Assembly: GCA_028691985.1 (NCBI GenBank)
Contig: JAQUYG010000009.1
Location: 1-37,197 of the forward strand
Origin: Minisyncoccota bacterium
GTDB taxonomy: Bacteria; Patescibacteriota; Minisyncoccia; JAHIHE01; JAGLIN01
DNA: 37,197 nucleotides
Reading direction: 5' to 3'
The notes beneath the pieces were generated by a model that saw only the letters and a program-made list of their open reading frames with translations, was not told where the DNA came from and searched no databases. How positions within the stretch are numbered: position 1 is the stretch's first letter; every line of letters starts with the position of its first letter. Made by a program: the position numbers and the translations under genes. This document shows, one piece after another, positions 1 through 37,197 of the stretch.

Positions 1-67
1 TTATTTCAGGATAGAATTTTCTGATAGTGGTAAATATTTTATTGTCACAGAACATCTTTTTGTGAAA

Positions 68-104
68 CTTAAAACTCTAGAGTTAGGGTTTTAAGCCCCC
101 GCTC
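68..104 (+). repeat. Intergenic repeat A, copy 1 (degenerate)
   Basis: A short T-rich leader followed by TTAAAAC..., a GGGTTT-like core and a CCCGCTC end matches, imperfectly, the stretches at 1171-1213 and 34364-34409. In this copy it lies upstream of the decayed repeat-protein gene, the same relative position as copy 3 before the intact gene. The rest of 1-221 shows no gene. An internal hairpin-like stretch (TTCCCGC...GGGAT, about 145-165) is also visible. Confidence 0.45.
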
Positions 105-221
105 TTTTCTCTGCATCTTGCTATCCTAAAGAGACCTATAGCCCGTTCCCGCAAGGGCAGGGATGCTAATCCCGAAGCTTGTCCGCCTTCCATACTGTAA
201 AAAAAAGAAACAATCATCCCG

Positions 222-902
222 ATGGAAAGAGAAAAAACTCCAGCCAAAAAATGTATCTTCTATAATGTTTTTTTCCTCACAATCATATTTCAATTGACGG
301 CAATTTTCATACCCATGAACCGATCCCATGCCGCCGATACCATTTGGACCGGAGCAGTATCAACCGACTGGGCAACTGGAGCTTGGGCACAGTTCCTACT
401 TCGGTAGACAATGTCACCATCCCTGACGCTTCGACGACAGATAATGATCCGTCCATATCCGCCAGCGCGGTTGCCGCTAATATTAAGATTGCAGTCAGTT
501 TCTATAATCTGAAATTGAATAAATATAATTCTGATGATCTTCTTATCTCAGGCACTGTGGAAGTACTGGGGGATTTTACTCAAACTGACGGTGAACTCAA
601 TAGTGGACAGATAAATCTTGCTGGTGATTATGTAATAGCAGCGGATGCGGTTGGAATATCTCCTAATTCCGGGGCAGCCTATACTACAATCAATATGAAC
701 GGTTCTGGTGACCAGGCGATAGCCTATACCGCTAGGGGAATTGGCAGCCTAGTTCGTATTAACAGGGCTGGTGGAACTTTTGCGGTAAACAATAACATTG
801 TTGTCTGCGGTTGAGCATATATCCAAGGCATAGTAACTGAACTTGATACTTGCACTCTGGTCTTCGGTGATAAAACAATCATCGATATGGATAATGGATA
901 GT
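222..902 (+). pseudogene. Decayed secreted repeat protein (paralogue of the gene at 34491)
   Basis: The first 50 or so codons are nearly identical to the intact gene at 34491: start MEREKTP, a hydrophobic signal segment, then the AADT.WTGA.STDWA motif. At about 383 this copy lacks 10 bases that the intact gene has (the codons around IAGNW), so the frame shifts and hits a stop at 405-407. The original frame resumes as an open stretch up to 814 that contains one repeat unit (TDGELNSGQINLAGDY). A TGA at 812-814 then replaces the Trp of the GWTYIQG motif, and further stops follow. The upstream region has also lost about 18 bases that carry the -10 box in the intact copy. Two disabling lesions plus promoter loss make this a pseudogene rather than a programmed frameshift. 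Confidence 0.88.
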
Positions 903-1075
903 ATCTATGAAATCAATATCGCAGACAGGGAAAGCTATATTCTGGAGTAGCAGTTTTCCAACCCGCGCGGTTATCTTTAGAAGGATGGAAAATTTTAATT
1001 AAGATATGGGTTTGATTTGCTTTGGACGGCAGTGTAGGATGAGTCCTGCTACTCCGTGCATGATAACTCTCTGCG

Positions 1076-1105
1076 GGAACTGGTCTTTGGATCGGTTCCT
1101 TTTGG
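1076..1105 (+). terminator. Hairpin with T tract, homologous to the one at 34182
   Basis: GGAACTGGTC / GATCGGTTCC form a 10-bp stem (two G-U pairs) closed by a TTTG loop and followed by CTTTTGG. The same stem-loop, with a compensated GC-rich version, occurs at 34182-34205. It probably terminates transcripts from the decayed gene upstream. Confidence 0.55.
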
Positions 1106-1136
1106 TTCGATTTCAAGATAAAAAGTTGCTATGGTA

Positions 1137-1213
1137 AAAGAATATTGTGATGGGGTTTTGTTTTGTGAAATTTAAAACTATTGGGACTGGGTTTGGAGAC
1201 TCGTTCCCGCGTT
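1137..1213 (+). repeat. Intergenic repeat A, copy 2
   Basis: The segment reads AATATTGTGAT, then a T-rich stretch, TTTAAAACTATTGGGACTGG and finally a CGTTCCCGC end. It matches 34333-34409 in order and spacing (AATATTGTGAT..., TTAAAACCTCTGGGACCGGG, GCTCCCGC). No repeat-protein gene follows this copy; the next gene is the unrelated one at 1403. Confidence 0.5.
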
Positions 1214-1360
1214 AGCTATGTATTAGTAAAATAGACGATTCTGAGGTATGATTTTTAGATATTTAAGGGCAGACTTCTGTCGGATAGTTATGGCAAATAG
1301 AAATAACCTAGATTAGTATTAGGAGCAAATATCAAAGAGTATTTTATAAAAGTATATTTG

Positions 1361-1369
1361 TGTTATAAT
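1361..1369 (+). promoter_or_regulatory. Extended -10 promoter
   Basis: TGTTATAAT is a perfect extended -10 (TGnTATAAT), 33 bases upstream of the ATG at 1403. No good -35 is visible at 17 bases, as is common for extended -10 promoters. It probably drives the operon from 1403 to 5734. Confidence 0.6.
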
Positions 1370-1402
1370 TAGTAAAAGTTAAGTTGTTAATAAGTCTCGG
1401 GA

Positions 1403-2302
1403 ATGAATGCTTCTATAGACAAAATTTCAAATGGAATATATTTTTTACTTTTAGGTTTTATATTTTTAATGATTTCTTTTGGGTTTGTTAGGGTAAATAT
1501 AATATTTCAATTTCTCCGTCTCTGGCCTTTGATTTTTGTCCTTATCGGGGTAGCCCTTTTATCCGGTAGGGGGCGTTTTTATCCTATCAGAATCATCTCG
1601 CCTGCAATCGTTCTGGGTTTTGTCGTGTTCACGATATACAATTTTCAGGGCGGCGATATCCTCCATAAGAGGGATATTGATACGATAAAGATAAATCAAG
1701 CCATGCCGGAAGAAAAAGCGACCGGCCTTAAAGTCGAGTTCTCTTCTGGGAGGGTAAAAATTTATGAGCAAGAAGAAAATTTTATCAGCGGGAGTGTGAC
1801 TACCCCGAGCGGAATATCTCTTATGATGAGTGCGGCAGGATATGAAAGGGAAAACCTGTATGAAATCCAGGGTGACATGAAAAGCGAATATGTTTTCAGC
1901 CCGTGGGATAATAATAATTCTTGGGAGATTGCAATCGGAAAGAATCGCCCTGTAAATCTTGATGTAAAGACGAAATATAGTAGCGACAGAATAGAAGCGG
2001 AGAATCTTGTTATGAGTGATCTCAACTATGCTGTCTCTTGGGGGTCGGGAGAAATTATCCTTGGTAAGGCTGCTAGAAAAGTCGATATAGAAGCTGTCGG
2101 CTCACGGCTTGTAATTATGATTCCTTGGGATTCAGGACTTCGCATATATTCCGATCTGAAATTTAGCAAGGATAATCTGGATGATTTAGAACTTGGTAGA
2201 AGTTACAAAGAATATAAAAATTCTAATTATGATAAATCAAGCGATAGGGTTGATCTGAATCTAGACACTTTGCTTTCTATAGTTGAGATAAAATTTTATT
2301 GA
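1403..2302 (+). CDS. LiaF/LiaI-like membrane protein with C-terminal beta domain
   Basis: The 299-residue protein has about three N-terminal hydrophobic segments (roughly residues 12-30, 37-55 and 63-80), with the arrangement of DUF5668/LiaI-type membrane domains (the LRLWPLIFVLIGVALL stretch is typical). After that comes an approximately 200-residue soluble part rich in alternating beta-strand patterns (EFSSGRVKIYE, AVSWGSGEIILG, AVGSRLVIMIPWDSGLRI). This resembles the LiaF C-terminal / toast-rack domain. In Firmicutes LiaF restrains a cell-envelope stress two-component system, but no kinase or regulator gene is visible here, so that role is not established. The ATG at 1403 is preceded only by CGGGA, a weak ribosome site. 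The next gene begins at or just beyond the stop codon, so the two are probably translated from one transcript. Confidence 0.6.
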   Translation: MNASIDKISNGIYFLLLGFIFLMISFGFVRVNIIFQFLRLWPLIFVLIGVALLSGRGRFYPIRIISPAIVLGFVVFTIYNFQGGDILHKRDIDTIKINQAMPEEKATGLKVEFSSGRVKIYEQEENFISGSVTTPSGISLMMSAAGYERENLYEIQGDMKSEYVFSPWDNNNSWEIAIGKNRPVNLDVKTKYSSDRIEAENLVMSDLNYAVSWGSGEIILGKAARKVDIEAVGSRLVIMIPWDSGLRIYSDLKFSKDNLDDLELGRSYKEYKNSNYDKSSDRVDLNLDTLLSIVEIKFY

Positions 2303-2313
2303 TAATTAGGGCG

Positions 2314-2763
2314 ATGAGAAAATTCTCTTATGACAATCTGATTAGAAAACATGAAAAAAGAGTCAGCTTTATTGTGCTGGTTTCTTTTCTGTTTACTTTT
2401 ATTTTTGTAAGGGCTTATGTGATTTTCGCCAACTCCGGTATTTTTGATGACCCATATATTTATGTCCGTGGTTATCATATCCACCACCTTAACTATGGCA
2501 TCTTTATAATGGCAATCGTCGGGTTCTTGTCCTTAACTTTTCAGAATGAAAAAAACAGGCTTAAGATCGGCGCTCTTTATGGAATCGGAATGGGTCTTAC
2601 CTTCGATGAGTTCGGAATGTGGATGAGGCTGGAGGACGATTATTGGGTGCGTGCCAGTTATGACGCGATAATAGTGATCTCTTTGCTTTTTATGAGCTTC
2701 GTATATTTTCCATCCTTTTGGTATTTTTTGAAGGATTGCTTCGTAAAAAAAAATAAAAAATAG
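2314..2763 (+). CDS. Small conserved integral membrane protein with His/acidic motifs
   Basis: The protein has 149 residues from the ATG at 2314; a TTG at 2299 that overlaps the previous stop would add five. It has about four hydrophobic segments. Two motif clusters stand out: RGYHIHHLNYGIF before the second segment, and GMGLTFDEFGMWMRLEDDYW between the third and fourth. His and Asp/Glu residues grouped at membrane edges suggest a metal site or an intramembrane active site. I recall similar HxHH...DEF...DYW integral membrane proteins of unknown function in other bacteria, but cannot name the family. It sits between a LiaF-like protein and two glycosyltransferases, which suggests an envelope role. 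Function unknown. Confidence 0.7.
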   Translation: MRKFSYDNLIRKHEKRVSFIVLVSFLFTFIFVRAYVIFANSGIFDDPYIYVRGYHIHHLNYGIFIMAIVGFLSLTFQNEKNRLKIGALYGIGMGLTFDEFGMWMRLEDDYWVRASYDAIIVISLLFMSFVYFPSFWYFLKDCFVKKNKK

Positions 2764-2792
2764 ACACTCATTTAATTAAATAACATACCGAC

Positions 2793-3956
2793 ATGAGAGT
2801 AGGAATGTTCATAAATTATTATATTCCTTCTAAGGGAGGAATGGAGACTTCCGTTATCAATTTAAGCAAGGGGCTTCAGGACGCAGGACATGAGGTTTTT
2901 ATCTTCGCTCCTAATTATCCGAATTGGCAGGAAACGGAGAAAAATGTCTTTCGTTACAAATCATTCGCTTTCACTTATGACGACTATCAATATGTGATCC
3001 CCATTCCTTTCGGGTCTAAGATGGAAGAGAAAATCCGTGCTTTGAATCTTGATATCATCCATAGTCATCAACCTTTTTCTTTGGGATGGGAGGCGAAAAA
3101 ATTTGCCAAAAAATTGGATGTGCCGATGGTATTCACTTATCATATCAAATTCGAGGATTATTATCATTATATTTTCTTGGTTCCAAAAGTGGTTTCACAA
3201 AAGATAATCAATTGGTTCTTAAGTCGTTATTTGAAACAATGCGACGCAATCATCGCCCCTTCCAGCGCCATTAAAAAACTGCTTTTTGACTCCGGGGTAA
3301 AAAAATCGGTCTATGTAATACCTAGCGGAATCAATATCGATCACTTTTCGAAAGATAGCGGCAAGCGAGATGAAATCAGGAACAAATATGGCGTGAAGCA
3401 AAACGAGGTGCTTCTCATAACGGCCAGTCGTGTGGTTCCGGAAAAGAACATTGATTTTATAGTGAGATCATTCGCAATAATCAGAAAAACTCGCAAGGAT
3501 GCCAAGCTGATGATAGTGGGAGAGGGGAGCTTCAGAGACGAATTGGATGTGCTTGTGAAGGAGCTTAGCTTGGGGGAAAGCGTGATTTTTACCGGGCTTC
3601 TAGACAAGACGGGAATGATTGCGCACTATCAAGCAAGCGACATTTTTGTGTTTGCTTCGCTTACGGAGACACAAGGGTTAGTTGCCGTGGAGGCGATGGC
3701 AGCCGGACTTCCTGTTGTGGCGGTCAAAGCAAGCGGCATAGAGGATATGATTAAGAGCGGTCAGGATGGAATTCTGACTGACAACAAGGAAGACAACTTT
3801 GCCGAGAACGCAATCCGTATGATCGAAGATGTTGAGCTTCGCAAAAAGATGTCTGAAAGTGCCAGGGTGAATGCTCAGGAATTTCGTATAGCCCCATGGA
3901 CCGAAAAGGTTGTGGGACTATATAGAGAACTTATAAAAAAGAAAAAAGAATCATAA
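2793..3956 (+). CDS. GT4-family glycosyltransferase, probably diacylglycerol glucosyltransferase-like
   Basis: The 387-residue protein has the full two-domain GT-B plan of GT4 enzymes. The N-terminal domain opens with an acceptor-side glycine loop (PSKGGMETSVINLSKGL, about 12-28). HSHQPFSLGW and FTYHIKFEDYYHY follow at about 90-126. The C-terminal nucleotide-sugar domain carries the EX7E motif (Glu292 and Glu300 in ETQGLVAVEAMAAGLPVV). The HSHQPF..GW...FTYH pattern is typical of the MGS-like branch that puts a hexose on diacylglycerol; other GT4 acceptors cannot be excluded. The protein would act at the inner face of the membrane, with no transmembrane helices of its own. A GT2 enzyme follows 12 bases downstream. 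The ATG has no Shine-Dalgarno site. Confidence 0.85.
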   Translation: MRVGMFINYYIPSKGGMETSVINLSKGLQDAGHEVFIFAPNYPNWQETEKNVFRYKSFAFTYDDYQYVIPIPFGSKMEEKIRALNLDIIHSHQPFSLGWEAKKFAKKLDVPMVFTYHIKFEDYYHYIFLVPKVVSQKIINWFLSRYLKQCDAIIAPSSAIKKLLFDSGVKKSVYVIPSGINIDHFSKDSGKRDEIRNKYGVKQNEVLLITASRVVPEKNIDFIVRSFAIIRKTRKDAKLMIVGEGSFRDELDVLVKELSLGESVIFTGLLDKTGMIAHYQASDIFVFASLTETQGLVAVEAMAAGLPVVAVKASGIEDMIKSGQDGILTDNKEDNFAENAIRMIEDVELRKKMSESARVNAQEFRIAPWTEKVVGLYRELIKKKKES

Positions 3957-3968
3957 TAATATAAAGTT

Positions 3969-4688
3969 ATGCTATCAATAATCATACCGACTAAAAATGA
4001 AGAGAAATATTTGCCTAAGCTTTTGGATAGTATCAAGATACAGAGCTTCTCTGATTATGAAATTATTGTGGCGGACAATAAATCTCAAGACAGGACACAG
4101 GAAGTCGCAAGGAGTTTTGGCGCCGAAGTTGTTCAGGGTGGGTTGCCGGCAGAAGGCAGAAATCGCGGCGCGGCGGTGGCAAACGGTGACATCTTTCTTT
4201 TTTTGGATGCCGATACTGAAATGCCGGATATTAACTTTCTGAAAGATGCGTTTAGGGAATTTGATAAGAAAAAGCTCTCGATGGGGGTTCCTGTCGCAAT
4301 TACCGAGGGTAATTATTTGGATAGACTTTTTTTTCGTTGGTGGAATTATTTCGTTGCATCGTCTCAGTTTGCCAAACCTCTCGCGGGTGGATGGTGTATT
4401 TTTGTGAAAAGAGATATTCATCAAAAGCTGGGTGGATTTGATGAAAAAATTATATTAGGAGAAGATTCTGATTATGCTCAGCGTGGCTGTAAATTGGGCA
4501 GGTTCAGATTTATGTCCAGTGTAAAAATCAGAGTTTCTTCGCGTCGTCTCAAGAAAGAAGGCTATCTAAAAGTACTATTGCAGGATGTCGGTCAAGGGAT
4601 TTATCTTCTTACCCACGGCAGGATGGATAAAAAAAATCGCTTTGGATATGAATTCGATATTTACGAGGAGGGGAATAAAAATAAATAA
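3969..4688 (+). CDS. GT2-family glycosyltransferase
   Basis: The 239-residue protein is a compact GT-A fold. It starts with the nucleotide-binding strand LSIIIPTKNEEKYLPKLLDS and has the ADNKSQDRT loop. The metal-binding DxD appears as FLDADT (Asp80, Asp82). GGFDEKIILGEDSDYAQRG near residue 155 matches the ED acceptor/catalytic-base motif of GT2 enzymes. A short hydrophobic stretch around residue 115 (FFRWWNYFVA) may touch the membrane, but there is no polytopic C-terminal domain, unlike dolichyl-phosphate-type GT2 enzymes. It follows the GT4 gene closely and is probably cotranscribed. The sugar and acceptor cannot be read from the sequence. Confidence 0.85.
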   Translation: MLSIIIPTKNEEKYLPKLLDSIKIQSFSDYEIIVADNKSQDRTQEVARSFGAEVVQGGLPAEGRNRGAAVANGDIFLFLDADTEMPDINFLKDAFREFDKKKLSMGVPVAITEGNYLDRLFFRWWNYFVASSQFAKPLAGGWCIFVKRDIHQKLGGFDEKIILGEDSDYAQRGCKLGRFRFMSSVKIRVSSRRLKKEGYLKVLLQDVGQGIYLLTHGRMDKKNRFGYEFDIYEEGNKNK

Positions 4689-4714
4689 TTTTTAAAGAAT
4701 AATCAATTAAAATT

Positions 4715-5734
4715 ATGGAAAAAGAAGAAATAAATCTCAATAGTATGGAAGGTAGAATGAGGGCTGTTGAAGAATCAAAAGAGCAAAAGAGATCTTTGCT
4801 AGAGGTTGAAGAAGTTGCGGAAGGTGATAAGAAAATTTTTGAAGAAGGGTCTGTAAAATCAGAATCCGAAAAAATCGGAGAAGTTAGAGAGAAAATAGAA
4901 AGCGATGAGGGCGACAAGAAGGAAATAACGACAGGGCACAAAGAAGAGTCTTTAGAAGAAATTGAAAGAAATATTTTAGAGAAAGAAGGGTCTTTTAATG
5001 ATAAATTCAGTAGATTGGAAAAAATGCCAAAAGACACTTTTAAGAAAAAAATTGAAGGAACAAGAAATAAAATCTCGCAGATGGTGGCCGATATGGGGTC
5101 GATTGAAACTAAGCGTGGAGAATTTACAAACGATATAATTAAGGCAATCGAAAAGATTAAAGAAGATGGTGATTTGCCAAAAGGCTTTTTCGAAAATATT
5201 GAAAATATGATTAGTATAGGCTCTGGTCATGGTGAAAACCCTTTTGGGATATTAGGTAAATATCTTTCAGAAAATACAAAGGCGATTTTTATTGATCCTT
5301 ACGCAGCTCCATCTGAAAAAATTTCTCAAAACGATAATATTAGACATTTAGGACAAAAATTTGAGGATGTAAAAATTGAAAGACAGTCTGGCGAGAAGAA
5401 TATAGTGGAGGCTTCTAATTTTTTGCAACTTTTTGAGCTGGAAGAAAAGAAAGAGGCGCTTGAAAAAATGGTTAAGCTGGCTGGTCCTGGTGGAAAAATA
5501 ATAATCGTTGATGAAATTAAAAGGGATGGTTTTGATGGAGCTGGAGACCGGGCCTTGAATAGATTTTATAATTGGAGTAGAGGTGAATATAATCGTTTGA
5601 GCGAAGAGGACTATGAAAAGATGTTTAAGGAAGCAGGACTAAAGATGGTCGCTAAAAATCAATATAATAGAGCTTCGTTCGTCTTCATGCTCGAAGTTCC
5701 TGAAGAAACGATTAAGTCTTCCATCGAAGCTTAA
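4715..5734 (+). CDS. Charged coiled-coil N-terminus fused to a SAM-methyltransferase-like domain
   Basis: The 339-residue protein has two parts. Residues 1 to about 150 are extremely Glu/Lys-rich with heptad-like spacing, consistent with a long coiled coil or charged helix. Residues about 160-335 look like a class I methyltransferase. MISIGSGHGENPFGIL is a motif-I glycine loop (about 166-180), AIFIDPYAAPS is the acidic strand-2 region, and LAGPGGKIIIVDEIKRDG is the strand 4/5 region after a helix. The last part has the usual YEKMFKEAGLKMV lid. Motif II/III residues are weak, so activity is uncertain. It follows the two glycosyltransferases with a 26-base gap and is followed by a clear terminator, so it is probably the last gene of the operon. 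The substrate is unknown. Confidence 0.65.
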   Translation: MEKEEINLNSMEGRMRAVEESKEQKRSLLEVEEVAEGDKKIFEEGSVKSESEKIGEVREKIESDEGDKKEITTGHKEESLEEIERNILEKEGSFNDKFSRLEKMPKDTFKKKIEGTRNKISQMVADMGSIETKRGEFTNDIIKAIEKIKEDGDLPKGFFENIENMISIGSGHGENPFGILGKYLSENTKAIFIDPYAAPSEKISQNDNIRHLGQKFEDVKIERQSGEKNIVEASNFLQLFELEEKKEALEKMVKLAGPGGKIIIVDEIKRDGFDGAGDRALNRFYNWSRGEYNRLSEEDYEKMFKEAGLKMVAKNQYNRASFVFMLEVPEETIKSSIEA

Positions 5735-5763
5735 TAAAAAAGCAAAACTTATATTTTCAAAAG

Positions 5764-5793
5764 AAAGCCGATTAATTTCGGCTTTTATTTTTT
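5764..5793 (+). terminator. Rho-independent terminator
   Basis: AAAGCCGA / TCGGCTTT form an 8-bp stem with a 6-base loop, followed by TTTTATTTTTT. It ends the 1403-5734 operon. Confidence 0.85.
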
Positions 5794-5806
5794 GAATTTA
5801 AAAATA

Positions 5807-5835
5807 TTTACAAAAAATTGATTATGTGTTATTTA
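5807..5835 (+). promoter_or_regulatory. Possible promoter for the 35-residue membrane protein
   Basis: TTTACA, a 17-base spacer, then TATTTA. The -35 is good and the -10 is mediocre. It lies right after a terminator and before a gene with a strong ribosome site. Confidence 0.4.
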
Positions 5836-5869
5836 TATAAAATAAAAAAGATTTATTAGGGGGGGTAAA

Positions 5870-5977
5870 ATGACACCACAAGAAAAAATGAATTGGTTTT
5901 TTATTATTCTTTTGTTTTTAGCTTTTTTTGTCTATTTTATTTTTCGCGTAGTTCCAAAATTATGCGAATTATGGTGA
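5870..5977 (+). CDS. 35-residue single-pass membrane peptide
   Basis: ATG at 5870 with a purine-rich ribosome site (AGGGGGGG, about 5858-5865) four bases upstream. The product starts MTPQEKMNW, has one hydrophobic helix of roughly 17 residues rich in Phe/Leu/Ile, and ends in RVVPKLCELW. It has its own terminator downstream at 6001-6038. Because of its length coding cannot be proven, but promoter, ribosome site, membrane helix and terminator occur in the right order. No family is recognised. Confidence 0.55.
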   Translation: MTPQEKMNWFFIILLFLAFFVYFIFRVVPKLCELW

Positions 5978-6000
5978 GTCCTTAAAGGGCATTTTGCCAA

Positions 6001-6038
6001 CCTGCAGATAACAAGATCTGTAGGCTTTTTTATTTTTA
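6001..6038 (+). terminator. Rho-independent terminator
   Basis: CCTGCAGAT / ATCTGTAGG form a 9-bp stem (one G-U pair) with a 6-base loop, followed by CTTTTTTATTTTT. Confidence 0.85.
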
Positions 6039-6058
6039 AATTAGCTTGTTGGAATTAT

Positions 6059-6087
6059 TAGACATAAACATTTTTTAGTGCTATTGT
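6059..6087 (+). promoter_or_regulatory. Promoter for the 6129-7074 pair
   Basis: TAGACA, a 17-base spacer, and TATTGT preceded by TGC (extended -10). The start codon at 6129 lies about 35 bases beyond the predicted transcription start. Confidence 0.55.
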
Positions 6088-6128
6088 TTCAATAAATAAA
6101 AAGATAAAAACAAAAAAAGAGGTATAAA

Positions 6129-6338
6129 ATGTTTTTACTAACAGTGTTTGCAGCTATTCTCATTCTTTGGATTTTCTTTGCACTCCTGATTTTTTTTGGA
6201 GGAGCATTAAATCCATATAGCGTGGGTGCTTGCAAGATGTATCTTGAAATTACGAAACCGCTAGCGTTAATTGTTTTAGTAATTATTATATTCTTAGTGT
6301 TGCTGAGTTTTTTAGGATATAATTTCGAAATTTTCTGA
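6129..6338 (+). CDS. Small two-helix membrane protein
   Basis: The 69-residue protein is made almost entirely of two hydrophobic segments (residues about 2-25 and 44-64). They are separated by a short polar loop, NPYSVGACKMYLEITK. The ATG is preceded by AAGAGGT, a fair ribosome site. It ends 19 bases before the next membrane gene, and the two are probably cotranscribed. No family is recognised; a partner subunit for the 6358 protein is possible but is only inference from adjacency. Confidence 0.6.
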   Translation: MFLLTVFAAILILWIFFALLIFFGGALNPYSVGACKMYLEITKPLALIVLVIIIFLVLLSFLGYNFEIF

Positions 6339-6357
6339 TAAAAGGAGGAATGACAAG

Positions 6358-7074
6358 GTGTTCGAAACTGAAGCGGGAATCCCTGCTTTTTTAAAAATCG
6401 CCCCCAGTTTAATCGCTTTTGCTATTATCTGGGCATTGTTTGAAATTGAAACTGAAGGAACCATATCCTGGGCAGCATTATTTCCTTGCGCAAGATATAA
6501 AAAATCTCCTGAAACAAAAGAAATAACTTCATACCATATTCTATTGGGACTTATGCTATTTATGGCATTTGAGATAACTAGTATCGCAGTTTTTGGAATA
6601 TGGATTCCAATCGAAAAACTTGTCCAACTAGGCGCGTGGATGCTACTGGTCACTAATCTGGAGGATTATTTGTGGAATATAATGAATCCTTCTGAATTAT
6701 ATGGTTGGAAAGAAACTTTTGTCGAGAGGAGGTATCCTACAGCAAGGTTTATATGGAATATTCCGGTAGATTATTTTATGATGACCGGAGGCTCTCTCCT
6801 TTTCGCTGTTATTTCAGGAATCAATTTGTATCTATGGCTTAGCGTGTTAATTGCCCTTATAATGGTCGCGGTAGCTCTTACTATTTCTATGCCAGCGGTT
6901 CATGGAAGATTTCCTGAATGGAAAAGAAGATATCAAGAACATAATAGAAGACATTGCTTCTTTTTGGGTGATGATGTCGTCGCTACTATTCAGGTAGATT
7001 TTTCGGATGGTAGATCTGGCTATACAACAGAGGTACCTGGGGTGTCAACTACTGGAAGGATAAAACATAGGTAA
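6358..7074 (+). CDS. Multi-pass membrane protein of unknown function (GTG start)
   Basis: The 238-residue protein starts at GTG 6358, chosen because AAAGGAGG at 6341-6348 sits nine bases upstream; the ATG at 6350 is out of frame. About five hydrophobic segments are visible (roughly 11-30, 60-82, 86-102, 140-158 and 160-178). Between them is LLVTNLEDYLWNIMNP, a motif that looks conserved in character (acidic, aromatic and Asn within the membrane region). The C-terminal 50 residues are polar and basic (HGRFPEWKRRYQEHNRRH). A strong terminator follows at 7128. I do not recognise a named family. Confidence 0.7.
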   Translation: MFETEAGIPAFLKIAPSLIAFAIIWALFEIETEGTISWAALFPCARYKKSPETKEITSYHILLGLMLFMAFEITSIAVFGIWIPIEKLVQLGAWMLLVTNLEDYLWNIMNPSELYGWKETFVERRYPTARFIWNIPVDYFMMTGGSLLFAVISGINLYLWLSVLIALIMVAVALTISMPAVHGRFPEWKRRYQEHNRRHCFFLGDDVVATIQVDFSDGRSGYTTEVPGVSTTGRIKHR

Positions 7075-7127
7075 AAATAAAAACTAAAAAAGTTTAAAAG
7101 GTTGCGAAATGGTGGAAACCATTTTGT

Positions 7128-7157
7128 GGAAGAAACATTTTTCTTCCGTTTTATTTT
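7128..7157 (+). terminator. Rho-independent terminator
   Basis: GGAAGAAA / TTTCTTCC form a perfect 8-bp stem with loop CATT, followed by GTTTTATTTT. A second small hairpin (AATGGT / ACCATT) precedes it. Confidence 0.8.
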
Positions 7158-7209
7158 GTATAAATTGTTTTTCCTTCCCATTCCGTCTTTTTCGTTGTAA
7201 AATTAGAGC

Positions 7210-8316
7210 ATGATAAGCAAATCTTATATGCTCGATTTTTTATTTAAAAACCCGAAAAAACAAGGAGGCATTTGGAAATATGCTGATTTTTATGCGGAAA
7301 AAATAGGAGAAAAGGATAGATTGATTCTTGGGGACGGGAATACTCCCTTGGAGGAGAACCGAAGCATAAATAATATCTTGGGGATCGAACATCTCTATTT
7401 CAAACGGGAGGATAAGAATGAATGTGGGTCGCTTAAGGGGCGGAGTCTGGCTTATCAGATTTCTCTGGCGAAAGAAAGGGGTTTTAAAAATATCACAATT
7501 TCCACCTCGGGAAACGCAGGAATCGCGACGGCGGCCTATGCGAGAAAGGCAAATATGCGCGCTTTCATATTCATCTCTCCAGATACCGACGAGGCTAAGG
7601 TTGCAGATATACAAAAATATAATCCGATTACAATAAAATCTAAAAGAGCGATTCGGCTTGCCAATTATGTCGCAGCAAAATATACCATGCCGAATCTTCG
7701 CCCCTCATTGGATGATGATTCAATCGAGGGTTTTAAATCGATTGCCTTTGAAATTACTGACGAGGTGGGCGATGTCGATGCCGTTTTCACTTTTGTAACC
7801 TCGGGCAGTTCTTTTATCGGGATGTATCGTGGATTTGAAAAATATTTTGCCATGGAGAAGAATCGGAAGATTCCGAAGATGTATGCGGTGCAGAGCGGGG
7901 AAATATTTTCGATTGCGGAGGAGTTTGATGAAAATCGAGATAATATAAATTCAATAAATAACCCGAACGAGGATGAAGAATCAAGGGCCGGCAGATTAGG
8001 GGTTAAAAATACTGCGCGCAAGAAGGAAGTCCTCGATATAATCAAAAAGACTGGGGGAAGGGGGGTTTATGTCAGTGCAGAAGAAATTACTGAGGCAAGA
8101 AATATCTTAGAAAGCAAAGGCGTGCAGACTTCTCCAGAGGGGTGTGCGAGCCTGGCGGGTTTTATAAAGACCCAAGACAAAGAAAAATTTGAGAAGGCAG
8201 CCTGTATCTTTTCTGGGAAGCTGCGGAAAACAGGAGTACGAGTGGATGAGACTAAAATATATAGTGCAGAAAATTTTAAGGAAGTAGATGAAATTGTAAA
8301 AAATTATATAAGATAA
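7210..8316 (+). CDS. Fold-type-II PLP enzyme, threonine synthase-like
   Basis: The 368-residue protein belongs to the tryptophan-synthase-beta / threonine-synthase superfamily. The PLP lysine is Lys76 in CGSLKGRSLAY, where relatives have GSFKDR. The cofactor-ring loop STSGNAGIATAAYAR contains SGN at 100-102, and FVTSGSSFIGMYRGFE near residue 196 is the phosphate-binding glycine/serine loop. EGCASLAGF near the C-terminus is the usual substrate-side loop. The true substrate may be phosphohomoserine, serine, O-phosphoserine or diaminobutyrate-like; the sequence does not decide. Three bases separate it from an ATP-grasp gene, and cell-wall genes follow. A -10-like TAAAAT at 7198-7203 would place the transcript start at or next to the ATG, so the mRNA may be leaderless. 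Confidence 0.82.
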   Translation: MISKSYMLDFLFKNPKKQGGIWKYADFYAEKIGEKDRLILGDGNTPLEENRSINNILGIEHLYFKREDKNECGSLKGRSLAYQISLAKERGFKNITISTSGNAGIATAAYARKANMRAFIFISPDTDEAKVADIQKYNPITIKSKRAIRLANYVAAKYTMPNLRPSLDDDSIEGFKSIAFEITDEVGDVDAVFTFVTSGSSFIGMYRGFEKYFAMEKNRKIPKMYAVQSGEIFSIAEEFDENRDNINSINNPNEDEESRAGRLGVKNTARKKEVLDIIKKTGGRGVYVSAEEITEARNILESKGVQTSPEGCASLAGFIKTQDKEKFEKAACIFSGKLRKTGVRVDETKIYSAENFKEVDEIVKNYIR

Positions 8317-8319
8317 CAT

Positions 8320-9660
8320 ATGTTAGAAAGAAATATCTTTAGTTTTTTAGAGGAAGCAGGTCCGATTTTTTTCGTGACACCTGCCGTCGGAAGGGCTATC
8401 GGGCTGGAGAAAGAGATTCCTGATTTTCATATCATTTGTTCAAAAAAGCCGGATAATCTGGAAATTCTTGGGCAGTCTGGCGTTAAAGTGTTTCATGTGG
8501 GTGAGGGTATAAAAAATTCTGGAAAGCTTTTGTCCGATATCAAGACTTTGGAATATATTAAAAAGAATTCCAGAGGGGGAATTGCCAATATAATAACCTT
8601 CAAGCCCAGCCCCATGATTGAGAAGCTTTGTAAAAAGAATGATTTCAGATACCTGGGGAACACGGCTGCGCTTAACAGGGAATTTGAGGATAAAGTGAAA
8701 TTTGCGGAGATCACTAAAAAGCTCGGCATCGCCAATGCAAACAGTCGGGTTGTAAATATAGGGGGTGGTATTTCTTCAGACATTTCGGATTTTTCTGATG
8801 GCAAAAAATGTGTAGTTCAATTTGCCCATGGCTATTCCGGCAATTCCACTTTTTTGGTAAAAAATCAAAACGATCTCAATGAAATATTGAAAAGCAATGG
8901 CGGTCGCAAGATTAAGATTTCTGATTTCAAGGAAGGTGATACTTATACTTTTAATGCCTGTGTCGGTTCTTTTGGAACTCTTGTGAGTCAGCCAATTTTT
9001 CAAATCACCGGCTTTACGGCTTTTAACAGGAATTCTCTCGGAACTTGTGGTAACGATTATGCTTATGGCAAATCTCTTGATGATGAAATAAAAAATAAGG
9101 CAGAAGACTCTATAAAAAAGGTGGCAGCGATGCTTTTTTCTCTCGGTTATCGCGGTATTGCCGGATTCGATTTTGTAGTTAGTGACAGAGAGGCGCATCT
9201 CATTGAAATAAACCCTCGTTTGGTTGGCTCGATTCCAGTCTTTACCAAACTTGAGCTGGCTGCCGGCGAGATTCCTTTTCTACTTTTGCACATCCTTTCA
9301 TTCCTTGATTTTGATTTCAAAGGGATAGATTTTGGAGTGAAATTGAAAGAGTTTGATTTTTCTCAGCTTATTTTGCGAAATACTGAAAATAAAAGTATAA
9401 AAATAGAGAAAACTCTGTTGAGTGGTGTCTATAAATTACAAAAAGGGATCCCCATCTTGCAAAGAGAATCTTATTTCGCAAATAATATGGAGGAAGGGGA
9501 GTTCTTTTTGGAATGCGCTTCAAAAGGACAGATGATTGATCCTGATATGGAATATGCCAATATTCAGTTTAATTGTGGTATAATAGAAAATAAGGAAAAT
9601 ATAAAAAATTCTGCTCTGGAAATAATAAAAGCGGTCTTAGCGGAGATAATTTTGCACTAA
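8320..9660 (+). CDS. ATP-grasp family ligase
   Basis: The 446-residue protein has the ATP-grasp order. A variable N-terminal domain (about 1-120) is followed by FEDKVKFAEITKKLGI (the usual entry helix). Next comes a beta/Gly-rich ATP lid (CVVQFAHGYSGNSTFLV, about 164-180), then KISDFKEGDTYTFNACV. The metal-binding GIAGFDFVV...LIEINPRLVGS contains Glu296 and Asn298. These enzymes activate a carboxylate as an acyl phosphate and join it to an amine or thiol; the substrates cannot be read here. About 100 C-terminal residues form an extra domain like those of carboxylase-type ATP-grasp proteins. The gene begins three bases after the PLP enzyme and ends two bases before ftsW, so all are probably one transcript. 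Confidence 0.82.
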   Translation: MLERNIFSFLEEAGPIFFVTPAVGRAIGLEKEIPDFHIICSKKPDNLEILGQSGVKVFHVGEGIKNSGKLLSDIKTLEYIKKNSRGGIANIITFKPSPMIEKLCKKNDFRYLGNTAALNREFEDKVKFAEITKKLGIANANSRVVNIGGGISSDISDFSDGKKCVVQFAHGYSGNSTFLVKNQNDLNEILKSNGGRKIKISDFKEGDTYTFNACVGSFGTLVSQPIFQITGFTAFNRNSLGTCGNDYAYGKSLDDEIKNKAEDSIKKVAAMLFSLGYRGIAGFDFVVSDREAHLIEINPRLVGSIPVFTKLELAAGEIPFLLLHILSFLDFDFKGIDFGVKLKEFDFSQLILRNTENKSIKIEKTLLSGVYKLQKGIPILQRESYFANNMEEGEFFLECASKGQMIDPDMEYANIQFNCGIIENKENIKNSALEIIKAVLAEIILH

Positions 9661-9662
9661 AA

Positions 9663-10772
9663 ATGAAAACCGGTGATTATGACAAAAAGCTGATTTCAAT
9701 CGTGGTACTTCTGTTGGTGCTGGGGCTTGTCGTACTTTCCAGCGCTAGTGTCGTGTTGAGTTATAATAATTTCGGTGAGAATTTTTATTATCTCAAACAT
9801 CAGTTTTTAAACGGAATGGTTCCTGGTATATTAGCTATGGCGCTACTAAGCAGAATGGATTATAGAAACCTCAGGAAATATGCACCGTTTTTTCTGATTG
9901 TGACTTTGGCTCTCCTTATCTCTGTTTTTGTTCCTGCTCTCGCTTATGGGACGAAAGGCGCCAGTCGGTGGATCGTTATAGCCGGCATGAGTATACAGCC
10001 TTCCGAACTTGCCAAAGTGACTTTCATAATTTATCTGGCTGCTTGGTTGGAGCAGCGAAGAAAAAAGATTAATGATCCTAACGAAGTTTTTTTTCCTTTC
10101 ATTATGATTTTAGCGCTTATCGCGATTCCTATCTTGAAACAACCCGACCTGGGAACGCTGATCGTTGTTTCAGGAGTTTCGTTCGTAATGTATTTTGTCG
10201 CCGGCGCTGGTCTCGCTTATATTTCTGTGATGATTGTCGGAGGTATTATCGGCGTGTTGGCTCTTATAAAAATCGCTCCTTACAGGATGAATCGCTTGAC
10301 TGTTTTTTTGCATCCCGAGTTGGATCCGCAGGGAATCGGTTATCAGATAAATCAATCGCTGCTTGCCCTAGGGTCAGGAGGCCTTCTAGGTCTGGGATTG
10401 GGGCATAGTCGGCAGAAATTCAACTATCTTCCCGAACCTATGGGCGATTCTATTTTTGCCATCATTGGTGAGGAACTGGGGATATGGGGGACGGTGTTGG
10501 TGATTATCCTATTTGTCGTTTTTGCCCAGAGAGGTTTTAAAATCGCGTCAGAAACTAAGGATGATTTCGGAAAGTTTATGGCAGTCGGGATAACTTCATG
10601 GATAATTTTGCAGGCGCTAATGAATATCGGGGCGATTACATCTCTTATCCCGCTTACTGGAATACCGCTTCCTTTCATCAGTTACGGCGGATCCTCTCTT
10701 CTCGCCACACTGATCGGAGTAGGAATCTTGCTCAGCATTTCCAGATTTGGAAACTCTTTCAATAAGAAATAA
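9663..10772 (+). CDS. ftsW: FtsW/RodA (SEDS) peptidoglycan glycosyltransferase, probably FtsW
   Basis: The 369-residue polytopic protein has around ten hydrophobic segments. SEDS hallmarks are present: GTKGASRWIVIAGMSIQPSE with the lysine-positive loop near 97-117, LKQPDLGTLIV around 159-169, GGLLGLGLGHSRQKFNYLPEP and the GDSIFAIIGEELG box, and the C-terminal IPLPFISYGGSSLL. FtsW polymerises lipid II into glycan at the division septum with a class b PBP. Placement immediately before murG and murC supports FtsW over RodA. The start ATG has no Shine-Dalgarno site and lies two bases after the preceding stop. Confidence 0.93.
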   Translation: MKTGDYDKKLISIVVLLLVLGLVVLSSASVVLSYNNFGENFYYLKHQFLNGMVPGILAMALLSRMDYRNLRKYAPFFLIVTLALLISVFVPALAYGTKGASRWIVIAGMSIQPSELAKVTFIIYLAAWLEQRRKKINDPNEVFFPFIMILALIAIPILKQPDLGTLIVVSGVSFVMYFVAGAGLAYISVMIVGGIIGVLALIKIAPYRMNRLTVFLHPELDPQGIGYQINQSLLALGSGGLLGLGLGHSRQKFNYLPEPMGDSIFAIIGEELGIWGTVLVIILFVVFAQRGFKIASETKDDFGKFMAVGITSWIILQALMNIGAITSLIPLTGIPLPFISYGGSSLLATLIGVGILLSISRFGNSFNKK

Positions 10773-10789
10773 ATATAACCGATAAAAAC

Positions 10790-11890
10790 ATGAGAATAAT
10801 GATAGCAGGAGAATCTACCGCCGGGCACCTGGCTCCAATAATCGCGGTCTATGATTCTCTCAAGAGTAAGCTTGGTAGTAGTCCCTCTTCTGAGCGGGCA
10901 GAATTTATGCTCATAAGCACAGAAAGTGATTTTCTAAAGGCATTCGTTAATGACACGGATATCAAGTATAAAAGCCTAAAAAGCGGAAATAAAAAAAAGG
11001 CTAGACTGGGGCTTCTTGCCGCTATACTGAATTTATGTAAAGTGACATATTGGGTTTTTGATTATATGCCGGATGTGATTTTTGTTAAGGGCGATTACAT
11101 TTCTTTGCCCGTGGCCTTTGCCGGCAAATTATTCAGGGTTCCTGTCTTGATGCATGAATCCGACTCGGTGCCGAGCAAGGCCAATAAATTGGTATCGCGT
11201 TTTTCAAAGAGGATTGCCATTTCCTTCAAGCAGACGGAAGCATTATATCCTTCTGAAAGGGTTTTCTTTTCTGGAAACCCTGTGAGCGATTTCGTAATCA
11301 AGGCCAGTCGCGAAGAGAGCAGGAAAAAATTTATGATTGACGGAGACAAACCAGTTCTTTTTATAATGGGTGGAAGCAAGGGGGCCAGGGAAATCAATAA
11401 TCTCATCATAGAGTTGCTGCCTGATCTTCTACAAAAATATGAAATCATACACCAGTGCGGAATCGGTGATTATGAAAAACTCAGGTCTAAGGTTGCTCAG
11501 ATGAATATTGCATTCTTGGATGATTATCATCTTTTCCCTTTTTTAAAACAAAGCCTCGCCAACGCTTATGCTGCTTGTGACTTGGTTATCAGTCGTGCTG
11601 GTGCTAATACGGTGGCCGAGATAATGCTGGTCGGAAAGCCGAGCATCTTAGTGCCTTTGTCGACGGCAGAGAGCGATCGGCAGACACAAAATGCTTTTTA
11701 TTATTCTGAAGCGGGAGCGGCAGTACTTTTGAACGAGAAGAACTTGAAGCCGCATCTTTTTATGAATGCGATAGATAGCATATTCGAAGATAAGTTGAAA
11801 GTTATGGAAATGATGAGAATGGCAAGACAGCTTGCAGTTCCGGATGCGGCCGACAAAGTTGCCGATGAAATTATCAGGATAGCAAAATAA
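10790..11890 (+). CDS. murG: MurG, UDP-GlcNAc:lipid I N-acetylglucosaminyltransferase
   Basis: The 366-residue GT-B enzyme makes lipid II at the cytoplasmic membrane. Visible signatures are FVKGDYISLPVAFAG (GGYVS-like), LMHESDSVPSKAN (HEQNxxPGxxN-like), FIMGGSKGAREIN (second glycine loop) and SRAGANTVAEIMLVGKPSILVPL (UDP-sugar site). The N-terminal glycine loop reads GESTAGHLAP where most MurG have GGTGGHI.P, a divergent form that still keeps the His. The length is usual for MurG. It follows ftsW by 17 bases and precedes murC by four. Confidence 0.93.
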   Translation: MRIMIAGESTAGHLAPIIAVYDSLKSKLGSSPSSERAEFMLISTESDFLKAFVNDTDIKYKSLKSGNKKKARLGLLAAILNLCKVTYWVFDYMPDVIFVKGDYISLPVAFAGKLFRVPVLMHESDSVPSKANKLVSRFSKRIAISFKQTEALYPSERVFFSGNPVSDFVIKASREESRKKFMIDGDKPVLFIMGGSKGAREINNLIIELLPDLLQKYEIIHQCGIGDYEKLRSKVAQMNIAFLDDYHLFPFLKQSLANAYAACDLVISRAGANTVAEIMLVGKPSILVPLSTAESDRQTQNAFYYSEAGAAVLLNEKNLKPHLFMNAIDSIFEDKLKVMEMMRMARQLAVPDAADKVADEIIRIAK

Positions 11891-11894
11891 GATT

Positions 11895-13316
11895 ATGGAT
11901 ATGAAAAAAATAGATATCGAAAAATTGAAAAAGATATATTTCATAGGAATTGGCGGAATAGGAACGAGCGCGATTGCTCGTTACATGAAATCTCTTAACA
12001 AGGAAGTGGTCGGTTCAGATATAAAACCGTCCTTGGTCACTAAGGGCTTGGAGAAAATCGGAATCGAGGTGAATTATGGTCAGGTTGCTGAAAATATCAC
12101 CGATGATATCGATTTGGTTATTCATACCGCTTCCGTTCCGAAGACAAACCCGGAGCTTGCGGCTGCTGCAGAAAAAGGATTGCAAACAATCACCTATGCC
12201 GAATCGCTCGGGCTCGTATTTAACAGCAGGGAGGGAATCGCGATCTGTGGAACGCACGGAAAATCCACTACAACGGCAATGGTCGGAGGGGTTTTGGAAG
12301 ATGGCGGCATTGATCCGTCGGTTTTGGTGGGAAGTATCGTGCCTCGTTATGGCAGCAATCTGAGGGTAGGCAATAGCGGGCATTTTGTAGCGGAAGCTTG
12401 TGAGTATAGCCATAATTTTATGAGCCTATATCCGCATATTACGATTCTCAATAATATCGAGCTGGATCATACTGATTGTTATGAAGATATCAATAAGATG
12501 AAAGAATCTTTTTTGGATTTTTTGAGGCACTTGCCGGAGAACGGAGTTTTGATCTGCAATGGTGATGATAAAAATGTGCGCGAAGTCGCCTTAAAAATAA
12601 AATCGGAAAAAGGGGATTTAGAGATTTTGTATTTCGGGAAGGATGAAAAAAATGATTTCTATTTAAAAAATTTCAGAGCGTTTTCTGGAAGGACTCATTT
12701 TGAAGTTATGCGCGGTGCGGAAAGTTTAGGAGAGTTCTCTTTGCGTGTTCCGGGAGAATTTAATGCTAGAAATGCTATGGCGGCAATCGTTCTTGGGGTT
12801 TATCTTAATATACCGACGGAAAAGATAAAAGAATCTTTGGAAGGTTTTTTGGGAATTTGGCGCAGGTTTGAAATCAAAGGTGAATATAAAGGCACGCTAG
12901 TAATCTCTGATTATGCTCATCATCCGACGGCGGTTGATCTGACTATTAGGGCGGCCAAAGAATTCTATCCCGATCGCAGAATCGTAGCAGTGTTCCAGCC
13001 GCATCAGCACAACCGCACCCGTGGACTTTACGAAGATTTTTTGAAAAGTTTTGATTTTGCCGATGAAATTATTCTCTCTGAAATCTATGATGTTGCAGGC
13101 AGGGAGGAAACCGAGGATCAAGCAGTGAGTTCACGAAATCTGGTAGAGGATATACAAAAAAGGAATAAAAAGCTGATCGGTCATATTTTTTATGCAAAAG
13201 ACCTAGGCGAAACTAGAAAATTTATTGATGAAAAAACAAAACCCGGCGACATACTGCTTATTATGGGGGCGGGAGATATTTTCGAGATTGCGGACGGATT
13301 AGTTAAGACAGCTTGA
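11895..13316 (+). CDS. murC: MurC, UDP-N-acetylmuramate:L-alanine ligase
   Basis: The 473-residue Mur ligase adds the first amino acid to UDP-MurNAc. The N-terminal Rossmann loop is IYFIGIGGIGTSAIARYM (about 14-31), the P-loop is ICGTHGKSTTTAMV (117-130), and EACEYSHNFM and NNIELDHTDCY carry the metal/substrate residues. The Mur signature WRRFEIKGEYKG.....YAHHPTAV follows at roughly 320-345, and the C-terminal domain has FQPHQHNRT. It ends with TGA, and the promoter for the ABC transporter begins three bases before that stop. The amino acid it accepts cannot be confirmed from sequence. Confidence 0.95.
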   Translation: MDMKKIDIEKLKKIYFIGIGGIGTSAIARYMKSLNKEVVGSDIKPSLVTKGLEKIGIEVNYGQVAENITDDIDLVIHTASVPKTNPELAAAAEKGLQTITYAESLGLVFNSREGIAICGTHGKSTTTAMVGGVLEDGGIDPSVLVGSIVPRYGSNLRVGNSGHFVAEACEYSHNFMSLYPHITILNNIELDHTDCYEDINKMKESFLDFLRHLPENGVLICNGDDKNVREVALKIKSEKGDLEILYFGKDEKNDFYLKNFRAFSGRTHFEVMRGAESLGEFSLRVPGEFNARNAMAAIVLGVYLNIPTEKIKESLEGFLGIWRRFEIKGEYKGTLVISDYAHHPTAVDLTIRAAKEFYPDRRIVAVFQPHQHNRTRGLYEDFLKSFDFADEIILSEIYDVAGREETEDQAVSSRNLVEDIQKRNKKLIGHIFYAKDLGETRKFIDEKTKPGDILLIMGAGDIFEIADGLVKTA

Positions 13317-13340
13317 CTTAAAAAACATTTGTGGTACAAT
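13313..13340 (+). promoter_or_regulatory. Strong promoter for the ABC transporter
   Basis: TTGACT, a 16-base spacer, TACAAT. The -35 overlaps the murC stop codon (TGA 13314-13316), so the ABC gene has its own promoter rather than depending on the mur operon. Confidence 0.75.
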
Positions 13341-13353
13341 ATGCTCTTCAAGT

Positions 13354-13376
13354 GAAAATGCCCTTGAGGCGTTTTC
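13354..13376 (+). other. 5'-leader hairpin ahead of the ABC transporter
   Basis: GAAAATGCC / GGCGTTTTC form a 9-bp stem (one G-U pair) in the roughly 45-base leader between the promoter at 13313 and the ATG at 13393. No T tract follows, so it is not a terminator; it may affect mRNA stability or translation. Confidence 0.4.
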
Positions 13377-13392
13377 TTAAAGTATAAAAAAT

Positions 13393-15150
13393 ATGGAAGA
13401 AGGCTTCCGAGGAGATATCCGGATAATCTGGAGTTTCCTCTCAAAATATAGAAGGAAATTCTACACGATTTTTTTAGTCGTGCTTTTTGGTGCGATCTTG
13501 CAAGCCCTTGTCCCTTATCTTCAAGGTCGTATGCTGTCCTTAATCATAGCCGATGGTATAACCTCAGCTATTTTTACTTGGTTATTCCTTTGGTTTCTTT
13601 TTGTCTATGTCTCGGCATGGACTAATCGATATTGTTCTGTCAACGGCAGCAAAGTTTCAATGAATTGTATGAATGATTTACTGTTGCTCTTGAATGAACA
13701 TTCTATGAACCTTAGACTTTCTTATCACAATAAGAACAAAAGCGGGAAACTTTCTTCTCGCTATATTAAGGCTGGAGACGCACTAGATGCGCTTTTGGAA
13801 AATATCGTTTTTTGGTTCGGTGCTGATATCTTGATGATGGCAATCGCCTTGTTTTTAATCGGCTGGTATATACATTGGGCTATCTTTTTTATTATGTTAA
13901 TTGGTATTTTATTATATTATTTTTTCTCTCTTTATACCTCCGTATCTGTAAATGAGTATATTGCTGCAGGCAATAAATCTTATGAGGAAGCTTACGGGGT
14001 TATAAATGATTCCGTCTCTAATATTAAACTAGTTAAGGCTAATTTTGGTGAAGAGTATGAGAATACGAGAGTGTTGCATATCTTACGACAAAAAACCCTG
14101 CCATCTTTCGATAGCTTCTGGAAAGTAATTGGCAGGACATGGTTTATTCAGGATATAATTGTTTCCTTCTTAACAATCTTTTCTCTCCTTGTAATGATTT
14201 ATTTCCTCCAACAAAAGATTGTAGATATTGGACAAATGGTTGCTTTTATCGGTTATCTATCGCTGATAAAAGCGCCTATGCAAAAAATCGGAGTTAACAT
14301 CAGACATTATCGTCGTTGGATGGCAACTGTTAGACGCGGTTATTCTTTGCTCGATGAAGAGACTGAGGACTATGATGATAAAAATAAAATCAAGCTAGAT
14401 AATATTCGTGGTGAGGTAGAATTTCGGGATGTTTCATTCGCTTATAACGAAACGCGCGAAGTGTTGCACGGTATAAATTTGAAAGCGAAACAAGGAGAGG
14501 TAGTGGCGCTGGTCGGGGAGAGCGGTGTGGGAAAATCGACACTGGTTGATCTTATTTCCAAATATATTTTGCCGACTTCGGGAAATATCTTGCTTGATGG
14601 CGTGGACATACAGAAAGTGAGTCTTAAAGATCTTCGCGGCAATATTGCGATAGTCCCCCAGGATGTCAGCATGTTTAATGACACGGTTCGCAGTAATCTG
14701 ATCTATGGCAGGCCAGATGCGACAGAGGAAGAAATTGAGAACGCAATCAGGGCGGCGAATGTTGAAGATTTTGTGAAGAATTTTCCGAATGGTATGGAAG
14801 AAGAAGTCGGAGAACGCGGAGTGCAGCTTTCTGGTGGACAAAAACAGCGAATCGCTATCGCGCGTGCCATATTGAAAGATCCTAAAATCTTGATTCTGGA
14901 TGAGGCAACTTCATCTCTCGATTCCAAATCTGAATCTCTGGTACAAGAAGCGATGCAAAAATTAATGAAAGGGCGCACTACTTTCGTCATAGCTCACAGA
15001 CTTAGCACGATCACGCATGCTAATCATATCGTGGTTTTGGAAAAAGGAAGGATTGTAGAAGAGGGGACGCACGAAGAACTTATCAAGAATAAGGGTGCAT
15101 ATTACAAGCTATATACGCTTCAATCTCTTGCAATGGACAAAAGGGAATAA
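13393..15150 (+). CDS. ABC exporter half-transporter (MsbA/LmrA type)
   Basis: The 585-residue protein has one six-helix membrane domain (about 20-320) followed by an ATPase domain. Walker A is GESGVGKSTLVD (375-384), the Q-loop is IAIVPQDVSMF, the signature is LSGGQKQRIAIARA (about 478-492), and Walker B is ILILDEATSSLDS with catalytic Glu. The D-loop and H-loop AHRLST follow. All key residues are present, so it should hydrolyse ATP as a homodimer. Relatives export lipids, peptides or drugs; no substrate is shown here, and its position between murC and murB fits a lipid-linked or envelope substrate only by context. Confidence 0.92.
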   Translation: MEEGFRGDIRIIWSFLSKYRRKFYTIFLVVLFGAILQALVPYLQGRMLSLIIADGITSAIFTWLFLWFLFVYVSAWTNRYCSVNGSKVSMNCMNDLLLLLNEHSMNLRLSYHNKNKSGKLSSRYIKAGDALDALLENIVFWFGADILMMAIALFLIGWYIHWAIFFIMLIGILLYYFFSLYTSVSVNEYIAAGNKSYEEAYGVINDSVSNIKLVKANFGEEYENTRVLHILRQKTLPSFDSFWKVIGRTWFIQDIIVSFLTIFSLLVMIYFLQQKIVDIGQMVAFIGYLSLIKAPMQKIGVNIRHYRRWMATVRRGYSLLDEETEDYDDKNKIKLDNIRGEVEFRDVSFAYNETREVLHGINLKAKQGEVVALVGESGVGKSTLVDLISKYILPTSGNILLDGVDIQKVSLKDLRGNIAIVPQDVSMFNDTVRSNLIYGRPDATEEEIENAIRAANVEDFVKNFPNGMEEEVGERGVQLSGGQKQRIAIARAILKDPKILILDEATSSLDSKSESLVQEAMQKLMKGRTTFVIAHRLSTITHANHIVVLEKGRIVEEGTHEELIKNKGAYYKLYTLQSLAMDKRE

Positions 15151-15151
15151 A

Positions 15152-15175
15152 ACGGGCTTTGCGGCCTGTTTTTTT
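15152..15175 (+). terminator. Rho-independent terminator
   Basis: ACGGGC / GCCTGT form a 6-bp stem (one G-U pair) with loop TTTGCG, followed by seven T. It overlaps the promoter for murB. Confidence 0.75.
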
Positions 15176-15187
15176 CTGTGCTAGAAT
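15159..15187 (+). promoter_or_regulatory. Extended -10 promoter for murB
   Basis: TTGCGG, a 17-base spacer, and TAGAAT preceded by TGC. The box TGTGCTAGAATGA is repeated word for word before glyS (30490-30502), which supports both sites. The -35 lies inside the upstream terminator. Confidence 0.7.
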
Positions 15188-15220
15188 GACTTCAATATAT
15201 AAATAGAAATTTTTAACACT

Positions 15221-16210
15221 ATGGAAAATCAAAAACCACCCTTTATTGAGGAAAATGTTTCTTTGAAAGATTTTTCTGCTTTCAGGATAGGCGGGCCTGC
15301 CCGTTTTTTTTGTGTCATTCGAACTGAAGAAGAAATCAGGAATGCTTTGGATTTTGCCATAGCGAATAAACTGGAGGTTTTTGTACTAGGGGCGGGAAGT
15401 AACCTTCTTTTTTCGGATCGGGGTTTCGATGGTCTGGTTATAAAAATAGAGAACAGAGGCTTCGAAGTGAATGAATCTGGTGCTGACTTTGAAGTGAGAG
15501 TGAGTGGAGGTGTCTATTTGGGTAAGCTTATTTTGGATTTGATGAAAAAGGAGATTGGCGGGCTTGAGTGGGCGGCGGGTATTCCGGCGACCGTGGGTGG
15601 GGCGATATGCAACAATGCTGGTGCTGGTGGCGGCGATACCGCAGAGATGGTGAAGTCCGTGCGTGTTTTTAAAATGAAAAGAAATCCAGAAAGCGGATAT
15701 TTGGAAAGTTATGAATTATCGGAGCTGTCAAAAGAATCTTGCGGATTTTCCTACCGGCAGAGTATTTTTAAAAGCAATAAAGATTATCTGATTATCGATG
15801 CAGTTTTTTTGCTTCAGAAAGGCGATGTTGCGGAGATGCAAAAAATAATCAGGGAGAATCTGGAGAGTCGTAACAAGAAACAGCCCTTGGAATATCCTAA
15901 CATCGGGAGCATCTTTAAGAATCCGGTATTAAGCGAGAGGAAGATGGAGGAGATATTAAAAGATTATCCCGAAGAAAAAATCAAATTCACCTCCGGCTTC
16001 ATTCCTGCAGGATGGCTCATCGAACAAATCGGGCTCAAGGGTAAGAAGATCGGCGGGGCTATGATTTCGGGTAGGCATGCTAATTTTATCGTCAATGTCG
16101 GTGACGCCAAAGCGGAGGATGTGATGATCCTCATAAGTCTTGTAAAGCAAAAAATCCGCACCAAGTTCAACATTCAACTTAAAGAGGAAATCGAGTATAT
16201 AGGATTTTAG
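15221..16210 (+). CDS. murB: MurB, UDP-N-acetylenolpyruvoylglucosamine reductase
   Basis: The 329-residue FAD enzyme reduces the enolpyruvyl group to make UDP-MurNAc. The FAD-binding half includes FSAFRIGGPARF (about 19-30), VLGAGSNLLFSDRGFDG (about 55-71) and GLEWAAGIPATVGGAICNNAG (about 113-133). GFSYRQSIFK supplies the conserved Tyr/Arg. The catalytic Ser lies in NIGSIFKNP, and the C-terminal GRHANFIVN motif holds a conserved Asn. It has no Shine-Dalgarno site (CACTATG). Its own promoter and terminators make it a single-gene unit. Confidence 0.95.
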   Translation: MENQKPPFIEENVSLKDFSAFRIGGPARFFCVIRTEEEIRNALDFAIANKLEVFVLGAGSNLLFSDRGFDGLVIKIENRGFEVNESGADFEVRVSGGVYLGKLILDLMKKEIGGLEWAAGIPATVGGAICNNAGAGGGDTAEMVKSVRVFKMKRNPESGYLESYELSELSKESCGFSYRQSIFKSNKDYLIIDAVFLLQKGDVAEMQKIIRENLESRNKKQPLEYPNIGSIFKNPVLSERKMEEILKDYPEEKIKFTSGFIPAGWLIEQIGLKGKKIGGAMISGRHANFIVNVGDAKAEDVMILISLVKQKIRTKFNIQLKEEIEYIGF

Positions 16211-16228
16211 ATAACCTAGATTTCTGGT

Positions 16229-16270
16229 AAAAAACAGGAAATTATATTTGAAGTAAACATCCTGTTTTTT
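16229..16270 (+). terminator. Terminator after murB
   Basis: AAAAAACAGGA / TCCTGTTTTTT form an 11-bp stem with a loop of about 20 bases; the right arm itself supplies the T run. The loop is long, so strength is uncertain. Confidence 0.6.
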
Positions 16271-16281
16271 GTTGCCGAATG

Positions 16282-16309
16282 TTGACTTTTGCTTTAAAGA
16301 ATATATAAT
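16282..16309 (+). promoter_or_regulatory. Near-consensus promoter
   Basis: TTGACT, a 16-base spacer, TATAAT. It is among the best promoters in the window and precedes the two-gene orphan operon by about 120 bases of leader. Confidence 0.8.
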
Positions 16310-16333
16310 AAGTAGTTCTTTGACAAACTTTAT

Positions 16334-16379
16334 CAAGCCGCTTGAGTTCGTAAAAAATTTTGCGGATTTTTACGGCTTG
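16334..16379 (+). promoter_or_regulatory. Structured 5' leader of the orphan operon
   Basis: Two nested stem segments can be drawn. CAAGCC pairs with GGCTTG and GTAAAAA pairs with TTTTTAC, together a 13-bp stem with a 10-base bulge on the 5' side and a 10-base loop. No T tract follows, so it is not an ordinary terminator. It lies between the promoter and a strong ribosome site, which makes it a candidate cis-regulatory RNA. Confidence 0.4.
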
Positions 16380-16432
16380 GTAAAAAAAATATAAATAAAA
16401 ACAAGCTAAAGCATTATTGGAGGTGATACTAG

Positions 16433-17041
16433 ATAGATTCTGCATCGGAATTCAGTAAGGAAAAATGGGAGAAAACTTCAATTATAAAATTATGGAAACT
16501 GTTTTGTTTCTATAATGAGCTGATAGGTCAAAAAGATAGATTGGCTTATGCTTGCCATTTTACTATTTGGCCAAATGACCGTACAGGTTATGATATCCGT
16601 GTTGTCGAATCTGGCTTTTTTTGTCGGGATGGGTCTGATTCTACCACAGGATTTTATGGGTCAGAGCCTATCACATATGAGGAGCTTATTCATATTATCT
16701 ACAAATATGATAATCCTTCTGGAAGTTATGCTGTAATCAATAATTTTATAAAAGATTTTTTCTCAATCGGTGGGGTAGTATTAGATCGCTGGCTGTCGAA
16801 AATCAATGAAATAATTGAAAAACCCATATCCGACGAAGAATACGGGAATTTAGATAAAATAATTGTCGATAATAAAAAACAAACGGCGTTAGGATGGTTG
16901 GCCAAAGTTGAAAAATTCTCACATTCAAGGCTTTATTCTCCTCCCATCGCTGAGGAATATATTGAGAAAGCAAAACAAATTTGGCCTCAGGTTGATATTT
17001 CTGGGGCAGAACAGATCATAAAAGATAAGGAGGTTCTATAA
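16433..17041 (+). CDS. Unknown protein, apparently ATA start, first gene of the orphan operon
   Basis: The open frame starts right after an in-frame TAG (16430-16432). GGAGGTGA at 16419-16426, the best ribosome site in the window, lies six bases before ATA at 16433, and the residues that follow (DSASEFSKEKWEKTS, then LWKLFCFYNELIGQKDR) look like real protein. The first conventional start, TTG 16541, has no ribosome site and would remove 36 such residues. The product from ATA is 202 residues, soluble, mostly helical in the second half, with an aromatic-rich middle (HFTIWPNDRTGYDIRV). No family is recognised. The stop overlaps the next gene. Confidence 0.6.
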   Translation: MDSASEFSKEKWEKTSIIKLWKLFCFYNELIGQKDRLAYACHFTIWPNDRTGYDIRVVESGFFCRDGSDSTTGFYGSEPITYEELIHIIYKYDNPSGSYAVINNFIKDFFSIGGVVLDRWLSKINEIIEKPISDEEYGNLDKIIVDNKKQTALGWLAKVEKFSHSRLYSPPIAEEYIEKAKQIWPQVDISGAEQIIKDKEVL

Positions 17042-17844
17042 TTCAAATCTCTGATAGTACAGCCTCTAATGCTTTTGGTATTTACCAAGTCTCAAAAGCA
17101 AAGGGAGAGGAATTGTATAAAAATGGAGAGTGGTTTAACGCTCGCATTAAATTAAAGATGGCGAGAGAAGCGGCAATGGATCTATTTTCTCCTGTTTTCG
17201 CAGAGGAACTTTGGGCAGCAAGATATGACATTTTTAAGAATGAAAATCTATTGTCTGATGAGAAAATAGCAAAATATGAGGGGGAAGTTGTTCCTGATTG
17301 TAGATTATTCTTAGAGCTAACCGCAAATCAGAAACGATATGTGGAGGAAAGGGTTTCGGTAATAAAACTTCTACTTTTAATCCCTGGACAAAATATTAAA
17401 GAACTTTGTTGCCTGGGGATTAAGGATCTTAAGGCTTCAGATTTAGCAGAAGTAAACAAAAGAAATTTAGAAGCAGAATTCCTTAATTCGTTGGCAATAC
17501 CTTATAAACGAACTAATACTCCTAAAGCAGTAAGAATCTTAAGACGAGGGTTAGACCTAGCAGTTCCAGGAACTGTTATCTCTGGACATTTGCTACAGAA
17601 TTTGGGTGATTGTTTTAAAAACTATTTTAAGCTTGAAAGAGGTCTTGATAAAGAAGAAACTTGCCTCAAGGACGGCAACGAAAAAGACAAAGGAGAGGCT
17701 TATATAGATATGATAGGAGCTTATGACAAAGCTATTAAATGCTGGAATAAAGCTCTTGAATTGTATCCGAAGCAAAACAAAGAACATAGGAGATCTGTTC
17801 AAGAAAGGATAAAGAGCATAGAAGAGGAAAAAGATAAGATTTAA
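17038..17844 (+). CDS. TPR-like unknown protein, apparently ATA or ATT start
   Basis: AAGGAGG at 17027-17033 sits four bases before ATA (17038) and seven before ATT (17041), and no ATG/GTG/TTG is near. ATA overlaps the preceding stop as ATAA, which mimics the common ATGA coupling. A TTG at 17113 has a fair GGGAG site, but it would cut into a first TPR-like helix (SKAKGEELYKNGEWFNA). The 268-residue product has a clearer TPR-like pair near the C-terminus (GAYDKAIKCWNKALELYPK), so it probably binds a protein partner, perhaps the upstream product. No catalytic motif is seen. A good terminator follows. Confidence 0.6.
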   Translation: MIQISDSTASNAFGIYQVSKAKGEELYKNGEWFNARIKLKMAREAAMDLFSPVFAEELWAARYDIFKNENLLSDEKIAKYEGEVVPDCRLFLELTANQKRYVEERVSVIKLLLLIPGQNIKELCCLGIKDLKASDLAEVNKRNLEAEFLNSLAIPYKRTNTPKAVRILRRGLDLAVPGTVISGHLLQNLGDCFKNYFKLERGLDKEETCLKDGNEKDKGEAYIDMIGAYDKAIKCWNKALELYPKQNKEHRRSVQERIKSIEEEKDKI

Positions 17845-17878
17845 CAAAAGGTATAAAAGCGGAAAATGAAAAATTGTG

Positions 17879-17920
17879 GCAATCATAACTTTTAGAAAGT
17901 AATTGATTGCTTTTTCTTTT
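17879..17920 (+). terminator. Rho-independent terminator
   Basis: GCAATCA / TGATTGC form the outer 7-bp stem, with an inner ACTT / AAGT pairing, followed by TTTTTCTTTTT. It ends the orphan operon. Confidence 0.8.
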
Positions 17921-17965
17921 TGCCTGAAATATGCTAATATCAAGTTGGCTTTTGTAGTTTATATC

Positions 17966-18104
17966 ATTCCGAAATTTCGGTACTCTGAAATATCCGGAGT
18001 CCCGTAACTATGCAAGTATGTCGCTGTAGTTTAATCGTAATATAATGTTCTATCGGCCTAGCGCCGGAATCTCGGATATTTACTTCGTAAATTCCAGGAT
18101 GACA
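17966..18104. repeat. Inverted-repeat intergenic element
   Basis: The left arm (17966-18003) and the reverse complement of the right arm (18066-18104) align over about 38 bases as GGA.TC.CGGATATTT...AATT.C.GGATGA-like sequence. The left arm itself contains the perfect palindrome CCGAAATTTCGG. A direct copy of the left arm, 32 of 38 bases identical by eye, lies at 34252-34289, so this is a dispersed family. Confidence 0.6.
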
Positions 18105-18193
18105 GGTTATAAATTAGGAAATTATTATTGGATTATAAACAGTCAGACAAAGAATAGTCATGAAACTAATTGTCTGGATGTCATATAACGCAG

Positions 18194-18214
18194 ATTCCGG
18201 GTCAAGCCCGGAAT
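18194..18214. repeat. Small perfect palindrome
   Basis: ATTCCGGG / CCCGGAAT with loop TCAAG, followed by AACATTTTTTG. It shares the GATTCCGG...CCGGAAT ends of the neighbouring inverted repeat. It could also act as a weak terminator. Confidence 0.6.
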
Positions 18215-18253
18215 AACATTTTTTGTAAAATGATAAATTTTAGATAGATTATT

Positions 18254-18281
18254 TTGGACATATAAATTTTATTATTATATT
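18254..18281 (+). promoter_or_regulatory. Possible promoter for the MFS gene
   Basis: TTGGAC, a 16-base spacer, TATATT. The start codon follows 17 bases later. Confidence 0.4.
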
Positions 18282-18298
18282 TTTCATAAAAAACCAAA

Positions 18299-19555
18299 AT
18301 GCAGAAGATATTGCATGACAATCAGGGGTTATTGTCTTGGATGCCGAAGATGGAGAAGACGACTTTTGATGTTTCGCTTGTGCATTTTTTGCTGATGTTC
18401 GGTTATAAGATGTTCTCGCTTTTCTATCCTCTGTATTTAGTGTCGGTGGGGATTTCGGTGATGAATGTCGGTAGCATATACTTTCTGACCTATTTTGTGA
18501 TATCTGTTTCGTGTGTTGTGATCAATTTTTACATACACAAAATTAATCCTGCCAAGATGGCGGCGTTGGGAATTTTGGGTTATGGCGTGTTTGCGCTTAT
18601 GATGCTTCTTAGTCAGAACATATTTATTTTCTATTTGGCGCAGATCGTGCTTGGATTTTCCGCAGCAGCTTGGCTGGTGTCGCTCAAATTCATCCTGATG
18701 AGTTCTGAAACCGAGAACAAGACCAAAAGCTTCGCCTGGTTCTATGCGATGCCGAGTTATGCGACTGCCATAGCGCCGGCGGTTGGTGGAGCGATCATAT
18801 GGAAGTTCGGATTCCAGGGGGTGTTTTTTGCGAGCTTAGTTATACAGTTTTTAAATGCGACTTATGCGTTTTTTTGTCTTCGCAATAATCTTGATGTATC
18901 GAATTACAAAAAATATAAGATTGTGGAAAATAAATACTCCGATCAGGTGAAGCGATATAAAGAAGCCTTTTTCATTTTAAATGGCAGAAAGAATGTTTTG
19001 CTGATGCTGTGTTTTATCTTCGGTGCTTTAGTCCTAGGTGGAATTTACCGGGCATTTTTTGTACTGCTTCTGAAAGATATGTCTTTTTCTCAGGATGAAA
19101 TCATAAAACTGACATCGGCACTGGCATTTCTATATGTTCCATTTTCGATCCTGGTAATTAAGCTGATGGGAAAGGCGCATAAACAAAAAATAGCGAGTAT
19201 CGGGATGATTGCAGAAGGAGCAGCTTCCATTTTGCTCGGTGTTTTTTATACCGCGCTTTCCGTCGGTGCAATTTTCGTTTTGAATATTCTCGACTCAATG
19301 GGGGCATTGGCACTTGGCAGTGGGAAGAGCGCATTTTTTGCCAAGCGTTTGGAAAAATTGAGAGAAGAGGCATCGACGATTGATTCCGTAATGACTACGC
19401 TCGGTTCGGCACTCGGCGGACTCTTGGGCGGATATGCCATTCTCTTTTTGGGTTATCGGGGAACATTTTTTATCGCCGGCATTTTGGTGTTTGTTGCAGG
19501 AATATATTCTTTGTCTTTGAAGTTTGGGGAGAGAAAACAGAAGCTCTTGTCATAG
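18299..19555 (+). CDS. MFS-family transporter
   Basis: The 418-residue protein has about twelve hydrophobic segments in two halves around a charged central loop (YKKYKIVENKYSDQVKRYKEAF, about 199-222, shown here as the linker region). A conserved first-half pattern (YPLYLVSVGISVMNVGSIYFLTYFV, abbreviated; TM1-TM2) and the second-half GGLLGGYAILFLGYRGTFF match drug-efflux-type MFS proteins. The substrate is unknown. The ATG has no Shine-Dalgarno site. A hairpin terminator follows, so it is a single-gene unit. Confidence 0.82.
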   Translation: MQKILHDNQGLLSWMPKMEKTTFDVSLVHFLLMFGYKMFSLFYPLYLVSVGISVMNVGSIYFLTYFVISVSCVVINFYIHKINPAKMAALGILGYGVFALMMLLSQNIFIFYLAQIVLGFSAAAWLVSLKFILMSSETENKTKSFAWFYAMPSYATAIAPAVGGAIIWKFGFQGVFFASLVIQFLNATYAFFCLRNNLDVSNYKKYKIVENKYSDQVKRYKEAFFILNGRKNVLLMLCFIFGALVLGGIYRAFFVLLLKDMSFSQDEIIKLTSALAFLYVPFSILVIKLMGKAHKQKIASIGMIAEGAASILLGVFYTALSVGAIFVLNILDSMGALALGSGKSAFFAKRLEKLREEASTIDSVMTTLGSALGGLLGGYAILFLGYRGTFFIAGILVFVAGIYSLSLKFGERKQKLLS

Positions 19556-19606
19556 CTTTATTTTCTAACAGGAGAGAGGAATGCTACGAGTTTGATGCAG
19601 ACAGGT

Positions 19607-19650
19607 TGATTCCATCTGCAAAGTTTATAGATGGAGTCATATTTTTAATC
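19607..19650 (+). terminator. Hairpin terminator
   Basis: TGATTCCATCT / AGATGGAGTCA form an 11-bp stem (one G-U pair) with an 11-base loop, followed by TATTTTTAATC. Confidence 0.65.
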
Positions 19651-19706
19651 AGGACAAAAAGAGGATTTTTAATCAAATCATAAATTATATTCATATTGCT
19701 TTTTCC

Positions 19707-19734
19707 TCGACAAAACTGTTGTTTGTGGTATCAT
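19707..19734 (+). promoter_or_regulatory. Promoter for the hibernation factor gene
   Basis: TCGACA, a 16-base spacer, TATCAT. The ATG follows 31 bases downstream. Confidence 0.6.
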
Positions 19735-19765
19735 AAAGTTAATATAAGCATTAACTTCAAAAGCT

Positions 19766-20185
19766 ATGAACATAATGATCAAGGGGACGAATTTGGAATT
19801 GCACAACGATTTGAAGGCTTATGCAGAGGAGAAAATCGGGGGGCTTAAGAAATTTATGGAAGGCATCGATTTGGGCGGTAATAGAGTGATCGCCAGGGTT
19901 GAACTTGCCAAGACAACACAGCATCATCAGCAAGGAGATATATACAAGGCCGAGGTCAATCTTCAGTTTCCTAAGAAAATGTTCCGCTCTGTGGTGGAAA
20001 GCGATGACATCTACAAGGCGATCGATGAGGTCAAGGACGAACTGCGCATAATGATAAATAGCTACAAAGAGGAGAGGATAGATAATTCCAGGCGTGGAAG
20101 GCGGATCATAAAAGACCTGAAGAGAATCTCGCCACTTGCCTGGGCAAAGAATGAATTTCGGAAGATCAGGAAAGGGAAAAAATAA
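19766..20185 (+). CDS. hpf: Ribosome hibernation-promoting factor / RaiA family
   Basis: The 139-residue protein matches the S30EA/sigma-54 modulation domain. The opening MNIMIKGTNLELHNDLKAYAEEKIGGL strand-helix (abridged), the ARVELAKTTQHHQQGDIYKAEVNL beta hairpin and the helix ESDDIYKAIDEVKDELRIMI are characteristic. It binds the 30S decoding region and inactivates ribosomes in starved cells. The C-terminus (about 105-139) is a short basic tail rather than the dimerisation domain of long HPF, so this is a short form with an extra basic extension. SecA follows, as in many bacteria where hpf lies near secA. Confidence 0.88.
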   Translation: MNIMIKGTNLELHNDLKAYAEEKIGGLKKFMEGIDLGGNRVIARVELAKTTQHHQQGDIYKAEVNLQFPKKMFRSVVESDDIYKAIDEVKDELRIMINSYKEERIDNSRRGRRIIKDLKRISPLAWAKNEFRKIRKGKK

Positions 20186-20209
20186 TTCGTATCAGCATTT
20201 TTTTCATCG

Positions 20210-20238
20210 GAGGCGAAATGATTTTCGCTTCTTTCCTT
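20210..20238 (+). terminator. Hairpin between hpf and secA
   Basis: GAGGCGAAA / TTTCGCTTC form a 9-bp stem (one G-U pair) with loop TGAT, followed by only a mixed TTTCCTTT tract. It may terminate hpf transcripts partially. Confidence 0.55.
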
Positions 20239-20271
20239 TACTGGGCGCGTAAATAATTTAAGTTTCATAAT

Positions 20272-22923
20272 ATGTCAATTATAAACAAGATATTCGGTGA
20301 TCCGAATGAAAAGGAGATAAAAAAACTGCAGCCGACTGTGGATGCGATTAATGCTTTTGAAAAAAAATTCAAGGAGATGTCTGACGATGAGCTGAAGGCA
20401 CAGACAGGAATGTTCAAATCGCGTTTGGAAAAAGGGGAGACACTTGATCAAATTTTACCGGAGGCTTTTGCCGTAGTTCGCGAAACGGCAAGGAGAGTCT
20501 TGGGGCAGAGACACTATGATGTGCAGCTCATCGGAGGTATAGTACTCCATCAGGGCAAGATTGCCGAGATGAAGACTGGAGAAGGAAAAACTTTAGTTTC
20601 AACCCTTCCGATATATCTTAACGCGCTCACGGGCAAGGGCGTACATTTGGTTACTGTTAATGACTATCTGGCAAGAAGAGATGCTAACTGGATGGGTCCG
20701 GTTTATCATTTTCTGGGATTGAGCATTTCTACGATCCAGCACGAACATTCTTTTATCTTTGAACCGAAGACCGCGCCAGACGGAGAAGAAGTCACTGTCG
20801 AGATGGAAAATTTGCGTGAGATTTCTCGGAAAGAGGCATATGCATGCGACATAACCTACGGGACTAACAATGAGTTCGGTTTCGATTATTTGCGCGACAA
20901 TATGGCTGTGCGCAGTAGCCAGCTTGTGCAGAGGGAGCTCAATTTTGCTGTGGTTGATGAGATCGATAGTATTTTGATTGACGAGGCAAGGACACCTCTT
21001 ATCATATCCGCGCCGGATATCGATTCGAATAATATGTACGAGAGTTTTTCACATATCGTGCCGCGCCTTGAGAAAGAAACCGACTATACCGTTGACGAGA
21101 AGATGCGGGCGGTGAGCCTTACGGAAGAGGGAATTGATAAAGTAGAGCACATCTTGGGTATAGGGAATATCTATAACGAGGGTGGAATCCTGATGGTTCA
21201 TCATCTGGAGCAGGCCTTGAAAGCCGATATTCTTTTCAGGCGCGATAAGGATTATATGGTTAAAGATGATGAAGTTATAATCATTGACGAGTTTACCGGC
21301 CGTCCGATGCCGGGTAGGAGATTCAGCGAGGGTCTCCATCAGGCGATTGAGGCGAAAGAAAAAGTAAAGGTGCAGAAAGAAAGCCGAACATTGGCAACTA
21401 TAACTTTTCAGAACTATTTCAGACTTTATGAAAAACTTGCGGGTATGACCGGAACAGCCGCGACGAGTGCTGAGGAGTTCGGTAAAGTTTATACTCTGGA
21501 GGTTATGACGATTCCGACTAATAAAACTATTATCAGGAAGGACAGAACAGACTCCATCTATAAGACAGAGAAGGGGAAATTTATGGCGCTTATTCGCGAA
21601 ATAAAAATTCGTCACGAAAAAGGTCAACCGGTTTTGGTAGGAACGATTTCTATTGAGAAATCGGAAATTTTGAGTGAGCTTTTGAAGAAGGAGGGGATAA
21701 GACACGAAGTTCTGAATGCAAAATATCACGAAAAAGAAGCGCTTATCGTTGCCAACGCGGGACAGCGAGGTGCAGTAACGATTGCTACTAATATGGCAGG
21801 TCGTGGAACTGATATAAAACTGGGCGAAGGCGTTTTGGAACTGGGCGGGCTCTGTATTTTGGGAACGGAAAGGCATGAGGCGAGACGAATTGATAATCAG
21901 CTGCGTGGGCGAGCCGGAAGACAGGGCGAGTCGGGAGAAACACAGTTTTTTGTTTCGACTGAAGATCATTTGATGCGTGTGTTCGGTTCAGAAAAAATGA
22001 AGTCGGTAATGGACACTTTTGGTATCGCCGAGGATATGCCGATTGAAAATTCGTTCATTTCGAAACAGCTCGAGGGAGCACAGAAGAAAATCGAAGGCTT
22101 TAATTTTGACCTTCGAAAACACATCCTCGATTATGATGATGTGATGAACAAGCAGAGGGAATCTATATACAAGCGGAGAAAAGAAATCCTAGAGGCGAGC
22201 AAGAAAACAGAAGAAAACAAAGAGCTTCCTATCAACAAAGAAAATTTTCCGGAACTTTTGAAATTGAAGGATAAAATTTTAGGGATGTTGGAGAGCCAGA
22301 TTCAGGACATAGTTTCTGTTCATAGTGCCGATCTTAGGAGCAAATGGGATTTGAAGGGGATGTGGGAAGCTGCCAACAAAATCGTTTTGCTTGATAAAAA
22401 TATCAAAGAAAAAATTGAAGCGCTTGCCCTGTCTGATGCGCCTGACGAGAAGGTGCGAGGGGAAATTGCCGATATTTTGTTTGAGGAAATCTCTGCCGGA
22501 TACAATAAAAAAGAGGAAAACATCGGTTATGAAGTGACGAGGCAGATCGAGAAGATGGTCCTTTTGCGTAGCATCGATATGCTTTGGATGGAGCACTTGA
22601 GTTCAATGGACAGTCTTCGTGATGGCATAGGGCTCCGTGGCTATGGACAGATGGATCCGCTGGTCGAGTATAAAAAAGAGGCTTACCGTATGTATCAGGA
22701 TCTCATAAAATCGATTGAAGAAAATGTTGTTAACTCACTCTTCAAGATCCAAGTTGCGCGCAAGGTGGAATCTCCGATGGAGAACAAAAATATCAAAGAA
22801 AGCGGCGGAAGCGTCGATGACACACAGGAAAATAAACCGGAAGTCAACAAAGACAAAGTCGGTCGTAATGACCTGTGTCCATGCGGCAGCGGGAAGAAAT
22901 ACAAGAAGTGTTGCGGGAAGTAA
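20272..22923 (+). CDS. secA: SecA, preprotein translocase ATPase
   Basis: The 883-residue motor pushes unfolded preproteins through SecYEG. Walker A is [11 protein letters not shown] (about 99-109), the DEAD-type Walker B is [18 protein letters not shown], and the preprotein cross-linking domain lies between them and [21 protein letters not shown]. Motor domain 2 carries [11 protein letters not shown] and [13 protein letters not shown]. The scaffold/wing region follows. The C-terminal tail ends in the zinc motif [15 protein letters not shown], which in relatives contacts SecB or ribosomes. Length and order are standard. The ATG lacks a Shine-Dalgarno site. The large secreted protein at 34491 is an obvious client. 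Confidence 0.97.
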
Positions 22924-22966
22924 TATGAGTAACAAAAAGCCTTTTTAAAGAATAAGGAAATTAGAA

Positions 22967-23335
22967 TTGCCAATAGGCAAGTATGCTTTATTTGGTAGCG
23001 CACCGCTTGGGATTAGAAAGCTAAGAAATTGTCGCGATATAGATATTATTGTGACGGAAGATTTATGGAACAAGTACAAGGAAGATAATTGGGAAATTAA
23101 AGTGACGCCTTATGGAAGCCAATATCTTTTAAATAATGAAATAGAATTATTAAAAGATTGGAAACCTGGTCAGTGGGATATTCGAAAATTGATTGAAGAA
23201 GCAGAAATAATAGACGGACTTCCTTTTGTAAAAATAGAAAGAGTTCCCGAGTGGAAGAGGCTAAGAGGCAAAGAAAAAGATTTAGAAGATATTAAAACGA
23301 TAAAAAATTTCTGCAAGTGCGGGAATAGGGCGTAA
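22967..23335 (+). CDS. Small nucleotidyltransferase-like protein (TTG start)
   Basis: The 122-residue product begins at TTG 22967, eight bases after AAGGA. It opens with PIGKYALFGSAPLGIRKL, then CRDIDIIVTEDLW. The GS...D.D pattern is that of a minimal pol-beta-type nucleotidyltransferase fold, although the usual GSxxxG is altered. An in-frame ATG at 22925 reads MSNKKPF and is then cut off by TAA at 22946-22948, after which the frame runs on as RIRKLE into the domain. A longer ancestor broken by one nonsense change is therefore possible. The substrate is unknown. Confidence 0.6.
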   Translation: MPIGKYALFGSAPLGIRKLRNCRDIDIIVTEDLWNKYKEDNWEIKVTPYGSQYLLNNEIELLKDWKPGQWDIRKLIEEAEIIDGLPFVKIERVPEWKRLRGKEKDLEDIKTIKNFCKCGNRA

Positions 23336-23352
23336 AGGATAATAGAATTTCT

Positions 23353-23766
23353 ATGTCATATAAACGAGATGTGTCTTTGTTGGTTCCGTACAAAATAAAG
23401 GATGGAGAGGTTTTTGTGTTTTTACAGAAACGGTCAAAAACACAAAAAAGACTTCCCGATTGCTTTGGTTTTTTCGGAGGTGGCATTGAAGGAAAAGAAA
23501 CTATGGAAGATGCGCTGATAAGGGAAATAAGAGAAGAACTGAATTTTTTAGCAGAAGGATATAAACATTTTAATTCTTATGAATTTGAAGGTGGCTTAAA
23601 GCACATCTTTGTACTTGAAGTGGATGATGATTTTGAAAAACATATAACAGTTTTTGAAGGAGATTATGGAAAATTTTTTAATGAAGAAGGAATTCTGAAA
23701 GAAAAGAAATTTTGGGAAGAAGATAGGATGGTGATAAAAGATATTTTTAAGTTTTTACAAGCGTGA
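23353..23766 (+). CDS. NUDIX hydrolase, tandem copy 1
   Basis: The 137-residue protein carries a complete NUDIX box, GIEGKETMEDALIREIREEL (preceded by GG), with spacing GX5EX7REXXEE, so the metal-binding glutamates are intact. The N-terminal strand VSLLVPYKIKDGEVFVFLQK is typical of NTP-pyrophosphatase-like members. Substrates could be oxidised dNTPs or nucleotide-sugars; the sequence does not tell. It is closely similar (roughly half identical by eye) to the next gene, so the pair arose by duplication. Confidence 0.9.
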   Translation: MSYKRDVSLLVPYKIKDGEVFVFLQKRSKTQKRLPDCFGFFGGGIEGKETMEDALIREIREELNFLAEGYKHFNSYEFEGGLKHIFVLEVDDDFEKHITVFEGDYGKFFNEEGILKEKKFWEEDRMVIKDIFKFLQA

Positions 23767-23846
23767 GGTATAATTTTTTGGAATGAGTCCCTGTAAATGT
23801 AGAAAAAATTCAAAAGTGTCATAGAAAATAATAGCTAAAATATATC

Positions 23847-24263
23847 ATGTCGGACAATCGTAAAATATCAGGATTAATCCCGTATAAGAGAAGAGACGGA
23901 GAAATTTTCGTATTCTTACAAAAACGAGCGAAAGATGCGAGAATGCTTCCTGACAGTTTTGTGTTTTTTGGCGGAGGAATAGAAAAAGGTGAAAATCCTG
24001 AAGAGACAATGCTGAGGGAAATACGGGAAGAGTTGGATTTTGTGCCAGAGGGATATAAATTTTTGGATTCCTATAAATTCGAGAATCACCTGGAGTTTCA
24101 TATATTTATGCTGGAAGTTAATGATGATTTTGAAAGAAATATAAAAATTCTTGAAGGAGAATACGGAAAATATTTCAGCGAGAAAGAAGCTTTGGGTGAA
24201 TTGAAATTTACAGACGAAGGTAAGATTATGCTTAGGGATTTGTGTAAATTTTTACGGGCATGA
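23847..24263 (+). CDS. NUDIX hydrolase, tandem copy 2
   Basis: The 138-residue paralogue of the preceding gene has NUDIX box GGGIEKGENPEETMLREIREEL (one residue of context beyond the core), again with all catalytic Glu. Differences cluster in the substrate-side half after residue 65, which suggests divergence in specificity. Eighty bases separate the copies, and no terminator was seen between them. The ATG follows ATATC and has no Shine-Dalgarno site. Confidence 0.9.
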   Translation: MSDNRKISGLIPYKRRDGEIFVFLQKRAKDARMLPDSFVFFGGGIEKGENPEETMLREIREELDFVPEGYKFLDSYKFENHLEFHIFMLEVNDDFERNIKILEGEYGKYFSEKEALGELKFTDEGKIMLRDLCKFLRA

Positions 24264-24299
24264 AAAGTTGAATATCGCATAAAATATATTAGCGAAATT

Positions 24300-24896
24300 A
24301 TGAATCACCAAGCGTTTCTATTTGATTTTGATGGGGTGCTATGCAAAGGGAGATTCTATGAAGGGTCTCTGCTTTATAAATATTCGGAAGCATATGATTG
24401 GATACAGAAAAGTATTTTTAGCAATCATGATCTGGTTGGAAAATGGATGAGGGGCATAATCAATTCTGATGACATTAATAAAATCATTTTTGAAAATACT
24501 GAGACAGATTATAATCTTTTGAAGGAATTATATGAAGAAAGCGTTCGAAAGATGAAACTGGAAGAAGAAGTTTTGGACTTGGCAAAATCGCTTAAAAATT
24601 CAGGAGCGAAGATTGGAATTGTAACGGACAACATGGATGTATTTTTCCAGATAACGGTTCGCAATCATAATCTGGATAACTTATTTGATGTCATAATAAA
24701 TTCCGCAGATCATGGGATTTTGAAGCGAGATGACAATGGCAGGCTTTTTGATATAGCGCTGGACAATTTAGGGGAAAAGATTGAAAATAGTCTTATGATA
24801 GATGACTCAATGTCGACGATAGAGCTTTACAAACAGAAAGGCGGACAGGGGTTTTTGTATAAAAGTCTGTCAGGATTAGAATCTTTTTTAAAATAA
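24300..24896 (+). CDS. HAD-superfamily hydrolase
   Basis: The 198-residue protein has the four HAD motifs. FLFDFDGVL gives nucleophile Asp9 and acid/base Asp11; GIVTDNMDVFF gives the motif II Thr; LKRDDNGRLFDI gives the motif III Lys; SLMIDDSMSTIELY gives the motif IV acidic pair. A helical cap sits between motifs I and II (about 15-90), a type C1 cap. It is probably a small-molecule or nucleotide phosphatase; its position beside NUDIX and nucleotidase genes favours a nucleotide or sugar-phosphate substrate. Confidence 0.85.
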   Translation: MNHQAFLFDFDGVLCKGRFYEGSLLYKYSEAYDWIQKSIFSNHDLVGKWMRGIINSDDINKIIFENTETDYNLLKELYEESVRKMKLEEEVLDLAKSLKNSGAKIGIVTDNMDVFFQITVRNHNLDNLFDVIINSADHGILKRDDNGRLFDIALDNLGEKIENSLMIDDSMSTIELYKQKGGQGFLYKSLSGLESFLK

Positions 24897-24926
24897 CGCC
24901 TGATAAAAGGGAAAAAAGAAAATATT

Positions 24927-25427
24927 ATGGAAGATAAAAATATCAAAAAGGAATTTGAAAAAATCAGAGACATCCCATATAAAATCGCTTTATTTCCTGA
25001 TGAACCTAGTGATGATTGTTTGGGCAAGGCTCAGGGTCTGTTTAAGATTTTTGAAGATTACGGTTATGAAGTCAGATATCGTGTTTGCAAGATAAAATGG
25101 AGTTCGCTGGATTTGCCGCAAGAAGTTACACAAATGCCTCATGATGATAATTGCTCCCATACTTATCTGGAAGTGAAAATCAATGGGCAATGGAGAATAG
25201 TCGATGCTACTTGGGACATTGGGCTCAAGGAATTTTTTCCCATAAATGAATGGGACGATAAAAAAGATAATGAGATAGCGTTTCCGTGTTTTGATTGTAT
25301 GTCACCAAGAGAAAGTGAAGAACATATAAAATATATAACCACAAAGAAGGCAATTTTATTGGATATTGAAGAAAGTGGCAAGTTCTATCACGCCTTAAAC
25401 GAATGGTTGGAGAAATGCAGGAAATAA
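24927..25427 (+). CDS. Transglutaminase-like cysteine protein
   Basis: The 166-residue protein has a papain/transglutaminase-type triad in order. Cys31 heads a helix (DDCLGKAQGLFKIFEDYGYEVRYR), His78 is in SHTYLEVKINGQW, and Asp93 is in RIVDATWD. The H-x-W-x-x-V-D-A-T-W-D arrangement is diagnostic for the transglutaminase-like superfamily, whose bacterial members are mostly peptidases or peptide-modifying enzymes. There is no signal peptide, so it acts in the cytoplasm. The target is unknown. Confidence 0.75.
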   Translation: MEDKNIKKEFEKIRDIPYKIALFPDEPSDDCLGKAQGLFKIFEDYGYEVRYRVCKIKWSSLDLPQEVTQMPHDDNCSHTYLEVKINGQWRIVDATWDIGLKEFFPINEWDDKKDNEIAFPCFDCMSPRESEEHIKYITTKKAILLDIEESGKFYHALNEWLEKCRK

Positions 25428-25470
25428 ACAAAAGTTAAGAATAGCTTATGAAAAAATAAAAATAATATTT

Positions 25471-26121
25471 ATGTCAAAGAAAAAAGAGAATGACGAATAT
25501 GAGCAGACGGCGAGTTTTGTCTATGAGACCGGAATACATAGCAAGACGCCGCGTTCTGGGCTGTGGTTTTTGGGAAGCGGCGAGCAGTCGGTTGCTGAGC
25601 ACCTTTTTCATACAGCAATGATTGCTTATGCACTTTCGTATTTTGAGCCCAAGGCGGATAAAAACAAAATCGTGTTGATGGCGCTTTTCCATGATATCGG
25701 CGAAGGTCGAACCTCGGATCATAATTATGTACATCAGAGATATGGACGACTCTCTGAATCTGATGCGGTCAGGGATATTGCTGATAATGTTCCTTTTGGA
25801 GAGGATATAGAAATCTTGTTCGAGGAAGAACAGGCCAAAGAAACTCTGGAAGCGCGTATCGTGAAAGATGCTGATAGCTTGGAATGGATATCGACATTGC
25901 GCGCCGAAGAAGTCAAGGGAAATATAAAAGCCAAAGAATGGATCAATATCGCTTCCAAAAGGCTCAAGACTTCTGCTGGCAAGAAACTCGGAAAAGAGTT
26001 GCTAAATATCCACCCGGACTCCTGGTGGTTTGATGTTGAAGACAAGTGGTTTGTGAATAGAGAAAAAGAAGACCAAAAATGGAAAAACGGAAAGAAGCTT
26101 TCGGGAAAAAATGGAAAATAA
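25471..26121 (+). CDS. HD-domain phosphohydrolase, 5'-deoxynucleotidase-like
   Basis: The 216-residue protein has the H...HD...D metal set: His44 in SVAEHLFHTAMIA, His74-Asp75 in ALFHDIGEGRTSDHN, and the distal Asp in RIVKDADSLEW. The GEGRTSDHN extension matches the HDDC2/YfbR branch, which removes phosphate from deoxynucleoside monophosphates. Its last 11 bases overlap the next gene, a deoxyribosyltransferase, so the two are translationally coupled. The pair could turn dNMP to deoxynucleoside and then exchange its base. That salvage pathway is inference. Confidence 0.82.
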   Translation: MSKKKENDEYEQTASFVYETGIHSKTPRSGLWFLGSGEQSVAEHLFHTAMIAYALSYFEPKADKNKIVLMALFHDIGEGRTSDHNYVHQRYGRLSESDAVRDIADNVPFGEDIEILFEEEQAKETLEARIVKDADSLEWISTLRAEEVKGNIKAKEWINIASKRLKTSAGKKLGKELLNIHPDSWWFDVEDKWFVNREKEDQKWKNGKKLSGKNGK

Positions 26122-26572
26122 AAAAATAAAAATTTATCTTGCCGGTCCGTTGTTCAGTGAGGCTGAGAAGAATTTTAATCTGGAACTGGCTGAGAAATTG
26201 GAAACCGTCGGGTTTGAGGTTTTTCTTCCGCAACGAGACGGTGTTGAAAAAAACAAGCCACCTTATAATGAGATGGGTCCGAATGAAAGAAGGAAGGCAA
26301 TGTTTAAATTCGACTGCGATAAGCTTTTGGAAGCTGACATCTTTCTTATCATTCTAGACGGTCGCGTTCCGGATGAGGGCGCCTGCGTGGAGCTGGGAAT
26401 CGCTTATGCGCAGAAATATCTGAATAGAGATAAAAAGATATTGATGGGCTTGCAAACCGATGTTCGTGCCGCATTCATAGGCTCCAAATTGAATCCTATG
26501 CTGAGCGTTCCGTTGGATTTCATCGTGGAGACTGAGAAAAGACTTTTGGAAATATTGAAAGAAAAGATTTGA
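26111..26572 (+). CDS. Nucleoside 2-deoxyribosyltransferase
   Basis: The 153-residue protein begins KIYLAGPLFSEAEKNF, the family signature. The catalytic region is VPDEGACVELGIAY, with Glu94 as the expected nucleophile for the covalent deoxyribosyl intermediate, and Asp68/Asp70 upstream. It swaps the base on a 2'-deoxynucleoside (or hydrolyses deoxynucleoside monophosphates in related DNPH1-type enzymes). The first 11 bases overlap the HD gene, and the stop overlaps the -35 of the next promoter. Confidence 0.87.
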   Translation: MENKKIKIYLAGPLFSEAEKNFNLELAEKLETVGFEVFLPQRDGVEKNKPPYNEMGPNERRKAMFKFDCDKLLEADIFLIILDGRVPDEGACVELGIAYAQKYLNRDKKILMGLQTDVRAAFIGSKLNPMLSVPLDFIVETEKRLLEILKEKI

Positions 26573-26597
26573 CTATATCGTGAAAATTATCTACAAT
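26569..26597 (+). promoter_or_regulatory. Near-consensus promoter for the Cys-rich mini-protein
   Basis: TTGACT, a 17-base spacer, TACAAT. The -35 overlaps the stop of the deoxyribosyltransferase. The predicted transcript start (about 26605) is only some 11 bases before the apparent ATA start, so the leader is very short. Confidence 0.7.
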
Positions 26598-26615
26598 CAT
26601 ATTTAATATAAGCAT

Positions 26616-26849
26616 ATAAAAAAAGAACTCGATTGCAAAACCGAACTTAAGGTAGCTGCCATAAGCAAAGAAATTTTTGACAGGGAAATCGGAATGTGCA
26701 AGAAATTGAACAGGCAAAACGGTGGCAAGTGCTGCTGGGGGGAATGTAATCGATGTGGTGTGGTGCCGCTACTTTTCAAACTCCATAAAGGAGAGCTTTT
26801 AGAGAAACCGGAAGAGGTCGCTAATGAAAAGAAAAAATTATTCTCGTAG
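26616..26849 (+). CDS. Cys-rich mini-protein (GGKCCWGECNRCG), apparently ATA start
   Basis: An open frame of 77 residues runs from ATA 26616 to TAG. It reads (I)KKELDCKTELKVAAISKE, then REIGMCKKLNRQ, then GGKCCWGECNRCGVVPLLFK. Four Cys in the CC-x3-C-x2-C cluster, plus two earlier Cys, suggest a small metal-binding protein. I recall related GGKC.WGEC..CGV.PLL sequences in Parcubacteria that include the part before the Cys cluster. No ATG/GTG/TTG precedes Met27 (ATG 26694, with AGGGA seven bases upstream, giving a 51-residue form). So either translation starts at ATA, or the short form is made. Confidence 0.6.
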   Translation: MKKELDCKTELKVAAISKEIFDREIGMCKKLNRQNGGKCCWGECNRCGVVPLLFKLHKGELLEKPEEVANEKKKLFS

Positions 26850-26929
26850 AACGGCCGAAGGGAGAGTCTATCGATGCGGATGCCAAGCGTCTGTGTTTTT
26901 TGTAACCCTTAATCTTTAAGATAAAAATA

Positions 26930-27382
26930 ATGGAGCTCACTGAATTTTTGGTGGACGCCAAGAAGTATACTTATTCTTATGGAGGTAGCAGGAAATATAA
27001 GCGTCTCAATGACGGTTCTTATGAGTTTTTTTTTCGTAAAGAAAATTTTGAATTCAGGGATAGATATTTCGGTTTTGATAATTTTGCCGGGGAGGAGGTC
27101 GTATTTTTGGCTGGCGAGCCGGTGTGGGTTTTGAATTATCGCGGTAGTTTTTTGGGTGGAGAAAATTCTTCAATCGAAGTCGTGTATCAATTTTTAAGGA
27201 AGGCTCTTTTGGCCACTACCGCTAAAGCTCCCTTTCGTGGTGGTAAATATTTTAATGAAGCTGAGTATACTTATATGAATCATGTTGAAGGAGGCGTAGA
27301 CAGATTCCGAGGTACGGAGTTTATTCTTTTCGAAAAAGAAAGGGTTTACGAGCTTTTCTATCATGGGGGTAAGGTTTCTTGA
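26930..27382 (+). CDS. DUF5680-like protein
   Basis: The 150-residue protein has MELTEFLVDAKKYTYSYGG, FGFDNFAGEEVVFLAGEPVWVLNY and the C-terminal FRGTEFILFEKERVYELFYHGG. These match the domain I know as DUF5680, often found alone or attached to DNA-binding proteins. Function is unknown; no catalytic residues can be assigned. The ATG has an A/T-rich upstream region (AAAATAATG) and no Shine-Dalgarno site. Confidence 0.65.
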   Translation: MELTEFLVDAKKYTYSYGGSRKYKRLNDGSYEFFFRKENFEFRDRYFGFDNFAGEEVVFLAGEPVWVLNYRGSFLGGENSSIEVVYQFLRKALLATTAKAPFRGGKYFNEAEYTYMNHVEGGVDRFRGTEFILFEKERVYELFYHGGKVS

Positions 27383-27406
27383 TTTTTTTCGATTTTTGTG
27401 CAAACC

Positions 27407-27435
27407 TTGTAAAAAGGAAAAAAATTTATTATACT
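27407..27435 (+). promoter_or_regulatory. Promoter for secDF
   Basis: TTGTAA, a 17-base spacer, TATACT, about 98 bases before the secD ATG. The leader between them is T-rich and without a clear stem. Confidence 0.65.
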
Positions 27436-27532
27436 TATATGGTGCGGCTCTTGAAAACTTTACTTTATCTCAAAAGCGGGGAGTTTCCTTGTTTTTGGTT
27501 TCTATAATATTTAATTTTATTTTTCTGTAATT

Positions 27533-28885
27533 ATGTCAAGTAAAAGAAAGACGCTGTTGAATTTTTTGGTTATTATTGTTCTTATGGCGGTTTCTGCGTA
27601 TATCGTCTATCCTAGCAATCAGGGAATTACGATCCAGAAGTACGGTATTAACTACTATAATGATTTGAAATTTCATCTGGGGTTGGATTTGCAGGGAGGA
27701 ACTCATCTTGTATATCAGTCGAATTTAGATCAGATTGCCGACGCAGACAAAGAATCTGCGATGGAAGGTGTGCGGGATGTAATAGAAATGAGAGTTAATG
27801 CTTATGGTGTTTCCGAGCCCATCGTACAGACCTCTAAGGGGGATCGTTTGATCGTTGAGCTCGCAGGAGTGAAGGATGTTAACGAGGCGATTGCTATGAT
27901 TGGCGAGACTCCGCTTTTGGAGTTCAAAGAAGAAATGACAGAAGAGGAGAAGAGCGCAATTAGGGCACAATTTGAGGGGTCTAATATTCCTGAGCAATAT
28001 ATGTCTATGCTTTTCTATAATACGACAGAGCTCAACGGGAGCAATCTTGAGAGAGCGAATATATATTATGATGCGAATACTTATGAACCTGAAGTCCAGC
28101 TTGTCTTTGATGACGAAGGCAAGCAGTTTTTTAGTGATATAACTTCCAGGAATGTGGGCAGGAAAGTTGCAATATTTCTTGATAATGTGCCAATCAGTAT
28201 TCCGACTGTTAATGAGCCGATTACTGATGGTAAGGCGATTATTTCCGGAGATTTTACGATTGAAGAGGCTAAGCTTTTAGCACAAAGACTTAACGCTGGT
28301 GCCTTGCCGGTTCCGATTGAGCTTATCAGCCAGCAGACGGTTGATGCCAGTCTAGGACAGGACTCTGTCGAAAAGAGCCTTACTGCTGGAATTATAGGTT
28401 TTGCCTTGCTTTGTCTTTTTATGATTGTCTATTACCGACTATTGGGAGTTCTTGCCGTGATTGCTTTGATAGCATATGCTTTGATTTCTCTCTCGGTTTT
28501 CAAATTAATTCCAATTACGCTGACACTTTCCGGAATTGCGGGATTCATCCTTTCTATCGGAATGGCTGTAGATGCTAATGTTCTTATCTTCGAAAGAATT
28601 AGAGAAGAACTTAAAAAAGGCAAGACTATTTCTATAGCAATAGAAGAAGGCTTCGCCAGAGCGTGGAGTTCGATTTTCGATTCTAATCTTTCGACCTTGA
28701 TCACTTGTTTCATTTTGGCATATTTTGGAACCAGTATTATCGAGGGGTTTGCCATCACTCTCGGACTGGGTGTCGTTTTGAGTATGTTCTCTGCGATATT
28801 CATCACTAAAACTTTTCTGAAAGTTGTTACTTCGATAAAAAGATTTCAGAAGCCATGGTTCTTCGGTGTTAAAAATAATAAATAA
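27533..28885 (+). CDS. secD: SecD, protein translocase accessory subunit
   Basis: The 450-residue protein has a first membrane helix (about 7-25), the conserved FHLGLDLQGGTHLVYQ (P1 base), the periplasmic-type P1 domain, then helices 2-6 from about residue 280. The D5-like GMAVDANVLIFERIREELKKG is present, as are GFARAWSSIFDSN and the final FLKVV. With SecF it uses the proton gradient to pull substrates out of SecYEG. The length is usual for SecD of Gram-positive-like or CPR cells. It lies eight bases upstream of secF. Confidence 0.95.
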   Translation: MSSKRKTLLNFLVIIVLMAVSAYIVYPSNQGITIQKYGINYYNDLKFHLGLDLQGGTHLVYQSNLDQIADADKESAMEGVRDVIEMRVNAYGVSEPIVQTSKGDRLIVELAGVKDVNEAIAMIGETPLLEFKEEMTEEEKSAIRAQFEGSNIPEQYMSMLFYNTTELNGSNLERANIYYDANTYEPEVQLVFDDEGKQFFSDITSRNVGRKVAIFLDNVPISIPTVNEPITDGKAIISGDFTIEEAKLLAQRLNAGALPVPIELISQQTVDASLGQDSVEKSLTAGIIGFALLCLFMIVYYRLLGVLAVIALIAYALISLSVFKLIPITLTLSGIAGFILSIGMAVDANVLIFERIREELKKGKTISIAIEEGFARAWSSIFDSNLSTLITCFILAYFGTSIIEGFAITLGLGVVLSMFSAIFITKTFLKVVTSIKRFQKPWFFGVKNNK

Positions 28886-28893
28886 TAAACAAT

Positions 28894-30015
28894 ATGATTA
28901 GAATAGTTCAAAGAAGAAAAGTTTGGTTTGGTCTGTCTTTTGTGCTGGTAATTCTGTCTATTGCTGCGCTGGCTAGTTGGGGGTTGAAGCTCGGTATCGA
29001 TTTTACAGGAGGAACCCTGTTGGAAGTCGGTTTTAACGAAACTAGCCTTGATAGCCAAGAGATTCGGGACTCTCTGTCGAGTTTTGACTTAGGAGAGGTA
29101 AATGTCCAATTTTCAGGTGACGGGACATCTCTTCTGCGATTCAAGGAAGTTGACGAAGACACTCATCAACAGATTTTGACAGCTCTTAATGATAAGGCTG
29201 CTGAAAAATTGGGAGTTGCTCCGGCGGAAGCGGAAGGTGTGACTTCCGAAAATGCGGACACTGAAGGTGTGGGAACAGATGCTATAAAACTTGAAGGAGA
29301 GGGGACTGAAAATGTTTCTGTGGAAATGTTGGGCACAGAAGAAACAGGTGAAGAGGTTTCTGCAGAGGAAGGTGATGGTTCTTCTGAGAACTTGGAAGCA
29401 GTCGCACCTACAGGGGGAAGGCAGTATGTCTCAGAAAAAAGATTTGATTCTATCGGTCCGGTCATCGGTAATGAGCTTCAGACCAGTACTGGCTGGGCTA
29501 TTGCCGTTGCACTCGTTGCTATTGTTCTCTATATTGGTTGGGCGTTTCGAAAGATCGCTTATCCTGTTTCCAGCTTCAAGTATGGAATTATAGCAACAAT
29601 CGCTCTTTTTCATGATATTTTGATTACGCTCGGAGTCTTCTCCGTTTTGGGTCACTTTTTCGGAATAGAAGTCGGAGTTTCATTTGTTGCCGCACTTTTG
29701 ACTATTCTAGGATATTCGGTTAATGATACGATCGTGGTATTCGACAGGACCCGTGAGAACCTCTTGCGCGGACATATGGATAACTTTGAAGAAACGGTCA
29801 ATAAGAGTGTGAATGAGACGATTATCAGATCCTTGAACACTTCCTTCACTACGCTTCTGGTATTGTTTGTTATTTATCTTTTTGGTGGGAGCTCTATCAG
29901 TTATTTTATTCTAGCGCTCATTATCGGAATCTCAATTGGAACTTATTCATCAATTTTCATCGCCAGTCCTCTTTTGGTAGCTTGGCAGCAGTTTGATTTG
30001 AAGAGGAAGAAATAG
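28894..30015 (+). CDS. secF: SecF, translocase accessory subunit, with acidic low-complexity insert
   Basis: The 373-residue protein has the SecF core: FTGGTLLEVGF near 37-47, ERFDSIGPVIG-like EKRFDSIGPVIGNEL near 181, helices 2-6, SVNDTIVVFDRTREN and SVNETIIRSLNTS. Between about residues 109 and 178 is an extra Glu/Gly/Thr-rich segment with loose repeats of EGV and EGEGTEN. Typical SecF goes from the P1 helix almost directly to the ERFD strand. The insert lies in the extracytoplasmic P1 region and looks disordered. Function of the core is secure; the role of the insert is unknown. Confidence 0.93.
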   Translation: MIRIVQRRKVWFGLSFVLVILSIAALASWGLKLGIDFTGGTLLEVGFNETSLDSQEIRDSLSSFDLGEVNVQFSGDGTSLLRFKEVDEDTHQQILTALNDKAAEKLGVAPAEAEGVTSENADTEGVGTDAIKLEGEGTENVSVEMLGTEETGEEVSAEEGDGSSENLEAVAPTGGRQYVSEKRFDSIGPVIGNELQTSTGWAIAVALVAIVLYIGWAFRKIAYPVSSFKYGIIATIALFHDILITLGVFSVLGHFFGIEVGVSFVAALLTILGYSVNDTIVVFDRTRENLLRGHMDNFEETVNKSVNETIIRSLNTSFTTLLVLFVIYLFGGSSISYFILALIIGISIGTYSSIFIASPLLVAWQQFDLKRKK

Positions 30016-30038
30016 TTTTTTTACCATTCTTAATATAT

Positions 30039-30069
30039 AAAAGCGAGTCATTTTATGCCTCGCTTTTTT
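30039..30069 (+). terminator. Rho-independent terminator
   Basis: AAAAGCGAG / CTCGCTTTT form a 9-bp stem with an 11-base loop, followed by TTTTTTG. It ends secDF. Confidence 0.85.
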
Positions 30070-30096
30070 GACATAAATAGTGAGATGCTTTATACT
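30068..30096 (+). promoter_or_regulatory. Consensus promoter for two mini membrane proteins
   Basis: TTGACA, a 17-base spacer, TATACT: a consensus -35 and a one-mismatch -10, starting right at the end of the secF terminator. Confidence 0.85.
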
Positions 30097-30122
30097 TTTC
30101 AAAAAACTGAGGAGGATAGATT

Positions 30123-30305
30123 TTGGAAATAGGAATATATCTAATGTACTTACTGGTTTTTCTTCTTAGCGCTATAATCTTTTATGGTGGTCGCGCTAGC
30201 GGTATGACTATTAAAACTTCTATATCTTTTGGGATTGTGTTTTTTTTAGTTGGTCTTTTCGTCTTATTGCGTTTTCCTAAAAAAAATAAAAGATTGGGGT
30301 GGTAG
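30123..30305 (+). CDS. 60-residue membrane protein (TTG start)
   Basis: TTG 30123 is chosen because GAGGAGG (30109-30115) lies seven bases upstream. The product has two hydrophobic segments (about 3-21 and 34-52) around ASGMTIKTSIS, with a basic tail (FPKKNKRLGW). The last seven bases overlap the next gene. No family is recognised. Confidence 0.6.
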   Translation: MEIGIYLMYLLVFLLSAIIFYGGRASGMTIKTSISFGIVFFLVGLFVLLRFPKKNKRLGW

Positions 30306-30463
30306 TTATACAAGGGAATGAGATATTTTTTTCTTGTTTTCTAGTATTTTTGTTTTTAATTCTTCTTGTGGCGGTTTTGGCCAGTCGCGTCAAAAATATC
30401 GGGTATGATGAATTACCCTTTAGTGAATGTGTAAATTGGCAGTTAGCCGATAAAGTCTTGTAA
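30299..30463 (+). CDS. 54-residue single-pass membrane protein (GTG start)
   Basis: GTG 30299 overlaps the previous stop by seven bases (GTGGTAG), so translation is likely coupled. The product is MVVIQGNEIFFS, a strongly hydrophobic stretch of about 17 residues, then SRVKNIGYDELPFSE and a final NWQLADKVL. The stop TAA lies inside the terminator stem. A membrane helix and a polar tail in the right order make it a probable real gene. No homologue is recognised. Confidence 0.5.
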   Translation: MVVIQGNEIFFSCFLVFLFLILLVAVLASRVKNIGYDELPFSECVNWQLADKVL

Positions 30464-30489
30464 AAAACTTTTTACAAGCCTATTTTTTT
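30457..30489 (+). terminator. Rho-independent terminator
   Basis: CTTGTAAAAA / TTTTTACAAG form a perfect 10-bp stem with loop AC, followed by CCTATTTTTTT. Its right arm also supplies the -35 of the glyS promoter. Confidence 0.85.
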
Positions 30490-30499
30490 GTGCTAGAAT
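30471..30499 (+). promoter_or_regulatory. Extended -10 promoter for glyS
   Basis: TTTACA, a 17-base spacer, TAGAAT preceded by TGC. The upstream in-frame ATG (30498) lies inside and just past the -10 box, before the transcript could start, so the real start is ATG 30531. Confidence 0.75.
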
Positions 30500-30530
30500 G
30501 AGACGTAAACTTAATAAATTTAAAAAATAT

Positions 30531-31922
30531 ATGTCAGAGAAAAAAGACGATAATCTGATGGAGAAGATTGTTTCTTTGTGTAAGCGGAGGGGTTTTGTAT
30601 TTCCCTCATCGGAGATTTACGGTGGATTTGCTGCGGTTTATGATTATGGGAACTATGGGTCGGAACTTTCAAAAAATATCAAGAACGAATGGTGGAAGGC
30701 AATGGTGCAATTGCGGGAGGATATTGTGGGTCTGGATAGTGGTATCGTTATGAGCCCGCGGATATGGGAGGCTTCCGGTCATGTGTCCGGTTTCTCAGAT
30801 CCGTTGGCAGAGTGTAAAAATTGCCATGCGCGTTTGCGTGTTGACCATCTCTTGGAAGACGCAGGTGTCTTTGCCGATGAAAAAATGTCAGAAGAGGAAA
30901 TTAACGAACTTTTTAAAGCCAATCTTGATAAGATCAAATGTCCTACTTGTGGCAAACATGATTTTTCTGATGCACGCAAATTCAATCTTCTGGTAAAATC
31001 TAATCTGGGAAATTTCACTAGTAATTGGGATAAGGACCCTGTGTATCTGCGTGGCGAAACCTGCCAAGGTATTTATGTGAATTATAAGAATGTTTTGAAT
31101 TCCGCTCGAGTGAAAGTTCCTTTCGGCATCGCTCAGATCGGTAAGGCATTTCGCAACGAGATCACAGCGCGCCAGTTCATTTTCAGAACGCGTGAATTCG
31201 AGCAGATGGAAATGCAATATTTTGTGAAGCCGGAACAAGAAATGGAGGAATACGAAAAATTGCGTCAGGCGCGTTGGAATTATTATCTCGAGTTGGGCAT
31301 CAAGAAGGAAAATCTCAAATGGCACAAACACGAGAATCTTGTTTTTTATGCTAAGGAAGCTTACGACATCGAATATAATTTTCCCTTCGGTTTTAAAGAG
31401 CTGGAAGGTATCCATGCTCGCGGTGATTATGATTTGAGCCAGCACGGTAAGTTTTCTGGAAAGAACCTGTCTTATGTCGATCCTGAAACCAACGAGAGTT
31501 ATTTGCCTCATATCATAGAATCTTCGGTTGGGGTCGGAAGGACGATGCTAGCCGTGCTTACGGATGCTTATGCAGAGGAAGCTGTGGATGGAGAGATTCG
31601 CACGGTACTCAAGTTTCCACCAAGACTCGCACCGATCAAAGTTGCAATCTTCCCTCTTCTTAAAAATAAGCCGGAACTGGTTGGTAAGGCTCACGAGATT
31701 TATGATGAGCTTAAGAAGAATTATATGTGCGAATTTGATGACAGTGGCAATATCGGTAAGCGCTATCGCAGGCAGGACGAGATTGGAACGCCATATTGTG
31801 TGACAGTGGACTTTGAAAGCTTGGAAGATGAGGCGGTGACGGTGCGTGACCGTGATACAATGACACAGGAGAGAATAAAAATCGCCGAACTGGAAAGATA
31901 TTTGGAGAATAAATTAAAGTAA
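30531..31922 (+). CDS. glyS: Glycyl-tRNA synthetase (single-chain type)
   Basis: The product has 463 residues from ATG 30531; the in-frame ATG at 30498 overlaps the -10 box and is rejected. It is an alpha-2 class II synthetase: CKRRGFVFPSSEIYGG...YDYGNYGSEL and RIWEASGHVSGFSDPL are typical of the eukaryotic/Gram-positive type. Zinc-like CxxC pairs are CKNCHARLRVDH and CPTCGKHDF. Motif 2 lies in FGIAQIGKAFRNEI and FRTREFEQMEMQYF, and motif 3 in IIESSVGVGRTMLAVL. The C-terminal anticodon-binding domain begins near LAPIKVAIFPLL. It charges tRNA-Gly. It ends five bases before the next gene. Confidence 0.95.
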   Translation: MSEKKDDNLMEKIVSLCKRRGFVFPSSEIYGGFAAVYDYGNYGSELSKNIKNEWWKAMVQLREDIVGLDSGIVMSPRIWEASGHVSGFSDPLAECKNCHARLRVDHLLEDAGVFADEKMSEEEINELFKANLDKIKCPTCGKHDFSDARKFNLLVKSNLGNFTSNWDKDPVYLRGETCQGIYVNYKNVLNSARVKVPFGIAQIGKAFRNEITARQFIFRTREFEQMEMQYFVKPEQEMEEYEKLRQARWNYYLELGIKKENLKWHKHENLVFYAKEAYDIEYNFPFGFKELEGIHARGDYDLSQHGKFSGKNLSYVDPETNESYLPHIIESSVGVGRTMLAVLTDAYAEEAVDGEIRTVLKFPPRLAPIKVAIFPLLKNKPELVGKAHEIYDELKKNYMCEFDDSGNIGKRYRRQDEIGTPYCVTVDFESLEDEAVTVRDRDTMTQERIKIAELERYLENKLK

Positions 31923-31927
31923 GCCCT

Positions 31928-33025
31928 ATGAAAGTTAAACTCATCATAGGCTGCAGTGAAATCAATAGTGATCTTTATTATGCCACGAAATTCTTGGCGC
32001 CGGATGATTTTATTTATCTAGAGAAAGCAGATGGTAAAAAAATCATCTATATAAATGCCATGGAATTTTCCAGGGCGCGCGAGGATGCGAGGGTGGATGA
32101 GGTTATAAATTCTTCGATTTATCCATCGAAATATAAGAGCGTTCTTCATTGGGTGGTTGCAGCTGGTGGACTGACGGAAGTTGTGGTGCCGGAGGATTTT
32201 CCGATCAAATATGGAGAAATCTTGAGAAAAGCACGCGTGAGAATCGAAATAAAGTCGGGAATATTTTTTGAGGAAAGGGAGATTAAGGATGAGGAGGAAA
32301 TAAAAAATATAAAAGCGGCGCAGCGAGTTAATGAGAAGGGGATGAAATCGGCGATTGAAACTATCCGAAAATCCAAAATCAGAAAAGACGGAAAGCTTGA
32401 ATATAAAAATAAGATAGTAACTTCTGAATTTTTAAAAGAAATCGTAGACATCGAATTCCTGCGTGGCGGATGCAAGTCAGATGTGAACATCGTGTCATGT
32501 GGCAAGGACAGTGCGCAGCCGCATAATATGGGCAGTGGTCCACTTCGCGGAAATGAACCGATCATAATTGATCTCTATCCGCGTTCAGTTAAGACGCGCT
32601 ATTTTGCGGATATGACTCGGACGGTGGTGAGAGGGCGGGCATCGGAAGAAATCAGGAAAATCTATAGTACGGTTTTGTCGGCACAGAGGCGGGCACTCGA
32701 AAGCGTTCGCGCTGGTATCAAAATAAGCTCATTAGAAAAGAATGTGCGTGAGCAATTTCATGGGGCGGGATATGAAACGGAACACGACGATAAGGTTTCC
32801 CAAGGTTTCATACACAGTCTCGGGCATGGTGTCGGGTTGGATATTCACGAGGCCCCCTTTGTCGGCAGGATGAATGAAAACGAATTGAAAGCGGGGAATA
32901 TAATTACGATTGAGCCGGGGCTATATTTTCCTAAAATCGGAGGAGTGAGAATCGAGGATATGGTCTTGGTGAAGGATGGCGGATCTGAAAATCTGACGAA
33001 GTTTCCTAAAACTTTGGAAATATGA
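31928..33025 (+). CDS. M24-family peptidase (Xaa-Pro aminopeptidase-like)
   Basis: The 365-residue protein has the N-terminal creatinase-like domain (about 1-130) and the pita-bread catalytic domain. The five metal ligands are visible in order: Asp in IIIDLYPRSV, Asp in YFADMTRTVV, His in IHSLGHGVGLDIHEAPF, Glu in ITIEPGLYFP and Glu in GGVRIEDMVLV. It should release N-terminal residues, most likely before proline, from peptides in the cytoplasm. It lies five bases after glyS and 37 before another aminopeptidase. Confidence 0.9.
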   Translation: MKVKLIIGCSEINSDLYYATKFLAPDDFIYLEKADGKKIIYINAMEFSRAREDARVDEVINSSIYPSKYKSVLHWVVAAGGLTEVVVPEDFPIKYGEILRKARVRIEIKSGIFFEEREIKDEEEIKNIKAAQRVNEKGMKSAIETIRKSKIRKDGKLEYKNKIVTSEFLKEIVDIEFLRGGCKSDVNIVSCGKDSAQPHNMGSGPLRGNEPIIIDLYPRSVKTRYFADMTRTVVRGRASEEIRKIYSTVLSAQRRALESVRAGIKISSLEKNVREQFHGAGYETEHDDKVSQGFIHSLGHGVGLDIHEAPFVGRMNENELKAGNIITIEPGLYFPKIGGVRIEDMVLVKDGGSENLTKFPKTLEI

Positions 33026-33062
33026 AAGAATAAAAAATTTAAAATAATTAACATACAAAACA

Positions 33063-34148
33063 ATGGCAGAAAAAAAGAATGAAAATCTGGAGAGAATCAA
33101 TTCTCTTTTGGAAGAATTTTCTAATGCGCATGGCATCTCCGGATTTGAAAAAAATGTGCGTGAGATTTTGCATAAGAAAATCAAGCCCTTCGTCGACGAA
33201 ATCCGAGTTGATAATATGGGTAATCTTATCGCGACCAAAAAGGGTAAGGGTCCGAAGATTATGATTGCTGCCCATATGGATGAAATCGGTTTTATGGTTA
33301 AGTATGTAGATGATCAGGGGTATATCTATTTTTCCAGATCAGGAGGGTGGTTTGATCAGACACTCCTTAATCAACGCGTTATTATTCATACTGCCAAGAA
33401 GGATATCTATGGGGTAATCGGCTCCAAGGCACCGCATGTAATGAGGCCGGAGGAGAGAACGAAGGTAGTCGAAATCAGTACGATGTATATCGATACTGGA
33501 GCAGTCGACAAAAAAGATGTTGAGAAGATGGGAATTGAAGTGGGGGATACTATTACGATTGATAGAAAATATCAGCGACTTGCGAATGATTTTGCCAGCG
33601 GGAAAGCTTTGGACGATCGTGCGGGTGTAGTGGCGATGCTGGAAGTTGCTCGAATTTTATCAAAAGAAAAAGTCAAAGCGGAAGTCATTTTTGTCGGAAC
33701 AGTGCAGGAAGAAATCGGACTTAAAGGCGCCCGTACTGCCGCACATGGGGTGAATCCGGATGTAGCTTTGGCAATCGACACGACTATCCCGGGAGATCAT
33801 CCTGGAATCGAGAAACGCAGCTCGATTTTGGAGTTGGGTAAAGGAGCAGTCATAACCGTGAGTGATGCGGAGGGGATGGGAATTGTAGTTGATGAAAACA
33901 CTCTTAATTGGCTCAAGACAACTGCCAAGGAAAATAAGATGGATTATCAGCTTAGTGTCAGTGAGGGTGGTATGACCGATGCAGCAATCATCAATCTTAC
34001 TCGCGAAGGAATCCCTTCGGGTGGAGTGAGTATCGCCACTCGCTATCTACACTCTCCGGTGGAGGTTGTAAATTTGCGAGATGTAGATGCGTGTGCCAAA
34101 CTCACCGTTGAGGCCGTCAAAACCGCACATAAATATTTTGGAAAGTAA
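33063..34148 (+). CDS. M42-family aminopeptidase
   Basis: The 361-residue protein has the M42 signature and its metal ligands: His in MIAAHMDEIGFMV, bridging Asp in SGKALDDRAGVVAM, Glu pair in VQEEIGLKGA, Asp in ALAIDTTIPGD, and His in TRYLHSPVEVV. These enzymes form large shells that trim peptides from the N-terminus. With the M24 gene upstream it makes a peptide-recycling pair. A terminator follows. Confidence 0.92.
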   Translation: MAEKKNENLERINSLLEEFSNAHGISGFEKNVREILHKKIKPFVDEIRVDNMGNLIATKKGKGPKIMIAAHMDEIGFMVKYVDDQGYIYFSRSGGWFDQTLLNQRVIIHTAKKDIYGVIGSKAPHVMRPEERTKVVEISTMYIDTGAVDKKDVEKMGIEVGDTITIDRKYQRLANDFASGKALDDRAGVVAMLEVARILSKEKVKAEVIFVGTVQEEIGLKGARTAAHGVNPDVALAIDTTIPGDHPGIEKRSSILELGKGAVITVSDAEGMGIVVDENTLNWLKTTAKENKMDYQLSVSEGGMTDAAIINLTREGIPSGGVSIATRYLHSPVEVVNLRDVDACAKLTVEAVKTAHKYFGK

Positions 34149-34181
34149 GAATAAAAATTATTTTTATAGCCGCAGTTTACA

Positions 34182-34215
34182 GGAGCCGGTCTTTGGATCG
34201 GCTCCTTTTGATTTT
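34182..34215 (+). terminator. Rho-independent terminator
   Basis: GGAGCCGGTC / GATCGGCTCC form a 10-bp stem (one G-U pair) with a TTTG loop, followed by TTTTGATTTTT. It is homologous to the hairpin at 1076. Confidence 0.85.
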
Positions 34216-34251
34216 TGTTCTAAGCTAATTTTTCTTGATGTTTTGTCTGCG

Positions 34252-34289
34252 ATTACGGAATTCTAGTACTCTGAAATATCCGGAATCCC
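34252..34289. repeat. Dispersed palindromic-family copy
   Basis: 32 of 38 bases match the left arm at 17966-18003 by eye, with the centre TACTCTGAAATATCCGGA exact. Confidence 0.6.
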
Positions 34290-34332
34290 TGAGTTATAAT
34301 TCACAGAGCTCGATTTATTATTTTTTATGCGA

Positions 34333-34409
34333 TGAAATATTGTGATAAAATTTATCGCTTCAGTACTTAAAACCTCTGGGACCGGGTCTTAAGGCCGCGC
34401 TCCCGCTAA
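34333..34409 (+). repeat. Intergenic repeat A, copy 3
   Basis: AATATTGTGAT, then TTAAAACCTCTGGGACCGGG, then GCTCCCGC. It matches 1137-1213 in order and, more loosely, 68-104. Confidence 0.5.
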
Positions 34410-34431
34410 ATCCAGCAATCATAATAAATCC

Positions 34432-34460
34432 TTGTTCACCTTCCTTTTTCAAGCTATAAT
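34432..34460 (+). promoter_or_regulatory. Promoter for the large repeat protein
   Basis: TTGTTC, a 17-base spacer, TATAAT. In the decayed copy the matching -35 (TTGTCC, about 179) is kept, but the -10 and much of the spacer are missing. Confidence 0.75.
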
Positions 34461-34490
34461 AATACTGTAAAAAAAGAAACAATTATCCAG

Positions 34491-37197
34491 ATGGAAAGAG
34501 AAAAAACTCCAGTCAAAAAACATATCTTCTATAATATTTTTTTCCTCACAATCATATTTCAATTGACGGCAATTTTCATACCCATGAACCGATCTTATGC
34601 CGCCGATACCACTTGGACCGGAGCCATATCGACCGACTGGGCAATTGCAGGTAACTGGAGCTTAGGCACAGTCCCTACTTCCGCAGACAATGTTACTATT
34701 CCTGACGCTTCGACGACAGATAATGATCCTGCTATTTCATCAGGCGCAATATGCTATGACCTTACTATTGCAGCATCCGGTGTCTTGGATGGCAATGCTA
34801 ACACTATTAGTGTCTATGGTAATTGGATCAATTCGGGGATATTTAATCATGGGAATGGGGCAGTGGTATTCAGAGGAGGCGCTAATAAGACTTTCTCTCC
34901 CGGAGATTCTGTGTATTATGATATTGAAGCCAGTAAGACCAGCGGAGATTGGGGCTCAGATCATCTTTCTTTTTCTGGCATTGTTGATGTGTTGGGGAAT
35001 TTTATCCATACCGATGGAAGGTTGTTGGGCGGTCAGATAAATCTAGCGGGAGATTATATCATAGGCGCTAATGCCAGCGGATTATATCCCAATAATGCCT
35101 CAACAATTATTAACCTCAATCATCCTTCCAATGATCAAAATATAAGCAGTTCGGGTGGAATAGGCGCTTATGTTCAAGTCAATAAGACAGGAGGTTCTGT
35201 TTCTATTTTGGATAATATAAGTCTCGGCGGGTGGATTTATATTTCAGGAGCAGTCAATAATCTGGACATTTATGATTTGACATTTCGCGGCAATAGCAAC
35301 GGTGTGTTTACTCCCGGCAACCTTGCCTACAATAATATTATCGTAAACTATACTAACAGTGATTGGGGGAATGACCACCTGACAGTCTCCGGTACGGCGG
35401 ATGTTTTTGGCAATCTGATTCAGACTAACGGTAGGATGTTAGGTGGACAGATTAATCTTGCTGGAGATTATACTGTCGGCAGTAGTTCTAGTGGTGCTTA
35501 CCCCTATACTTCTGCTACGATTATTAATCTTAATCATGCCACAAACGATCAGGTCATTAGTGGCAGTGACGGTATAGGCGCTCATATATATATAAATAAA
35601 CCCGGTGGCTCAGTCTCTCTTACAAGTGATTTGGGAATAAACGATTGGACCTACATACAAGGGGTTGTAAATAATCTAGACAGCTATACTTTGACTTTTG
35701 GTGGACAGGGAAACGGAACCTTTACTCATGGAGGACTTGTATATGGAAACATCGTAATAAATAAGACTGCCAGTGAGGATTGGGACAATCTGTTTATCGA
35801 TGCAGGCGCTTTGAATATAAATAACCTTACTGTTACCGATGGGGAACTTTATTTTAATACCAACAATCCGACTGTAAATATTTCTGGTAATGTCACCATC
35901 GCCGCCGCTGGAAATTTGTATGCCGGCACCAGCCCTATAACCGTTAATGGAAACTGGACCAACGAGGGGATTTTTAATCATGGGAATGGGGCTGTGATTT
36001 TCGCTGGAACCGATATTGCTACGCTTGCATCGGGGGTATCTTCTTTTTATAATCTTGAACTTAATAAAACTCATGATTATGGATATTACAATGATTTTGT
36101 AATTTCTGGTATTGTCACAGTTGTGAATGATCTTACTCATACCGATGGTGAGTTTCGTGACGGACAGATTAATGTTGCCGGAGACTACATAATCGCTACT
36201 GGCTCTGATGGGGCTTCTTCTATTTCTGTAGCGACTATTGTCAATGTGAATGGTGGCGCTGATCAGTTTATTCTATACAGTGCGGGAGGTATCGGCGATG
36301 ATATTCATGTTGATAAATCTAGCGGTACTTTGATGATTTCCAGTGACATAATAATAAATGGATGGACTTATATACAAGGTACGGTGATGGGGCTTGATAA
36401 TCATACTTTAATTTTCGGGGACAACAGACTAGGATATTTTATGCCAGGTTCTCTTACTTATTCTGATATTGAAATTAACAAAACCAGCCACACCGGCATC
36501 TATGACAATGTCACGGTTTCTGGCACGGTTGATCTTACCGGAAATCTTATCCATACGGAAGGAGAATTTAATGGCGGACAGTTTAATTTTTCTTCAGGAA
36601 ACTATATCGTCACGGCCACCGCGGACGGTTCTCAGAGCGGATCCGCTTCCACTATTATGAATTTTAACGGAGCAGGAGATCAGTCGGTCATATACAGCGA
36701 GGGCGGGGTAGCTGCGCACATCCGTGTCGATAAGCCGAGTGGCAATCTTTATGTCATGGATAATATGGTTGTTCATGACTGGACTTATGTGCAGGGTAAT
36801 ATTCCCGATATGGACACCTACACTTTGATTTTGGGTGATGGCGGTCAGAGTTATTTTACTTCCGCATCTTTAACTTATGGTAATATAGAAATCTATAAGA
36901 CTGAACACAACGGGGTTTATGACGATTTGTATATAACTGCGGGTACCATTTTAAAAATCAATGGCAGTTTGTATTTAAGAGAGGGGCAGCTACGATTAGA
37001 TAGCAACGATCCTTCTATCAATCTGGGTGGCGATTTTACTATCGGCGTTACCAATGCTTTTCTCACCCGCGGCACCGGCACCATCACTTTCGATGGCACC
37101 ACTCCATCCATCTACACCGACTTGAGTGCCACTGCTCAGAACATCGGAAAGATAATCCTCAACAAGACCAACACCACCGAATCACAGAACAAACTTA
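34491..37197 (+). CDS. Large secreted repeat protein, 3' end beyond the window
   Basis: The frame is open from ATG 34491 to the window end: 902 codons and still no stop. Residues 1-41 form a signal peptide: a basic start (MEREKTPVKKH), a hydrophobic core around 12-30, and a cleavage site after SYA-AD. Then come WTGA.STDWAIAGNWS.G..P and Thr/Asn/Gly/Asp-rich beta repeats. Each carries GGQINLAGDY, INKxGGS, WTYIQGxVNNLDxYTL and GNLIHTDGE blocks with a period of about 138 residues. The composition (few Lys/Cys, many Asn/Gly/Thr/Ser) is that of beta-solenoid surface proteins or adhesins. Adhesion itself is inference. Its decayed paralogue lies at 222-902. Confidence 0.85.
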   Translation, partial: MEREKTPVKKHIFYNIFFLTIIFQLTAIFIPMNRSYAADTTWTGAISTDWAIAGNWSLGTVPTSADNVTIPDASTTDNDPAISSGAICYDLTIAASGVLDGNANTISVYGNWINSGIFNHGNGAVVFRGGANKTFSPGDSVYYDIEASKTSGDWGSDHLSFSGIVDVLGNFIHTDGRLLGGQINLAGDYIIGANASGLYPNNASTIINLNHPSNDQNISSSGGIGAYVQVNKTGGSVSILDNISLGGWIYISGAVNNLDIYDLTFRGNSNGVFTPGNLAYNNIIVNYTNSDWGNDHLTVSGTADVFGNLIQTNGRMLGGQINLAGDYTVGSSSSGAYPYTSATIINLNHATNDQVISGSDGIGAHIYINKPGGSVSLTSDLGINDWTYIQGVVNNLDSYTLTFGGQGNGTFTHGGLVYGNIVINKTASEDWDNLFIDAGALNINNLTVTDGELYFNTNNPTVNISGNVTIAAAGNLYAGTSPITVNGNWTNEGIFNHGNGAVIFAGTDIATLASGVSSFYNLELNKTHDYGYYNDFVISGIVTVVNDLTHTDGEFRDGQINVAGDYIIATGSDGASSISVATIVNVNGGADQFILYSAGGIGDDIHVDKSSGTLMISSDIIINGWTYIQGTVMGLDNHTLIFGDNRLGYFMPGSLTYSDIEINKTSHTGIYDNVTVSGTVDLTGNLIHTEGEFNGGQFNFSSGNYIVTATADGSQSGSASTIMNFNGAGDQSVIYSEGGVAAHIRVDKPSGNLYVMDNMVVHDWTYVQGNIPDMDTYTLILGDGGQSYFTSASLTYGNIEIYKTEHNGVYDDLYITAGTILKINGSLYLREGQLRLDSNDPSINLGGDFTIGVTNAFLTRGTGTITFDGTTPSIYTDLSATAQNIGKIILNKTNTTESQNKL
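35028..36989 (+). repeat. Tandem protein-coding repeat units within the large secreted protein
   Basis: The GG-Q motif codons (GGCGGTCAG, GGTGGACAG and relatives) recur at 35028, 35442, 36159, 36573 and 36981. Two spacings are exactly 414 bases (138 codons) and one is 408. The odd one, 717 bases, contains a different inserted block (NGNWTNEGIFNHGNGAVIF) that also occurs in another form near 34810. Confidence 0.8.

Follow-up and report, generated by a model that had tools for sequence, protein, structure and literature searches.

Candidate AUA and AUU start codons behind strong Shine-Dalgarno sequences in a putative two-gene operon of a Minisyncoccota bacterium

How could two neighboring genes be translated when each of them is preceded by a very strong Shine-Dalgarno (SD) sequence and neither has an ATG, GTG or TTG where a start codon is expected? 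The question is raised by a stretch of 37,197 nucleotides (hereafter the window), that is, contig C27 of a 1.1-Mb genome in 50 contigs (G000), probably of the Patescibacteria/CPR type to judge from its size and relatives. In the window, two open frames of the + strand lie between murB (15221-16210) and the gene of an MFS transporter (18299-19555). The first-pass annotation described them as an orphan operon with a near-consensus promoter, a structured leader and translation from ATA and ATT codons. The features of the locus are the following:

16282..16309 (+), sigma-70-type promoter TTGACT-16 nt-TATAAT, 11/12 consensus matches, the best of the region
16315..16327 (+), boxA-like motif GTTCTTTGACAAA, located where the transcript is predicted to have its 5′ end
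16329..16384 (+), long leader hairpin, from the fold of 16315-16460
16419..16427 (+), gene 1 SD GGAGGTGAT, nine consecutive pairs with the anti-SD, duplex of -16.6 kcal/mol
16430..16432 (+), in-frame TAG, the codon immediately 5′ of ATA 16433
16433..16435 (+), proposed ATA start of gene 1, 9 nt past GGAGG, aligned with the ATG of the homologue in the related genome G013
16433..17041 (+), gene 1, 202 codons and stop (TAA 17039-17041), no family match
17027..17034 (+), gene 2 SD AAGGAGGT within the end of gene 1, eight consecutive pairs, duplex of -12.3 kcal/mol
17038..17040 (+), ATA, less likely alternative start of gene 2, 4 nt past GGAGG
17041..17043 (+), proposed ATT start of gene 2, 7 nt past GGAGG, with one base in common with the gene 1 TAA
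17041..17844 (+), gene 2, 267 codons and stop, predicted all-helical TPR-like protein

Promoter and leader

The promoter and the structured leader were both confirmed. The folding energy of the leader (16315-16460) is -37 kcal/mol, and shuffled versions average -23.8 (z -3.9). The Rfam search returned no known leader family. A similar promoter is located ahead of the same boxA-like motif in the relatives G013 (L140) and G007 (L141).

At the gene 2 locus of G000, G013 and G007, TYCTTTGACAAA is intergenic and soon follows the -10 element. Other matches to TYCTTTGACAAA in the family are mostly placed inside open frames or lack a promoter context. The promoter and the boxA-like TYCTTTGACAAA are kept at this locus in three genera (window 16282-16384; L003 ~2400-2280, - strand; L004 ~1175-1410). 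Going only by resemblance, GTTCTTTGACAAA may act as boxA, and a NusB-type control of a protein gene through TYCTTTGACAAA at the gene 2 locus is possible.

N-termini, integrity and distribution of the two genes

A strong SD had been annotated before ATA 16433 with no canonical codon at the expected place, and this is the case. The 3′ end of GGAGGTGAT is 5 nt upstream of the ATA, which is the sole near-cognate codon in the gene 1 frame within SD range. No earlier start is possible, because TAG 16430-16432 is in frame immediately upstream. The first canonical in-frame codon is TTG 16541 (residue 37), as annotated. Three canonical codons of other frames were rejected as gene 1 starts: TTG 16417 and GTG 16423 overlap the SD and run into TAA 16456, and ATG 16465 does not produce the homologous sequence.

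A single homologue of gene 1 was found, in G013 (30% identical), at another locus of that genome. Its ATG is located opposite ATA 16433 in the MAFFT alignment, or 4 residues after it if the alignment is ungapped. The two proteins share the block KxSIxKL (KTSIIKL/KVSIVKL) upstream of TTG 16541, and a start at this TTG would also remove a predicted helix at residues 9-30.

Homologues of gene 2 are found at the same locus in three genomes of the same family (G013, G007 and G012). Those of G013 and G007 are flanked by murB and MFS homologues; the G012 contig starts within the gene 2 homologue, and the MFS homologue comes next. A repeat-bearing ORF (DPSLEAAFKKYPALEKVFRKYPTVAEVFKRYPHL; L003:2479-2820, + strand) adjoins the G013 homologue on the opposite strand.

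The gene 2 N-termini of G013 and G007 are comparable in length, and the multiple alignment puts the start near ATA 17038/ATT 17041. The first canonical in-frame codon of gene 2 is TTG 17113, also in agreement with the first-pass annotation. A protein beginning there would lack at least 14 residues in comparison with even the shortest homologue and would lose most of helix 12-28 of the AlphaFold model (mean pLDDT 69). Because BLAST homology extends only 4 residues past TTG 17113, the N-terminus of gene 2 is placed by the multiple alignment, the protein length and the model. ATG 17069, which is in another frame and does not produce the homologous sequence, was rejected. In both genes, the alignments and the helices place the beginning of the protein at or near the ATA and ATA/ATT codons and not at the TTGs, as had been proposed.

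Translation from TTG 16541 and TTG 17113 would have the advantage of canonical codons, the first ones in each frame. Neither TTG has an SD of similar strength, the homology and the predicted helices begin upstream of them, and no use would be made of two SD sites that rank among the strongest of the genome. Such starts are scarcely credible. The hexamer coding signal upstream of the TTGs equals that downstream of them; the shifted frames score poorly, except for one of gene 2, which is neutral. Gene callers normally allow ATG, GTG and TTG only, and they would truncate both proteins.

All three homologues with readable starts (G013 for gene 1, G013 and G007 for gene 2; 28-33% identical) begin with ATG. 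The non-canonical codons are not conserved in the available relatives, which are all distant and none of the same genus. The operon could therefore be a pair of pseudogenes which lately lost both ATG starts and is decaying, a reading also favored by the patchy occurrence of both genes within the family and by the low hexamer coding score of gene 1 (7th percentile of its length class). This reading is disfavored because both frames are intact, without the stops or frameshifts of a broken frame: the 469 codons offer 248 possible nonsense substitutions, and the chance that both genes were first inactivated by a substitution of the start codon is ~0.0015-0.003 under neutral decay by substitutions only, with no selection for silencing. 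In addition, the strong SD sites and their spacing are preserved. Start-loss pseudogenes are thus considered unlikely.

A common origin of both starts, in which G became A in each and an ancestral ATGA coupling turned into ATAA, was part of the first-pass annotation and is not supported by the relatives. At this locus of G013 and G007, the conserved leader is followed at once by gene 2, with no gene 1 between them. Given this arrangement and the position of the gene 1 homologue elsewhere in G013, no ancestral ATGA junction can be inferred. Moreover, the preferred ATT start of gene 2 would need a G to T change. What stands of that proposal is the initiation at AUA/AUU, which is plausible behind a strong SD and has measured precedents (PMC13009471).

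The two-gene operon in its present form appears to be known only from this genome. No homologue outside the family came out of profile searches that covered 384 genomes of the class. No relatives were found by scans of genome contigs with both proteins or of viral contigs with the gene 2 alignment, and gene 1 had no match in phages or plasmids by tblastn. The term orphan is too strong for the pair, given the gene 2 homologues in three genomes of the family and that of gene 1 in one.

Against Pfam, PADLOC, PHROGs and NCBIfam, gene 1 gave nothing and gene 2 gave only sub-threshold TPR-type or chance matches. The score of gene 2 for Pfam TPR_2 is 24 bits (cut-off of 27). Its AlphaFold model is all helical, and the fold search returned generic helical-repeat matches including TPR proteins, none of them significant; the respective search with gene 1 gave no match. 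Gene 2 is thus predicted to be a helical TPR-like protein just under the Pfam cut-off. The patchy occurrence of both genes within one family suggests an accessory function.

Start codons and SD sites across the genome

Start codons were surveyed over ~0.6 Mb of the 1.1 Mb, in stretches taken by place on contigs picked by number and not by content. Among the 134 genes with a comparable start (i.e., bounded by a homologue), none lacked a canonical codon nearby. In a looser comparison of 155 genes, the few outliers could all be put down to an ATG close to where the homologue begins, or to alignment spill. A reassigned code, or a general use of AUA and AUU as starts, is ruled out, as the compared genes have canonical starts.

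The contig might instead show a minority or wrong base, with ATG in most cells. The 50-contig assembly leaves room for such a variant within the population or a mistake of assembly. Each of the two start codons would have to be hit, precisely and independently, by a single-base error, and no other compared gene shows such a start, which makes this very unlikely.

Side observations concern two further frames and a tRNA gene. At L053:3682-4956 (+), a coding frame has no canonical start near, and the short ATG frame that overlaps it points to a frameshift. In L010, a minus-strand frame of ~380 codons (reverse-complement offsets 12770-13919) is glycosyltransferase-like and has no canonical start near its likely N-terminus (IIALVPAHNEE), for which an ATA start is possible. 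In bacteria, AUA is normally read by a modified CAU tRNA, and a tRNA-Ile with anticodon UAT is unusual; ARAGORN calls one at L040:15058-15132 (+).

The anti-SD GGATCACCTCCTTTCTA was read at the 3′ end of the 16S rRNA in this genome, G012 and G011, and this end has GGCA in the family (vs. GGTA). Ordinary genes here avoid SD sites despite this usual anti-SD. Upstream of 184 confident ATG starts, matches of at least 5 bases to its complement were counted 21 times, and the random expectation is ~43.

The two SDs of the operon are rare in this setting. In a sample of 392 long ATG genes, two have an SD of -12 kcal/mol or better and none has one of -16. Of random positions, 0.02% give a duplex as good as that of gene 1 (-16.6) and 0.55% one as good as that of gene 2 (-12.3). 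The SD of gene 1 is stronger than that of every longer gene sampled.

In ATG genes with strong SDs, the distance from GGAGG to ATG is 6-9 nt in this genome and 5-12 nt in the relatives. This spacing supports the ATA as the start of gene 1 (9 nt) and the ATT as that of gene 2 (7 nt). For gene 2, the SD had been annotated before either ATA 17038 or ATT 17041 with no canonical start there. Both the SD and the lack of a canonical codon were found again, and the ATT is preferred because its 7-nt spacing matches that of the strong-SD ATG genes; the 4 nt of the ATA fall outside the 5-12 nt of the family.

Proposed initiation and comparison with known systems

The reading that we consider probable, though well short of certain, is that the operon consists of two real genes and that both are translated, gene 1 from AUA 16433 and then gene 2 from AUU 17041, with strong SDs rescuing weak codons at a low output sensitive to IF3. 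We infer that the very strong SD pairing would keep the 30S subunit in place, so that fMet-tRNA could then accept a near-cognate codon. Near-cognate starts are disfavored by IF3. The codon would be one which IF3 normally rejects, and the output would be low and would rise as IF3 activity drops. Gene 2 would also be coupled to gene 1 through the overlap of stop and start. The combination of a strong SD with AUA or AUU is probably an indication of low-output or conditional initiation, of a kind already known from a few genes such as that of IF3. If confirmed, the operon would provide natural AUA and AUU starts, in tandem, from a small-genome bacterial lineage that is probably uncultured. It would equally be a test case of SD strength against codon strength where SDs are otherwise avoided.

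IF3 (PF00707) is encoded in G000 and all 13 relatives (14/14 genomes of the family). The starts of nine infC genes were inspected:

L028-L035 and L059, around 4250-3660 (-), infC of the family

Most of the nine have no ATG, GTG or TTG before the conserved N-terminus and show ATT or ATA instead. The family infC thus appears to start at AUU or AUA. The infC of the window's own genome has canonical candidates further upstream, namely an in-frame TTG and an ATG, the latter near a tmRNA-like 3′ end.

In Escherichia coli, infC and pcnB start at AUU, and infC is autoregulated by IF3. The operon shares with them the AUU start, the presence of an IF3 gene and a family infC with apparent AUU/AUA starts; the proteins are unrelated.

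In the start itself, the operon resembles genes of Staphylococcus aureus. AUA or AUU starts are known there from infC (AUA), ccpN (AUA), cvfC1 (AUU) and citZ, and extended SDs are reported for the first three (PMC13009471). In poor medium, AUA/AUU reporters reach ~10% of what AUG gives; in rich medium, ccpN attains as much as 30% (PMC13009471). The two marks of such genes, a near-cognate start without a usable canonical codon and an extended SD at working distance, are both present in the operon, and the spacing is normal in either case. In contrast to S. aureus, two adjacent genes are concerned here, in an SD-avoiding genome, and their starts are read from sequence. The non-canonical codon is conserved in relatives for cvfC1 and ccpN, and not in every known case; here it is not conserved in the available ones.

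The GUC start of Streptomyces sigR makes this gene subject to repression by IF3 (PMC5472188). The sigR-rsrA operon resembles the present one in having a non-canonical start and two translationally linked genes. It differs in that sigR is the gene with the non-canonical start (PMC5472188), whereas both genes lack a canonical one here.

The SDs themselves are comparable to that of rpsU in Bacteroidota, where bS21 hides the 16S tail and ribosomes without bS21 favor strong-SD mRNAs (PMC9976891). The respective genes were located in 13 of the 14 genomes of the family:

L067-L079, rpsU of 13 relatives

In a similar manner, strong SDs may mark mRNAs whose translation falls mainly to ribosomes that expose their 16S tail, and the weak codon would make the genes dependent on such ribosomes; this would act alongside the IF3 control and not instead of it. 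The canonical anti-SD combined with SD avoidance in ordinary genes is in favor, as is the strong SD of rpsU in 13/13 relatives (-9.9 to -16.6 kcal/mol), as in Bacteroidota (PMC9976891). The best of these (-16.6, G013) equals the SD of gene 1. Relative to an rpsU-type mark of about -13 kcal/mol, gene 1 passes and gene 2 (-12.3) is just short. On the contrary, a bS21 gene was not detected in the window's genome, either as a PF01165 match or with the family alignment, in an assembly that has gaps. Moreover, a handful of short genes whose expression is probably high also carry strong SDs (those of two pilin-like proteins, HU and others, with S1 moderate), and strength alone may mean high expression. 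The bS21 model is speculative for gene 1 and gene 2, and we give it a modest chance at best. A double gate on the tandem operon, with IF3 acting through the codon and exposed-tail ribosomes through the SD, so that both proteins would appear only as translation capacity shifts, is decidedly unlikely.

The strong SD on each rpsU gene detected in the relatives suggests that a second lineage may share the bS21 mechanism of Bacteroidota. The operon has in common with Bacteroidota rpsU a very strong SD, SD avoidance elsewhere and an intact anti-SD. On the other hand, rpsU encodes bS21 and is autoregulated through it (PMC9976891), whereas the two genes described here are unrelated to it and have AUA and AUU as their proposed starts.
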